Source of the DNA: Bacteroidaceae bacterium
GTDB taxonomy: Bacteria > Bacteroidota > Bacteroidia > Bacteroidales > Bacteroidaceae
NCBI GenBank assembly: GCA_017616445.1
Contig: JAFZYE010000009.1
Location: 1 to 55,706 of the forward strand
Direction: 5' to 3'
Length of the DNA stretch: 55,706 nt
Made by a program: the position numbers and the translations under genes. Shown here in pieces: positions 1 to 55,706 of the stretch. Under the pieces are notes generated by a model, which did not search any database, had not been told where the DNA came from, and worked only from the letters and a program-made list of their open reading frames with translations. Every line of letters begins with the position of its first letter. Position 1 is the first letter of the stretch.

Positions 1-30
1 AAAACAGGCGAAGAGTTTGTCCCTATAATA

Positions 31-112
31 AATGTCAAGTAATTCAGTATGTAATTCATAAGAATGTCAAGTAATTCAGTTTAACCAGGTGAAAACTGAC
101 AAGTAATTTCAG
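31..112 (+). repeat. Direct repeats of an 18-bp AATGTCAAGTAATTCAGT unit
   Basis: The same 18 bases occur at 31-48 and 63-80, 32 bp apart, and a shortened form (GACAAGTAATTTCAG) follows at 98-112. The role is unknown; this may be the tail of a longer repeat that begins left of the window. Confidence 0.6.
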
Positions 113-141
113 GAAAAGGCAAGGCAAGGAGAAGGGCAAGA

Positions 142-223
142 GTCCCATACGAGGGACTACCAGAGTCCCAAAGAGGGACCGTCCCAGTCCCAGAATGGGA
201 CCGACTCAGTCCCCGTGTGGGAC
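142..223 (+). repeat. Four tandem GTCCC-loop-GGGAC hairpins, 22-23 bp period
   Basis: Four consecutive mini-hairpins have identical 5-bp stems (GTCCC/GGGAC) and different 5-6 nt loops: 142-157, 165-179, 187-201 and 209-223. The last is followed directly by a T-rich run (224-237). The constant stem and changing loop argue that pairing, not primary sequence, is conserved. No gene lies upstream in the window for which this could serve as a terminator. Confidence 0.75.
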
Positions 224-237
224 TTTTTCTTATTTTT

Positions 238-415
238 GCTTGACTATGATGCGAGGCCGTAGGCTGTTCGGAGGTGTCGAGCTAAGGGCTGTTAAGCTTG
301 CTTAAACAGAACTGAGCACGATGGCTTCGAACAAATGCTCTCAACAGAGCATGCATCACAGGCAAGTATTTTGAATATTTTTGTTTTTCAACGAAGTCTT
401 TTTTATCTTATAACA
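238..415 (+). repeat. Dispersed structured repeat, copy A
   Basis: About 175 bp closely match the minus strand of 52545-52725. Shared landmarks in order are a GCC-GTA-GGC hairpin with flanking TGATGCGA, a TTAAGC/GCTTAA hairpin, an ATGCTC...GAGCAT hairpin whose loop length differs between copies, then CAGGCAAGTATTTT and an AATATTTTTG tract. In both copies a hairpin plus T-run lies directly before it. It could be a structured RNA or a small non-autonomous mobile element. Confidence 0.7.
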
Positions 416-484
416 ATCAAATTGTCGACACAAGAATATGCAGGTGTGCCAAAATTTTTGAATAATTTGCAAAAATACGAAACA

Positions 485-825
485 CCTAACATAAAAACCT
501 TCAAAATCCTTGTCACAGACACCTGTAATGCCATTTCTGATGTCCCCAACACCTAACACAACACCTAACATAAACCTAACACACACCTAACATCCTAGCT
601 CCTCCTCTAAGGTAGAGGAGGGGGACCATTTATGGTGGAGGAGTATGCATCTTTTAATTTTTACATTTTATCATTTTTAAAATTTTACATTCCCTTTGGG
701 ATATAGTGTTAGGTACAATGTTAGGTCTATGTTAGGTCTATGTTAGGTTTTATGTTAGGTCTTTAAGCCTTCTTTTCATATCTAAGTGCTTGATAATTAA
801 TAACTTGCACGTTTTCAACGTTAGG
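485..825. repeat. Mirror-image arrays of CCTAAC and GTTAGG motifs
   Basis: CCTAAC occurs at 485, 552, 564, 575 and 586; its reverse complement GTTAGG occurs at 708, 720, 731, 742, 754 and 820. Within each array the spacing is 11 or 12 bp, about one helical turn. Between the arrays lies a perfect 9-bp stem (CCTCCTCTA/TAGAGGAGG, 601-621). The arrangement could extrude as an imperfect cruciform or bind a protein cooperatively on one DNA face. It lies 250-600 bp upstream of the ECF sigma gene. Confidence 0.75.
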
Positions 826-1022
826 TGTTGCGAAAAAACAAAAAATACTTTATTTTTCTCTGTGTTTCTTTATTCGCCTCAACTCTACCTCAAACGTAAG
901 TCGAGGGTAAAACTAAGGTCGCGAAACCTCATGTTTTATCCGCTTTCTGACATTTATTTACTTTTTTATCGAAAAAGAGACTATTCTTATTGTCTTAAAG
1001 CTTTATTTTTACTAGAAATGAT

Positions 1023-1030
1023 TAATTTTG
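1023..1030 (+). promoter_or_regulatory. Bacteroidetes -7 box of the sigma operon
   Basis: TAATTTTG matches the TAnnTTTG -7 consensus and lies about 64 bp before the chosen ATG at 1094. A clear TTTG -33 element is not visible at the expected distance, so the call rests on the -7 box alone. Confidence 0.45.
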
Positions 1031-1093
1031 CAGAAAAAATATACCAAGGGTTAGCATTTTCTATGTCTGATGGGTATTATAGGAAAAGACGTG

Positions 1094-1573
1094 ATGGAAA
1101 AGAAGGAAATCCAACGGCTGTTCAAGCAGCACTATGCCAAGATGTACAGGGTGGCGCGAACCTTACTGTACGACGAGCAGGAGAGCGAAGATGTGGTCAG
1201 CGACATCTTCGAACACTTGCTTTGTGGACAGTCGGTGCTCGTTTCTGGTACTGAGGAACGCTATCTGCTGACAAGCGTCCGCAATCAGTGTTTCAAGCGA
1301 CTGAGCCATGTGTCAACTCCTATAGATGCCAACAGCTTCATTGAGCCAATTGACAATTCAGAAGTTGATGACGAGCGTTTGACGGACATAGACGAGTTCG
1401 TTGCTTGTTCTCTCTCCGAGCAGGAGCAACGTATCTTCCATCTCCGCTTCTCTGAAGGATGCAGCTATGAGGAGATTGCTGCCGCAGAGGGCATCAGCCG
1501 TGTAGCCGTATGGAAACATCTTTCTCACGCCTTGAATCAAATTAAAAACCGTTTTAATCCTAGCAAGCTATGA
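1094..1573 (+). CDS. ECF-family RNA polymerase sigma-70 factor
   Basis: Extracytoplasmic-function sigma factor that would direct RNA polymerase to its own regulon, probably this operon. Region 2 lies at the N-terminus (LFKQHYAKMYRVARTLL, then SEDVVSDIFEHLL), and region 4 with a helix-turn-helix at the C-terminus (LSEQEQRIFHLRF, YEEIAAAEGISRVAVWKHL). The length of 159 residues is normal. The ATG at 1094 is preferred over that at 1070 because MEKKEIQRLFKQHY fits the usual start of these sigma factors and AGGAAAAG lies just upstream. Its stop overlaps the next start (ATGA at 1570), so translation is coupled to the DUF4974 protein, the expected anti-sigma arrangement. Confidence 0.92.
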   Translation: MEKKEIQRLFKQHYAKMYRVARTLLYDEQESEDVVSDIFEHLLCGQSVLVSGTEERYLLTSVRNQCFKRLSHVSTPIDANSFIEPIDNSEVDDERLTDIDEFVACSLSEQEQRIFHLRFSEGCSYEEIAAAEGISRVAVWKHLSHALNQIKNRFNPSKL

Positions 1574-2151
1574 GACCTTCAGACAAATCCTGGCAGATGT
1601 TTCTTGATATGCAGGAGCATCCTGAGAACTATTCTGACGAACAGTTGGAGACCATGATGGACGATCTCGATCAGGTGCCCGACGTAGATTCAGCTTGGAA
1701 GAAAATAGAGCAGAAGCAGGTATCGCTCAAAGTACGTCCTTTGCATCGTTGGCAACAAATAGCGGCTGCTATCATTGGTGTCGTCGTCATATCGTGCATC
1801 GCTATTGCTGCCGTACATTTATGGAATTCAACCTCTAATTCCTCCAAAAATGGTGAAAGTCCCCTCATGACTTCTCCTGTGGGTAAGGAGATTTATACCT
1901 CAAAAGATAGGGAACATATCGAACCTCTTGCTGATACGCTTATCTTCGATAACGTGCCGCTTGACACGATGCTTATGGACATCGCCAGTTTCTACCACGT
2001 TGATGCGGTTTTCCGTAACACTGATGCGCGCCAGTTGCGTTTCTATTTCGTATGGAAACCTAAGGAGGGATTGGATGAACTGATCAAGAAACTGAACCAC
2101 TTCGAAAGCCTGAATGTAAGGCAGGAAGGTACCATGCTAATCGTTGAGTAG
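1570..2151 (+). CDS. Truncated FecR-like anti-sigma protein with DUF4974 domain
   Basis: Probable membrane-bound regulator of the sigma factor encoded just upstream. The first 60 residues are cytoplasmic and acidic, one transmembrane helix follows (about 63-84, AAAIIGVVVISCIAIAA), and the periplasmic part ends in a DUF4974-type domain (about 122-193: LIFDNVPLDTMLMDIASFY to the C-terminus). Family knowledge: FecR regulators of Bacteroidetes are usually over 300 residues with a FecR core between the helix and DUF4974. Here, at 193 residues, that core is missing. DUF4974 resembles the STN domain of the receptor partner. The next gene begins 3 bp after the stop. Confidence 0.8.
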   Translation: MRPSDKSWQMFLDMQEHPENYSDEQLETMMDDLDQVPDVDSAWKKIEQKQVSLKVRPLHRWQQIAAAIIGVVVISCIAIAAVHLWNSTSNSSKNGESPLMTSPVGKEIYTSKDREHIEPLADTLIFDNVPLDTMLMDIASFYHVDAVFRNTDARQLRFYFVWKPKEGLDELIKKLNHFESLNVRQEGTMLIVE

Positions 2152-2154
2152 ACC

Positions 2155-3030
2155 ATGAGAACAATATCCATAGCATTGTTGCTTGAAAAATTAAAGTTAG
2201 CCATGCAGAAGCGGTCGGGAGTTGCTCAGCAGCAGAAGAACCATGCTATGTGGGTGGCAAAAGGCTATCGCAAAAAGCCGCAGGTGACCTTTATTCTTCA
2301 GTCGCACAACAAAAGTTTGCAGGTTTGCCATGTACTGCCTAAATTGCGGCAGTATGAAGATGCAGAGATTATTGTCATTGATGATGGCTCCATGCCTGAA
2401 CACACTGCACGACTTGTGGATGCTTTGGCTGGTGCCAACGAGTTTCTGATGCGGGCAGATGATTTGTTCGAGAATGTTACCTACGACAAGGCCATTCGCT
2501 TGGCGAACGGCAGGTTTGTGGCCCTAATGCAAGATGATGATGACTTCGATGACATCAGCTGGGTAGATCAAGCTGTCAGTCTTTTTGAACGGAATCCTGA
2601 CATGGTTATCCTCGGCGGCAAGAGCGGACTTGAGGTTGACTTCGATGCCAATCTCAAGTGGGCACATGGCGGGGCATCGCAGACATCTGGCGAATTCTGC
2701 TTCGTTACTGTTGTCAACCGCGCACCTATGTGGGTCAACCGTGACTTGTTCAAACGCCATCTGCACCACATAGATTTCCGTTTTGCTCCCTTCCAATTCG
2801 ATGATTACGAGTTATGCATTCGTGCATGGCTCAATGGGTTGAAAGTCGGTTGGTACGATGCAGGGTTCCGCAGTCTTACGGCTGGTGGTATGCGTCTCTA
2901 TAATAAAGAATTCACTCGTGAGCAGAGTGACCGCAATGGCCGATTATTATATAAAATGTATGCCGATAGGCAGGATGAATTACGGCAGAAGGTATGTGCT
3001 GCTCACATTTGCAACAATAAAACGATATGA
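2155..3030 (+). CDS. Family 2 glycosyltransferase
   Basis: Cytoplasmic GT-A-fold glycosyltransferase; donor and acceptor cannot be told from sequence. The nucleotide-binding motif IIVIDDGS is at 72-79 with D76/D77, and the metal-site region is QDDDDFDD from 126. A later FDDYELCIRAWLNG stretch fits the acceptor-side ED/DD region of GT2 enzymes. No signal peptide or membrane helix is seen. The gene sits between the anti-sigma-like gene (3 bp gap) and the receptor gene (4-bp ATGA overlap at 3027), so it is a true operon member. That is an odd place for a glycosyltransferase and suggests it modifies a product of the same pathway. Confidence 0.85.
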   Translation: MRTISIALLLEKLKLAMQKRSGVAQQQKNHAMWVAKGYRKKPQVTFILQSHNKSLQVCHVLPKLRQYEDAEIIVIDDGSMPEHTARLVDALAGANEFLMRADDLFENVTYDKAIRLANGRFVALMQDDDDFDDISWVDQAVSLFERNPDMVILGGKSGLEVDFDANLKWAHGGASQTSGEFCFVTVVNRAPMWVNRDLFKRHLHHIDFRFAPFQFDDYELCIRAWLNGLKVGWYDAGFRSLTAGGMRLYNKEFTREQSDRNGRLLYKMYADRQDELRQKVCAAHICNNKTI

Positions 3031-5588
3031 GGAAACTACTATTGTTATTATTGCTTTTCAGCGAAACAGTTGTGATACAGGCTCAGCGTATCACGCATGA
3101 ATATAATGACGTGTCGCTCAGCGAGGCCTTGCGCCAGTTGAACGAGGAGAGTGATGATTATGCCATCAGTTTCCTCTACAATGAGCTGGAGGATTTCCGT
3201 ATCACTACTTCTGTATGTGACAAAACTGTACCTGAAGCTATTCGTCAGATGATAGGTTTCTATCCTATCCGCATGAACATTGACAACCACGACATTTTCG
3301 TGGAGTGTCCACTAAAGAAAGCTCTACGCTATAAAGGTGTTATCGTTAATGAGAATAATCAGCCTGTAGCATACGCCAATATCGCCTTGCTTTCGCCTAA
3401 GGATTCCATACTACTAACTGGTGGGGTGTCGAACGAGAGTGGCTTTCTCGTCATCCCCTGTGAACAGCATCCCGTTGTTGCTTGTATCTCGTATATCGGG
3501 TATAAGACTGTTTATAAATTATGCGAAGATACAGAACTTGGCACAATACGGATGCAACCAGAGTCTTATACGATAAGAGGTGTCAATGTGATAGGACAAA
3601 TTCCTCAGTATCAGATGGGTGAAGAAGGAATGATAACCAACGTGGAGCATACGCTTCTTAGTCAATTAGGAACGGCCAATGATGTCTTGCGACATATCCC
3701 AGGTGTTGTTCAAAGAGATAACGAATACGAAGTTTTTGGCAAAGGTACTCCTCTTGTCTATATCAATGGACGGCAGATGCGGAGCATCAAGGAATTGGAA
3801 CAACTGAAGTCAACAGACATCAAGCACATCGAGCTTGTTATGAATCCTGGTGTCAAGTACGATGCTACGGTTGATGCCGTTATAAAAATACAGACCATAC
3901 GCAAGGTGGGCGACGGATTGAGTGTTGATACATGGGGACGATGGCGACAAGGTCATCTGTCACAGGAAGCTTTTTCGTTGGACTTGAATTATCGTCACAA
4001 TGCGCTTGATATGTTTGGCTCTCTTTGGCTCTCTGATGGGAGATACCTGCAGATAGCCGATATGGAGCAGGAAACACAGGGCGATTCTCTTTGGAACCAG
4101 AAGAACGATATGAGAACAGAGTCAACGGATCGTGACTATCAGATAGATGGAGGATTCAACTATTCTCCTAATGAGCACCATGCCTTTGGCGTTAAGTATG
4201 AGTTGGGGTTGCCTGCAACAGATGAGTTGACAACCGTTATCGTCAGCGATGTGGAAAAAGACCATCAACACTATGACCGTTGGAACAACCATACTGGTGA
4301 GCGGACGAAGGAAGATGCCAGCCATAAACTGAACGCATACTATGTGGGCAACATCGGACAACTGAGTATTGACTTGAACGTAGATTATCTGAATAATGGC
4401 TATCTCAAGCATAGTAGCATTATGGAAACCTGTGAAAGAGAGGAGAATAGAAAGATAGAGGCAGAAAATATAGTCAAGAACCGTATGTTTGCTTCCAAGC
4501 TTACGCTGAATCATCCGCTTATGGGCGGTTCCCTCGATTTCGGGGCAGAGTATATCAATACACATCGGCAAGACGATTATATTGACCAGTCACCATCAGG
4601 CATGCGATATGTCCGCTCAAGCTTCAGCACACTGAAAGAACAGAGCTTCTGTCCCTATGCTGAGTATTCGCACAAGTTACCCATTGGACAGATACGTGCT
4701 GGATTGCGTTACGAATACGTGTGGTTTGACTATTACGACAAGGGTGTCCGGGTGCAGGAACAAAGTCGTTCATACGGCAACTTCTATCCCTCTGCATCTT
4801 TAAGTACGCAGTTAGGCGATGTCAAGTTACTTCTTGGCTATTCTGTGAAGACCACTCGTCCCACATATCGACAACTCAGTAATGGTTTGTTCTATGGCAA
4901 CCGTTACTCTATGAGTAAAGGAAACCCTCTGTTAAACAAATCTACGCGTCATACATTTTCAATACAAACATCATGGCGATGGGTACAATTCTCTGTCAGC
5001 TATACAGATGAACGTGATGCAATCATCCATTGGATTCAGGAACTCAATCCACATTCTATTGAAACAGTTGTTTCTTATAAAAATATTCATAGCATTAAGA
5101 CGCTTTCTCCGATGCTTATTCTTTCGCCCACAGTTGCTTTTTGGCATCCAATGCTTACCATTGGGGTCATCAAGCCATGGCTTACGATGGAAAGTTTTAC
5201 GGAGACCATTCGATTGAACCGACCCATAGCAATGGTGCAGTTGAACAACACATTCTCTGTCCCTCATAACCTGACAGCCGAACTCAATTTCCGCTACCAA
5301 AGCCGAGGACACTATCAGAATGTTTACATGAGCTACTCGCAAGCAGTTCTTGACGTGAGTCTGGTCAAGACGTTCCTCCATGACCATCTGAGCATTCGGT
5401 TGGCTGGCGAAGATTTGCTCAACCGAAGTCGCGATGGTAATCATGTCTACAACCATCAGGTACGACTATATCAAGGCAATTTCTACGACCGCCGTCGCTT
5501 TGTTGCAACTATCCGTTATAACTTCAATGCTACCCGTTCGAAGTATAAAGGTACGGGTGCTGGTAATGAAGAAAAGATCCGACTGTAA
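3027..5588 (+). CDS. TonB-dependent-receptor-like outer-membrane beta-barrel protein with STN domain
   Basis: Outer-membrane protein, probably a signal-transducing receptor for the ECF system encoded by the same operon. A signal peptide (about 1-20, ending IQAQ) is followed by an STN-like domain (about 25-95), a carboxypeptidase-regulatory-like beta-sandwich (about 103-175: YKGVIVNENNQPVAYANIAL), a plug-like region (about 205-292: DVLRHIPGVVQ, INGRQMRSIKELEQL) and a beta-barrel of the outer-membrane barrel family to residue 853. The plug contains the VMNPGVKYDA motif typical of that family. No SusD partner follows, so a classical polysaccharide-utilisation pair is not supported. Confidence 0.85.
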   Translation: MRKLLLLLLLFSETVVIQAQRITHEYNDVSLSEALRQLNEESDDYAISFLYNELEDFRITTSVCDKTVPEAIRQMIGFYPIRMNIDNHDIFVECPLKKALRYKGVIVNENNQPVAYANIALLSPKDSILLTGGVSNESGFLVIPCEQHPVVACISYIGYKTVYKLCEDTELGTIRMQPESYTIRGVNVIGQIPQYQMGEEGMITNVEHTLLSQLGTANDVLRHIPGVVQRDNEYEVFGKGTPLVYINGRQMRSIKELEQLKSTDIKHIELVMNPGVKYDATVDAVIKIQTIRKVGDGLSVDTWGRWRQGHLSQEAFSLDLNYRHNALDMFGSLWLSDGRYLQIADMEQETQGDSLWNQKNDMRTESTDRDYQIDGGFNYSPNEHHAFGVKYELGLPATDELTTVIVSDVEKDHQHYDRWNNHTGERTKEDASHKLNAYYVGNIGQLSIDLNVDYLNNGYLKHSSIMETCEREENRKIEAENIVKNRMFASKLTLNHPLMGGSLDFGAEYINTHRQDDYIDQSPSGMRYVRSSFSTLKEQSFCPYAEYSHKLPIGQIRAGLRYEYVWFDYYDKGVRVQEQSRSYGNFYPSASLSTQLGDVKLLLGYSVKTTRPTYRQLSNGLFYGNRYSMSKGNPLLNKSTRHTFSIQTSWRWVQFSVSYTDERDAIIHWIQELNPHSIETVVSYKNIHSIKTLSPMLILSPTVAFWHPMLTIGVIKPWLTMESFTETIRLNRPIAMVQLNNTFSVPHNLTAELNFRYQSRGHYQNVYMSYSQAVLDVSLVKTFLHDHLSIRLAGEDLLNRSRDGNHVYNHQVRLYQGNFYDRRRFVATIRYNFNATRSKYKGTGAGNEEKIRL

Positions 5589-5728
5589 ATAATCCGCCTG
5601 ATAGCAGAGCTCTCTTTGTGAAATTTTTTGTAATCCTTTGTTTTCAAGGGATTAGACCTTCGTGTTGCCTTAAAATCTCCTCGAGTATTTCAAGTTTCAA
5701 TTGTTACATTCTATGATTTTTAAATATT

Positions 5729-5736
5729 TACATTTG
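5729..5736 (+). promoter_or_regulatory. -7-like box immediately before the CotH-like gene
   Basis: TACATTTG matches TAnnTTTG but ends only 7 bp before the ATG at 5744. If used, the transcript would start at or next to the start codon and be leaderless. The upstream 155-bp gap also has a weak hairpin (5631-5652). Confidence 0.35.
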
Positions 5737-5743
5737 CAATAGT

Positions 5744-8602
5744 ATGTTGAATAGATTCCTTTTTATTTTACTGTTTGTTGTGATGTGTTTGTGCATAAAT
5801 GCCCAAAGTAATGGAGCGATTATATTCACAGAAGTTTGTGTCGCCAACATTGACCAGACTATTGATTACTCGAATAATTATGGCGGTTGGGTTGAGTTGT
5901 ACAATAGGGGCGACCATGATGTTTTGTTGGAAGGGTGGTATGTGAGCGATGATGTTATGAATCTGGCGAAGCATAAATTGTCGGGCTATGGAGTATTGAA
6001 GCCTGGATGCTATCTATGTCTTTTCTTCGATCACAATGCAACCGATGGCGAATATGGTCCAGATGCGGCAAAGCAAGTGAGATTCAAGCTTGACCGGACT
6101 GGTGGCACAATCTATCTGTCTAGAAATGGTACTAACGTGGATTTATCCGTCACATATCCAGAGTCCGTTCCGCGTTGCAGTTATGCGAGAGTAAGTTTGA
6201 ATGCTGACGAATGGCAGTATTGCGGTGTTCCAACTCCAGGTGCGCCCAATGAAGGTCATTATGCTCAGGAATGTTTGACAGCTCCAGAGGTTGACTGCGA
6301 TTCCAGACTCTTCACTACAGCGTTCGATGTGCATGTGCAGATACCTTCTGGAACGACACTCCTTTACACTACGGATGGAAGTACTCCGACACTCATGAAC
6401 GGAAAAACATGCGCGGACGGTCTTTTCCATGTGTCGCAGACCACGGTGTTGCGTCTACGATTATTCTCCGACGATAAACTGCCAAGCGGTGTAGTTACAC
6501 GCACGTATATCTTTAAGGATAGAAACTATTATCTGCCCATTGTTGCCGTCACCACCGACCCACGCAATCTCTATGACAACATGATTGGCTGTTATGTGAG
6601 TGGTATGAACGGCATCACAGGACGAGGCTCAACAGGCAAGTCCAACCTTAATATGGACTGGGAACGTCCCGTCAACTTTGAGTACTTGACGGCAGAAGGC
6701 AAAATGGTTATCAATCAGGAGACGAGTTTTGAAGTGGCTGGTGGATATAGTCGCCATTTTCCTCCAGCTTCGTTTAAGGTACAGTCAAAGAAACTATACG
6801 ATGGAAATAGTCATTTCAGCTTTTCTGTTTTTTCAAACAAACCATACCACGAGTATAAGCAACTGTTGATTCGCAACGGAGGAAACAACAACAGAACCGA
6901 TGGAGGCCCTCGTATCAAGGATGCCATCACCCAACAAGTGCTGACGTTAAGCGGATTCTATGTTGATGCGCAGGAGTATCAGCCTGCACATGTGTTTATC
7001 AACGGCAAGTACTTGGCCATGATGAATATTCGAGAGCCGAACAATCGCTTCCATGGCTGCGCCAACTATGGCTATGATAATGATGAGATTGATGGGTTCG
7101 AATACAGTAGCGGTAGCTATCGTCAAAAAGGTGGAACACGTGAGGCGTTTGACCGTCTGATAAGCCTTTCCGAGAAAGTTGAGACTAATGCTGGGTTTGC
7201 CGAGGTCTGCCAGCTGTTGGACATAGATGAGTTCGTGCGCTATATGGCCGCTATTTGCTATACGGGCAGTTATGACTGGCTTCTTAACGGCAACAATGTG
7301 AAAGGGTATCGAACGTGGAATGACGGGAAATTCCATTTCGTATTCTTTGACCAGGACTTGACATGGGAACGGACCGACAATGTGGAAAACATCGAAGGTA
7401 TTAGGACAAATGAGGTGTTGATGCTTTATAACAACTTGAAACGCAACTCGTCCTTCCGTCAGCAATTTGTTGTGGCCTACTGCATCCTTCATGGCAGTAT
7501 ATATACACCTGAAAGATGTCAGCACATTAGTGACAGCATTTGTTCTTTGGTGAAGAATGCCTTGTTGTTTGATAGCCGATCTACTGCCGCCACCTACCGC
7601 AAGCTGCAAGAGACGATGTGGGGGGAGAGCAATAGAGAGGCGCGTATCAAGTCCTTGATGAATGCATACGCACTTCCAAACGGATTCAATGTAACCATCG
7701 GCACCAGTTGTCCGTATGCAAGGATTCAAATTGAAGGTATGGATGTACCATTCGGTAAGTTCGCCGGTGAACTCTTTGGAATAGTAACTGTGAGCACAAG
7801 CGCTGCGGAAGGCTACCGCTTCGTAGGGTGGAGCGACCAGCACGGCAGATGGCTGAGTCGGGCAACGGAGTATCAGATTACGAAGTCTGGCACCTATACG
7901 GCTGTCTATGAGAAAACGGACAACGTCCTGTCGCCCATCTGCATCAATGAGGTCAGCGCAGCAAACGACATCTACGTGAATGATTATGGAAAACGTGCTG
8001 ATTGGATTGAATTGTATAACCGAGGACAGGAGCCAGTTGATGTGGCCGGGTGGTTCTTTAGTGACGAAGATAAGAATCCGACAAAATACCAAATTGATAT
8101 AAACTCCCTCTCACTTGGAGGGGACAGGGGTGAGTTTTCCACAATTATACAACCCAATGGACATCTGGTTATTTGGTGCGATGGTAAACCGTCAATAACT
8201 CAGTTGCATCTGCCTTTCAAACTGAAGAATGCAGATAACCGTGTCCTAACGCTTCATTCGCCTGATGGCGTATGGGCAGATACAATCTGCTACAACTCAC
8301 ATTCGTCGAAGGAAACAGTAGGCCGATACCCAGATGGAGGAAACAACTTGTGGACATTCTACCATCCCACCATCGGAATCCATAATATAAAAACTACCTA
8401 CGACACCGCAGTAAAAACAGATGCAAATGCCGTCCTTTTTTCGTCTCCTCCAGATGAAATCGAGAGCATCAGCTACTACACCGTCAGCGGAATCCGTACC
8501 CTCAAACCAATACAAGGTGGACTATATATTGAGGTTGTGTGCTACAAGAATGGTCAGAAACGACAACGTATAGTTTCTATTATCTTTCCACCCTCTGACT
8601 GA
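5744..8602 (+). CDS. Secreted CotH kinase-like protein with two lamin-tail domains
   Basis: Exported multidomain protein, probably surface-located. Order: signal peptide (1-21, CINAQ), lamin-tail domain (about 26-140: FTEVCVANIDQ, GWVELYNRGDHDVLLEGWYVSD), chitobiase/hexosaminidase C-terminal-like beta domain (about 185-265, LLYTTDGSTP), CotH kinase-like region (about 270-620), an InlB B-repeat-like beta module (about 645-725, GYRFVGWSD), a second lamin-tail domain (about 728-860) and a T9SS-like tail (YYTVSGIRTLKPIQGGLYIEV). CotH proteins are atypical protein kinases; the VFINGKYLAMMNIREPN and FVFFDQDLTWE motifs fit, but activity is inferred. An intergenic repeat appears to have entered the second lamin-tail domain (8104-8138). 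Confidence 0.82.
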   Translation: MLNRFLFILLFVVMCLCINAQSNGAIIFTEVCVANIDQTIDYSNNYGGWVELYNRGDHDVLLEGWYVSDDVMNLAKHKLSGYGVLKPGCYLCLFFDHNATDGEYGPDAAKQVRFKLDRTGGTIYLSRNGTNVDLSVTYPESVPRCSYARVSLNADEWQYCGVPTPGAPNEGHYAQECLTAPEVDCDSRLFTTAFDVHVQIPSGTTLLYTTDGSTPTLMNGKTCADGLFHVSQTTVLRLRLFSDDKLPSGVVTRTYIFKDRNYYLPIVAVTTDPRNLYDNMIGCYVSGMNGITGRGSTGKSNLNMDWERPVNFEYLTAEGKMVINQETSFEVAGGYSRHFPPASFKVQSKKLYDGNSHFSFSVFSNKPYHEYKQLLIRNGGNNNRTDGGPRIKDAITQQVLTLSGFYVDAQEYQPAHVFINGKYLAMMNIREPNNRFHGCANYGYDNDEIDGFEYSSGSYRQKGGTREAFDRLISLSEKVETNAGFAEVCQLLDIDEFVRYMAAICYTGSYDWLLNGNNVKGYRTWNDGKFHFVFFDQDLTWERTDNVENIEGIRTNEVLMLYNNLKRNSSFRQQFVVAYCILHGSIYTPERCQHISDSICSLVKNALLFDSRSTAATYRKLQETMWGESNREARIKSLMNAYALPNGFNVTIGTSCPYARIQIEGMDVPFGKFAGELFGIVTVSTSAAEGYRFVGWSDQHGRWLSRATEYQITKSGTYTAVYEKTDNVLSPICINEVSAANDIYVNDYGKRADWIELYNRGQEPVDVAGWFFSDEDKNPTKYQIDINSLSLGGDRGEFSTIIQPNGHLVIWCDGKPSITQLHLPFKLKNADNRVLTLHSPDGVWADTICYNSHSSKETVGRYPDGGNNLWTFYHPTIGIHNIKTTYDTAVKTDANAVLFSSPPDEIESISYYTVSGIRTLKPIQGGLYIEVVCYKNGQKRQRIVSIIFPPSD
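8104..8138 (+). repeat. CCCTC/GAGGGG palindromic repeat inside a coding sequence
   Basis: CTCCCTCTCACTTGGAGG followed by GGACAGGGGTGAG has the same CCTC...GGGG make-up as the intergenic repeats at 28210, 37211, 38697 and 45240. Here it is read as SLSLGGDRGEF within the second lamin-tail domain, without breaking the frame. Confidence 0.5.
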
Positions 8603-8751
8603 TAATAATCAAATCAAGGGACTCTTTGATTCCCACGATTCTTGTTATTGCATTGGCCTTCGACCGCAAAAAACAAAAAAATGCAAAAATTTTTGGAGGT
8701 ATCAAAAAAAATCTCTTTCTTTGCAGCTGGAATTAAAACGTAACCGGCGAT

Positions 8752-9840
8752 ATGGCAGAACAGAACACATGGCAATGGCAGGAGTCAGGAACTGCATGGA
8801 GGGGTGTCGGGGTGTATCATATCACGCTGACTGTGCCTTCGCGTGAGCCGCTGCTCGGAAGATTGGTGATTCCGGAAGGTGACCCCTCGAACGCGCGGAT
8901 TGAGCGGACTGCTTTGGGCAATGCTGTTGTTGATGAGTTGTATGTGATGGTGAGGCACTATCCCGCAATCCGCATTCTCCAATTCTGCCTCATGCCTGAT
9001 CACTTGCATGTAATTATTCATGTGACACAGGTGATGGATACGAGCATTCGCAGCGTTATTCGTGGATATTGGCAAGGGGTGAAGAAGCATGGTAGGGCTT
9101 ATACTTTGTCTGTTGTGGCCGAATTAAATTCGAGGTCTTCCGTATTAAATACGGAGACAATTGACGAAGGGGGAAGAGGCACGGAGACAATTGACGAAGG
9201 GGGAAGAGACACGGAGACAATTGACGAAGGGGGCTATCCTTTCCCTGTTTTCACTGAGCGCCCATTCATTCGTCCTTTGTCACGTCGAGGACAGTTGCAT
9301 ACGATGATTCGGTATGTTCAGATGAACCCGCAACGGTTGGCGACCAAGCGACTAAGGCCTGGCAATTTCCGAGTGCAGAAGGAGATAGAAGTGGGTGGCA
9401 GAAAATATGATGGCGTAGGGAATGTGGCGCTACTGATGGCTAGGCATTTTGAACCTGTTCATGTGCGTAGTGTTATGGTGAAAGCTGCAGAGCTGGGCAA
9501 ACCAGAACCATTGCGTAATTATATGAATGGCTGTGTACTGGCTGCACGTAAGGGCACAGTGATGGTGTCACCATTTATCTCGCCACAGGAGAAGCGGGTG
9601 ATGCAGGTGCTGTTACAGGAACGACACCCTTTCGTCCTTATTGCGGACAATGGATTCCGTGATTATTACAAACCTGCAGATGAGCTGTTCGATGCGTGTG
9701 CTGCTGGTCGTTTGCTTATACTCAGTCCTTGGCCCTACGATGAAAAGAAACGTCATATCAGTCGTTCTGAATGCGTGGCTCTCAACGCAATGGCTGAAGA
9801 AATTTGTCAAGACCTTAATGGAACGAGGGACTGTTTATGA
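8752..9840 (+). CDS. REP-associated tyrosine transposase (RAYT), Y1/HUH family
   Basis: Single-strand DNA nuclease-like protein of the IS200/RAYT group, thought to act on palindromic REP sequences. The HUH motif is MPDHLHVIIH (H84 and H86), and the catalytic tyrosine is probably Y188 in MIRYVQMNPQRL. Both are intact. Residues about 134-161 form an insert made of a 30-bp tandem repeat (ETIDEGGRGT, ETIDEGGRDT, ETIDEGGY), preceded by a perfect 15-bp palindrome. A C-terminal part of about 150 residues has unclear function. No terminal IS structures flank it, so it is probably a resident single gene. Palindromic repeat families elsewhere in the window are possible substrates. Confidence 0.88.
   Translation: MAEQNTWQWQESGTAWRGVGVYHITLTVPSREPLLGRLVIPEGDPSNARIERTALGNAVVDELYVMVRHYPAIRILQFCLMPDHLHVIIHVTQVMDTSIRSVIRGYWQGVKKHGRAYTLSVVAELNSRSSVLNTETIDEGGRGTETIDEGGRDTETIDEGGYPFPVFTERPFIRPLSRRGQLHTMIRYVQMNPQRLATKRLRPGNFRVQKEIEVGGRKYDGVGNVALLMARHFEPVHVRSVMVKAAELGKPEPLRNYMNGCVLAARKGTVMVSPFISPQEKRVMQVLLQERHPFVLIADNGFRDYYKPADELFDACAAGRLLILSPWPYDEKKRHISRSECVALNAMAEEICQDLNGTRDCL
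9151..9233 (+). repeat. 30-bp tandem repeat (2.8 copies) in the RAYT gene
   Basis: Units begin at 9151, 9181 and 9211 and are near-identical; each starts ACGGAGACAATTGACGAAGG. As 30 is a multiple of three, copy-number change would keep the frame. Directly upstream are two palindromes, GAATTAAATTC (9121-9131) and CCGTATTAAATACGG (9140-9154). Confidence 0.9.
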
Positions 9841-10071
9841 AAAAGAAGGGAAAAAATAGTGAATAGTGAACAACTAAAAGCTAAAATAATGCATAATGAA
9901 TAATGCATAATGCATAATAAGTTGACAATTCATGATAATTCATGGAAAAAACTCCTAACTCCTAACTCCTAACTTCTAACTTTTTTGTATCTTTGCAACG
10001 TAAATTGGCTTACAGCTTACGGCTTTTAGCTAAAAAAAGAGGTAAGAGGTAAGGAGTAAGAGGTAAGAAAT
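9841..10071 (+). repeat. Short A/T-rich repeats around the nrnA promoter
   Basis: The 231-bp gap contains ATAATGCATAATG repeats (9886-9919), CCTAACTCCTAACT repeats (9956-9980), the -7 box, and GAGGTAAGAGGTAAGGAG-type repeats (10041-10069) that run up to the nrnA ATG. Similar GGTAAGAG repeats recur at 48299-48330. Confidence 0.65.
9988..9995 (+). promoter_or_regulatory. -7 box of the nrnA/GH97 genes
   Basis: TATCTTTG matches TAnnTTTG and is followed by GCAACG. It lies 77 bp upstream of the nrnA ATG. The -33 zone is occupied by a CTAACTCCTAACT-type short repeat and has no TTTG. Confidence 0.55.
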
Positions 10072-11109
10072 ATGTTGTCACAGAAAATATCATATACTGA
10101 AGTTGCGGAGGCGAAACGGATGTTTGAGGCATGCCGGAACGTGGTCATCGTGTCGCACATCTCTGCTGATGGGGATGCGATTGGCTCTTCGCTGGGTTTG
10201 TATGAGTACCTGAAGAAGAAAGGGAAGCAGGTGACTGTGATTGTGCCGAACTACTTTCCTGATTTCTTGAAATGGATGACGGATGCGGATAAGATTATCC
10301 AGTACGACCGTCGCAGAGCAATGGCGAAGACATATATCACTGCAGCTGATTTGATAGTGGTGCTCGACCTCAATGAGCCTACACGATTAGAGGAACTGGC
10401 TATACCTATAACGCGTTCGAAGGCGAAGAAAATCATGATTGATCATCATCTGCATCCCCAGAAGTTCTGCGACCTCACCATCTCATATCCTGATGCAAGT
10501 AGCACGAGCGAGTTGGTGTTCCGGCTCATCGATGCCATCGGAGGAATGTCCAACCTTACGAAAGCAGGTGCGGAGGATTTGTATGCAGGAATGTGTACAG
10601 ATACAGGTAAGTTTACGTATGGATCGAACGATCCTGACCTCTACATCATCCTGTCGGAACTGTTAAGGAAGGGAATTGATAAGGACAAAATCAACCGCTT
10701 GATTTATAACAACTACACAGAGGCCCGCTTCAGATTGCTGGGTTATATCCTGTCGGAGAAACTGCAGGTGTTCCCCGACCTGCATGCTACACTTTTCACT
10801 CTGACACGCGATGAACTGAACCGTTTCTCTTATGTTAAAGGTGATACTGAGGGTGTGGTGAATATGCCGCTTGAAATCAAAGGCACGAAGTTGTCGATCT
10901 ATATGCGTGAGGATATGGAACATCCTCGTATCTTTGTGTCTCTGCGTTCAGTGGACGACTTCCCCGCCAATAAGGTGGCAGCAGAATTCTTCAATGGTGG
11001 AGGCCATCTGAATGCTGCCGGTGGACAGTTGCAGAATATCTCAATGGATGAGGCTGTAGAGATTGCAAAGAAAGCGCTGGAAGCGTACGAAGAAAAATTG
11101 AAAGATTGA
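10072..11109 (+). CDS. nrnA: Bifunctional oligoribonuclease / PAP phosphatase NrnA (DHH/DHHA1)
   Basis: Phosphoesterase expected to degrade nano-RNAs of 2-5 nucleotides and to dephosphorylate 3'-phosphoadenosine 5'-phosphate in the cytoplasm. Metal-binding motifs of the DHH domain are visible: SHISADGDAIGSSLG (28-42, D33/D35), a DLNEP motif near residue 103, and DHH at 124-126. The DHHA1 substrate motif is NGGGHLNAAGGQ (from 308). The length of 345 residues is typical. The GH97 gene follows after 19 bp and is probably cotranscribed. Confidence 0.92.
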   Translation: MLSQKISYTEVAEAKRMFEACRNVVIVSHISADGDAIGSSLGLYEYLKKKGKQVTVIVPNYFPDFLKWMTDADKIIQYDRRRAMAKTYITAADLIVVLDLNEPTRLEELAIPITRSKAKKIMIDHHLHPQKFCDLTISYPDASSTSELVFRLIDAIGGMSNLTKAGAEDLYAGMCTDTGKFTYGSNDPDLYIILSELLRKGIDKDKINRLIYNNYTEARFRLLGYILSEKLQVFPDLHATLFTLTRDELNRFSYVKGDTEGVVNMPLEIKGTKLSIYMREDMEHPRIFVSLRSVDDFPANKVAAEFFNGGGHLNAAGGQLQNISMDEAVEIAKKALEAYEEKLKD

Positions 11110-11128
11110 AAAATTATTAATCCGATTT

Positions 11129-13084
11129 ATGAAGAAACTACTTTGCGCAGCTTTGGCTGCATTTCAAACGATGGTTGCTGTCGCTCAGGTAGCGACTGTG
11201 AGCAGTCCGGACGGACGCCTTAAAGTAAATGTGAACATGAAAGAGGGCAGACCTTACTATTCGGTTCTGTATAATGGTAAACAGATGCTCGATGATTCAC
11301 CGCTGGGCTTTATCGCCAACCTGGGTGACTTTTCCCAACAACTGACGTTTGTGTCGGCTCAGGATGGTAAAATCAGCAACGACTACACCCTGAATCGCAG
11401 TAAGGTGTCGAAGGTACACTATGAGGCTAATCAGTTGACTATCACCCTCCAGCAAAGACGCTATACTTATGCTGTGGAGTTTCGTGTGAGTAACAACGAT
11501 ATCGCTTTCCGATATAACCTGCCCAAAATGGGTGAGACGGCGAGTGTGGTGATTCGTTCAGAAGTAACAGGATTTGATTTTCCAACGAAGACTACGACGT
11601 TCCTTACTCCACAGAGTGACCCAATGATTGGATGGAAACGGACGAAGCCCAGCTATGAGGAGGGCTATAAATATGATGCTCCGATGACCAGTGTGTCGCA
11701 GTATCGTCATGGATACACCTTCCCTTGCCTGTTCCGTATAGGTAACGACGGTTGGGTGCTCCTGAGCGAGACAGGGGTCGACAGCAAGTATTGTGGCAGT
11801 CGTATCTCTGATATGAAGGATGACGGACTCTACACCATCGAGTTCCCGATGGAAGGCGAGAACAACGGAAACGGTACCGTAGCTCCTGCTTTCTCACTTC
11901 CTGGCAGCACTCCATGGCGTACGATTACCGTAGGAACTACCCTTGAGCCGATTGTCGAGACGACCGCACCTTGGGATAATGTAGAACCACTGTATGAGAC
12001 TACCCACCAGTATCAGTTCGGTAAGGGTGTGTGGAGTTGGATTGTATGGCAGGACAACTCAATCAACTATGACGATCAGGTGAAGTACGTCGCCTTGGCC
12101 AAGGAGATGGGCTACAAGTATATTCTGGTCGATAACTGGTGGGATACCAATTTCGGATATGACAGGATGGAGAGTTTTGTGAAGTATGCCCAGAGTCAGG
12201 GTGTTGATGTGTTCCTCTGGTGGAGCTCAAGCGGTTATTGGAACGATATTGAACAAGGTCCTATCCATAAGATGGACAATCCGATTCAGCGAAAGAAAGT
12301 GATGCGTTGGATGAACCAACTGGGCGTAAAAGGTATAAAGGTCGACTTCTTCGGAGGAGATAAGCAGGAGACAATGCGTCTGTATGAAGCTATTCTGAGC
12401 GATGCCGATGACAACGGCCTGATGGTCATCTTCCACGGATGCACCATTCCACGCGGTTGGGAGCGTATGTATCCGAATTATGTGGGAAGTGAGGCTGTAT
12501 TGGCTTCCGAGAACATCTATTTCGGACAGGGTGCTGCTGACAAAGAGGCAAAGGATACGTCAACACATCCGTTCATCCGCAACACGATAGGATGTATGGA
12601 GTTCGGTGGTTCATTCCTTAATCGTCATATCCACAAAGGAAATGAAGGAGGCAATACACGTCGGACAACCGACTGTCACGAGTTGGCTCAGGCTGTGCTG
12701 TTCCAGAACCCTATTCAGAACTTCGCCCTTACGCCAGAGAACCTGCGTCCGTTCAGCGAGGGTGGGGCACCACAGGTGAGTCTTGACTTCATGCGAATCG
12801 TTCCTACCACCTGGGAAGACACCCAGTTCGTGGATGGCTATCCTGGTAAGTTCTGTGTGCTGGCTCGCCAGAGCGCAGGTACATGGTACATTGCAGCAAG
12901 TAATGCAGAGGAAGAATGTGACAAGGTGCTCAATCTCTCTCAGTTCCTGAAGAAGGGTGATGTGGTTACCCTCTATAGCGACGATGCCCAGCGGGAGCCT
13001 CAGAAGACCCAGCTGAAAATAAAAGATCCGAAGAAGGTGAAGCTACACCTGTTGAAAGACGGAGGATTCGTAATCGTGAAATAA
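11129..13084 (+). CDS. Glycoside hydrolase family 97 (SusB-like alpha-glycosidase)
   Basis: Exported alpha-glycosidase with a signal peptide (about 1-19, MVAVAQ). The N-terminal beta-sandwich (about 20-270), TIM barrel (about 280-560) and C-terminal beta domain match GH97 architecture. GIKVDFFGGD places an aspartate at 406, and GSEAVLASEN places glutamates at 455 and 461. Family knowledge: retaining GH97 members use an Asp nucleophile at the end of this strand, whereas inverting SusB does not. D406 therefore suggests a retaining, alpha-galactosidase-like subgroup, but specificity remains open. The gene lies outside any SusC/D locus and ends in a strong bidirectional terminator. Confidence 0.9.
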   Translation: MKKLLCAALAAFQTMVAVAQVATVSSPDGRLKVNVNMKEGRPYYSVLYNGKQMLDDSPLGFIANLGDFSQQLTFVSAQDGKISNDYTLNRSKVSKVHYEANQLTITLQQRRYTYAVEFRVSNNDIAFRYNLPKMGETASVVIRSEVTGFDFPTKTTTFLTPQSDPMIGWKRTKPSYEEGYKYDAPMTSVSQYRHGYTFPCLFRIGNDGWVLLSETGVDSKYCGSRISDMKDDGLYTIEFPMEGENNGNGTVAPAFSLPGSTPWRTITVGTTLEPIVETTAPWDNVEPLYETTHQYQFGKGVWSWIVWQDNSINYDDQVKYVALAKEMGYKYILVDNWWDTNFGYDRMESFVKYAQSQGVDVFLWWSSSGYWNDIEQGPIHKMDNPIQRKKVMRWMNQLGVKGIKVDFFGGDKQETMRLYEAILSDADDNGLMVIFHGCTIPRGWERMYPNYVGSEAVLASENIYFGQGAADKEAKDTSTHPFIRNTIGCMEFGGSFLNRHIHKGNEGGNTRRTTDCHELAQAVLFQNPIQNFALTPENLRPFSEGGAPQVSLDFMRIVPTTWEDTQFVDGYPGKFCVLARQSAGTWYIAASNAEEECDKVLNLSQFLKKGDVVTLYSDDAQREPQKTQLKIKDPKKVKLHLLKDGGFVIVK

Positions 13085-13120
13085 ATAAAGAGGTGCTCAA
13101 CTGAGCACCTCTTTATTTAT
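13083..13120. terminator. Bidirectional terminator between convergent genes
   Basis: AATAAAGAGGTGCTCA pairs perfectly with TGAGCACCTCTTTATT across a 2-nt centre. The A-rich and T-rich ends make it usable on both strands, serving the GH97 gene (plus) and the SH3-like lipoprotein gene (minus). Confidence 0.9.
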
Positions 13121-13130
13121 CAATAGAATG

Positions 13131-14015
13131 TTATTTCTTTTTGTGTACTGATTGGAACTTCATGTCCATCTTTGGGAAGTAATACATGTATTCGATGTCA
13201 CCAGGCTCTGTTCCGTTCACGGTGTTGAAGATCTTCTCAATCTGCTCCTCAGAGAGTTTTGAAGGGTCGAATAGTCGGATGTAAGCTTCTGGATTGTCGT
13301 AGTACATGCTTGGTGGGAATCCCAATTCATAGTTCATGTTATCATAGTCGTAAGGCTGGATGTCGATGTCTGTACCTACTTCGTTCACACCAAGGCAGAA
13401 TGAGTAGTTGTGAGGGAATGCTACACATCCGTTCTCAAGCAGTACACCTACATTCAACTTGTCTCCTGTCATTTCACGCATCTCTGCACGGAGCACCAAG
13501 TTCTTGTATTTGCCTTCCTTCACAATGTAAAAGTTCATCCAATCACCTTTTTCGTAGAGAACAGGGCTCTCAGTTGTGAGTGGCTCTGGTGTGGCATCTT
13601 TAACGTTCGCTTTCAGAATGTAACCTTCATTTGTCTCACCATAATGAATATAATCATTATAATTAGAAATGTGGTAAAAATCGCCTTCTTCATCGATTAC
13701 AGGAACAACAGCATCGGTAAACAATTGATCAGGATAGGAGTGGTAGCCTTCCAGTCCAGGTTCGTCACTCCATTTCGATTGTACATCGGCCATATCTGAC
13801 TCTATGTCCTCAATCCACTGAACGAGTGTGGGACTGTCTGTGCTGGCTTCCTTGTAGATTTCTGTCTCGTCAGCAGTGGTCACTACGAGTTTCTCGAATG
13901 GAGGAAGGGCGATGTTAAACAGGTTCTCACTCTTGGGAGCATCTTGTTTCCCGTTACAACTTGCAAGCAGCATGAGCAGCATTGCACTACAAACAAATAA
14001 AAGATTCTTTTTCAT
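13131..14015 (-). CDS. Lipoprotein with SH3-like domain, function unknown
   Basis: Lipoprotein signal peptide with lipobox LLASC (C20). After it, residues about 40-145 resemble a bacterial SH3 fold with a long insert: VVTTADETEIYKEASTDSP, then GDFYHISNYNDYI and EGYILKANVKDA. The rest (about 150-294) is acidic and aromatic, with no recognised enzyme motif. The downstream end faces the GH97 gene across a shared terminator. Upstream, aroB is on the same strand about 100 bp away, separated by ACATTCTACATTTT-type repeats (14032-14107). Binding to peptidoglycan or a protein partner is possible but unproven. Confidence 0.8.
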   Translation of the reverse strand: MKKNLLFVCSAMLLMLLASCNGKQDAPKSENLFNIALPPFEKLVVTTADETEIYKEASTDSPTLVQWIEDIESDMADVQSKWSDEPGLEGYHSYPDQLFTDAVVPVIDEEGDFYHISNYNDYIHYGETNEGYILKANVKDATPEPLTTESPVLYEKGDWMNFYIVKEGKYKNLVLRAEMREMTGDKLNVGVLLENGCVAFPHNYSFCLGVNEVGTDIDIQPYDYDNMNYELGFPPSMYYDNPEAYIRLFDPSKLSEEQIEKIFNTVNGTEPGDIEYMYYFPKMDMKFQSVHKKK

Positions 14016-14031
14016 ACTGGTATTAATTACA

Positions 14032-14110
14032 ATTCTACATTTTACATTCTACATTCTACATTTTACATTCTACATTTTACATTATGAATTATGCATTATG
14101 CATTAAGCAT
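14032..14110. repeat. TACATTCTACATTTTACATTC short repeats
   Basis: Low-complexity repeats of ATTTTACATTC followed by ATGCATTATGCATTA fill the gap between aroB and the lipoprotein gene. The same family occurs in opposite orientation near 35401, 45128 and 49470-49554. Confidence 0.7.
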
Positions 14111-14114
14111 TATC

Positions 14115-15167
14115 TTATCCTTCCCTGAAGAAGTCAAATGTTTCGTAGATTTCGTCTTTGGTGGCCGTCTGGTTGATTCGGATATCTCCCACATTGCCTA
14201 ACAGGGTGAAGTTGATGATGCCGGCTTCGTTTTTCTTGTCGTGCGTCATCAATGCATATAACTCTGGATAATCGTCACATGTGACAGGAAGAGTCCCATA
14301 ATTCTCTTTGATAAATCGAACCACTTGTCGCATCGTTTCTGTAGGGAAACCTGTCTTGATGGCAGAGAGATAGAGTTCACAAATCAGTCCCCATGCCACA
14401 GCATAGCCATGCAGACATGGTTTGCGGGTAAGTGCCCAACTCTCGAAAGCATGTCCAAAGGTGTGTCCCAGATTGAGTGCCTTGCGGATGCCGTGCTCCA
14501 AAGGATCTTCTTCGACAATCTTTTCCTTGACTGCCACACTCTCGCCAACCATCTCGCCCAGCAATTTGTAATCAACATCATCAAGATTGAACGTGAGCAA
14601 CTTAGCAAAGGTGGTGTTGGTAGAAATCAGTCCATGTTTCAGCATCTCAGCATAGCCTGAGCAGATATTCTCATGATCGAGCGTGCGGAGAAATTCCGTG
14701 TCGATGATGACCGTCTCAGGGGTACGGAATACACCGATTTCGTTCTTCAGTCCATTGAAGTTGATACCTGTCTTTCCACCTACGCTGGCATCAACCATAG
14801 AGAGTAGGGTAGTAGGTATGTTGATATATGGTATCCCACGTTTGAATGTTGATGCGGCAAAACCTCCTAAATCGGTCACCATACCTCCTCCGAGATTCAC
14901 CATCAAGGAGTGACGACTTCCTCCTCCGTTGCTGAGTTGTGTCCATACTTGAGCCAAAGTGTCGAGGTTTTTGTGAGTGTCGGTTGCACCAATCACGATG
15001 TTTGTTGCATCTTTTATGCAAGGGATGTCCAGAATCAGTGGTTTGCAAAGCCTTTCTGTTGTTTCATCTGTCAGCAGAAACACTTTGTCGTGCGCCACAG
15101 TTTCGACAGCCTCAGTGACTGCCTGCTTGATATTGTTTGAAATTACAATATGATTCTCCATTTCCAA
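14115..15167 (-). CDS. aroB: 3-dehydroquinate synthase
   Basis: Converts DAHP to 3-dehydroquinate, the second step of the shikimate pathway, in the cytoplasm; needs NAD and a divalent metal. Signature stretches are NLGGGMVTDLGGFAASTFKR (NAD-binding and catalytic region), INIPTTLLSMVDASVGGKTG, and the metal-site motif LNLGHTFGHAFE. The length of 350 residues is normal. The gene is isolated from other aro genes here. A TACCTTTG -7 box lies upstream at 15275-15282. A start at 15161, two codons in (MENHIV), is also possible. Confidence 0.95.
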   Translation of the reverse strand: MEMENHIVISNNIKQAVTEAVETVAHDKVFLLTDETTERLCKPLILDIPCIKDATNIVIGATDTHKNLDTLAQVWTQLSNGGGSRHSLMVNLGGGMVTDLGGFAASTFKRGIPYINIPTTLLSMVDASVGGKTGINFNGLKNEIGVFRTPETVIIDTEFLRTLDHENICSGYAEMLKHGLISTNTTFAKLLTFNLDDVDYKLLGEMVGESVAVKEKIVEEDPLEHGIRKALNLGHTFGHAFESWALTRKPCLHGYAVAWGLICELYLSAIKTGFPTETMRQVVRFIKENYGTLPVTCDDYPELYALMTHDKKNEAGIINFTLLGNVGDIRINQTATKDEIYETFDFFREG

Positions 15168-15274
15168 TGATTTTCTTTTTATATGCTAAAGTCTAAAGTC
15201 TAACTATCAACTGTCTTTGATTTCTTTAACTTCTTTAACTTTTTTTATTTCTTCCAAATTGGAATTTGACGTTG

Positions 15275-15282
15275 CAAAGGTA
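15275..15282 (-). promoter_or_regulatory. -7 box of aroB
   Basis: On the minus strand TACCTTTG matches TAnnTTTG and is followed by GCAACG, as at the nrnA promoter. It lies about 108 bp upstream of the aroB ATG. Confidence 0.5.
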
Positions 15283-15364
15283 CAAAAAACACCTTAATTA
15301 TTATATAAAGGGAAGGTGAAAACGAAAAAAATAGATGAAATAGGTGTTTTTTTTGCGATTTTGT

Positions 15365-15395
15365 TTTGTCATTCCCAAAATTATTCTCATATTTG
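15365..15395 (+). promoter_or_regulatory. -33/-7 promoter of the caspase-transglutaminase cluster
   Basis: TTTG at 15365-15368, a 19-bp spacer, then CATATTTG at 15388-15395 (7 of 8 matches to TAnnTTTG). It is about 77 bp before the ATG at 15472 and divergent from aroB. The 304-bp gap 15168-15471 otherwise holds only short AAGTCTAAAGTCTAA repeats near aroB. Confidence 0.55.
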
Positions 15396-15471
15396 CACAT
15401 CATAGTGTGATGAACACTCATGAGAACGGAGATATAACTAATAACAATACTAACAAAAAAATTACAAGACA

Positions 15472-16104
15472 ATGAAGACCAAGTTATTTTATTTCGTAGC
15501 CATCGTCGTTGGTATGATGTATTGCACTACTGTTTCTGCTCAGGATGATAAACAAATGTTGAAAGAACAGAAAGCGATTATGAAACAGGCAACAAAAGAT
15601 GCCAAAAAACAAGCAAAAGAACTGAAGAAAGACGGTTGGAAAGTAGCTGTAGGTGCTACTCCTATGGAGAAACAGTTGGAAGAACTGTTCGTAAAGGAAC
15701 GTGGAGGTAAGGTAGGTCTGCCTCAGTATATCATCGGTAGATCAGAAGCTGTCTCAGGAAGCTATGCTGCAGCACGCAAGATTGCTGTTGCTCGTGCCCG
15801 TGAAGAGGTCGCAGGAACCATCAATACCAAGGTGGCAGGTATTCTGGAGAGTACACTGACCAATGTGCAGACTTCGTCTGTAGATGTAGCAACCGTTCAG
15901 AAAGATGTAAGTACTGCTAAGCAGTTGATTGACCAATCGCTCGATAAGACGGATATCATTTTTGAGGTCTATCGCGAGGTGAACAACAACACTCAGTTCC
16001 AGATTGGCGTTGCATTTGCAGACTCTAAAGCAAAGGAAATTTTGAAGATGTCAATGAGCGGTGCCAGTGCTGAGGCAAAAGCTAAGGCAGAGGAGCAGTG
16101 GTAG
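15472..16104 (+). CDS. Secreted LPP20-like protein, function unknown
   Basis: Signal peptide 1-24 (ending TVSAQ), then a lysine-rich predicted helix (about 28-55, KEQKAIMKQATKDAKKQ), then an LPP20-like alpha/beta region. Its core is SYAAARKIAVARAREEVAGTI (within about 100-122), which resembles the EATQNAKQDLLTSISARVE stretch of the 38996-40888 product. The C-terminal part (about 155-190) is a strand-rich segment ending in an alanine-rich helix. First gene of a seven-gene set of exported proteins. No enzyme motif is seen. LPP20 membership is based on pattern only. Confidence 0.75.
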   Translation: MKTKLFYFVAIVVGMMYCTTVSAQDDKQMLKEQKAIMKQATKDAKKQAKELKKDGWKVAVGATPMEKQLEELFVKERGGKVGLPQYIIGRSEAVSGSYAAARKIAVARAREEVAGTINTKVAGILESTLTNVQTSSVDVATVQKDVSTAKQLIDQSLDKTDIIFEVYREVNNNTQFQIGVAFADSKAKEILKMSMSGASAEAKAKAEEQW

Positions 16105-16230
16105 AGTAAAGTTGAAAGTTTAAAGTTTAAAGTTTATAGTCAGTTTAATGAGTTAAAAGTGAAGCCCTTAGACTTTAGACTTTAGCCGACGAAGTCAATA
16201 ATTATAGTTTAGAGATTAGATCAATAGGAA

Positions 16231-18195
16231 ATGAGACAATATAGATCATATATTATTGCCGTCATCTTCTGTATGATGCCGCTTATGGCATTTGCTCAGG
16301 ACTTGCTCGTCTATTATGTGGTGGGCAATGTAACCTATGCACCTAACGGCTCGAGTGTTCCGCTTGTCATGAACACCCGCATCAAGCCGTCTGTTGTCAT
16401 CACGATACCAGCTGATTGTAGAGTGGAGCTGTTGGATGTATCAAGTTCCAAGCGCTACATTCTTGTTGCTCCCGGAAAGGGCGCAGTAAGTGCGTTGTCA
16501 AAGAATTCTTCGAACTCTGTTATGGATGTGACTCAGGAGTACCTCCAATATGTCCTCAAACAGATGGCCAACGAAGAACTGACATCGCTGAAGCAGCACA
16601 GCCGTGATAGTGAACAGGTGGCAGAATTGCTACAGTCCATAGAGGATAGAGAGATGGAAGGCAGTTCGTTTGCTGATATCTTCAATGATTTCAGAAACGA
16701 TATCCATAAAGAGTTTGAGGAGTTCCGTCGCAAGAACAACGAAGAATATGCTGAGTTTGTTCGTAAGATATGGAAGGAGTTTAAGTCTGCACCAGCCCTT
16801 CCGAAACCAAAGGATGATTTTATCAAACCTGTGGTTTATCAGGATCCTGAAGGACAGCCAACAACTGATCGTTGGAAAATCCTCGATAAAGTGCAGAACT
16901 TTGCAAAGAAAGTATTCAAGTTATCAAAGGATGATGTAGAAAAGGCGAAAGGAAAGAACCGTCCGAAGCCAGCAACTCCTGAAAAGAAAAAAGAGGCAAA
17001 CAAACCAACGATATCAATAGGTTCTGCACCTAAAGACGAATTGGGCGAGCAGCCAATCCAGGAAGTTGCGATTCCTGAATCACAGGAGAAGTTCTCTTCA
17101 ATGCCATTCACATTCTTTGGAACAGAGTTGTCTGTACGTATTGATGAGAGTCGTCGTTTGTATCTCGGCAAGGTCACTCCCGATAATGTGGCCGACCTCA
17201 TTATCAAGCAGTTATCGACAAAGTTCTACGATAACACGATTATTGATTGTCTGGCACTTCGCGACAAGTATCAACTTTGTGACTGGGCCTATCTGCTGAT
17301 GCTTAGAGCACTGAGTGATACTTTCTGCGGAAAAGGAACTAAAGAAGCAGCGTTGCTCACAGGTTATATCTATTGTCAGTCAGGATACAAGGTTCGATTC
17401 GGAACAGATGTCAAAAAGGAGCAGCTCTATCTGCTCGTAGGTAGTCGTCATTTCATCTATGGCAAGATGCCTTGGATGATTGATGGTGATTATTACTATC
17501 CTGTTGAAGAAAACACGCCTTCACTACTATCTATCTGTGAGGCGGCCTATCCACAAGAGCAGAAACTCTCTCTTTTCATTCCAACAGCGCCAAGCTTTAC
17601 AAAGGTGTGGGGTGAGGAACGTGAGATTGCTTCGAAACGTTATCCAGACATCAAGGTTCATGTGAAGACCAACCAGAATCTGATGAAGTTCTATGATACC
17701 TATCCTTCATCGCGTATTGGTGATGACTTCACCACTCGGTGGGTGATGTATGCCAACACCCCTTTGCAGGATGATATCAAACAGCAGATTTATCCAGACT
17801 TGAAGAAAGCGCTCGAAGGAAAGAGTGATCCTGAAAAGGTGGAACGTCTGCTCAACTTTGTGCAGACAGGATTAGAATACGGATATGATGATGTGGTATG
17901 GGGTGGTGATCGTGCCTTCTTTGCAGAAGAATCCCTCAACTATCCGCTTTGTGACTGTGAGGACCGTTCCATCCTCTTCACGCGACTCGTCCGTGATTTG
18001 GTGGGATTGAAGTGTGCTCTCATCTACTATCCAGGGCATTTGGCTTCTGCAGTCCACTTCAAAGAAGATGTCGGTGGTGTACGCTATATGATGGACAACG
18101 AACCATACGTGGTTTGTGATGCCACATATATTAATGCTTCCGTAGGTATGCAAATGCCTGGTTGTACAGATGCCACATTGATTGCAATTGAGTAA
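16231..18195 (+). CDS. Exported transglutaminase-like protein with intact Cys-His-Asp triad
   Basis: Signal peptide 1-22 (PLMAFAQ). Domain order: N-terminal beta domain (about 24-90, LLVYYVVGNVTYAPNG) also seen in the product of 24538; a helical, charged stretch (about 110-185); a low-complexity KPKPATPEKKKE linker (about 225-265); a middle domain (about 285-480); and a C-terminal transglutaminase/cysteine-protease-like fold (about 505-640). The predicted triad is C576 in CDCEDRS, H603 in GHLASAV and D630 in VCDATY. It could cross-link, hydrolyse or deamidate a protein or peptidoglycan peptide. The N-terminus could hold it on a partner protein. A paralogue with Cys changed to Ser lies at 22647. 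Confidence 0.75.
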   Translation: MRQYRSYIIAVIFCMMPLMAFAQDLLVYYVVGNVTYAPNGSSVPLVMNTRIKPSVVITIPADCRVELLDVSSSKRYILVAPGKGAVSALSKNSSNSVMDVTQEYLQYVLKQMANEELTSLKQHSRDSEQVAELLQSIEDREMEGSSFADIFNDFRNDIHKEFEEFRRKNNEEYAEFVRKIWKEFKSAPALPKPKDDFIKPVVYQDPEGQPTTDRWKILDKVQNFAKKVFKLSKDDVEKAKGKNRPKPATPEKKKEANKPTISIGSAPKDELGEQPIQEVAIPESQEKFSSMPFTFFGTELSVRIDESRRLYLGKVTPDNVADLIIKQLSTKFYDNTIIDCLALRDKYQLCDWAYLLMLRALSDTFCGKGTKEAALLTGYIYCQSGYKVRFGTDVKKEQLYLLVGSRHFIYGKMPWMIDGDYYYPVEENTPSLLSICEAAYPQEQKLSLFIPTAPSFTKVWGEEREIASKRYPDIKVHVKTNQNLMKFYDTYPSSRIGDDFTTRWVMYANTPLQDDIKQQIYPDLKKALEGKSDPEKVERLLNFVQTGLEYGYDDVVWGGDRAFFAEESLNYPLCDCEDRSILFTRLVRDLVGLKCALIYYPGHLASAVHFKEDVGGVRYMMDNEPYVVCDATYINASVGMQMPGCTDATLIAIE

Positions 18196-18228
18196 GCTTA
18201 TTCATTAACCAATTTCAATAAAACACTT

Positions 18229-20010
18229 ATGTTTAGATTTACTAAAATTTCCGCTGTAGCATTCGCAATGATGCTACCTCTGTGTTTACACGCACAACAA
18301 AATGATTTTGAATCGAATGCATTTATCCAAGTTCAGGGTGGTGCACAGTTACCGTTTAGTCCAGGCAAAAGAATGGATTTGGTGTCACCTAATTTTGGTG
18401 TCAACTTTGGTGCTTGGCTATCACCTGCAATGGGTTTCCGTGTAGGAGGTGAAGGATTAAAATCAAAAGTTTTTTATAAGGATAAGTACAACTCCTTTAA
18501 GTACTATAATGTAAATGTTGATCTCTTATGTAACTTGTCATCATTCTTTACGGATGATTTCAATTCCAAGAGTAGACTCTACGTATTTGGAGGTGTCGGT
18601 TTAGCTGTATTTGGAGATCAAGATATAGATACTCGTTTGGAGAAAGACGAATTGAGTGGATTGCACAATCAGTCTCATAATCTTCGTGCCGGATTGGGTT
18701 ATGAATACCAATTGGCTCGTCCATTCAGTGTGTCAGCAGAACTCCGTTTTAACAATGCCAGCAGTATCTTTGACGGATTGAAAGGTCCAAACAACCGCAG
18801 CGACTGGCGTGCTTCACTTCTTCTTGGTGTAGCTTATCATTTTGCATACAACAAGAGCAAAGAGTATTCTTATGTAGAACCTGTTCTGACCTCTACTGCT
18901 CCACTTACATTGTATGAGCAGAAAGAGCAAGAGGTAGATGCACGAATGAATACATGGATGAAGCGCATAAAGGGTGAGAGCAAAGACGATTATGCTCTTC
19001 GTACATCAAACGAACGGATGGAAGCACAACGTCTCGACTACTCTAAGACTGTTTCTACCGGAATGGCAGGTAACCGTATCAGTACAAATCTTAGAGATGT
19101 ACAATATAGCAATAATAAGGAAATGTTAGGTGTCAGGTTTACAGATATGCCTGCAATTGCCATCAAGGTTCCACGCTCAGAAATCGCAAGTATCAAGCCC
19201 GACAATATTCAGTTCGCAAATACGATCTACAACCTGAATCCAGGTGATAAGTTCGAGGTAATGTATACGGATGTTATCAACCCTGCAACAGGAAAGAAGT
19301 ATACTTATGTGAAGGAACAAAATGCTCAGTACATGCCAACAGATGGTTATTTGCCACTTTCTGCTATCCATCAGGATATGGAAGCTAACACTAACTTGCA
19401 GCAAATCAAGGATGAGGTTGTAAGGGAAGCAAACGAAAAGAAGATTCTCTCTGACAATACCACAATTACTGTGGCTACAGAGTTGATTCCTACCACCAAC
19501 GGCCAGGCTGATTATAAGATTACTTACTCATATACAGTGAAAGACGGATTCAGTGTACACGATGACTTTGCACCTGGTAAGTATGATGCATCTAAGTCTC
19601 CTGCATCTGTTGCTATGCTCAAGATTATCAAGGAGTCATTGAACGGTGAGTTTGCTAAGTATTGTAAGCCTGGTAAGCCTGCAGAAATTAAGTATTCTGG
19701 TTCTGCCGATGCATCACCAATTAATGGAAAGATTGCATACAATGGTATCTATGGTGATGTTGTTGACCAGGCTGTAAAGATTTCTGGTAAACCATCTAAG
19801 TTGACCGTAACCAAGCAGAGTGGTATTACTACTAACGAACAACTTTCAATGTTGCGTGCCATCAGTGTGAAGAACTACATTCACAAGAATATTCCTGCAC
19901 TGAATGATCTCAACTTAACAGAAAACTATAATGTAGAAGTCGCATCTGAGGAGGGTTCTGAATACCGTCGTGTTATTGCAGAATTCCTGTTCCATGATGT
20001 TCTTAAATAA
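18229..20010 (+). CDS. Outer-membrane beta-barrel protein with OmpA-related C-terminal domain
   Basis: Signal peptide 1-23 (LCLHAQ). Residues about 25-215 form an 8-strand-type small barrel (alternating patterns: FIQVQGGAQLPF, FGVNFGAWLSPAMGFRVGGEG, YYNVNVDLLCNL, LRAGLGYEYQL, ASLLLGVAYHF). Residues about 235-390 contain a WxxR...IKVP module also found in the caspase protein of the next gene (here WMKRIKGES and IKVPRSEIASIK near 311). The C-terminal 110 residues have an OmpA-like helix pattern (LRAISVKNYIHKNI) ending in a strand, but lack a clear peptidoglycan-binding signature. It follows the transglutaminase-like gene by 33 bp. Confidence 0.72.
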   Translation: MFRFTKISAVAFAMMLPLCLHAQQNDFESNAFIQVQGGAQLPFSPGKRMDLVSPNFGVNFGAWLSPAMGFRVGGEGLKSKVFYKDKYNSFKYYNVNVDLLCNLSSFFTDDFNSKSRLYVFGGVGLAVFGDQDIDTRLEKDELSGLHNQSHNLRAGLGYEYQLARPFSVSAELRFNNASSIFDGLKGPNNRSDWRASLLLGVAYHFAYNKSKEYSYVEPVLTSTAPLTLYEQKEQEVDARMNTWMKRIKGESKDDYALRTSNERMEAQRLDYSKTVSTGMAGNRISTNLRDVQYSNNKEMLGVRFTDMPAIAIKVPRSEIASIKPDNIQFANTIYNLNPGDKFEVMYTDVINPATGKKYTYVKEQNAQYMPTDGYLPLSAIHQDMEANTNLQQIKDEVVREANEKKILSDNTTITVATELIPTTNGQADYKITYSYTVKDGFSVHDDFAPGKYDASKSPASVAMLKIIKESLNGEFAKYCKPGKPAEIKYSGSADASPINGKIAYNGIYGDVVDQAVKISGKPSKLTVTKQSGITTNEQLSMLRAISVKNYIHKNIPALNDLNLTENYNVEVASEEGSEYRRVIAEFLFHDVLK

Positions 20011-20020
20011 CAAATGATTG

Positions 20021-20074
20021 AAAGGGGAGGGTGAAGATAAAAACCGAATCCTATTCTTTTACCCTCCCTTTTTT
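20021..20074 (+). terminator. Terminator-like hairpin between barrel and caspase genes
   Basis: AAAGGGGAGGGT pairs with ACCCTCCCTTTT around an A/T-rich loop of about 28 nt and ends in six T residues. It may lower transcription from the first three genes into the caspase genes, giving unequal amounts. Confidence 0.6.
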
Positions 20075-20103
20075 CAACAATCAACAAATATAATCATTAT
20101 TAC

Positions 20104-22623
20104 ATGAAACATTTTATACTAATCATACTTGGAATAGCGTTAACTGGTATTTCTTTTGCACAGCATGTCGACAATTCAAATGTGGAGTTGGCAAAAGATG
20201 TTAATGTGGATTCTTTGACTCAAACGATATTTGCCCACTCCGAGAGTCTTTATGACAGTTATTTTGTACAAAAGGCAGATGGTACGATGCCCAAGAGTCA
20301 GCAATATGATATGTTGTTAGAGTGTTTTTATGGATATATGAAATGTATGAACAAAGTAGATGCGAATGCCTTGTCTAACATCAAGGAAAAAGTTCGTAAA
20401 TTACGTCCTGAGTTAGAGGAAGCTGGCATCTATTTCAGTAATAACGGCAACAACGGGAAAGCCTATAAATATTTAGAGAACTATCTTGTTATTCCACGTC
20501 TTCCATTGTATGATGGTGAGCAATTCCCTCGTAATGCCAATTATCCTGCATACGTGTTCAATGTGGCAGCAGGGCTCCACAATGATCATGATTATAAAGG
20601 TGCTGTATTCTATCTGAAAGAGTATATAGAATTAGGCGAAAAGCTTCATCAGCAGAACTGTTATAAATTCCTTGCGATGGATTTGGATTTGTTAGGAGAA
20701 TTTGAGCAGGAGTCAGGAGTACTTGACGAAGGCATTATGAATTTTCCTAATGATATTGATATGCTCAAACAGGCAACTCAGCTCTATATTAAGAAAAAAC
20801 AAGATGACAAAGCCGAGGCGATGCTTAACAAGGCATTAGCTTTAGTTCCTTATGACGAGGATTTGAAATTGTGTAAAGCTTCTCTTATTGATAATAAAGG
20901 TAATTATCCGGAAGCTTTAGAGATATATAAGGAGTGCTATGTCAAGAATCCTAATGATGTCGATACGAAAAAACGTCTTGCTTTTTGTTACTATAACTAT
21001 GCTGGTTCTTTGATTGATAAGAGCAATACAGCGCAGGATGCTGAGCAATATAAATCACTGAAGTCGTCTGCTGCTGATAATTTCAATCATGCCATCTCTT
21101 TGCTTGAGGAATTGGAGCACATGGACGATGTGGTGCAAGAAGACAAACGTATTCTTGCTGCTTTGTCAGACGCTTACCTTCAGGTGGGACGTGCAGCAGA
21201 TGCATCACAGATGAAGGAACGCGCAGAGCAAGCAAATATGGTTCTGAGTGTGGCTTCTCCTCAAAACACAGAAGTGCCGAATTTCAATGATTGGTATAAA
21301 CCACGTTTGGATAAGTATTTGGAAGAATGGGTGACACGAGGAGAGTTTGAACCTGCTGATGCTTATGCCAACCGAGTTAATTCAGAGACTCGTAAGAGTT
21401 TCATTGCGACAAAACGTCATGACTTGGAACGTGAGTATATTTATGAATACAGTAGCAGATATAATTTGAGGGATTTGACCATCAAACCTTACGATCCGGA
21501 TCATGAGACATTCCGTATCCAGACTCCCCAAGGTGAATTGTATATCAAGGTACCATTGGCAAATGATGAAGCCAAAAACTTCAAAGACAGTTGGAATGGT
21601 GTTCTTGTTTCAAATCCTGTTTTCAGGGTTGACCGTTCTGGAAATATCAGATTAGCAACAGCTCAGTTTGTCACCCCTAATGGTCATTCCTATTTATACG
21701 ATGCAGATATGGAATTAACCTACGGAAAGGTTCCGATTGCACCACCACGCTGGAATGATGAGGATTTGATGGCTGAGGCAGAAGTCAAAGAGAGTCCGAA
21801 AAAGGTGAATGAACCTGAGTATGTTGAGGCTCTGAATGTCGGAGAGTCATCTGTTGACGTAGATGTCCCAATGAATAAGAAAAATGCGAATGAGGCTACG
21901 TATGTCCTGATTATATCGAACGAGAACTATGAAAACGTGGCCAAAGTGCCATTTGCCAATAGTGATGGCAAATCATTCAGGAGATACTGTATTGATGTGT
22001 TAGGCATTCCTGACTATAATATCACTTATTTGGAGAATGCGACATTAGGTAAGATGATTGGTGCCGTTGAAGAGATTAGCAAATGGAAGAGTTTCTGTAC
22101 GAATATGATTGTCTATTATTCTGGCCATGGACTTCCTGATCCTTCGACAGGACAGTCATATTTGATGTCGGTCGACGCAACACCAACGAATTTCAGAACA
22201 AGTTATAAGCTGTCGCAGTTCTATGCGGATTTGGCGGCCAACTATGAGAAGCCAATCACCGTCTTTTTGGATGCTTGTTTCAGTGGAGCAGCTAAAGACG
22301 GAGTGGTAATGGATAAGTCCGCCCGTGGAGTCATCATTAAGACTACGAAGGAAACGCCTACGAACAATATGGTTATCTTCAGTGCTTGTACAGGCGATGA
22401 GACAGCATATCCGTATACCAACCAGAAGCACGGTATGTTTACATATTTCCTGTTAAAGAAACTGCAAGAGGACAAAGGCAAGACCACGTATAAGAAACTG
22501 GCAGATTATATTCAGCAGCAAGTAATGCGAACGTCACGCCAGGTGCTTGGTCATGTACAGACTCCTACAACATACTCATCAATGGCTGACTCAAAGTGGC
22601 AAAGTATGCGTTTGGATAAATAA
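20104..22623 (+). CDS. Exported TPR-caspase (peptidase C14-like) protein
   Basis: Signal peptide 1-20 (TGISFAQ). Residues about 100-380 are TPR-like helical repeats (for example DDKAEAMLNKALALVPYDED and YPEALEIYKECYVKNPND). A module at about 400-560 (RGEFEPADAYANRV, then IKVP at 481) is shared with the preceding barrel protein. The C-terminal domain (about 598-839) is caspase-like, with catalytic H675 in YYSGHGLP and C725 in FLDACFSG. An FSACTGDETAYPY stretch and a final QTPTTYSS motif fit the caspase/metacaspase fold. Both catalytic residues are present, so activity is expected. The signal peptide places it outside the cytoplasm, unlike most studied prokaryotic caspases. The next gene starts 23 bp after the stop. 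Confidence 0.85.
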   Translation: MKHFILIILGIALTGISFAQHVDNSNVELAKDVNVDSLTQTIFAHSESLYDSYFVQKADGTMPKSQQYDMLLECFYGYMKCMNKVDANALSNIKEKVRKLRPELEEAGIYFSNNGNNGKAYKYLENYLVIPRLPLYDGEQFPRNANYPAYVFNVAAGLHNDHDYKGAVFYLKEYIELGEKLHQQNCYKFLAMDLDLLGEFEQESGVLDEGIMNFPNDIDMLKQATQLYIKKKQDDKAEAMLNKALALVPYDEDLKLCKASLIDNKGNYPEALEIYKECYVKNPNDVDTKKRLAFCYYNYAGSLIDKSNTAQDAEQYKSLKSSAADNFNHAISLLEELEHMDDVVQEDKRILAALSDAYLQVGRAADASQMKERAEQANMVLSVASPQNTEVPNFNDWYKPRLDKYLEEWVTRGEFEPADAYANRVNSETRKSFIATKRHDLEREYIYEYSSRYNLRDLTIKPYDPDHETFRIQTPQGELYIKVPLANDEAKNFKDSWNGVLVSNPVFRVDRSGNIRLATAQFVTPNGHSYLYDADMELTYGKVPIAPPRWNDEDLMAEAEVKESPKKVNEPEYVEALNVGESSVDVDVPMNKKNANEATYVLIISNENYENVAKVPFANSDGKSFRRYCIDVLGIPDYNITYLENATLGKMIGAVEEISKWKSFCTNMIVYYSGHGLPDPSTGQSYLMSVDATPTNFRTSYKLSQFYADLAANYEKPITVFLDACFSGAAKDGVVMDKSARGVIIKTTKETPTNNMVIFSACTGDETAYPYTNQKHGMFTYFLLKKLQEDKGKTTYKKLADYIQQQVMRTSRQVLGHVQTPTTYSSMADSKWQSMRLDK

Positions 22624-22646
22624 AGGTAAATAAAAAAATAAAGATA

Positions 22647-23345
22647 GTGAAAAGACAGTTTTTTGTAATAATGTTTTTGGCATCCCTGACATTACAGGCT
22701 CAAAATGGTCCTGCAACGAATGAGGTGCGTACCATCAAGGCAGAGGAGATGCCTACACAGGCGATAGTGACATTTGATGTTCAACGCATTAAGACGATGG
22801 GCAGTTCTTCAACAGCTTCCAATGCGACAGGAGCTGCACAGTGGGAGACGTATGCAAATACCCCTTTGAGCGAGGACGTAAGGGCACAGCTCTATCCGCA
22901 ACTGCGTAAGTATATAGTGAATTTTGGACAAAAGGAAGCGGTGAATGTGTTACTCGACTGGTTACAGACATCAGGTAAGTTTACTTCACGTGCGAAGCAA
23001 CAGTCTTCTAACGCTAAACGGCCTAACCGTCCTTACTATCCAGAAGAGATGCTTTATTATCTTAATGGCGATTCCGAGGATTATGCCATCCTGTTTTCTC
23101 GCATCATTCGCGATTTAGTAGGACTCGATGTCGCTTTGGTCTATTATACCTCCAACGTAGATGGTAAAACGTTCAACCACATGGCAACTGCCATTCAGTT
23201 TACCGAAGATGTGCCTGGTGATGCTGTCACCATAGGCGAAAAGCGCTATGTGATTACAGATCCTGCCTATCAGGGAGCACCTGTCGGACGTACTCATCCT
23301 CATTGTGATAATTCTACCGCAAACATCATATTGTTGAAACGATGA
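22647..23345 (+). CDS. Transglutaminase-like paralogue with Cys to Ser change
   Basis: GTG start at 22647, supported because it gives a complete signal peptide (MKRQFFVIMFLASLTLQAQ) with no in-frame ATG upstream. The mature part (about 70-230) aligns with the C-terminal fold of the 16231 product: both have ANTPL, a YPxLxK helix, an ILFxRxxRDLVGL helix and VxYY. The position of the catalytic cysteine (CDCEDRS) reads GDSEDYA here, giving S143; H178 (NHMATAI) and D205 (TDPAY) are kept. It is therefore either a pseudoenzyme or a serine variant. It overlaps the CHASE2 gene by 4 bp (ATGA). Confidence 0.75.
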   Translation: MKRQFFVIMFLASLTLQAQNGPATNEVRTIKAEEMPTQAIVTFDVQRIKTMGSSSTASNATGAAQWETYANTPLSEDVRAQLYPQLRKYIVNFGQKEAVNVLLDWLQTSGKFTSRAKQQSSNAKRPNRPYYPEEMLYYLNGDSEDYAILFSRIIRDLVGLDVALVYYTSNVDGKTFNHMATAIQFTEDVPGDAVTIGEKRYVITDPAYQGAPVGRTHPHCDNSTANIILLKR

Positions 23346-24541
23346 AGAAAGTTACATTCCTCCTCAGATTACGACGTCACTTTCTTATCAAGTTCATTGG
23401 GGCGTTTCTCCTGAGTGTCGGCATCATAGCTGCCACCTATTTCATAGGCAATAGCGACATACCGATGCCCGATGAGATGAAGGTGCTGCGTACGTTCGAC
23501 CGCATTATGAAGTTTAGCGGTCAGTATGAGGATAATGTGCCTGATAGCATCCTGCTGGTTAATGTCTGTTACGATAAGCAATTGGTTGATTATTCTGTTC
23601 ACGACATTCCGGTAGGCCAGTTTGTCATTACAGATCGTGAGAAACTGTTGCAGTTCCTCACCGCTGCCTGTGAGGCCGACAACTATCGTTACATCATGAT
23701 GGATGTATTCTTTGAGCACAGCATCAAAAGTCCGCAAGACTCTGCTTTGTTCGCAACAATCAGCAAGATGAACCGTATCGTGATTGCCAATCATACGGAT
23801 TCATATCTCTCAGACTCTTTGCTGAAACAGAAATCAGCCTATGCAGACTATACTGTGACATGGAAAGAAGCAAAGTTCTCGCATTTCCAATTCATGCGTG
23901 AGGGCGATGAGCCTACCATGCCGCTTCGCATCTACGAGGATCTCACGGGCAAGACCATCAAGCGTTGGGGACCTTTCTATTTCTCTGATGGCCGCCTCTG
24001 TAAGAATGCCATCACACTCAATCTGCCTATCCGTGTGGCAGAAGACTACAGCCTTGAAGCTCCCAATATTCTGGAGAAACGCTATGAGTTCCTTGGTGCG
24101 GATATTCTGGCTCACGACAGCATCTATCCTGTCTCCATGCAGTTGGAGGACAAGATTGTTATCATCGGAGACTTTATGACCGATGTGCACGATACCTACC
24201 TCGGTCCACAACCAGGTTCGCTTATCTGTATCAATGCTTATCATGCCTTGCAGCAAGGCGATCACTATTTCCAGTGGGGGTGGGCTTTGGTGCAGTTCCT
24301 TATCTACTTCATCATCGGCTATTTCCTGATGAGTAACCTCACGTTCGCCAGGATGGTGCCCAATCTCTACCTTCGCATGCTGTTCTTCATCTTCAGTGTG
24401 CCTTCCATTCTGCTCGTCGTGGCCCTCATTGCTTATGTCACTACAGGTTATGTGTACAACATGTACATCCCAACCTTCCTATATTGGCTCTATCAGTTTA
24501 TTTATAACATTTACATGAAATCAAAAATGCAAATAAAATGA
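23342..24541 (+). CDS. CHASE2-domain membrane protein
   Basis: One N-terminal membrane helix (about 16-36, FIGAFLLSVGIIAATYFIG), a large periplasmic CHASE2-type sensor domain (about 50-305), then three C-terminal membrane helices (about 310-395). The CHASE2 signature near the end of the sensor is KIVIIGDFMTDVHDTYLGPQ followed by INAYHAL. CHASE2 domains normally sense extracytoplasmic ligands and are joined to a kinase, cyclase or similar output. Here no cytoplasmic output domain follows the helices, so signal transfer would depend on partner proteins. The start overlaps the upstream gene and the stop overlaps the downstream gene (both ATGA). Confidence 0.8.
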   Translation: MKKVTFLLRLRRHFLIKFIGAFLLSVGIIAATYFIGNSDIPMPDEMKVLRTFDRIMKFSGQYEDNVPDSILLVNVCYDKQLVDYSVHDIPVGQFVITDREKLLQFLTAACEADNYRYIMMDVFFEHSIKSPQDSALFATISKMNRIVIANHTDSYLSDSLLKQKSAYADYTVTWKEAKFSHFQFMREGDEPTMPLRIYEDLTGKTIKRWGPFYFSDGRLCKNAITLNLPIRVAEDYSLEAPNILEKRYEFLGADILAHDSIYPVSMQLEDKIVIIGDFMTDVHDTYLGPQPGSLICINAYHALQQGDHYFQWGWALVQFLIYFIIGYFLMSNLTFARMVPNLYLRMLFFIFSVPSILLVVALIAYVTTGYVYNMYIPTFLYWLYQFIYNIYMKSKMQIK

Positions 24542-25218
24542 AACGACTTCAATTTCTCAATCTTTCAATCTTTCAATTAAAGTCAACCCTTGTAGTCATT
24601 GGATTATGTGGTAGCCTTATGGCTCTGGCTGACGACTATAAGATTCTTTATACCAACAGCAACGATATCCTCGTCGATGGAAAGAAAGTGCAGGTGGGGG
24701 CAACCTTCAACGATAAGTCTGTCATCACCTGGGCAAAGGGTCAGGAGCGTCAGGCCATCAAGGCGGTGAACACAAAGACCAACAAGATGTGTCTGTTTGT
24801 CTCACAGTCGATGGAGAAGAACTCTCTTACAGCCTATGAGATTCTCACAGCCAACAAGCACCTCTCTACCCACGATGCTTATATCGAAGGTATGGATCTC
24901 AGCATCCCTGTCAAACTACGTTTGTTGTTCTACAAGCAATACGAACTGCTCGATACCTTGGTCATTGATACCAGAGTCGTTCTTCCACCATCATTATCCG
25001 TGATAGCAACATACGAATATGACGGTACGCGTTATTCGAAAACGTTGAAGACAGCGAACGGACAGATTTTCATTGACCGAAAGCTTTTTAATGTTGATGG
25101 AAAGGCACTCAAGCCACGTGATGTGTTCCTCAATATCGACCTCTATAATAAAGATGAAAACGTTTACTTCTTTATCAAGGGCGATGTAGAGTTGATGGTC
25201 ATTCCTGAGACGATATAG
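24538..25218 (+). CDS. Exported protein of unknown function, last gene of the caspase cluster
   Basis: The N-terminus (about 1-32) is a hydrophobic export signal ending MALADD. It is partly built from a CAATTTCTCAATCTTTCAAT-type intergenic repeat, so a downstream start cannot be excluded. Residues about 33-95 (YKILYTNSNDILVDGKK, SVITWAKG) resemble the N-terminal domain of the 16231 product (LLVYYVVGNVTYAPNG). The rest is beta-rich, including KLRLLFYKQYELLDTLVID, without catalytic signatures. It overlaps the CHASE2 gene by 4 bp and probably acts with it. Confidence 0.7.
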   Translation: MKRLQFLNLSIFQLKSTLVVIGLCGSLMALADDYKILYTNSNDILVDGKKVQVGATFNDKSVITWAKGQERQAIKAVNTKTNKMCLFVSQSMEKNSLTAYEILTANKHLSTHDAYIEGMDLSIPVKLRLLFYKQYELLDTLVIDTRVVLPPSLSVIATYEYDGTRYSKTLKTANGQIFIDRKLFNVDGKALKPRDVFLNIDLYNKDENVYFFIKGDVELMVIPETI

Positions 25219-25221
25219 TTA

Positions 25222-25359
25222 GGCTCTAGACACTAGACTTTAGACGTTAGACTTTTTTTCTTAACTCTTAATTCTTAATTCTTAACTAAATAAGACATCA
25301 ATCTTTCTTAACTCTTAATTCTTAATTCTTAACTTAAAGCGTATATTCTCCCTTGGCTC
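25222..25359. repeat. TTAATTCTTAACTC and TAGACTTTAGAC short repeats
   Basis: Intergenic A/T-rich repeats precede xpt; the same pair of motifs occurs again before the permease gene (25950-26025), and the first motif at 49366-49395. No purine riboswitch-like structure is recognisable here. Confidence 0.65.
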
Positions 25360-25947
25360 ATGGAACATTTGAACTTCTTAGAAGAGAAAATACTGAGTGA
25401 CGGAACTATCAAGCAGGGTAATATCCTGAAGATTGATAACTTCCTGAATCATCAGATTGATATTGACATCATGCGTCAGATTGCCTATGAGCTGAAACGT
25501 CGGTTCCGTGATGTGGAGGTAAACAAGGTGCTGACCATTGAGGCCAGTGGTATTGCTATCGCTACGATGTTAGGTAATCTGTATGATGTTCCAATTGTGT
25601 TTGCCAAGAAGGGTGAGACGGCCAACAGTACGGACGACAAGTATGTGTCGCAGGCCTATTCTTTTACCCATAAGCAGATGAATAGTGTGTTTGTCTCAAA
25701 ACCTTATCTGCATCCGACGGACCGAGTGCTGATTGTGGATGATTTCCTGGCAGACGGTCAGGCAGTCCATGCGTTGATTGATTTGGTGCATCAGGCAGGA
25801 GGTGAGGTGGCAGGTATCGGAATAGCCGTGGAGAAAGGTCAACAGAAGGGCGGTCGGCAGTTGCGCGAGGAAGGCTATCGTCTGGAGTCGATTGCCATCA
25901 TCGACGAGATGGATTGGGAAACACAAAGCATCAAGTTCAGACGCTAA
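25360..25947 (+). CDS. xpt: Xanthine phosphoribosyltransferase
   Basis: Salvages xanthine to XMP with PRPP in the cytoplasm. The PRPP-binding loop VLIVDDFLADGQA (123-135) and the type-I phosphoribosyltransferase core are visible, as are ASGIAIATMLGN and the C-terminal ESIAIIDEMD typical of Xpt. The length of 195 residues matches the family (about 190-195). It begins a purine-salvage group with a permease and guanine deaminase on the same strand, a functional link from guanine to xanthine to XMP. Confidence 0.93.
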   Translation: MEHLNFLEEKILSDGTIKQGNILKIDNFLNHQIDIDIMRQIAYELKRRFRDVEVNKVLTIEASGIAIATMLGNLYDVPIVFAKKGETANSTDDKYVSQAYSFTHKQMNSVFVSKPYLHPTDRVLIVDDFLADGQAVHALIDLVHQAGGEVAGIGIAVEKGQQKGGRQLREEGYRLESIAIIDEMDWETQSIKFRR

Positions 25948-26028
25948 GGGGTAGACTTTAGGCTTTAGACCTTAGACCTTAGACCTTAGACTTTTTTTCT
26001 TAACTCTTAATTCTTAATTCTTAACTTA

Positions 26029-27342
26029 ATGAGTATGAAAAATAGCAGGAACCTTTATCAGTTAAATGGGCGGGTGCCGATGGTACAAGCCATTCCTTTT
26101 GGTCTTCAGCATGTGCTGGCGATGTTTGTGAGCAACATCACTCCGATTATTATTCTGGCGAATGTGGTTGGAATCGATTCTACGTTGAGTGCTGCACTCA
26201 TTCAGAACAGTATGATCATCGCAGGTATCGGTACCCTCATTCAACTCTATCCTTTTTGGCGTATTGGTTCGCGTCTGCCCATCGTGATGGGTATCAGTTT
26301 CACCTTCCTCTCATTGTCTATCTTCATAGGAACCTCTCAGGGCATGGGTGTTTTGATAGGTGCTGTGATTATTGGTGGTATTGTTGAAGGATTGTTAGGT
26401 TTGTTTGCCCGTTTCTGGATTAAGATTATCTCACCCGTTGTTGCTGCTACGGTTGTGACAGCTATCGGTTTCTCCTTATTACCCATCGGAGCAGACTCGT
26501 TTGCAGGTGGAAAGGGGGCAGCTGACTTTGGTTCGGTTCAGAACTGGATTATGGGTTCTGTCACGCTTGTGACCTGTTTAGGCTTTCAAGTGTTTGCCAA
26601 AGGAGTCCTGCGTTCGTTGTCCGTGTTGATAGGTCTGATAGTAGGTTATATCGTGGCAATATGTATGGGAATGGTTAGCTTTGCAGGCTTGCAGGATGCA
26701 GGCATAGTTGCGCTGCCCAAATTCCTGCCTTTCAAGCCCGAATTTGAGATAGGTGCCATCCTCTCTGTGATTGCCATTTATCTGGTGTCAGCAACAGAAA
26801 CCATTGGTGATACGAGTGCGCTTTGCTCAAGAGCACTCAAGCGCAGACCTACAGACAAGGAGCTGGGAGCCAGTATTTCGTGCGACGGTTTCGTCAGTAG
26901 CGTGGCAGGCATCTTTGGCTGTACACCCATCACTTCATTCAGCCAGAATGTAGGTCTGGCAGCGATGTCGGGAGTTATCAACCGTTTTGCTATCGCAACA
27001 GGTGCATGTATCATGATATTGGGCGGAGTCTTTCCCGCAGTAGGTACTGTACTCACCACCATCCCTCAGACTGTGTTGGGAGGCTGTACCATCATGATGT
27101 TTGGTTCAATCATGTTTGCTGGTTTTGGTATGCTGGCGAAATGTGGTTTCAACGACCGCAATATGATTATCGTGGCCTTGTCGCTCAGTGTGGGTCTTGG
27201 CTTCACACAAGCATCAGCAATCTTCAATATCTTCCCACAGATTATCCGCACGGTATTTGCCGAAAACTGCGTGGCTGTCGTCTTTATCCTGGCAGTCATT
27301 CTCAATTTGGTTCTTCCAAAGCAAAAAAATCATAACCGCTAA
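26029..27342 (+). CDS. NCS2-family xanthine/purine permease
   Basis: Inner-membrane nucleobase:cation symporter with about 12-14 hydrophobic helices over 437 residues. The NCS2 signature is recognisable around SFSQNVGLAAMSGVINR, with a conserved ETIGDTSALCSRA stretch earlier. Location between xpt and the guanine deaminase gene points to xanthine (or uric acid/guanine) import. The start MSMKN at 26029 could alternatively be the ATG at 26035. It ends 11 bp before the deaminase gene, so the two are probably cotranscribed. Confidence 0.9.
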   Translation: MSMKNSRNLYQLNGRVPMVQAIPFGLQHVLAMFVSNITPIIILANVVGIDSTLSAALIQNSMIIAGIGTLIQLYPFWRIGSRLPIVMGISFTFLSLSIFIGTSQGMGVLIGAVIIGGIVEGLLGLFARFWIKIISPVVAATVVTAIGFSLLPIGADSFAGGKGAADFGSVQNWIMGSVTLVTCLGFQVFAKGVLRSLSVLIGLIVGYIVAICMGMVSFAGLQDAGIVALPKFLPFKPEFEIGAILSVIAIYLVSATETIGDTSALCSRALKRRPTDKELGASISCDGFVSSVAGIFGCTPITSFSQNVGLAAMSGVINRFAIATGACIMILGGVFPAVGTVLTTIPQTVLGGCTIMMFGSIMFAGFGMLAKCGFNDRNMIIVALSLSVGLGFTQASAIFNIFPQIIRTVFAENCVAVVFILAVILNLVLPKQKNHNR

Positions 27343-27353
27343 ATTATTCTTCT

Positions 27354-27833
27354 ATGAACATTACGGAACAAGACAAACAGTATATGCGTGAGGCCATTCG
27401 ATTGGCCAACGAGAGTGTGGAACGAGGAGGTGGTCCCTTCGGAGCTGTCATCGTGAAGGATGGTGAGGTGATTGCCGGAAGCAGCAATAGTGTGACGATT
27501 GACAACGATCCTACTGCTCATGCAGAGGTGAACACCATCCGTCAGGCATGTCGACGTTTAGGTACATTCGACCTTAGCGGGGCTACCATCTATACCTCAT
27601 GCGAACCTTGTCCGATGTGTCTGGGTGCTATCTATTGGGCACGCATCAGCCGTATCTTCTATGGGAACACTCGCAAAGATGCCCGAGATATCGACTTCGC
27701 AGACGATTTCATCTATGAGGAACTCGACCGCTCGCTCGATGAACGCACTGTGCCCATCATCCCGTTGTTACGTGATGAAGCCCTTCACACTTTCCGCATG
27801 TGGATGGCAAAAGAAGACAGGACGGAGTATTAA
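27354..27833 (+). CDS. guaD: Guanine deaminase (nucleoside deaminase family)
   Basis: Zinc deaminase of the cytidine-deaminase fold, expected to convert guanine to xanthine. Zinc and catalytic motifs are HAE (H56, E58) and PCPMC (C86, C89). The C-terminal RDEALHTFRMW pattern and 159-residue length fit the small bacterial GuaD type better than TadA. Position after a xanthine permease and xpt supports purine salvage. A tRNA adenosine deaminase role is less likely. Confidence 0.85.
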   Translation: MNITEQDKQYMREAIRLANESVERGGGPFGAVIVKDGEVIAGSSNSVTIDNDPTAHAEVNTIRQACRRLGTFDLSGATIYTSCEPCPMCLGAIYWARISRIFYGNTRKDARDIDFADDFIYEELDRSLDERTVPIIPLLRDEALHTFRMWMAKEDRTEY

Positions 27834-27897
27834 GTGAAAGATAACGAGCCCCAGTATCTTTTGTTGTTTCCCTTTGAGCTTTTTTCTGTTCGCAGTC

Positions 27898-27970
27898 CAC
27901 GAACACAGGTTCGCGCCCCACGAACACAGGTTCGCGGCCCACGAACACAGGTTCGTGGCTCACGAACAAG
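27898..27970. repeat. 21-bp palindromic tandem repeat array
   Basis: Units CACGAACACAGGTTCGCGCCC begin at 27898, 27919, 27940 and 27961 (last one diverged). Each has the inverted repeat CGAAC/GTTCG. Degenerate units continue on both sides (about 27877 and 27982). Confidence 0.85.
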
Positions 27971-28221
27971 ATTTTCCCTTCGAACAAAACACATTTTCCT
28001 TTGCTGCTGCCAAGATTTCTTTCGAATCATTGGTAAAAACCTGTGTTGAGAATTGATAATTGAAACAAAAACAAGAAATACAGCTTAGCCATGTATGTTG
28101 CTCTTTGAGCTCTCACATATAAGGCTGTAAATCTGAACTTATGAGTAAACTCCTATCTCAGCCTTCCATCCTTATTTGTGTCCTTTCAGGGAACATCCAT
28201 GACTAAGTAAAAAACAACAGA

Positions 28222-28255
28222 CCCTCTCCCCGCTCCCCCTCTATGGGGAGGGCTA
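28222..28255. repeat. C/G-rich palindromic repeat (CCCCTC..GGGG family)
   Basis: The CCCCTCTATGGGGAGGG core belongs to the same dispersed group as 37211-37240, 38697-38725 and 45240-45330. Confidence 0.5.
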
Positions 28256-28563
28256 AAATAGAATGTTAACGTGCCGCATGGTGTTTTTGAACGAAGTGAC
28301 TGTTTTTTACTTTGAATTGTTCATAAGCCTTTGGCTTGTTAGATGGGTTATCAGAACTATCGGGGAACTCGTTCACCAGTAGGGTTGATAAGACAGATAA
28401 CAAAAGTGCAAAGCACTTGAACAATGAAAAGCTGTATTTGTTGTTTTTGTTTAAATAAAGAATTAATAAACACCTGTTCATTGCAATCTTTACTTGTTAA
28501 TTCACATGAATTGATGCAGAAACAGAGAAAAACGGCCAATTTTTTAAACTTTTTAAGGAAAAG

Positions 28564-28595
28564 TTTGGATATTAGGAAAATTTGTCGCAAATTTG
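28564..28595 (+). promoter_or_regulatory. Candidate promoter of the BspA-like gene
   Basis: TTTG (28564-28567), a 20-bp spacer and CAAATTTG (28588-28595, 7 of 8 matches) lie about 55 bp before the ATG at 28649. Confidence 0.5.
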
Positions 28596-28648
28596 CAAGT
28601 ACTAATCAAATTCGTGTACAACCAAGAAATCAATAAACCAATCATAAC

Positions 28649-31600
28649 ATGAAAAAATTATTATTAACTATAGTATGGACCCTGTCCGTTTTGCTACCAA
28701 TCAAATCGTTTGCGCAAGGCTTGATTACAGATGAAGACGTTGAGCCTTACGCTGTGTTGAGTGACGAGAATACTGTACTTACATTCTATTATGATGAGAA
28801 CAAGACCGCAAATGGTGGTATGGGTGTTGGGCCGTTTACATCTAATGTTACGAGTTGGTTTGACTATCGGGCAAAGATAAAGAAGGTTGTCTTTGATGCT
28901 TCGATGGCAGACTGCAATACCATAACCAGTACGGCCTATTGGTTTAATGGATGTGCGAATCTTGCAACGATTGAGAATATCGCAAACTTAAATACTGACA
29001 ATGTATTGACGATGCGTGAGATGTTCAATTACTGTTCAACATTGGAGAGTCTTGATTTGAAGAACTTCAAAACTGGCAAGGTGACGGACATGCAGAGCAT
29101 GTTTAATAATTGCTCCAGTTTGACATACCTTAATGTGCAAGGTTTCGAAACAGCTGCTGTCACAGATATGAGTTGGATGTTTGCAGGCTGTTCCAAGCTG
29201 ACAACACTTGATGTGAGCAGCTTCAATACGCGCCAAGTGAAGACGATGCACATGATGTTCTCGAACTGTTCTGAGTTGGAGAATCTTGATTTGGGCAGTT
29301 TCACAACAGATAATGCAACCATGTTGTCATATATGTTCCGAGGTTGCTCATCATTGACAACGCTCGACTTGAGTACTTTCAAAACAAGCTCGGTGACTGA
29401 TATGACTTCCATGTTCTCTGGCTGTTCGAATCTGACCACCATCTATGCAAGTAAGAGATGGAACACAGATGTAGTAACGAATAGCAGCGGCATGTTTACT
29501 GGTTGTACGAACTTGCTTGGAGGAAACAATACAGCATACGATTCCGGACACGCAGATGTTGAATATGCATGTATCGATGGCGAAAACGGCAAGCCTGGTT
29601 ATTTGACATATAAAGAGGCTCCAGAACCAGAGCCCTATGCTGTACTGAGTGATGATAATACTGTACTTACATTCTACTATGATGAGAATAAGAGTACAAC
29701 TCCGAATGCGATGGACGTGGGCCCGTTCAATTTTTTTACGAGTTGGTTTGACTACCGTTCTAATATAAAGAAGGTTGTATTTGATGCTTCGATGGCTAAC
29801 TGCAATACCATAACCAGCACTGCCTATTGGTTCAATTATTGTAATAATCTTACAACGATTGAGCATATCGAGTACTTGAACACGGACAACGTGACGAGCA
29901 TGCACGGCATGTTCTCTAGCTGCTCTGGCCTGACAAGCCTCGACGTGAGTGGCTTCAATACAGACAACGTGACGGACATGGGCGGCATGTTCTCTAGCTG
30001 CTCCGGCCTGACAAGTCTTGATTTGAGCAGTTTCAACACCTTGAATGTGAAGGACATGAGCTACATGTTCTCTGGCTGCTCTGGCCTGACAAACCTCGAC
30101 GTGAGGGGGTTCAAGACGCAGAACGTGACGAACATGGGCGGCATGTTCAACGGCTGCTCTGGCCTGACAAGCCTCGACATGACGGGCTTCAATACGCAGA
30201 ACGTGACGAATATGGGCGCCATGTTCTATAACTGCTCTGGCCTGACGAGCCTCGGCTTGAGTGGCTTCAAAACTGACAACGTGACATCTATGAGAGAAAT
30301 GTTCTTTGCTTGTCATGGTCTGGAAAGCCTTAACTTGAGCAGCTTCAAGACCGACAACGTGACGGATATGAGCGATATGTTCTTTAGCTGCACTGGCCTG
30401 AAACAGCTCAACTTGAGCGGCTTCAATACGGAGAACGTGACGAATATGCATAGCATGTTCTATGAATGCTCCAGCCTGATAAGCCTTGATGTGGGTGGCT
30501 TCAATACGGAGAACGTGACGAATATGAGTCAAATGTTCTATCGCTGCTCTAGTTTGAAGAGCCTTAACGTGTCGGGCTTTAAGACGCAAAACGTGACGGA
30601 TATGCGTCAAATGTTCTCTGGCTGCTCTGGCCTGACGAGTCTTGACGTGAGTGGCTTTAAGACGGACAAAGTGACGGACATGGGCTACATGTTCTCTGAT
30701 TGCTTCAGCCTGACAAGCCTTGACGTGAGCGGCTTCAATACAGACAACGTGACGAACATGCATTGTATGTTCGATGACTGCTCTGGTCTGACGAACCTTG
30801 ACGTGAAAGACTTTAATACGGTTAACGTGACGAATATGGGCTACATGTTCAGAGGGTGCTCCGGCCTGACAAGTCTTGATTTGAGCAGTTTCAACACCTT
30901 GAATGTGAAGGACATGAGCTACATGTTCTCTGGCTGCTCTGGCCTGACAAACCTCGACGTGAGGGGGTTCAAGACGCAGAACGTGACAAGCATGAACGAA
31001 ATGTTCTATCGCTGCTCTACTTTGAAGAGTCTTAACTTGAGCAGCTTCAATACGGAGAACGTGACGGACATGGGCGGCATGTTCTCTAGCTGCTCCGATT
31101 TAACCGCAATATATGTGGGAAATGGATGGACGACCGCTAATCTGACTGTGAGTTGGGGTGTGTTCGAAGACTGCACTCATCTTGTTGGTGGCGCAGGAAC
31201 AACTTACGATGCCAATCATACCGACCACACCTATGCTCATATCGATGGCGGTATTTCTAATCCTGGTTACTTGACTGATATTAAAGATATGCCTGAACCA
31301 TACGCCACGCTGAGTGATGGCAATACAAAACTGACGTTCTACTATGATAAAAAGAAAGATGAGAATAACGGCATGAGCATCGGACCGTTCCAGAACTATG
31401 CAGATGAACGTGGCTGGCATTTTGCACGTACCACCATCACCGATGTTGTGATTGATGCTTCGATGGCCGACTACACGGGTCTCACCAGTACGCATCGTTG
31501 GTTCGAAGGCTTTAGCAACCTGACAAATATTAGTGGATTGGAGAATCTGAAGATGGATAATGTGACGATTCCAGCCAATATGTTTGATGGCTGTAGTAGT

Positions 31601-34600
31601 CTGACCAAGCTGGATCTGTCGTCATGGAATACAGAGAACTTTGGTTTCCTTGAAGCGATGTTCAATGAATGTGGCAGTTTGACAGAGGTAAATCTTGCAG
31701 GATGGAAAGTGGCCAACGTGACCTATATGAACTATATGTTCCAAAACTGCTCTTCATTGGCTACCATCTATGTTGATGATAGTTGGAAGCTTGACGAAAC
31801 TGGAAAAGTAACAGGTTGGTTAGATGTGTTCAACGGATGCGTTTCGCTGGTTGGTGGTAAGGGTACACGCTATAATCCAGACGTTTTACATACAGGCTAT
31901 GCCCATATCGATGGTGGCCCAGCTAATCCTGGTTACTTCACAGATATTAATGGTCCAAGGCCGTATATCGTGTTGAGTGAGAGTAACACGAAGCTGGCGT
32001 TCTATTATGATGATAATATGGCGTCGCACACAGAGGGTTATACGGCTGCGTTTAATACCTATTTGCCAAATGAGATCTGGAATGCGCGTCCGAACATCAA
32101 GTCTGTTGTGTTCGACCCGTCGTTTGCCGACTGTACTTTCTTGGAGAGTACGGGTAGCTGGTTCACCGAGTGTAGCCAGTTGGAGAGTATCACAGGATTG
32201 GAGTACTTGAAGACAGACAATGTGACTGACATGTCGGATATGTTCGAAAGCTGTTCTTCGTTGACAGAACTTGACCTCAGCGGTTTCAATACAGCAAAGG
32301 TAGAGAATATGTTTGCGATGTTTGCCGATTGTCAGAACCTGACGACCATCTATGCAGGAACAGGATGGACCACTACCAATGTGACAGAAGGTAACAATAT
32401 GTTCATCAACTGCTTTAACCTGAGGGGTGGACAGGGCACTACATACATGCAAATCAATGTCGGTGTGGACTATGCCCACATCGACGGAGGAACTTCCAAC
32501 CCAGGTTACTTCACCGATAAGAATGCTGCCAACTTCATCCAGTTTGAGGATGATGCTGTGAAGGCGTTGTGTGTTGCCAACTGGGATAAAGACGGTGATG
32601 GTGAGTTGAGCTACGACGAAGCAGAAGCTGTTACGAGTCTGAATAAGGTGTTCTCAATGCAGAAAGACATCACACGCTTCAACGAGTTAGAGTATTTCAC
32701 AGGCTTGACGACGATTGAGGCCCAGGCGTTTGCAGGTTGTATCCAATTAGCGTCCATCACATTACCTGAATCCATCAGGTCGATAGGCGAACGTGCATTC
32801 CAAGGATGTACCTCGTTTGAGATGGTGGGTCTGCCTATGGAGGTAGAACATGTTGGTGCTTACGCATTCGAAGGATGTACAATGCTGAGAGAGATGTTTA
32901 CGCCTCAGAAGTTACAAAAGTTGGAGCGTGGAACCTTCGCAAACTGTACAGGACTGGAATATGTGATGCTTGAAGGCCCAATCGAGACCATCGCAGACTC
33001 TGTCTTTGCAGGTTGCTCAAGACTGGGATGGATCGAAATACCTCAAACGGTGACCAGTTTCGGCAAGTATGTGTTTGACGGCTGTGTTGAGCTGCATGAG
33101 GTGATGATGTATCAGCTGACAATCACGACGATTCCTGAAGGCATGTTCAGAGGTTGTGCCCAACTGCATCACGCGGAGATTCCTGCTTCTGTAACCAAGA
33201 TAGAGAGTTTCGCTTTCCAGAATTGTGAGTCGATGGAGGAAATCAACATCCCAAGTGGTGTTACCAGCATGGGAGAGAGCATCTTTGCCGGCTGTTCACA
33301 TCTACTCGAGGTTTATACAGACATCGTGAATCCGTTTGTGATTAACAGCAATAACTTCGATAACGAGACTTATCAGAATGCTACGCTCTATATTCCTACA
33401 GGTACGCTCCAAGCATATTCAACAACAGAATCCTGGAAGCGCTTCCTTCACATCTCTGATGGTAAAGAGGCATACGCTGTGCTGGGCGAGGATGATAATC
33501 ATCAATTGGTTCTGACATTCTATTATGATGCGAACAGGGCAAATTATAATAATACGATGAATATCGAACCATTCTCAGCAGCTGATGATAGGGGATGGGC
33601 AGGAGCCGCAGGTTCAATACAGACAGTCAGGTTTGACGAATCGTTCGCATTCTGCGCTACAGTGACAAGTACAGCTTATTGGTTTGCGAACTTTGCAAAT
33701 CTGACATCGATAAATGGTTTAGAGTATCTCAAGACTGATAATGTGACGAGCATGAAGCAGATGTTCAGTGGATGTGCAAACTTATCTACTCTTGAGGTAA
33801 ATGGTTTCAATACAGAGAACGTAGAAGACATGAGCGAGATGTTCCTGCTCTGTCAAGGTCTGAACCATCTTGATTTAAGTTACTTTAATACTTCGAACGT
33901 GAAGGACATGACTTCGATGTTCTCCATGTGTTCAAATCTGGAAGAATTGGATTTGAGCAGTTTCAGTACGTCGAATGTTGAGTACATGAGTTCGATGTTC
34001 TTTGGGTGTACAAACTTACAAACGATTTATGTAGGACGTAATTGGAGTACTTCAAAAGTGAAAGACGGTAACCAAATGTTCTACGAATGTCATAACCTGA
34101 GGGGAGGTCAAGGAACCGAGTATTCTCAACAACATACAGGAGTTGACTATGCCCATATCGATGGTGGAACGGCCAATCCTGGCTATCTGACAAGTGCAGA
34201 CGGTTCGGACATCACAGAGTTCGAGTTGGATGGCATCGTCTATCGTGTACGCGACAGAGACAATCATAAGGTTACAGTGGTTCGTGTGATGTATGCAAAC
34301 CGTGAGCGGTACGTGCCGTCGGAGGTTGAGTATGGTCGCAACCATTGGAGAGTGACAGCATTGGGCGAAAAGGCCTTTGCTGACCTTCATGAGGTGGCTG
34401 TTATCGGAGTGCCTGAGTCAATCGACAGCATTTCTGTTGAGCTGTTCAATCATTGCACACACTTGGCTGCCATCATTTGGGAAACCAATGTACCGCTGAC
34501 GTTAGCAGCAATGTCTCAGTACGATAACCCGAACCTGTTGCTCTTCATGAACAACACAGCTGCTGCTCCTGCAGGTGTGACCAATATCATCGATATGAGC

Positions 34601-35401
34601 ACCAACACGGCAGAAAAAATTGTGCTGACGGATGCTGAGTCGGGTAATGATTTCTATTGCCCTGAACCATTCATGGCGAAGGAAATCAGTTACACCCATA
34701 GCTACGATCAAGCAACCAAGATTGGTGTTTGTCAAGGATGGGAGAGCATCGTGCTGCCATTCGATGTACAGACATTCAGGCATGAAACGAAAGGTGAGAT
34801 CTATCCAATCGCAAGTTTGCTCGACGAGCAGATCGAGTTGGATGGCGACAAACCATTCTGGTTGTATGAGTTTACGCAACAAGGCGAATTCAAGGAGGCA
34901 GATAAGATCAGGGCCAACACACCTTATATATTATCTATGCCGAACGATCCTGTGTATTGGGATAGCTACATCCTGAGCGGTAAGGTGACGTTCAAGGCAA
35001 ATAATGTCGAGGTGATGCCTACGGAACAAGCGATGTATGTAGAAGGAGGAAATCGTGTATTCGTTCCTAACTATGAGAACGCAGACTACAACAATCCTGA
35101 TGCATACTTGCTGAATGTGGGCGATGCTTACGACGGACACCTGCCAGGAAGTGTGTTCTCGGCAGAACGTGATAACAGAAAAGCACGTCCATTCGAGGCA
35201 TACTTCATGTACAACGGTATGCATCCAGCGAAGCGTTATATCGACATCTTCGACAAAGATGCATCGTCTATCCGTGAGATACCAGCTAATAGCCAGACAC
35301 TGAAGGGTGCGTATGACTTGACGGGTCGCAAGGTGAACAACGAAACCACGCTGCCAAGAGGTGTCTATATCATCGATGGCAAAAAGGTGATCATCAAATG
35401 A
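28649..35401 (+). CDS. Giant BspA-like leucine-rich repeat surface protein with T9SS-type tail
   Basis: Exported protein of 2250 residues. A signal peptide (1-23, IKSFAQ) is followed by five modules starting near residues 33, 329, 884, 1105 and 1608. Each opens with a PYAVLS-type motif and FYYD, continues with DUF285/BspA-type repeats of 23 residues (LxxLDxSxFNTxNVTxMxxMFxxCS), and closes with AHIDGGxxNPGYLT-like residues. Module 2 has about 16 such repeats. An EF-hand-like loop DKDGDGELSYDE (1313-1324) precedes an LRR_5-type region (about 1330-1600: LPESIRSIGERAFQGC). The C-terminus (YDLTGRKVNN, GVYIIDGKKVIIK) is T9SS/Por-tail-like. BspA proteins commonly mediate adhesion; the ligand is unknown. 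A 131-bp exact duplication exists inside module 2. Confidence 0.9.
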   Translation: MKKLLLTIVWTLSVLLPIKSFAQGLITDEDVEPYAVLSDENTVLTFYYDENKTANGGMGVGPFTSNVTSWFDYRAKIKKVVFDASMADCNTITSTAYWFNGCANLATIENIANLNTDNVLTMREMFNYCSTLESLDLKNFKTGKVTDMQSMFNNCSSLTYLNVQGFETAAVTDMSWMFAGCSKLTTLDVSSFNTRQVKTMHMMFSNCSELENLDLGSFTTDNATMLSYMFRGCSSLTTLDLSTFKTSSVTDMTSMFSGCSNLTTIYASKRWNTDVVTNSSGMFTGCTNLLGGNNTAYDSGHADVEYACIDGENGKPGYLTYKEAPEPEPYAVLSDDNTVLTFYYDENKSTTPNAMDVGPFNFFTSWFDYRSNIKKVVFDASMANCNTITSTAYWFNYCNNLTTIEHIEYLNTDNVTSMHGMFSSCSGLTSLDVSGFNTDNVTDMGGMFSSCSGLTSLDLSSFNTLNVKDMSYMFSGCSGLTNLDVRGFKTQNVTNMGGMFNGCSGLTSLDMTGFNTQNVTNMGAMFYNCSGLTSLGLSGFKTDNVTSMREMFFACHGLESLNLSSFKTDNVTDMSDMFFSCTGLKQLNLSGFNTENVTNMHSMFYECSSLISLDVGGFNTENVTNMSQMFYRCSSLKSLNVSGFKTQNVTDMRQMFSGCSGLTSLDVSGFKTDKVTDMGYMFSDCFSLTSLDVSGFNTDNVTNMHCMFDDCSGLTNLDVKDFNTVNVTNMGYMFRGCSGLTSLDLSSFNTLNVKDMSYMFSGCSGLTNLDVRGFKTQNVTSMNEMFYRCSTLKSLNLSSFNTENVTDMGGMFSSCSDLTAIYVGNGWTTANLTVSWGVFEDCTHLVGGAGTTYDANHTDHTYAHIDGGISNPGYLTDIKDMPEPYATLSDGNTKLTFYYDKKKDENNGMSIGPFQNYADERGWHFARTTITDVVIDASMADYTGLTSTHRWFEGFSNLTNISGLENLKMDNVTIPANMFDGCSSLTKLDLSSWNTENFGFLEAMFNECGSLTEVNLAGWKVANVTYMNYMFQNCSSLATIYVDDSWKLDETGKVTGWLDVFNGCVSLVGGKGTRYNPDVLHTGYAHIDGGPANPGYFTDINGPRPYIVLSESNTKLAFYYDDNMASHTEGYTAAFNTYLPNEIWNARPNIKSVVFDPSFADCTFLESTGSWFTECSQLESITGLEYLKTDNVTDMSDMFESCSSLTELDLSGFNTAKVENMFAMFADCQNLTTIYAGTGWTTTNVTEGNNMFINCFNLRGGQGTTYMQINVGVDYAHIDGGTSNPGYFTDKNAANFIQFEDDAVKALCVANWDKDGDGELSYDEAEAVTSLNKVFSMQKDITRFNELEYFTGLTTIEAQAFAGCIQLASITLPESIRSIGERAFQGCTSFEMVGLPMEVEHVGAYAFEGCTMLREMFTPQKLQKLERGTFANCTGLEYVMLEGPIETIADSVFAGCSRLGWIEIPQTVTSFGKYVFDGCVELHEVMMYQLTITTIPEGMFRGCAQLHHAEIPASVTKIESFAFQNCESMEEINIPSGVTSMGESIFAGCSHLLEVYTDIVNPFVINSNNFDNETYQNATLYIPTGTLQAYSTTESWKRFLHISDGKEAYAVLGEDDNHQLVLTFYYDANRANYNNTMNIEPFSAADDRGWAGAAGSIQTVRFDESFAFCATVTSTAYWFANFANLTSINGLEYLKTDNVTSMKQMFSGCANLSTLEVNGFNTENVEDMSEMFLLCQGLNHLDLSYFNTSNVKDMTSMFSMCSNLEELDLSSFSTSNVEYMSSMFFGCTNLQTIYVGRNWSTSKVKDGNQMFYECHNLRGGQGTEYSQQHTGVDYAHIDGGTANPGYLTSADGSDITEFELDGIVYRVRDRDNHKVTVVRVMYANRERYVPSEVEYGRNHWRVTALGEKAFADLHEVAVIGVPESIDSISVELFNHCTHLAAIIWETNVPLTLAAMSQYDNPNLLLFMNNTAAAPAGVTNIIDMSTNTAEKIVLTDAESGNDFYCPEPFMAKEISYTHSYDQATKIGVCQGWESIVLPFDVQTFRHETKGEIYPIASLLDEQIELDGDKPFWLYEFTQQGEFKEADKIRANTPYILSMPNDPVYWDSYILSGKVTFKANNVEVMPTEQAMYVEGGNRVFVPNYENADYNNPDAYLLNVGDAYDGHLPGSVFSAERDNRKARPFEAYFMYNGMHPAKRYIDIFDKDASSIREIPANSQTLKGAYDLTGRKVNNETTLPRGVYIIDGKKVIIK
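29999..30987 (+). repeat. Exact 131-bp direct repeat inside the BspA-like gene
   Basis: Bases 29999-30129 and 30857-30987 are identical. The offset is 858 bp, exactly 286 codons, so recombination between the copies would delete or add about 12 leucine-rich repeats without a frameshift. Confidence 0.9.
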
Positions 35402-35402
35402 T

Positions 35403-35600
35403 GGATGTAAAATGTAGAATATAAAATGGAAAAGTGAAAAGTTAAAAATAAGGAGTGACAGGAGTTGCAGGAGTTCAGGAGTGACAGACGGAACCAAAGG
35501 GTGTTAACATCAGCAAACTATTGTCGAACGAAGTGATAACTTCTGAGCGAAGCGGTAACTTCTCTAACTTCGAGTGAAACGATAACTTCTTATAAAAATT
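35403..35600 (+). repeat. Dispersed GATAACTTC repeat family, copy 1
   Basis: Begins directly after the BspA-like stop. Contains AAATAAGGAGTGACAGGAG, then GGAACCAAAGGGTGTTAACA and TCGAACGAAGTGATAACTTC. Closely similar copies lie after four other plus-strand genes (38687, 45127, 45948, 47058), and a partial one after the minus-strand C10 peptidase. Confidence 0.8.
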
Positions 35601-35634
35601 GACAAGTAAAATAATATAAAAAGCAAATATATAA

Positions 35635-37209
35635 ATGAATATGAAAAGAAGTTTCTTACTCTGTGTGGTGCTTTTCATGACGATAGCTGTGAAAGCCCAA
35701 CTGACGGTGGATAACTTTGCGCAGCGTATCAACGACCAGAGTGGTATGGCTACGGATATCACTGTCAGAGACCCTAACGGAGACCGTTGTGCATTGATCA
35801 AGGTGTTTGCTCCGCAGGTCGATGGTTTCAGTTTCTATGGTGGTGTCACCAGCGGATTCTTGACAACCGAGACTCATGGTAACGAGATCTGGGTGTTTGC
35901 ACCTGCATCGGCTCAGACCCTCACCATCAGCCATGCGCTCTTTGGACGTATCGAATACGAATACCCTGTTGCATTGGGTAAAGGTGCAACGTATGAGTTG
36001 TTGCTCAATGTCGGTAGTGGACGGTTTGTGAATATCAACAGTACAGGAACGACGGCAGCTCGTGTCACCATCGATGGCAAGTATGTTGGTGTCACACCAA
36101 TCTACAATCACTTCATGCCATACGGCAAGTATCAGGTTGTTGCTGGGAAAGACCGTTTCGAAGGTCGCACGGAAATCGAGGTGGAACCCAAGAAGAAAGG
36201 TGACAATAACCAGCAGTCGTTCAATATCCAGATGATTGACCAGACTCCGCATTATGGAGATGTGACAGTTACTGTGAATGATCCAAACGCGGAAATCTTC
36301 TATCAAGGTGAGCGTGTAGGTGCCGGCAGTTGGAAGTCAATGCTGAAAGAGGGTACACATGAGGTCATCACCCGTAAGGCTGACTGCGATGATGCTGTGA
36401 CCATCTTCACGGTAAAACCACAGAGCCAGAACGACATTACGGCTGATTCTCCTGTTCCTCATACAGGTAACATTCAGATTTTTACACGTCCACGTAATGT
36501 CATTGCTACTTACGACGGAACGAATGCCATCGACCTGACAGAGACGCAGGTGTTGCCGGTTGGTACCCATCAGTTCGAGATTGCCCGTAAGGGCTATGTG
36601 ACATCCTATCCGAATATCCTTGTCCGTCACAACGAGACAACGATTGACACCATCGCATTGGAGCCAATCAACTACGTGAAAGAGAAGTGGGCATTCTACT
36701 TCGGAGTAGGGTACACGCTGAGTTCGCTCTCTGGACTGACCACCTATGCTGGTGCCGTTTGGAATCATATCGATGCTCAGTTGTCCTACACCTTGGGAAT
36801 GAGCAAGTCGGAGAAGGCATATATGTACACCAATGTCTATGGCGAAGGCCACGACCTGAAGAGTGTCAACGATTACAAGATGAATGCGTTCGCTCTTCGT
36901 GTTGGTTATCAGATTCGTCTGATTCCTCGTGTCGGCATCACTCCACAGATTGGTTTGATGGCTCAGTCACTCTCCAGCAATTTGATTGAGGGAACTACCA
37001 AGTTTGCCGATGGAGCTAAGGCAACAAGCCTGACCTTCGGTGCAAAGATTCTGGGTGTTCCTGCTCATCGTGTTTATGTGTTCCTGACACCAGAGTTGGC
37101 GATACCAATCAGCAAGGATGATACCTTCGATAAAGCTGCCAAAGCAGGTAACTTCAGCGCAGGTGGATTCTCCGTCAGCTTGGGTGTTCTCCTCAACTTC
37201 GGAAAATAG
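35635..37209 (+). CDS. PEGA-domain protein with C-terminal beta-barrel
   Basis: A signal peptide (about 1-22, IAVKAQ) is followed by an N-terminal beta domain (about 23-130), a PEGA-type repeat (about 140-200: ARVTIDGKYVGVTPIYNHFMPYG, the usual GxTP turn), a second related beta domain (about 205-335) and a beta-barrel-like C-terminus (about 350-524, ending SVSLGVLLNFGK). PEGA domains are surface or envelope binding modules. The ATG at 35641 (MKRSF) is an equally good start. The downstream BACON lipoprotein gene is 182 bp away on the same strand. It is probably outer-membrane anchored, with the PEGA part in the periplasm. Confidence 0.78.
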   Translation: MNMKRSFLLCVVLFMTIAVKAQLTVDNFAQRINDQSGMATDITVRDPNGDRCALIKVFAPQVDGFSFYGGVTSGFLTTETHGNEIWVFAPASAQTLTISHALFGRIEYEYPVALGKGATYELLLNVGSGRFVNINSTGTTAARVTIDGKYVGVTPIYNHFMPYGKYQVVAGKDRFEGRTEIEVEPKKKGDNNQQSFNIQMIDQTPHYGDVTVTVNDPNAEIFYQGERVGAGSWKSMLKEGTHEVITRKADCDDAVTIFTVKPQSQNDITADSPVPHTGNIQIFTRPRNVIATYDGTNAIDLTETQVLPVGTHQFEIARKGYVTSYPNILVRHNETTIDTIALEPINYVKEKWAFYFGVGYTLSSLSGLTTYAGAVWNHIDAQLSYTLGMSKSEKAYMYTNVYGEGHDLKSVNDYKMNAFALRVGYQIRLIPRVGITPQIGLMAQSLSSNLIEGTTKFADGAKATSLTFGAKILGVPAHRVYVFLTPELAIPISKDDTFDKAAKAGNFSAGGFSVSLGVLLNFGK

Positions 37210-37210
37210 G

Positions 37211-37290
37211 ACCCCCCAACCCCCTTTAGGGGGAGGATAAGGTGTATAGTCAGAAGACCCTCCCCCTTACCCCTCCCTCTATGGCGGGGA
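37211..37290. repeat. CCCCC/GGGGG palindromic repeat
   Basis: CCCCCCAACCCCCTTTAGGG occurs at 37212 and again at 38698, and a reverse-oriented relative lies within the coding sequence at 48457-48485. A second palindromic half follows (CCCTCCCTCTATGGCGGG, 37270-37287). Confidence 0.7.
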
Positions 37291-37391
37291 GTAGTCACCT
37301 GCAGATGAATACATAAATTGTTAAATGGCTAAATTGTAAATAAATTGTAAATAGTAAATGGGCGAAAGCCCCGTAAATAGTAAATAAGATT

Positions 37392-38687
37392 ATGAAGCGT
37401 AAAATTAATAGCATATTGATGATGTTGCCGCTTATGGCAGCCGCTATCCTGACTTCTTGTAGCGGAGACAATCTGGAGGCAGAGTACGTCAGCAGTGACC
37501 GTCTGGCATCTGGAACCCGTATAGATGTCAGTGGTGAAGCTTCTACAGGTAACGTCATTCCGGTTGAGGCCAATTGTGCATGGACCGTAACGACAGACGT
37601 TAGTTGGATTACCATTACCCAACCGTCAGCAGGTCGTGGAAATGGTAGCCAGAGCGTTGTGTTCGATGTCATTGCCAGTACATCACCAACCAGTCAGACA
37701 GGTACCATCACCATCAAGACAGGTGATGGAATCGAGCGTATCATTACCGTCAACCAACGTCCAGGTACCATCGTGGTGATACCATCACCTACTTCGTTGT
37801 TCTTTACTTACGAAGGTGGAAATCAAACGTTGGAGATTACAAGTAACTCACAATGGACTGCAACCAGCTCGATTGAGTGGTTGACCATTAATAATGCACA
37901 GTCGGTTAGCGGTGAAGGCAATCAGCAACTGACGATTCATGCGAATGAGAACCCGAATTCAGATGCTATTATGGGTGCCATTACGTTGACGGATGTTGAT
38001 CATAAAGCAGCGCCTGTCACAATATATGTACAAGTCGGAGGTCGTACTCCGATGATGCAAATCACTCCTCCAAACGAAGTGAGTGCTGCAGGTGGAACGG
38101 CAACCTTTGGCGTTCTGTCGAACTTCCATTGGCAAGCAACAGTGACAGGTCTTTCACCAGAAGGCGATTGGGCATGGGTACATTTCGTTTCAAACAACCA
38201 ATTGTCGATGAATGGAGATCCAAGTGGAATGCCTGTTGATGCAACGATGGAATTCGACCCGAACCCAACGCTTCAGGAACGTATCGTTACCATCTTTGTA
38301 ACGACTATCTCGCCTCTGGGAAAAAACGACGAGAAAACAATAAAAATCACTCAGCGAGCTGCAACATTGCCCGTTGTCTATCAGCCACGTATAACCAATG
38401 TGGCCATGAACGAAGCAACGCTGACTTTCAGTACTACATCGACCGACTTGCCAATTACGAAATGTGGGTTGTTATGTGCTCAGGATCCAAACGCCATTGA
38501 CCAAGGTACTCGTATCGCTGGTACTCTTGAAGGTGAGGAGGCAACAGTTACGTTGCCTGGCCTGCAATCGGGTACAACCTACTATGTTCGTGCGTATGCT
38601 ACGAATGCAGCAGGAACAAGCTATAGTGAGACGATGTCGTTCAAGACCCGCCAGACACCTGGTCGGACCGATAATCCGAATCCGTGA
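37392..38687 (+). CDS. BACON/FN3-domain lipoprotein
   Basis: Lipoprotein signal with lipobox LTSC (C23), followed by SGDNLEAE, an acidic stretch of the type linked with surface export of Bacteroidetes lipoproteins. Three BACON-like beta domains occupy about 40-130 (WTVTTDVSWITITQPS), 132-220 (QWTATSSIEWLTI) and 222-330. A fibronectin type III-like domain lies at about 335-422 (LPGLQSGTTYYVRAYATNAAG). BACON domains often accompany carbohydrate or mucin binding, but no catalytic domain is present. It is likely part of the PEGA/LPP20 gene group. Confidence 0.85.
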   Translation: MKRKINSILMMLPLMAAAILTSCSGDNLEAEYVSSDRLASGTRIDVSGEASTGNVIPVEANCAWTVTTDVSWITITQPSAGRGNGSQSVVFDVIASTSPTSQTGTITIKTGDGIERIITVNQRPGTIVVIPSPTSLFFTYEGGNQTLEITSNSQWTATSSIEWLTINNAQSVSGEGNQQLTIHANENPNSDAIMGAITLTDVDHKAAPVTIYVQVGGRTPMMQITPPNEVSAAGGTATFGVLSNFHWQATVTGLSPEGDWAWVHFVSNNQLSMNGDPSGMPVDATMEFDPNPTLQERIVTIFVTTISPLGKNDEKTIKITQRAATLPVVYQPRITNVAMNEATLTFSTTSTDLPITKCGLLCAQDPNAIDQGTRIAGTLEGEEATVTLPGLQSGTTYYVRAYATNAAGTSYSETMSFKTRQTPGRTDNPNP

Positions 38688-38696
38688 TAAAGTTGG

Positions 38697-38946
38697 ACCC
38701 CCCAACCCCCTTTAGGGGGAGGGTAAAGTTGATAGTTTATAGTCAGTTGAAAGTTATAAATTTTGAAGAATTAAAGAAGTTAAAGGAGTTACCGCTGCGC
38801 TCCGAAGTTACCGCTCAGGCTACGCTCTTCACTCCGACGATACCAACGGGTGTTTACACCAGCAAAGTATTGTCGAACGAAGTGATAACTCCGAGGCCGT
38901 AGGCCGATAACTTCTTTAACTCCGAGGCCGTAGGCCGATAACTTCT
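38697..38946 (+). repeat. Palindromic C/G repeat plus GATAACTTC repeat family, copy 2
   Basis: Starts with the CCCCCC...GGGGG repeat (38697-38725). From about 38750 it contains GAAGTTACCGCT units, the conserved ACCAACGGGTGTTTACA core, TCGAACGAAGTGATAACTCC, and two GAGGCCGTAGGCCGATAACT units (38901-38920, 38922-38941). This fills the 308-bp gap before the LPP20-like gene. Confidence 0.8.
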
Positions 38947-38995
38947 GAATTAAAATAATAGTTAAATAGTAAATTGTCAAATAGTAAATGTTTTT

Positions 38996-40888
38996 ATGGT
39001 GAAGTATAAAATGATTCGCGTGTTGAGCGCATTCCTTTTACTTGCTGTTCCTTGTATGGTCAGCGCACAGAATCTGAAAGATAATCAGAAAAAGGCTCAA
39101 GCGATTCAGAACGATAGTCAGCGTTATATGTGGGGATTTGGGGACGGAGCAAATGTGAATGAGGCTACCCAGAATGCCAAGCAGGATTTGCTCACTTCTA
39201 TTTCTGCCAGAGTTGAGAGCGATGCGACTTCTCGTATGAGAAATGTGCAGAACGGACAAGATGTGCAGACCGAGATGGAAGACGTGAGTGTCATCAAAAT
39301 CAAGGCAGCAGGTCAACTCAAAGGTACTCATGTGCTGATTCTTGCTAATCCGCCTCAGTGTCGAGTGATGGCATACATGGAGAAGGCACAGCTCGATAGT
39401 ACTTATCAGGCACGTCGTCAGCGAGTCGTGCAGCACTGTATCGATGCCCAGAATGCGGAGAAACTGGGACGAATCGATGATGCACTCCGTTTCTACTATT
39501 GGGGACTCTGTCTGCTCAAGAGCGTAGAGGATGCCAGCAATGTGAAGTATAATGATCACATGCTTATCACATGGATTCCCCAGCAGATGCGCGACATCTT
39601 CCGCAACCTCAAGACTGAGGTCGCAGAAATTGATGGACAGAACATCAAACTTTTCACAACCTATAACGACCAACCTGTGGCCAGTTTGGATTTCCGTTAT
39701 CATGACGGATTGCGTATGAGTGACCTGAGTCATGCTGCGAAGGATGGTATGTCGTATGTAACGACCATCAAGTCGTATGATGAAAACAAACTCCATCTGC
39801 GCTACGAATACGAGTATCGCAATGAGATGCGTAACGATCCTGAACTGGAGTACTTGATGAACATGTATGGCGACAGTAATTTCCGTGAAGCGAGTGCTAC
39901 GGTTGATTTTGGCGATAAGAAGAAGATGAAGGTGGTGAAAGCTCAGTTTGAAGAAGTCGCTCAGGAACAGGCTACACCAACCAATGCCTTTATGAAACGT
40001 ACACAGGCCAAGGATTTTACAAAGACGGTCATGAGTATTGCTGATGCCATCAAGACGAAGAAATATGATGCGGTAAAAAGTAGTTTTACTCCCGAAGGAT
40101 ATGAGATGTTTGATCAACTCATCCATTATGGAAATGCTGAGATTCTGACGATACCTGAGTTGCATTGCTTCCCATATCGTGACAAGATTATCTGTCGTAG
40201 CATCCCGATGCGTTTCACCTATAAAGGCAATAAACGTGCATTCATAGAAGATGTAACCTTTACCTTCAATGCCGATGATCTGATAGAGTGTGTGGCATTT
40301 GGTCTTGACAAACCGACTCGTGAGCAGATCTATACAGAAAAGCATCTCGAATATTGGGGTGACAGCACTTGTACATTGCTGGCTACCTTCCTTGAGAACT
40401 ATCAGACAGCATTTGCCTTGCATCGTCTGGATTATATCAAGAGTATCTTCGATGATGAGGCAGTCATCATCACAGGACATTTGTTGAAGAAAGCGTCAGG
40501 GACAAAGGCTGCAAGTGAAGGGAAGGCGATTACCATCAAGACATCCAACAACCAGAAGGCTTCTTACACCAAGATGGACAAGGAACAGTATATGGAGCGT
40601 CTTGAGGCTTGCTTCAAGCGGAACGAGTTCATCAACATTCATTTTAGCGATTGTATTTTGGATAAAATGTACGACGCACGATTCGGAATCAATCTCCGAC
40701 AGGACTATTTCTCAAGTACGTATAGCGACACAGGATTCTTGTTCTTGCTTGTGAACGTATCGGATCCTGAGTTGCCATTGATACAATATCGTACATGGCA
40801 ACCCGATCGTGATCCTGGGGTCTTTAATACAAAAGCTGCAGCAGATGATCCACGTCGTGGATTAGTGACAGCAGGCTTGATACAATAG
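38996..40888 (+). CDS. Exported LPP20-like protein, function unknown
   Basis: Signal peptide (about 1-25, PCMVSAQ; the ATG at 39011, MIRVL, could be the true start). Residues about 35-135 resemble the LPP20 family: YMWGFGDGANVNEATQNAKQ, ISARVES, and a strand ending RVMAYMEK. A helical region (about 140-185) is followed by beta-rich domains and, near 330-410 and 455-570, two NTF2-like-looking segments. Related in its N-terminal domain to the 15472 product. The next gene, a small lipoprotein, starts 7 bp after the stop, so they are cotranscribed. Confidence 0.75.
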   Translation: MVKYKMIRVLSAFLLLAVPCMVSAQNLKDNQKKAQAIQNDSQRYMWGFGDGANVNEATQNAKQDLLTSISARVESDATSRMRNVQNGQDVQTEMEDVSVIKIKAAGQLKGTHVLILANPPQCRVMAYMEKAQLDSTYQARRQRVVQHCIDAQNAEKLGRIDDALRFYYWGLCLLKSVEDASNVKYNDHMLITWIPQQMRDIFRNLKTEVAEIDGQNIKLFTTYNDQPVASLDFRYHDGLRMSDLSHAAKDGMSYVTTIKSYDENKLHLRYEYEYRNEMRNDPELEYLMNMYGDSNFREASATVDFGDKKKMKVVKAQFEEVAQEQATPTNAFMKRTQAKDFTKTVMSIADAIKTKKYDAVKSSFTPEGYEMFDQLIHYGNAEILTIPELHCFPYRDKIICRSIPMRFTYKGNKRAFIEDVTFTFNADDLIECVAFGLDKPTREQIYTEKHLEYWGDSTCTLLATFLENYQTAFALHRLDYIKSIFDDEAVIITGHLLKKASGTKAASEGKAITIKTSNNQKASYTKMDKEQYMERLEACFKRNEFINIHFSDCILDKMYDARFGINLRQDYFSSTYSDTGFLFLLVNVSDPELPLIQYRTWQPDRDPGVFNTKAAADDPRRGLVTAGLIQ

Positions 40889-40895
40889 ACTACAA

Positions 40896-41375
40896 ATGAA
40901 AAGGACTGTTTTTTCTGTTGTAGTTATCATGGCTGGATTGTTGATGACGTGGGTGAGTTGTGCCACGAAGAAGATGCCTGATGCAGAACTTGTAAGTGTC
41001 AGGTATACGAATAGCGGTACGATGGCAGGCTTTATCTACGAAGGAGAGTTGACGAAGGAAGAGAACGGTGACATCGTACTACGGGCGATGAAAGAGTCGT
41101 ATGGCCCACTTTTTGAGAAACGTCTCTCTGCAGATGACGTGCAGCATTTCCGACAGATTATCGAGGAAGAGAAGATGTACACCTATAAGGAACGTTATCT
41201 GCCCTCGATGCAAGTGTTGGATGGTGAATCGTGGACTTTCTCTGCTAAGTTTGCAGATGGAAGTTCAATATACACCCATGGTTCGAATGCGTGGCCTAAA
41301 GGAAATGGATTGGGACGTATCCGTTCCTACATGGAACAATTGGTTCAGGATGGTAAAGAACTCAGCAGTTTTTAG
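40896..41375 (+). CDS. Small lipoprotein, function unknown
   Basis: 159 residues with lipobox WVSC (C22). The mature part contains TNSGTMAGFIYEGELTKEENG and a tryptophan/glycine pattern near the C-terminus (GSNAWPKGNGLG). No catalytic motif is seen. It is tightly linked to the LPP20-like gene (7-bp gap) and followed by a TAACTCC repeat tract. Confidence 0.75.
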   Translation: MKRTVFSVVVIMAGLLMTWVSCATKKMPDAELVSVRYTNSGTMAGFIYEGELTKEENGDIVLRAMKESYGPLFEKRLSADDVQHFRQIIEEEKMYTYKERYLPSMQVLDGESWTFSAKFADGSSIYTHGSNAWPKGNGLGRIRSYMEQLVQDGKELSSF

Positions 41376-41460
41376 TAACTCCTAACTCCTAACTTCTAAC
41401 TTCTAACTCCTAACTCCTAACTCCTAACTTCTAACTCCTAACTCCTAACTCCTAACTCCT
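41376..41460. repeat. CTAACTCCTAACTTCTAACT tandem repeat tract
   Basis: About twelve 7-bp units of TAACTCC/TAACTTC fill the gap between convergent genes. The last units are inside the minus-strand transporter gene and encode its final residues (ELGVRS-stop). Confidence 0.85.
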
Positions 41461-42418
41461 TTCTCTTATCCCACCACACAAACAAACCTGCAAGGATGGT
41501 TCCGCTGATGCTGTGCCAAGCACAGCTGATAGCACAAGGCAGAACGGCAAGCGGTTGAGCTGCGAAGAAATTACCAGCTAAAACTGTGGCAAGTCCTGCG
41601 TTCTGCATACCCACTTCAATACTGATGGTACGTTTCTTTGCTTTGTTGAACTTTGATACAACACCTGCTAAATAACCGAGCAGATAACCAAGGGTGTTGT
41701 GGCATAGGACGACAGCAAAGGTCCAGATGAAGAGCACGAAACCTCGTGAGATCAGTTCGTCGTGAACGGTCGAAATCACACCACCTACGATACAAGCCAG
41801 ACAGACCACACTCAGTCCTGGCATCAACGACTGAATCGTAGGGAAACTCTTACGTTTAGAATACATGTAGTTCAGGAAACAACCGATGCCAACAGGAATG
41901 ATTGTTACAATCAGGATGTTGATGAACATGCCGATGGCATCTATCTCGATGATTTCTCCTGCGGTCAGTTCCATGAGAAGGGGAGTCATCACAGGTGCGA
42001 GTAGGGTAGAAGCGCATGTCATTCCTACAGAGAAGGCAACGTCTCCATGACAGAGATACGACATAATATTGCTTGATACTCCTCCAGGGCAACATCCCAC
42101 CAGCAAGATGCCTAAAGCCAGCGCTGGTTCAAGATGGAACACCCTGACTAAAAGCCATGCAACACATGGCATGATGAAGAACTGGGCAACTGCACCAATC
42201 AGGATATCCCACGGACGTTTGCCCAAGATACGGAAATCTTCCGTCGTGAGTGTCAATCCCATTGTCAACATGATGATGCCAAGTATCACAGTCTGAGTGG
42301 TGCCTCGTACCCAAACAAACAAATCTGGCAGGAAAAAGGTGATGATGGCTATCGCTGTGACAAATAAAGAAGCATGCGCAGCTAATAATTTACTGATTTT
42401 CTGTAGTAAAGCTAACAT
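41438..42418 (-). CDS. Bile acid:sodium symporter family (BASS) transporter
   Basis: Integral inner-membrane protein with about ten hydrophobic helices in 326 residues. Family landmarks include GIIMLTMGLTLTTEDF, LVGCCPGGVSSNIMSYL and IEVGMQNAGLATVLAGNFF, which fit the BASS Na+-coupled fold. Substrates of bacterial relatives include bile acids, pantoate and other organic anions; none can be assigned here. The stop codon lies inside a TAACTCC repeat, giving a repeat-derived C-terminus. The acyl-CoA ligase gene lies 66 bp upstream on the same strand. Confidence 0.9.
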   Translation of the reverse strand: MLALLQKISKLLAAHASLFVTAIAIITFFLPDLFVWVRGTTQTVILGIIMLTMGLTLTTEDFRILGKRPWDILIGAVAQFFIMPCVAWLLVRVFHLEPALALGILLVGCCPGGVSSNIMSYLCHGDVAFSVGMTCASTLLAPVMTPLLMELTAGEIIEIDAIGMFINILIVTIIPVGIGCFLNYMYSKRKSFPTIQSLMPGLSVVCLACIVGGVISTVHDELISRGFVLFIWTFAVVLCHNTLGYLLGYLAGVVSKFNKAKKRTISIEVGMQNAGLATVLAGNFFAAQPLAVLPCAISCAWHSISGTILAGLFVWWDKRKELGVRS

Positions 42419-42484
42419 TTTTATCTATAATCTTTGTAAGCTTTTAAGCCAACTTTCAGCTCACTAGTGTCTAAAGTCTAATAT

Positions 42485-44170
42485 TTATACTTTCTCATTC
42501 AAGTACAAGAACCGCTTGATACTCTTCTTCGGCGTCTTCTCGAATTCCTTATCCATGATTTTGATGCCTGCTATGTGTTCGTATGCAGGCAGTTCTTGGT
42601 TCACGTCCTTTCGTACGCTCTCCATTGCTGCTTTCAAGTCGGTCACATGCATCTTCTCCACTTCGTCAGCATCAGGGAAGATGAGGGCATAGAGACGGTC
42701 GTTGTTCTGAATCACAACACTCTCTGCAACCAGTATTTGTGCGTTCAGTTTGTCTTCAATCTCTTCTGGATAGATGTTCTGCCCGTTCGGGCCTAAGAGC
42801 ATGTTTTTCGACCTGCCACGGATATAGAGGCTGCCGTCTGCCGCGATGACACCCAAATCACCTGTGTGATACCATCCGTCTGCATCGAGAGCCTCACGGG
42901 TAGCTTCTTCGTTCTTGAAATATCCAAGCATCACACCATCGCCCTTGACGAGAATCTCACCGACTTCGTTTGCAGGGTCGTTGCTGTTGATACGCAGTTG
43001 CATGCGGTGGATGGCACGTCCGCAACTGCCTTGTGGGAAGTCGTACCAATGGGCGTAAGTAATCAGCGGAGCACATTCTGTGGTTCCATAGCCTACCGTA
43101 TATCTGAACCCGATATCTTTCAAGATGTTCTCTACATCTTCCGAGAATGCTGCACCACCGATAATTACTTCGTAGAACCTGTCGCCAAATGCCTTTGTGA
43201 GCTTACGGCAGATACGTCGTTTGATTTGAGTACCTACAATCGGTAGATGAAGCAGGGTACGGATTCTAACGTCCTGCAGCTTCGGTACAACTGCTCTTCG
43301 TATGATTTTCTCGATAATCAGCGGTACTGATATGACGAGGGTAGGGCGTATTTCAGAGAATGCCTTGAAGATCAATGTAGGGGATAGCTTTGTGAGGAAA
43401 TAGATGTGCATACCCATGCATATCTCGCTCAGTATCTCAAAGGCCAACCCATACATGTGAGCCATAGGAAGGATGCTGACCACAGTTCCGTCATGGGCGA
43501 TGTGGTCTTCCAGTTCATCAATACCAAAGCGGATGTTATTCCATAGGTTTTTCTGCGAGAGCATCACCCCTTTCGACTTGCCTGTCGATCCCGATGTATA
43601 GTTGATGATGGCCAACTCGTCGCCAAAGCTTTCCTGATAGTGGATGTCTTCGGGTTTGAGCCCGTTCGGATAAGCATCGTTGAACAGCTGTGGCAGTTGA
43701 GCCATGATGGTATTGAGACGCTCGCCATTCGTCATCAACACGGAGTAGTCGTGCAGGTTGATGACTCCAATAAAGTTGTCGACCTCTATCTGAAGTCCTT
43801 CGTTCTCGACCTCTTTCCAGATGTTGTCGCTTGCGAACAACAGTCTTGACTCAGAGTGGTTGATGATGTTCTGAACTTGCTCTGGCTTGAACTCATGAAG
43901 GATGGGGACAGCAATGGCACCATAGGTTACTGTTGCAAAGAAAGCTACCGCCCAGTTCGAACAGTTCTTCCCGCATAATGCGATCTTCTCACCACGTTGG
44001 ATTCCCAATTGCTGAAACAACAGATGGAACTGTTCCACTTGCTGAGCCACATCGGCATAGCTGAGTGTCTGCCCTTGATAATCAGTCAGAGCGGGGCGAA
44101 CCCAATGATTCTTGATCGTTGATTCAAATAGCAGATTAAAACTCTTTTCCTTTTCCGTATATTCCTTCAT
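42485..44170 (-). CDS. AMP-binding long-chain fatty acid-CoA ligase-like enzyme
   Basis: Adenylate-forming enzyme expected to activate a fatty (or other carboxylic) acid to its CoA thioester. The P-loop motif YTSGSTGKSKG (191-201), VGYGTTECAP (A5-type motif), DGWYHTGDLG and RGRSKNMLLGPNGQNIYPEE are all present, and a C-terminal catalytic lysine motif (TPKKSIKRF) is visible. The length of 561 residues is normal. A TATCTTTG promoter box precedes it (44197-44204), and the BASS transporter follows on the same strand, possibly in one transcript. Confidence 0.9.
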   Translation of the reverse strand: MKEYTEKEKSFNLLFESTIKNHWVRPALTDYQGQTLSYADVAQQVEQFHLLFQQLGIQRGEKIALCGKNCSNWAVAFFATVTYGAIAVPILHEFKPEQVQNIINHSESRLLFASDNIWKEVENEGLQIEVDNFIGVINLHDYSVLMTNGERLNTIMAQLPQLFNDAYPNGLKPEDIHYQESFGDELAIINYTSGSTGKSKGVMLSQKNLWNNIRFGIDELEDHIAHDGTVVSILPMAHMYGLAFEILSEICMGMHIYFLTKLSPTLIFKAFSEIRPTLVISVPLIIEKIIRRAVVPKLQDVRIRTLLHLPIVGTQIKRRICRKLTKAFGDRFYEVIIGGAAFSEDVENILKDIGFRYTVGYGTTECAPLITYAHWYDFPQGSCGRAIHRMQLRINSNDPANEVGEILVKGDGVMLGYFKNEEATREALDADGWYHTGDLGVIAADGSLYIRGRSKNMLLGPNGQNIYPEEIEDKLNAQILVAESVVIQNNDRLYALIFPDADEVEKMHVTDLKAAMESVRKDVNQELPAYEHIAGIKIMDKEFEKTPKKSIKRFLYLNEKV

Positions 44171-44196
44171 GTTGAAAACATGTTTAATTCAATGCG

Positions 44197-44204
44197 CAAA
44201 GATA
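44197..44204 (-). promoter_or_regulatory. -7 box of the acyl-CoA ligase gene
   Basis: Minus-strand TATCTTTG followed by GCGCATTG lies 27 bp upstream of the ATG at 44170. Confidence 0.5.
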
Positions 44205-44299
44205 ATAAATATTTACTATTTAACCATTTACTATTGACAAATTTCTTCATTTTTTTCACTTTTAAACGATAAAACTATTAAACTATTAAACTTTTTTCC

Positions 44300-44307
44300 T
44301 AACTTTG
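44300..44307 (+). promoter_or_regulatory. -7 box of the 44342 lipoprotein gene
   Basis: TAACTTTG matches TAnnTTTG, 35 bp upstream of the ATG at 44342, in a divergent promoter region with the acyl-CoA ligase gene. Confidence 0.5.
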
Positions 44308-44341
44308 TCACACCTTTTATAATCCATAACAATAATAAACA

Positions 44342-45127
44342 ATGAAAAAAGTATCTACAGCAATTATGCTTGTTGCAACTGCTTTGATGATTTCGTCATG
44401 TGGCAACAAGACAGGAAACGGTGAGAATCAAGACTCTACAACCGTCACAGAGAACACAAATCAAGAGGTAACAACAGAAGATGAAGAGGATTTCGAAGTT
44501 CCCGAACGTACAATCGTTTCCATACGAAAGGCATGGGCAGACAAGACCATCAAGGTCGATGCCGATAAGTCCAAAGTCGGTATCAAGGATTTTGCTCTTG
44601 CTTTCTGTAAGACATATCCACAGTGTGAAACCAACGAGGCTATGCGTCGCTATCTCAGCGATCCCGAGTTAGCTGCCAAGGACGACTATCGTCTTGAGAT
44701 TGACAATCCCAAGTATGATTATCCAGACGCATTTTATCTCTCCTGCAACTCTAAAAACGGATATATCCGCTGTATGCAAGAGCTTCAGACCGACCGCTAC
44801 ACCTTTGCATGCTATTGGAACCGCACGAACGGTCATAAGCTCTTTGCTGCCTACATGGAAGAGTGTTGGGAACAGGTCGATTGGGATCAGTGCTTGATCT
44901 GTTTCTATGATTACGACCCTGCAACAGGCGTCATGACTCCTGAGCCTGCCCTTACCAAGATGATTGAAGATCGTATGAAGCAGTATGAATTATGCTATTA
45001 TGTTATGTTGCCTGAAGTAGGCAAGGACATCGAAGTAACCGGTGTGGACAGTATGGAGGAGGATGCATGTGCCGACGAAAACTTTATACTGAAGTGGGAT
45101 GGTATGACCTTCAAATGGGAGGAGTGA
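44342..45127 (+). CDS. Lipoprotein paralogous to the 48432 product
   Basis: Lipobox ISSC (C20), an acidic Thr/Glu-rich linker (about 21-60), then a compact domain. Residues about 145-250 align with the secreted 48432-49157 product: ACYWNRTNGHKLFA against ACVWRRNNGHRLFA, ICFYDYDPATG against ICFYDYDPKTA, and LPEVGKDI against LPRVGKDF. No catalytic motif was recognised. Its first 13 codons and 20-bp leader nearly match those of the DUF3237 gene at 45427. Confidence 0.75.
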   Translation: MKKVSTAIMLVATALMISSCGNKTGNGENQDSTTVTENTNQEVTTEDEEDFEVPERTIVSIRKAWADKTIKVDADKSKVGIKDFALAFCKTYPQCETNEAMRRYLSDPELAAKDDYRLEIDNPKYDYPDAFYLSCNSKNGYIRCMQELQTDRYTFACYWNRTNGHKLFAAYMEECWEQVDWDQCLICFYDYDPATGVMTPEPALTKMIEDRMKQYELCYYVMLPEVGKDIEVTGVDSMEEDACADENFILKWDGMTFKWEE

Positions 45128-45128
45128 T

Positions 45129-45378
45129 GTAAAATGTAAAAGTGAAAAGTTAAAAATAAGGAGTGGCAGGAGTGACAGGAGTGACAGACGGAACCAAAGG
45201 GTGTTAACATCAGCAAACTATCGTAGAGCGAAGCGATTCTCTCCCCTTGGGGGGAGTGCGAAGGGGGAGAAAATCCGCTTCTGTCCCCCCTCAGCCCTGA
45301 GGGGCTTTGTCCCCCGAGGGGGATGACGGGGGCCGTAGGCCGATAACTTCTTTAACTTCGAGTGAAACGATAACTCCA
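45129..45378 (+). repeat. GATAACTTC repeat family, copy 3, with embedded CCCC/GGGG palindromes
   Basis: Begins like copy 1 (GATGTAAAATGTA, AAATAAGGAGTGGCAGG) and includes GGAACCAAAGGGTGTTAACA. At about 45236-45333 it is interrupted by CCCCTTGGGGGG and CCCTGAGGGG palindromes before resuming with GCCGTAGGCCGATAACTTC. It looks like one repeat family inserted into another. Confidence 0.75.
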
Positions 45379-45426
45379 AAACAAATATGTGATACTTATT
45401 TTTTTAACCAATAACAATAAAGAACA

Positions 45427-45948
45427 ATGAAAAAAGTTTTAACAGCAATTATGCTTGTTGCTTTCGTCGCAACTGCGAAAGCACAATTCGGATTCGGTGC
45501 TCCTCAGCAGCAGAACGGTGAGCCAAAGGCTCCAGAACTTGAGTATGTAGTACGTCTGAACGTAACACTTGGTCAGGCTTATTCATCAGGTAACAACGGT
45601 AAGGGTACTCGTACCATCATTCCAATCACAGGCGGTACATTTAAGGGACCTGAGATTGAAGGTGAAGTGCTCCCAGGTGGTGCTGACTATCAGCTGGCTG
45701 TCGATGGCCGTAATGAGGTAGAGGCAATCTATTGCATCCGCACCAATGACGGTGTAACAATCCACGTTCGCAATACCGGTATCATCAAGATGGGTGGTCA
45801 AGGAGGCATGTATTTCCGTTGTGCTCCTAAGTTCGAAGCTCCAAAGGACAGCAAGTATGCATGGTTGAACGACTGCTTGTTCCTCTGCCAGCCAGGTTTC
45901 GGCGGTGCAGGTGGTGGCATCACATTGGATGTTTGGAAAGTGAAGTAA
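45427..45948 (+). CDS. Secreted DUF3237-domain protein
   Basis: Signal peptide 1-19 (ATAKAQ), then one DUF3237 (UPF0311) beta-barrel-like domain (about 35-172): VVRLNVTLGQAYSSG, IPITGGTFKGPEIEGEVLPGGADYQ and the final TLDVWKVK. The biochemical role of this family is not established. It lies 213 bp before the alpha/beta hydrolase gene on the same strand and may act with it. Confidence 0.85.
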   Translation: MKKVLTAIMLVAFVATAKAQFGFGAPQQQNGEPKAPELEYVVRLNVTLGQAYSSGNNGKGTRTIIPITGGTFKGPEIEGEVLPGGADYQLAVDGRNEVEAIYCIRTNDGVTIHVRNTGIIKMGGQGGMYFRCAPKFEAPKDSKYAWLNDCLFLCQPGFGGAGGGITLDVWKVK

Positions 45949-45955
45949 TAGTTGA

Positions 45956-46146
45956 GAGTTATAAATTTTGAAGAATTAAAGAAGTTAAAGGAGTTACCGC
46001 TGCGCTCCGAAGTTACCGCTCGAGCTACGCTCTTCGCTCCGACGGAACCAACGGGTGTTAACATCAGCAAAGTATCGTCGAACGAAGTGATAACTCCGAG
46101 GCCGCAGGCCGATAACTTCTTTAACTTCGAGTGAAACGATAACTTC
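45956..46146 (+). repeat. GATAACTTC repeat family, copy 4
   Basis: Directly after the DUF3237 stop. It carries GAGTTACCGCTGCGCTCC, ACCAACGGGTGTTAACATC, GTCGAACGAAGTGATAACTC, CCGAGGCCGCAGGCC and CGAGTGAAACGATAACTTC, ending 15 bp before the next ATG. Confidence 0.85.
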
Positions 46147-46161
46147 TAATAATATAAAATA

Positions 46162-47058
46162 ATGAAACGTATCTTATTAACACTTGCATTTGCAAGTATC
46201 GCAATCGTAGGTTTTGCCCAGAAGTCTCAGGTGGTTGAGGAAGGTGGAACAGGTCCTTATAAGGCCATCATGAAGGAAGAGGCATCACTCGCTGAACACA
46301 CCATCTTCGTTCCACAGGATCTCAGCGCTTTCGGCAAGAAGCAGAAGTTGCCTGTGCTGGTATGGGGTAATGGGGCTTGTACAAATTCACCTTGGGAACA
46401 CTATAAGTTCCTGAACGAAATTGCATCCTACGGCTTCATCGTTGTCGCTACGGGTTTCATCCCCATCGACGGTCAGTCCTATCGTGGTGCGATGTCAACC
46501 ACTGAGCAGCAGATTGAATCAATGGATTGGGTCATCGCTCAGAATGCTGATAAGAACTCACCTTACTACGACAAGATTGATGTGAAGAACATCTGCGTAG
46601 CTGGTATGTCGTGCGGTGGTCTGCAGACCCTCTACAACTGTGCCGATAAGCGCATCACCTGCCTCATGATTTGCAACAGCGGTCTGTTCAATCAGCAGAA
46701 CGCCAATCAGGCAGTGGGCGGTATGCCGATGCCTCCAAAGGAAAAGCTGAAGGAGATCCACTGTCCGATTATGTACATGTTAGGTGGCTCACAGGACATC
46801 GCTTACGAGAACGGTATGGACGACTTCCACAAGATCAATCACATGCCTGCATGTGCTGTCAACTATCCTGTAGGTCATGGTGGTACCTACTCACAGCCTC
46901 ATGGAGGTGAGTTCTCTGTCGTTGGCCTCGCATGGCTTCAGTGGCAGCTCAAGGGCGACCAGACCGCAGCCAAGATGTTCAAGGGTGCCGACTGTGGCGT
47001 AGCAAAGCGCGACAAGTGGACCATTGAGAAGAACGCGAAGTTCGAGTCGCTGAAGTAA
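46162..47058 (+). CDS. Secreted alpha/beta hydrolase (dienelactone hydrolase/chlorophyllase-like)
   Basis: Signal peptide 1-19 (VGFAQ). An alpha/beta-hydrolase core follows: VLVWGNGACTNSPWEHY (oxyanion region), nucleophile elbow GMSCGG with S150, CPIMYMLGGSQD (acid region) and a late GHGGTYSQPHGG with the candidate catalytic histidine. The nucleophile motif G-x-S-x-G is intact. An esterase or amidase activity is expected; substrate unknown. Confidence 0.85.
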   Translation: MKRILLTLAFASIAIVGFAQKSQVVEEGGTGPYKAIMKEEASLAEHTIFVPQDLSAFGKKQKLPVLVWGNGACTNSPWEHYKFLNEIASYGFIVVATGFIPIDGQSYRGAMSTTEQQIESMDWVIAQNADKNSPYYDKIDVKNICVAGMSCGGLQTLYNCADKRITCLMICNSGLFNQQNANQAVGGMPMPPKEKLKEIHCPIMYMLGGSQDIAYENGMDDFHKINHMPACAVNYPVGHGGTYSQPHGGEFSVVGLAWLQWQLKGDQTAAKMFKGADCGVAKRDKWTIEKNAKFESLK

Positions 47059-47061
47059 ATG

Positions 47062-47265
47062 ATTCAACTAAGTTGAAGAAGTTAAGGGAGTTAGAGAAGT
47101 TACCGCTGCGCTCCGAAGTTACCGCTGCGCTCCGAAGTTACCGCTGCGCTCCGAAGTTATCGTTCGAGCTACGCTCTTCACTCCGACGGAACCAACGGGT
47201 GTTTACATCAGCAAAGTATCGTCGAACGTAGTGATAACTCCGAGCGAAGCGATAACTCCTTAATA
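47062..47265 (+). repeat. GATAACTTC repeat family, copy 5, with 19-bp tandem units
   Basis: GAAGTTACCGCTGCGCTCC repeats exactly at 47096, 47115 and 47134, with a diverged unit at 47153. The conserved ACCAACGGGTGTTTACATC and GTCGAACGTAGTGATAACTC follow. The 5' GTTACCGCTGCGCTC is complementary to the 3' GAGCGAAGCGATAAC apart from one mismatch and a G-T pair, so a long hairpin is possible. Confidence 0.85.
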
Positions 47266-47278
47266 AATACTTAAGAAA

Positions 47279-48283
47279 TTGAAATACGTAGTATTGACAT
47301 CCGTCCTCATCATTTTGCTCTTCGTGGCAAACCTCTTTTTCGGTTCCGTTAACATTCCGGCTGATGCGGTGTGGCAGATATTGACGGGAGGCGAAGTCGA
47401 CAAGGCCAGTTGGACATACATTGTCATCCAGTCACGTCTGCCACAAGCATTGACCGCGTTGCTCTGTGGCAGTGCGTTGGCTGTATCGGGTTTGATGTTG
47501 CAGACTGCTTTCAGCAACCCCCTTGCTGGTCCGTCCATCCTGGGTATCAGCAGCGGAGCCAACCTCGGTGTGGCCATCGTGATGCTTGCCACTGGTGGAG
47601 CTATCGTGGCAGGTGGAGTCACCCTCTCAGGCTTCATGTCTGTGCTTATCGGTGCTTTCATCGGGTCGATGCTTATCATGGGTCTCATCCTGTTCCTTTC
47701 TACCTTCATCCGTAGTAATCTCATGCTGCTCATAACGGGTATCATGATAGGCTACATCACCTCATCGGCCATCTCGTTGCTCAATTTCTTCGCTACTGAA
47801 GAAGGCGTTCACAGCTATGTCATCTGGGGAATGGGTAATTTCGGTGGCGTGTCGATGAAGCAGATGCCTATGTTCGCCAGTTGTTGCGTTGTCGGGCTTT
47901 TCCTGTCTGTCATGCTCATCAAGCCCCTCAATGCCTTGCTCATGGGCAATCAATATGCAGAGAATCTCGGCATCAATATCCGTCGTACTCGCAACCTGTT
48001 GCTCCTGGCTACAGGTCTGCTCACAGCGGTCACCACAGCCTTCTGTGGTCCTATTGCCTTCTTCGGATTGGCCGTACCGCATGTGGCACGTATGATTCTG
48101 CGTACGGAGAACCACAACATCCTGCTGCCCGTCACCATCCTTTGTGGTGCAGCAGCAGCCCTCATCTGTAACCTCATCTGCGTCCTTCCTGGCGAGCGCG
48201 GCATCATACCGCTCAATGCCGTCACCCCCATGCTGGGCGCACCTGTCATCATTTATGTCATCATGAAACAACGTAACTTATAA
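47279..48283 (+). CDS. FecCD-family ABC transporter permease (iron/cobalamin type)
   Basis: Inner-membrane permease with about nine to ten helices. FecCD landmarks: SRLPQALTALLCGSALAVSGLMLQ, NPLAGPSILGISSGANLG, WGMGNFGGVSMKQM, GPIAFFGLAVPHVARMI. The length of 334 residues is normal. The start is TTG at 47279; no in-frame ATG nearby would keep the first helix. Neither an ATPase nor a substrate-binding protein gene is adjacent, so it must use partners encoded elsewhere. It transports siderophore, haem or cobalamin by family, with no way to choose here. Confidence 0.88.
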   Translation: MKYVVLTSVLIILLFVANLFFGSVNIPADAVWQILTGGEVDKASWTYIVIQSRLPQALTALLCGSALAVSGLMLQTAFSNPLAGPSILGISSGANLGVAIVMLATGGAIVAGGVTLSGFMSVLIGAFIGSMLIMGLILFLSTFIRSNLMLLITGIMIGYITSSAISLLNFFATEEGVHSYVIWGMGNFGGVSMKQMPMFASCCVVGLFLSVMLIKPLNALLMGNQYAENLGINIRRTRNLLLLATGLLTAVTTAFCGPIAFFGLAVPHVARMILRTENHNILLPVTILCGAAAALICNLICVLPGERGIIPLNAVTPMLGAPVIIYVIMKQRNL

Positions 48284-48298
48284 AGTTAAGATTTTTTG

Positions 48299-48431
48299 AG
48301 GTAAGAGGTAAGGAGTAAGAGGTAAGAGAAATGTCTGCAGGTGTATACATCCTATGGTGTGCTCTCACCTCTCACCTCTCACCTCTCACCACTCACTACT
48401 AAATATAAATCGTCAAATAGTAAATGAAATT
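48299..48431. repeat. GGTAAGAGG and CTCACCTCTCACC short repeats
   Basis: GTAAGAGGTAAGGAGTAAGAGG (48301-48326) resembles the repeat before nrnA (10041-10069); CACCTCTCACCTCTCACC follows at 48366-48390, and a CGTCAAATAGTAAATG motif at 48411-48425. Confidence 0.7.
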
Positions 48432-49157
48432 ATGAAACCAAAAACAATCTTTCAATCTCTCCCCCTAAAGGGGGTCGGGGGGTCTCTTCTCCTTTGCGGC
48501 ATCTTCTGGCTCTGCGCTCAGCAGGCAAGTGCCCAACTCAAACCATCGTCAAGATACGTAGCTTATTCGATGGATGATTCCTATAAGAATGACAATATGG
48601 TCAAACTCGGAAAAGGGTGGGGCAAACGTTCCATCAAAGTTCCTAATGGCGGTCAGTCGCCCGACATCGTCACCCTCGTCAAAGCCTTCAACCAGACATG
48701 GCCTAACTACGTCGTAGGCGCAGTGCTTGATAAGGCAAAAGACCCTAAGTTCACTCGTGAGGTCGATGAAGAGTACGACACCGAAATCATTGTTGACCGC
48801 AAGAACGGCTTTGTCAGCTGGGATTCAGGCGGCACTGATGGAGATTCGATGGAAGCCTGCGTATGGCGTCGCAACAACGGCCATCGCCTCTTTGCCATTC
48901 AGGTGAGCTCACCTGTTGATCCCGTCATCACCGTCATCTGCTTCTACGACTACGACCCCAAGACAGCAACACTGAAGCCAGAGGCCAGTCCTGTTGACAG
49001 TTTTAAGGGCTCCGGTGCAGAATACGTCAGCTACATCCTTCCTCGCGTTGGTAAGGACTTCATCATCAGTGAATACACCGACGATGCCTACATCAAGTAC
49101 ATCTATACGTGGGATGGTACGAAGCATGTTTTTAGTAAAACAACCAAAGAAAAATAA
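48432..49157 (+). CDS. Secreted protein paralogous to the 44342 lipoprotein
   Basis: The start chosen is ATG 48432 (MKPKTIF), because the longer frame from 48354 would translate intergenic CTCACC repeats. The signal peptide (about 1-36, ending QASAQ) is extended by a LPLKGVGGS segment encoded by a CCCCCTAAAGGGGG repeat (48457-48485). The mature part shares ACVWRRNNGHRLFA, ICFYDYDPKTA and LPRVGKDF with the 44342 lipoprotein. No enzyme motif is seen. Confidence 0.75.
   Translation: MKPKTIFQSLPLKGVGGSLLLCGIFWLCAQQASAQLKPSSRYVAYSMDDSYKNDNMVKLGKGWGKRSIKVPNGGQSPDIVTLVKAFNQTWPNYVVGAVLDKAKDPKFTREVDEEYDTEIIVDRKNGFVSWDSGGTDGDSMEACVWRRNNGHRLFAIQVSSPVDPVITVICFYDYDPKTATLKPEASPVDSFKGSGAEYVSYILPRVGKDFIISEYTDDAYIKYIYTWDGTKHVFSKTTKEK
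48457..48485 (+). repeat. CCCCC/GGGGG repeat within a signal peptide coding region
   Basis: CTCCCCCTAAAGGGGGTCGG is the reverse-oriented relative of the repeats at 37211 and 38697 and encodes LPLKGVGG. Confidence 0.7.
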
Positions 49158-49554
49158 GACCACAGGTAACCTGTGTTTATTATAAAGAGAAAAAAATATT
49201 AAAAATACCTTTCAGATGACAAGCAACCTTTGGCTGCTTTGCAGAACTCGCCCGATGTGATCATCGGTAAGTGAACTTCCCATGCCCACATCGAGCGCCC
49301 TCTGCCCCCCTACAGCGTATGTCATCTTCAAGGCAAAAATTTTAAAAAGTGGGTGGATACATAATTAGTTAAGAATTAAGAGTTAAGAGTTAAGAAAGAA
49401 AGACTTTAGCAGAGTATCGTCTGTCACTCCTGAACTCCTGCAACTCCTGTCACTCCTTATTTTTCATTATCCATTTTCCATTTTCCATTCTACATTCTAC
49501 ATTTTCCATTATGGATTATGGATTTTCCATTTTCCATTCTCCATTTTACATTCA
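49158..49554. other. Gap between convergent genes with degenerate repeats
   Basis: From left: a CACAGG-TAA-CCTGTG hairpin followed by TTTATT (49162-49182, possible weak terminator); a partial third copy of the structured repeat on the minus strand (about 49162-49220; AATAAACACAGG and GTATTTTTAATATTTTT on that strand); TTAAGAGTTAAG repeats (49370-49395); and a minus-strand partial copy of the GATAACTTC family head (AAATAAGGAGTGACAGGAG, 49412-49475) with CCATTTTCCATT repeats next to the peptidase stop. No gene is seen. Confidence 0.6.
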
Positions 49555-52401
49555 TCATTTGATGACCACCTTCTTCCCATCTACTATATAGATGCCCTTT
49601 GTGGCAGGTTTTCCGCTCAGTCGTCGTCCATCAATCGTGTACCAAATATCTGTAGATGGTTCGTTGTTCTCGACTTCACGTACTGGCACGGACAGCTTGT
49701 TGCTGCTGATGCTGAGTGCAGTGATGCGGGGGGCGAATGTGATGGGCTTGAAGTAGGCACGGAAAGGTGCGTTGCCGTTACTGAGTTCGAACTGTGTACC
49801 TGCTGCGTTGAGCGTGTAGATGTTCTCTATGTTGTTCTGGGCGGTGTTGCCCATGTAGATGTAGCTGCTGGCAGTCAGTGTTTCGGATGTGGATTTTTGG
49901 ATTTCACCGCTACCGATGAACTTGATGGTCTGCTTGCTCAAGTCGTAGTCTGCTCCCCAATGGTTGCCCGGCAAGGCGATGAGGTAGGGAGTGTTGGCTG
50001 TCATCGAGCTCGCTACGTCGTCAAAATATACGATGTCGGGGTCGTCGCCCGAAAACTCCTTCAGCCAGAACTGCTTGCCTTCGTCTGAACTGCTGCGGAA
50101 CCAGTCGATAGGCTGTCCGTCTGCTGTTACCGATGTGACATTGAACGGCACGATGAGGGTGTTCCATCCGCCCTTTTCGTCGGCCCATCGGTCGGGGTGG
50201 TATGTGAACGTTATGTTGCTGGCAGTTAGGTCCACAGGCGAGGCGAAGCTGTAACCGTCGGTAAGTCTGATGTCGTCTGCTGTGTATTGTCGGCTGCTGG
50301 TATCAAACCTTACGATGTTCGTCAGTCCCGCGGGCACTTCGTCGGTTGTGTTGAACAGATAGAGCGTGTTGGGTGTACAGCCTTCGGTGTTGAGGGTGGT
50401 GATTCCCGTTCCTCTGAGATCGACCGATACTGCCTGAGCTGGTACGGTGTAGGTGCCTTCGGGGTCAAGCAATTGGGGTATGTCGTCGATTTCTGTTCCA
50501 TCGGGCATGGTGGTCACTATCGTCGGTTGTTTATAGAACAACGCGATTTCTTCCTGGGAGTGCCAACCGTTCTCAGTGAAGTAGGTTATCGTTAGACTGT
50601 ACCGATCCTTATGTGCCATTCCTGTAAAGTCAATGGGAATGTCGAAACTGCCGCCTGATGGAATGACGATTTCCCTGAAAAACGCAAAAACCTCTTTAGC
50701 AGCAGGTTTGGTTCTCTTCATGCTACAGATATAATGTCCCCTGAAATTGGTCGTCGGGTCGGGATTCGTTACCGTCAGCTTGCCATGGAATGTATTGCCG
50801 TAAATATCGTAATCGTTCTTTTCTGCATCGTAGAGTGCCGTTACATTCTCAATGGTCAGCGTGTGTCCCAACTCAACGTTGGCGGTCGTAGGCAACTCGA
50901 TGCCATCGGCGACATCAAACACAGGGCTTGCAGCAAGTAAAGATTTCACTTCGTCTTTGACGTAATATAAACCTAAAATATATTCACCTGAGTGTTCTGG
51001 AACAAACGACAGTTGACAAACTCGGCTCTCCTTAGCAGGTATGACAACTCTTTTTGAGTAAACACTTTCTTCCGTTTGTCCATAATAAGCATATAAATAG
51101 AACGAGCCGTCATATTCGTCATTACTGTTATTTTGAACCTCAACAAACACATCAACATTCTGACCCTGAGTAGGATAGTCACTACATGATTTGAATTTTC
51201 CACTAAGATTTACGACATGGGGGGGTATCTCCAGTACGGTGCCTGTCTCGCCCTTCTTCTGAATTCCGATGACAGCATCTTGGTCTGCCCCAAAAGCCGA
51301 AGGTATGTTGCTCGTGCCGAGCTCACTGTATGGGTCCAGAACGGACAGTTTGAAGTATCCGTTTTTGTCGCCTGACCATCCCCAGTCGATGTGGAAATAG
51401 TCTTCTGTCGCGTATCCGTCACATACGAACCCATGACCAAATACAGTCTCAGTACTTCCTCCATAAACAATAGGACGACCTTGACTCAGCTCGTTGTACA
51501 TCATATCAATCCAATCCTGATAAGAGTAGTTAGAACGAATGAGGTGCTTTGCCGTCGGGCTGTAGTCGAAGTAGTTCACCAGTGCATCAGGTACATTTGA
51601 CGAATATGCCCCCGAATTTCCATTGTCAACCATTGCATAGTCCATTTCAACTGCTACACCGCAATAATACATCAGTTCTGCGACAGCCATGGCTTGCTCT
51701 CCCGTATAGTCGCCCGAAAAGTTGCCTATCATCTTGCTCCAGTTGATGGGGGTTCCCGCAGGGATGCCATCAATCGAAAAACCTCTTGTCCCTGTTTTGT
51801 AGGCAGGTATTTCAGCGGTGGTATAGGTTGTTGTTGAGCCCACCCTCATCTCTGTGGCATACATACATTGTGCCATCGCCAATGCGACACAGCCCGCATC
51901 AGCTTGAACGCCAGGCATGTATTCAGGACACAAATAGTTAAATGGGAAATCCTGACTCCATTGGCTTCGCAACAGAGGGGCAACAGGCTTCTTCACCACC
52001 GAAGCCCTGCGTGATGCGGCGTTGACAGCAGGCTGTATATTGTTCGTGCGAATCCATGCAATCTCGTTGGCATAGCCCTGTAACCACGCCTTCATGTTCT
52101 CAGGCATGTTGTCGAGATCCAGATGTCCGCTGTCGGCATAGCCCAGCACGGGAGTCGTGCGGTCATCATCCGACACGATGACATAACCGCCATTCTCCTC
52201 CATGTTGAACACATACAGCCCATCGACACGTCCCTCCATCCTAAGCGATGATGCCGATACTGCTCTTCTACTTTTTACATTTCCTACATTTTCCACAAAA
52301 GCCTGTGCCTGCTGCAATGCCTGCTCAGGAGTCACATCGCCAGCCTTGCCGGTCATGGTCATCGCCAGCGACAATATCAGAATGATTGTCCGTCTCATCA
52401 T
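49555..52401 (-). CDS. C10-family cysteine peptidase (streptopain/interpain-like) with T9SS-type tail
   Basis: Secreted papain-fold protease. Signal peptide (1-20), then a Spi-type propeptide (about 22-135: VTPEQALQQAQAFVENV, YVIVSDDDRTTPVLGY), then the catalytic domain (about 140-380). The catalytic C171 lies in DAGCVALAMAQCMY and H323 in FGHGFVCDGY; FHIDWGWSG is the typical downstream Trp motif. Beta-sandwich domains fill about 390-900. The tail (WYTIDGRRLSGKPATKG, GIYIVDGKKVVIK) is T9SS-like and nearly the same as that of the BspA-like protein. Zymogen processing by removal of the propeptide is expected. Promoter box at 52428-52435. Confidence 0.92.
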   Translation of the reverse strand: MMRRTIILILSLAMTMTGKAGDVTPEQALQQAQAFVENVGNVKSRRAVSASSLRMEGRVDGLYVFNMEENGGYVIVSDDDRTTPVLGYADSGHLDLDNMPENMKAWLQGYANEIAWIRTNNIQPAVNAASRRASVVKKPVAPLLRSQWSQDFPFNYLCPEYMPGVQADAGCVALAMAQCMYATEMRVGSTTTYTTAEIPAYKTGTRGFSIDGIPAGTPINWSKMIGNFSGDYTGEQAMAVAELMYYCGVAVEMDYAMVDNGNSGAYSSNVPDALVNYFDYSPTAKHLIRSNYSYQDWIDMMYNELSQGRPIVYGGSTETVFGHGFVCDGYATEDYFHIDWGWSGDKNGYFKLSVLDPYSELGTSNIPSAFGADQDAVIGIQKKGETGTVLEIPPHVVNLSGKFKSCSDYPTQGQNVDVFVEVQNNSNDEYDGSFYLYAYYGQTEESVYSKRVVIPAKESRVCQLSFVPEHSGEYILGLYYVKDEVKSLLAASPVFDVADGIELPTTANVELGHTLTIENVTALYDAEKNDYDIYGNTFHGKLTVTNPDPTTNFRGHYICSMKRTKPAAKEVFAFFREIVIPSGGSFDIPIDFTGMAHKDRYSLTITYFTENGWHSQEEIALFYKQPTIVTTMPDGTEIDDIPQLLDPEGTYTVPAQAVSVDLRGTGITTLNTEGCTPNTLYLFNTTDEVPAGLTNIVRFDTSSRQYTADDIRLTDGYSFASPVDLTASNITFTYHPDRWADEKGGWNTLIVPFNVTSVTADGQPIDWFRSSSDEGKQFWLKEFSGDDPDIVYFDDVASSMTANTPYLIALPGNHWGADYDLSKQTIKFIGSGEIQKSTSETLTASSYIYMGNTAQNNIENIYTLNAAGTQFELSNGNAPFRAYFKPITFAPRITALSISSNKLSVPVREVENNEPSTDIWYTIDGRRLSGKPATKGIYIVDGKKVVIK

Positions 52402-52427
52402 AATACGATTAGTTTAGCATTTGCTTG

Positions 52428-52458
52428 CAAAGATAGTAATTAATATAAAATGTACAAT
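52428..52458 (-). promoter_or_regulatory. Promoter of the C10 peptidase gene
   Basis: Minus-strand TATCTTTG (52428-52435) with ATTG 19 bp further upstream (52455-52458) as a possible -33 element; 27 bp from the ATG. Confidence 0.55.
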
Positions 52459-52544
52459 GTAAAATGTATAATAAAGTGGAAAAACGAACACAAAAAGCAT
52501 TAATAATGCGTAATTTTGGATCACTGGTAAATCCCTGTGTTTAG

Positions 52545-52725
52545 TTTATTAAGAATAAAAAAGTCCTACGGAAAAAAAACAAAAATATTAAAAATACTTG
52601 CCTGTGATACATGCTCTATGAGCATCATTCCGAAGTCATCGTCCTCAGGCCTGTCTAAGCGAGCTTAACAGCCCTTAGTCCGATACCTCCGAACAGCCTA
52701 CGGCTTCGCATCACATTCAAGAAAA
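52545..52725 (-). repeat. Dispersed structured repeat, copy B
   Basis: The minus strand matches 238-415: TGATGCGAAGCCGTAGGCTG, GGGCTGTTAAGCTCGCTTAG, ATGCTCATAGAGCAT, CACAGGCAAGTATTTTTAAT. Base differences in the small hairpins keep most pairing. It directly follows the lyase terminator on that strand. Confidence 0.7.
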
Positions 52726-52776
52726 AAACAGTGCAAATCTCAGCATAAGTCAAACTTGTTTGACTTATGCTGAGAT
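52720..52776 (-). terminator. Terminator of the pectate lyase gene
   Basis: A perfect 19-bp inverted repeat, ATCTCAGCATAAGTCAAAC and its complement, with a 2-nt centre (52737-52776). On the minus strand it is followed within 8 nt by seven T residues (52728-52722). It starts 59 bp after the lyase stop. An outer GCAAATC/GATTTGC pair (52733-52739, 52784-52790) gives an alternative longer stem. Confidence 0.75.
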
Positions 52777-52835
52777 GCCGCCTGATTTGCAGGAACTGAA
52801 AAATAAAAAAATTTATGTGTATGCAGGTGAGCCCT

Positions 52836-55127
52836 TTATTTCCTTAATACTTTTATAGAAGCAGTTTTGCCACCCTGCAACTGAGCCTGTACTGCATAGA
52901 TTCCTGCGGGCAGTGATGAGAGGTTGCAGAACTGCGAGTGGGCTGAGGCTGCTACACGACGGCCATTGGCATCATAGACCTCTATCTGCTGCACCTCGCC
53001 ATAAACGATAATGCCTTGGGTGGTGAAGCAGCAATCGGGCTGCTGCTGGTTCGGGCGGATTGCTGTCGAAGTGTCTTCGGCAGGCTGATAGCCTGCTACA
53101 TTGAGGTCGGTCAGATAGACATCGTTGGAGCCGGTACTGCAAAGACGTACCACAATAGGTTCTGTCGTAAGTGGCAGTCCGTAGTAGGTCAGGTCGAGTG
53201 TGTGGATTCGCTGGTCGAAGTCGTAGGCTTCACCGTCTGTCCACGATGTGTCTGATGGCCGCCGCCATTGCACCTTCAACTTACAACCCCTGCCACCGCC
53301 ATACACCATCGTACGCATCTGACTGAGGCTGGGCAGCGTCAGTTCGATGTAGCCCGATGTCTTGGCCAGTTTCAGAGCACCACGTGTACCTCCGCTATAG
53401 AGATTGCCTATCTTGGTGGGCCAAGTGCCGCTCTTTCCGTAGTAGGTAGGCAGCAGTTCGTTTTTATCGGCTTGCGCTGTGATGTACTGGGCTGTTTCTT
53501 CAGCCAGCGTAGCATCCTGGAACAGCTCGTCATCGATGAGTGTCCACTTCTCATACCATGTGCCGCCAATCTCCGTCTTTTCGTCAATATCAATCGTCGT
53601 GCCATCGTTCACGGGCAGTGTCTCCAGGTCGAAGGCGGGACGCTCCCAACCTGCCTCGTATGCTCCATAGTCAGGGCCGGCGCCATAGTACGGCAGTGTG
53701 ATGGTGCGGCTGTAGTTGTCGAGCCAACGGTCCGATGCTTTGTAAAAATAGTCCTTGAACACATCGTCACAGTAGAAGTCCTCGATGGGTGTTCCTCTGT
53801 CTTCGAAGATGCTGCCCACTTTCAGACGTGCAAACTTCAGCGGCAGCTCACCGTTGGGCTGACGCTCACTGAGGGCTGTCTCCAAGGAGATGTCCTCAAA
53901 TTCGTCATCGTAGTTGGGCCAGTCCCTAGCCGAGAGACGTTTATATTCCTGACCCGTCCTTGGGTTGATACCCTTGCCCATGTTATACTGTGGTGAGAGG
54001 TCGAGGATGTCTTGCCAGTTGGTATATTCTGCGTCGGGCCACATATCGCCGAAGCGGTGGTTGGCCTCGCCCGGACGGAAGCCAAGACAGTTGCGCAGGT
54101 GGAATACGGTGTTGCCAATCATCTCCACATCACAGTTGAAGCGGTAGTTCACCTGTTTGTTGTCGAAGGCCGTACAGTTGAGCAGCCACGTTCCTTCGTC
54201 GTGGTTGTTCTGGTCGAATCCATGGTAGAGGTTATAGGCTGCCACGCAGTTGATGAAGATATGCGCACCATAGGAGCCACCCTTGCCGTCAGCTGAACCA
54301 CCGCTCTGCTTGTTGCCACCCAATTTGAATCCGTTGCCGTTAACACCAATGCTGCCATCTTCCAGGTAACCGTTCCAGATTGCCCAGCAGTTGTCAATCA
54401 GACAAGGATAGACGGTATAGTAGAGGTCCCATCCGTCATCGCTGTTTCCCCAGCAACGGTCGCCGTGCCACTCGTTGCCTGGACCTGGATAGTGTTTGTT
54501 GCCGAAGCCGTCGGCATTACCGCCGTGGCTCTGCACGTCGTAGTTAAAGTAGGAGTCGCAGTTGATAATCAGGTTGTAGCGGCAATAAAGGAACTTCTTG
54601 TTGAGGAAGTTGCCGCCATTGACGTCTTTGTCGAATCCCAATTGCAGCCCCGTGTTGCCGTTGCGGTAGAAGTTACAACGCTCAATGACACAGTACGAGG
54701 CCTCCAGCTTCATGCCGTTGTCGGCAGCATGCGTAAAGTCGATGTCGCGCCAGTACCAGTAGTCGGCGGAAGGATTCATCAGTACGCCGCGGAACTGCGT
54801 AGCAGTAGCGTCACCTGTATGTGGCTGTTTCTTGAAGTCGAACACAGCCCGACCCTCACCATAGCCGAATACGCAGATGCGGTGGTTAGGGGTTCCACTG
54901 CGCCGCACATTGATCATGTCGGAAATGTTGTCATAGACACCGGCCTTTACCCATAGCGTGTCATCAGGACACAAGTTTTCAATGGCTGACTTAGGATCGC
55001 CCAGAGGAGTGTCCTCCGTTGAGCCGTCTCCATTGCCGCCCGGAGCCAGCCAGAGCTGATAGGCCTGCATGCTCAAGGCACCACACAGGAACAAAGCGGC
55101 ACATGAAATCATTTTCTTCATATTCAT
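52836..55127 (-). CDS. PL9-type pectate lyase with T9SS C-terminal domain
   Basis: Secreted right-handed beta-helix polysaccharide lyase, expected to cleave polygalacturonate by beta-elimination. Signal peptide (1-22, SMQAY), a beta-helix of about 25-460, a beta-sandwich (about 500-690), and a T9SS type A sorting domain (about 700-763: IEVYDANGRRV, LPAGIYAVQ). PL9 features: D230, D231 and D234 in NSDDGWDLYY fit the calcium-site aspartates, and K268 in GNGFKLGG fits the catalytic lysine of Pel9A, with similar spacing. The start could be the ATG at 55121 (MKKM). Isolated from other pectin genes in this window. Confidence 0.88.
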   Translation of the reverse strand: MNMKKMISCAALFLCGALSMQAYQLWLAPGGNGDGSTEDTPLGDPKSAIENLCPDDTLWVKAGVYDNISDMINVRRSGTPNHRICVFGYGEGRAVFDFKKQPHTGDATATQFRGVLMNPSADYWYWRDIDFTHAADNGMKLEASYCVIERCNFYRNGNTGLQLGFDKDVNGGNFLNKKFLYCRYNLIINCDSYFNYDVQSHGGNADGFGNKHYPGPGNEWHGDRCWGNSDDGWDLYYTVYPCLIDNCWAIWNGYLEDGSIGVNGNGFKLGGNKQSGGSADGKGGSYGAHIFINCVAAYNLYHGFDQNNHDEGTWLLNCTAFDNKQVNYRFNCDVEMIGNTVFHLRNCLGFRPGEANHRFGDMWPDAEYTNWQDILDLSPQYNMGKGINPRTGQEYKRLSARDWPNYDDEFEDISLETALSERQPNGELPLKFARLKVGSIFEDRGTPIEDFYCDDVFKDYFYKASDRWLDNYSRTITLPYYGAGPDYGAYEAGWERPAFDLETLPVNDGTTIDIDEKTEIGGTWYEKWTLIDDELFQDATLAEETAQYITAQADKNELLPTYYGKSGTWPTKIGNLYSGGTRGALKLAKTSGYIELTLPSLSQMRTMVYGGGRGCKLKVQWRRPSDTSWTDGEAYDFDQRIHTLDLTYYGLPLTTEPIVVRLCSTGSNDVYLTDLNVAGYQPAEDTSTAIRPNQQQPDCCFTTQGIIVYGEVQQIEVYDANGRRVAASAHSQFCNLSSLPAGIYAVQAQLQGGKTASIKVLRK

Positions 55128-55175
55128 AGTGATTGTATTAAGTAATTGAAGTTTTCACACCATTCATCCTAACCG

Positions 55176-55183
55176 CAAAATTA
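55176..55183 (-). promoter_or_regulatory. -7 box of the pectate lyase gene
   Basis: Minus-strand TAATTTTG followed by CGGTTAGG, 49 bp upstream of the ATG at 55127. Confidence 0.5.
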
Positions 55184-55298
55184 CGAAAAAAACGGATAAG
55201 TGAACATAATAAAGCCTACAATTTATTGTTGAGTGATAGTTTTTTTTGCAAAAATAGTGAAAATGTTTAATAGGTTAATGATTCTTCACAGCAATAAG

Positions 55299-55361
55299 AT
55301 AAAAAAGCCTGCCGAGAAAAAGGGAAAAAACAAGATAATTTTTGTCCGCAGGCTTTTTTAT
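55299..55361. terminator. Hairpin with perfect 14-bp arms, bidirectional terminator-like
   Basis: ATAAAAAAGCCTGC pairs with GCAGGCTTTTTTAT around a 35-nt A-rich loop. The A/T outer part allows termination on either strand. No gene in the window ends here, so it may serve a small RNA or a gene to the right. Confidence 0.6.
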
Positions 55362-55362
55362 T

Positions 55363-55626
55363 TCTGCAATCTGCATGACCTAATAGTATTCAGCCTGAAT
55401 CCTAAGTGTATGCAGGCTTGATACACTTTGTATGTAGGCTTAATACTCCTGCTTTTCGGGTACGAAAACAACGGCGTTGTTTTGCCATTTGTACGCCGTT
55501 GTTTTGCCGAAACATCGGTGTTGTTTTGAGCCGCCTACGCCGTACCCTTTTTGCACCCTCGCGAGGCTGCACGTGTTCCCTCGCGTGGCTGCAAGTTTTC
55601 CCTCGCGTACCGTCTTCTCTGTTCCG
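55363..55626. repeat. Diverging 22-bp tandem repeat array
   Basis: Twelve consecutive 22-bp units in one register. Neighbours group in sets: TGTATGCAGGCTTGATAC-like (385, 407, 429), GCCGTTGTTTTGCC-like (473, 495, 517) and GCGTGGCTGCAAGTTTTCCC-like (561, 583). GTTGTTTTG recurs at 476, 498 and 520, and CCCTCGCG at 556, 578 and 600. Confidence 0.75.
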
Positions 55627-55706
55627 ATCTGGCTCGGACGTATGTTTATGCACTCCATGACTCTCATAATGGCGTTAATCGCACGATTTTTATCATTTTC
55701 TGAGAA

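Follow-up and report, generated by a model that had tools for sequence, protein, structure and literature searches.

In the LapD–LapG system, an inner-membrane receptor controls a periplasmic protease of the transglutaminase fold from the periplasmic side of the receptor (PMC4359373, PMC3032545). A caspase-fold enzyme is combined with a CHASE2 domain in the metacaspase–CHASE2 fusion of Trichodesmium erythraeum IMS101, where CHASE2 is flanked by one and by three membrane helices (PMC3501461, PMC2853523), and the Burkholderia BiofilmReg operon has a FecR–LysM protein together with a CHASE2 histidine kinase (PMC5192318). A survey of metacaspases notes that 14 of 217 operons encode an OmpA domain and that some homologues may have signal peptides (PMC3501461), so that the export of a caspase is in itself no novelty. 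In the EACC1-caspase two-gene systems a small membrane component accompanies a variable caspase-domain partner (PMC7159879), and HvyA, a transglutaminase homologue of Caulobacter, restricts the capsule (PMC4241560). The pairing of an output-less CHASE2 protein with an exported cysteine enzyme, as considered here, was not described in the open-licence literature that was searched.

The window, the whole stretch of DNA that was analysed, comprises 55,706 nucleotides of a Bacteroidaceae bacterium (GCA_017616445.1, contig JAFZYE010000009.1). A first-pass annotation, made from the letters alone, proposed that seven same-strand genes form one exported envelope system. Seven plus-strand open reading frames are indeed present between positions 15472 and 25218:

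15472–16104, plus strand: A, exported LPP20-like protein, 210 aa (open reading frame; family profile against PDB 5ok8)
16231–18195, plus strand: B, exported protein, 654 aa, with a C-terminal transglutaminase-like domain (C576/H603/D630)
18229–20010, plus strand: C, 593 aa, with an N-terminal outer-membrane-barrel-like region and a conserved C-terminal region (weak Pfam match)
20104–22623, plus strand: D, exported TPR protein with a C14 caspase domain, 839 aa (PF00656; H675/C725)
22647–23345, plus strand: E, paralogue of the C-terminus of B with Cys changed to Ser, 232 aa (blastp; alignment)
23342–24541, plus strand: F, inner-membrane CHASE2 protein without output domain, 399 aa (PF05226 above cut-off)
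24538–25218, plus strand: G, small exported partner, 226 aa, whose N-terminal domain also starts C14 caspases elsewhere

The intergenic gaps from A to G are 126, 33, 93, 23, −4 and −4 bp, and the last three values (D–E, E–F and F–G) are the 23-bp spacing and the ATGA overlaps that had been reported for the last four genes. A hydropathy script found N-terminal hydrophobic segments in A, B, C, D, F and G. The earlier statement that all seven products carry a signal peptide or membrane helices holds for these six by script, and for E by a reading of the signal peptide by eye only.

The logic that we propose for F and G, receptor-side control of a periplasmic cysteine protease of the transglutaminase fold, resembles that of LapD–LapG. 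However, LapD has cytoplasmic c-di-GMP-binding domains, which F lacks, 30 relatives of B show no match to the LapG family at E 0.1, and the enzyme family at F loci varies. With the T. erythraeum fusion the locus shares the coupling of a caspase-fold peptidase to CHASE2, but in the fusion the caspase is N-terminal and predicted to be cytoplasmic, whereas the caspase of the window is a protein of its own that carries an export signal. As in the metacaspase–OmpA operons, a protein with a weak OmpA match (C) adjoins a caspase (D); unlike the F loci, the operons are discussed in a section of that survey that names no CHASE2 or transglutaminase partner (PMC3501461). The combination of a small membrane component with a variable caspase-domain partner recalls the EACC1-caspase systems (PMC7159879), but EACC1 is a single-helix domain and F a CHASE2 protein, and D scores 63.2 bits against the EACC1-caspase model NF047832, below its cut-off of 140. 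The BiofilmReg operon likewise has a gene for an exported small-domain protein adjoining a CHASE2 receptor gene, but CHASE2 in the operon as described has a kinase output and no protease, and G lacks a Pfam FecR match. HvyA resembles B as a bacterial transglutaminase homologue, with a role at the cell surface. We know of no CHASE2 partner of HvyA.

F matches CHASE2 (PF05226) at 33.3 bits, above the Pfam cut-off of 26.3; of 41 F proteins that were aligned, 27 match CHASE2 at E 0.01. Three membrane segments were located by the hydropathy script and a fourth, near the C-terminus, by eye. The description of F as a CHASE2 protein without an output domain proved correct. In 56 homologues of 360–470 aa the tail past the last hydrophobic segment measures 0–38 aa; these are the proteins of that length among the 60 F open reading frames in L058–L120, with L096, L108 (a caspase fusion), L113 and L118 (contig ends) left out. 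The F protein of L096 has a long N-terminus, and its match to F runs to the last residue but one. The F profile gave two hits in the PDB, both at chance level, and no match to F was found in phage records, which says little on defence.

G matches no Pfam family. Its domain forms the N-terminus of ten C14 caspases at other F loci, one of them at L099, and comparison of G with nine of the ten gave an hhalign value of 99.8% (1.1e-28), with the signal-peptide region included. In L108, which contributes another of the ten, the F protein, the G domain and the caspase occupy one open reading frame, with a signal-like helix preceding G. This fusion comes from a single bin, and an error is possible. 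Three remote proteins that are G or G-like resemble FecR by eye, but an assignment of G to FecR was rejected, as Pfam gave no FecR match for these three or for 32 members.

B consists of an N-terminal domain (approximately residues 21–135), a conserved stretch (approximately 143–220) and the C-terminal transglutaminase-like domain. The triad C576/H603/D630 occurs at the positions given in the first-pass annotation with the Cys-His-Asp order kept, and it is invariant in 30 of 30 aligned sequences (window B and 29 of the 32 B-type relatives from F loci). The intact triad thus stands, but the assignment to transglutaminases is less secure at the family level, where B scores 14.4 bits against Transglut_core (PF01841), below the Pfam cut-off of 23; at E 0.1 this family is matched by 13 of 30 B relatives. 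Peptidase C93, which we take to be the Pfam name of the LapG family, is not among the Pfam families matched by the 30 B relatives at E 0.1, and a sequence match of B to the PDB was not found. Homology of the N-terminal domain of B to G was considered and is unsupported (hhalign probability 0.8%).

E is 37% identical to the C-terminal part of B (about 2e-30 by blastp). The nucleophilic Cys is Ser in 6 of 6 E sequences, namely window E and five orthologues, and His and Asp are retained. Both the paralogy of E and B and the Cys-to-Ser change had been overlooked before. For A, the family profile matches the LPP20 structure (5ok8) with E 0.0012, in keeping with the proposed likeness to LPP20, but Pfam LPP20 is matched by only one of 28 A members (E 0.042).

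The small barrel mentioned in the first-pass annotation is C, the N-terminus of which matches the OMP barrel family weakly (20.1 bits, below the cut-off of 28.7). Its conserved C-terminal region has a weak OmpA match in Pfam and no match in the PDB. D carries a C14 domain (PF00656; 75 bits, cut-off 21.4) behind TPRs. The dyad H675/C725 was found where it had been placed, and all 29 proteins labelled C14 in the F stretches keep it. Matches of D in the PDB fall in the TPR part; among plasmids there are eight distant matches, one of them adjoining an LPP20 gene in Sulfurimonas. By gene order, long C adjoins a C14 gene in all ten loci that have long C, three of which represent one genus. An automatic count, in which the D matches were trimmed to the caspase part, found C and D less than 1 kb apart in only 5 of 9 places. 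One protein of genome G093 matches both C and D.

The claim of a seven-gene system did not survive comparison with close relatives. In five named relatives (L058–L062) F is 86–92% identical to window F, but all seven genes were found in two genomes only, those of the window and of L058. L059–L062 have the order A-B-E-F-G and lack C-D, which rules out a seven-gene unit. The orthologous locus in genome G021 is also A-B-E-F-G, with E directly 3′ of B in the alignment; its contig C51 is taken to be the L061 contig (a Bacteroidaceae bin from sheep reticulum), and the two count as one case. C-D is a separate module, and its gain in the lineage of the window and L058 is a simpler reading than loss. 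The pairs A-B, C-D and F-G each behave as a unit of their own.

Among 121 genomes of the family, matches were obtained to C in 89 (mostly the barrel alone), to D in 63 (19 of them with the caspase part), to B in 45, to E in 39 and to A in 21, whereas F and G were each matched in 4, not all of them the same genomes. Of the 25 A places in these genomes, 22 have a B place no more than 10 kb away and 24 have B or D nearby, where a rough genome size of 2.8 Mb would lead one to expect about 0.3; conversely, A is close to 26 of the 56 B places, and A or B to 17 of the 30 caspase places. A and B are therefore a frequent pair, to which F-G is a rare addition. The co-occurrence expected earlier was thus found in part: modules are kept together, but the genes also occur independently of each other. 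With the window's own genome included and weak hits counted, F turned up in 4 genomes out of 121 at the level of the family, 11 out of 393 for the order and 9 out of 395 for the phylum. The cluster is real, partly conserved and thinly spread across Bacteroidota. F occurs in scattered bacteria, most of them from the gut, where its gene usually adjoins that of an exported enzyme of the protein-cutting type, and the form with a transglutaminase-like enzyme occurs in Prevotella ruminicola KHT3 and in Prevotella sp. ne3005 and P6B1.

Two F relatives outside the genus adjoined other enzymes, a TPR-CHAT protein at L038 and a C14 protein with LRRs at L039. The full set of F loci comprised 63 from named genomes, order-level hits with their surroundings, L039 and L051; an F open reading frame was obtained at 72 of 75 loci, and L099, L100 and L120, which gave none, are outside the 72. 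Labels for enzymes came from profiles built in this analysis, and gene calls were simple open reading frames, mostly from metagenome bins. A transglutaminase-like, C14, CHAT or papain-like label was present in the F directon at 59 of 72 loci. Within three genes of F on either strand the count is 60 of 72, and directly adjoining F it is 51 of 72, or 50 without the label at L141, where the 277-aa neighbour is G (3.5e-48) and its transglutaminase label (8.6e-4) is spurious. Control anchors were genes of 330–520 aa in the same stretches that did not belong to the F directon and lay over three genes away from F; they had an enzyme in the directon in 5 of 114 cases and adjacent in 1 of 114; without the three-gene rule these values are 5 and 1 of 139. 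After collapse at 80% identity, the directon holds an enzyme at 43 of 56 loci: 11 with C14, 11 with CHAT, 10 with a transglutaminase-like enzyme, 8 with C14 and transglutaminase (including L141, which truly has C14 only), 2 with papain-like and C14 enzymes and 1 with C14 and CHAT, leaving 13 with none. G or a B-type N-terminal domain is found in the F directon at 54 of 72 loci. The 13 of 72 loci without a labelled enzyme include 8 whose directons touch the end of the stretch; of the other five, L090 and L117 have a CHAT gene within three genes.

Pfam agreed with the labels in the proteins that were checked (C14 9 of 9, papain C1 1 of 1, CHAT 5 of 5), and also found CHAT in L107. The CHAT dyad is kept in 19 of 20 proteins, with one unaligned. 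An N-terminal hydrophobic segment, scored by hydropathy and not by a signal-peptide predictor, was present in 84 of the 90 enzymes encoded in F stretches versus 187 of 390 unlabelled genes longer than 250 aa. On a quick F tree of 70 rows, 59 of them labelled and with L118 and L142 left out, enzyme class changes 7 times versus 22.7 in shuffles, and the classes form few blocks; near-copies also add to this contrast, transglutaminase took precedence at two-class loci, and the L141 label is wrong. Judged from this tree, F and its enzyme appear to have moved mostly as a pair. What recurs is F and G beside an exported cysteine enzyme, a core narrower than seven genes.

Apart from the window's own genome, a scan of 395 genomes of the phylum gave eight with F matches. 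Three are clear F loci, with a match along most of F. In L144 a C14 gene adjoins F, with three more C14-labelled genes upstream and G after F; in L146 the C14 gene is 3.3 kb away on the same strand with a G-like gene, recognized by eye, in between; L145 has F and G and no enzyme. L147 matches the C-terminal part of F only and has an adjacent C14 gene. The other four (L148–L151) match the membrane part of F only: L148 has TIR and no CHASE2 match, L150 resembles L148, and L149 and L151 are, in contrast to F, CHASE2-cyclases. With an adjacent C14 gene in one of three clear loci, the scan gives weaker support than the survey of 72 loci.

In view of the above, the earlier proposal that an inner-membrane sensor controls an exported enzyme can be retained for F and its neighbour, though not for a seven-gene unit. 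The 59 of 72 F loci with such an enzyme, compared to 5 of 114 control anchors, make a sensor with an extracytoplasmic enzyme a good reading. Our preferred explanation, in which we place about as much trust as doubt, is that F and G are a receptor pair by which the adjoining exported enzyme of cysteine-peptidase fold is controlled from the periplasmic side. It is based on the gene linkage, the catalytic residues, export as judged by hydropathy, the lack of an output domain in F, the G-caspase fusions and the congruence of the tree. Against it are the 13 of 72 F loci without an enzyme and the frequent occurrence of the enzymes without F (among 121 family genomes, F in 4, B in 45 and D-type C14 in 19).

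In the mechanism that we consider, the CHASE2 domain of F would be in the periplasm and would sense a ligand there. Since F has no cytoplasmic output, the output should likewise lie in the periplasm, or else within the membrane. F may bind, hold or activate the enzyme, with which we infer physical contact and a direction of control from receptor to enzyme, and G could act as the adaptor, being fused to the enzyme where this is a C14 caspase. In the window, the enzyme under control of F and G would be the transglutaminase-like B, which may cleave or join proteins. E, with His and Asp kept and Ser in place of Cys, could be a non-catalytic partner whose role is to bind the substrate or to occupy F. 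Together with its partner C, D would form a second effector module, inserted into the operon in one lineage, and the LPP20-like A may be located at the outer membrane, where the substrates would be. A wider formulation, a hitherto undescribed class of extracytoplasmic signalling in Bacteroidota in which output-less CHASE2 proteins gate exported cysteine peptidases of four unrelated families via G as common adaptor, with E as a conserved pseudo-enzyme and additional regulator in one clade, is put forward tentatively and seems to us less probable than not.

Other explanations account for part of the data. F and G could be a passive anchor and a chaperone for an exported maturation machine whose trimming or cross-linking of surface lipoproteins is constitutive and involves no sensing. 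The transglutaminase locus L065, which has an exported CarboxypepD_reg, BACON_2 and laminin-G-like protein and a DUF5683 protein, would fit such a machine, as would the recurrence of clusters related to L065 proteins in 4 to 7 other transglutaminase loci and the many enzymes found without F. However, F retains the whole of CHASE2, an extracellular sensory domain (PMC5192318), and control would explain better than anchoring why a single scaffold serves four unrelated families of cysteine enzymes, so that we consider a passive role unlikely, albeit one to be reckoned with. The flow could also be the reverse, with the exported enzyme producing a peptide that is sensed by F and G. This would give the same gene linkage and agrees with CHASE2 being a receptor domain (PMC5192318), but it is improbable given that F has no output domain and that no kinase or cyclase was noticed in F directons (domain scan of ten F-locus proteins).

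That the locus would serve an antiphage response, as the first-pass annotation had suggested, or programmed death from a position in the envelope, appears very improbable. Caspases and peptidases of the transglutaminase fold do serve as effectors of conflict systems (PMC7159879, PMC8195603), but here the enzymes appear to be exported, D falls below the EACC1-caspase cut-off (63.2 versus 140 bits), and a known defence system finds little support, PADLOC having given only weak single-gene hits. The operon lies between metabolic genes, its flanks matching aroB, xpt, pbuX and a deaminase (the last below cut-off), and these surroundings do not look like a defence island. A chance neighbourhood of unrelated envelope genes could account for the lack of C-D in four close relatives and for L145, where F and G stand alone, but is scarcely credible in view of the 59 of 72 F loci versus 5 of 114 control anchors and of the 22 of 25 A places near B, where about 0.3 would be expected.

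The ligands of CHASE2 domains were stated as unknown in 2016 (PMC5192318), and the roles of bacterial caspase homologues are mostly open. A CHASE2 family with recurrent exported cysteine enzymes as partners suggests that its output is periplasmic. The periplasmic domain of F, G and the enzyme make up a small purifiable set for testing both ligand and output. The pairing suggests an undescribed form of control over enzymes of the protein-cutting type outside the cytoplasm.

The profile built from the C-terminal part of C, whose N-terminus is barrel-like, also matches proteins of the type of D, a TPR protein with a C14 caspase domain, and eight proteins carry both labels. Because of this cross-match, a domain preceding the caspase part may be common to C and D.
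18229-20010, + strand: C
20104-22623, + strand: D

C14 caspases were also found in other arrangements. At L096 and L039 they are fused to BspA-type LRRs and adjoin F, the CHASE2 membrane protein that lacks an output domain. Two additional C14 caspases with export signals are encoded in the window's own genome, and a caspase gene overlapping an LPP20-family gene occurs outside the Bacteroidota.
L004:7571-8935: C14 caspase with export signal (C32)
L005:7784-9157: C14 caspase with export signal (C24)
L143:6128-8934: caspase gene overlapping an LPP20-family gene, Sulfurimonas plasmid pSULFM1

The two additional caspases lie near genes that by eye resemble small outer-membrane or surface proteins. 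At L076, L078, L088 and L089 the A-TGase-F-G cluster has another cluster beside it, made up of LPP20-like, DUF4384-like, exported and C14 genes. Another exported caspase-like family (cluster 13) is present at the TGase loci L028, L035, L036 and L049, adjoining a cluster 14 gene that by eye resembles a sigma factor.

At two loci a papain-like C1 protein adjoins F, and at two others a protein has an F-like membrane part, with a TIR domain in the L148 protein.
L103:4807-6255: papain-like C1 protein
L119:8525-9973: papain-like C1 protein
L148:8730-10394: F-like membrane part, TIR domain
L150:8515-10182: F-like membrane part

The DUF4384 match in the L119 case lies slightly under the cut-off, and the DUF4384 label of cluster 2 at other places was assigned by eye. 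The L148 and L150 proteins adjoin an exported protein resembling FecR (by eye).

Downstream of the operon, both in the window and in its close relative L059, lies a giant surface protein.
28649-35401 of the window: PARCEL-repeat surface protein
L059:14042-20026: PARCEL-repeat surface protein

The B-type (exported TGase-like) proteins of F loci range from 482 to 1318 aa. In the TGase-like proteins of rumen Prevotella, the signal peptide is separated from the enzyme domain by a charged repeat linker that varies greatly in length and can be likened to a ruler.
L081:2889-6845: TGase-like protein with linker
L066:7756-9960: the same
L075:6973-9960: the same
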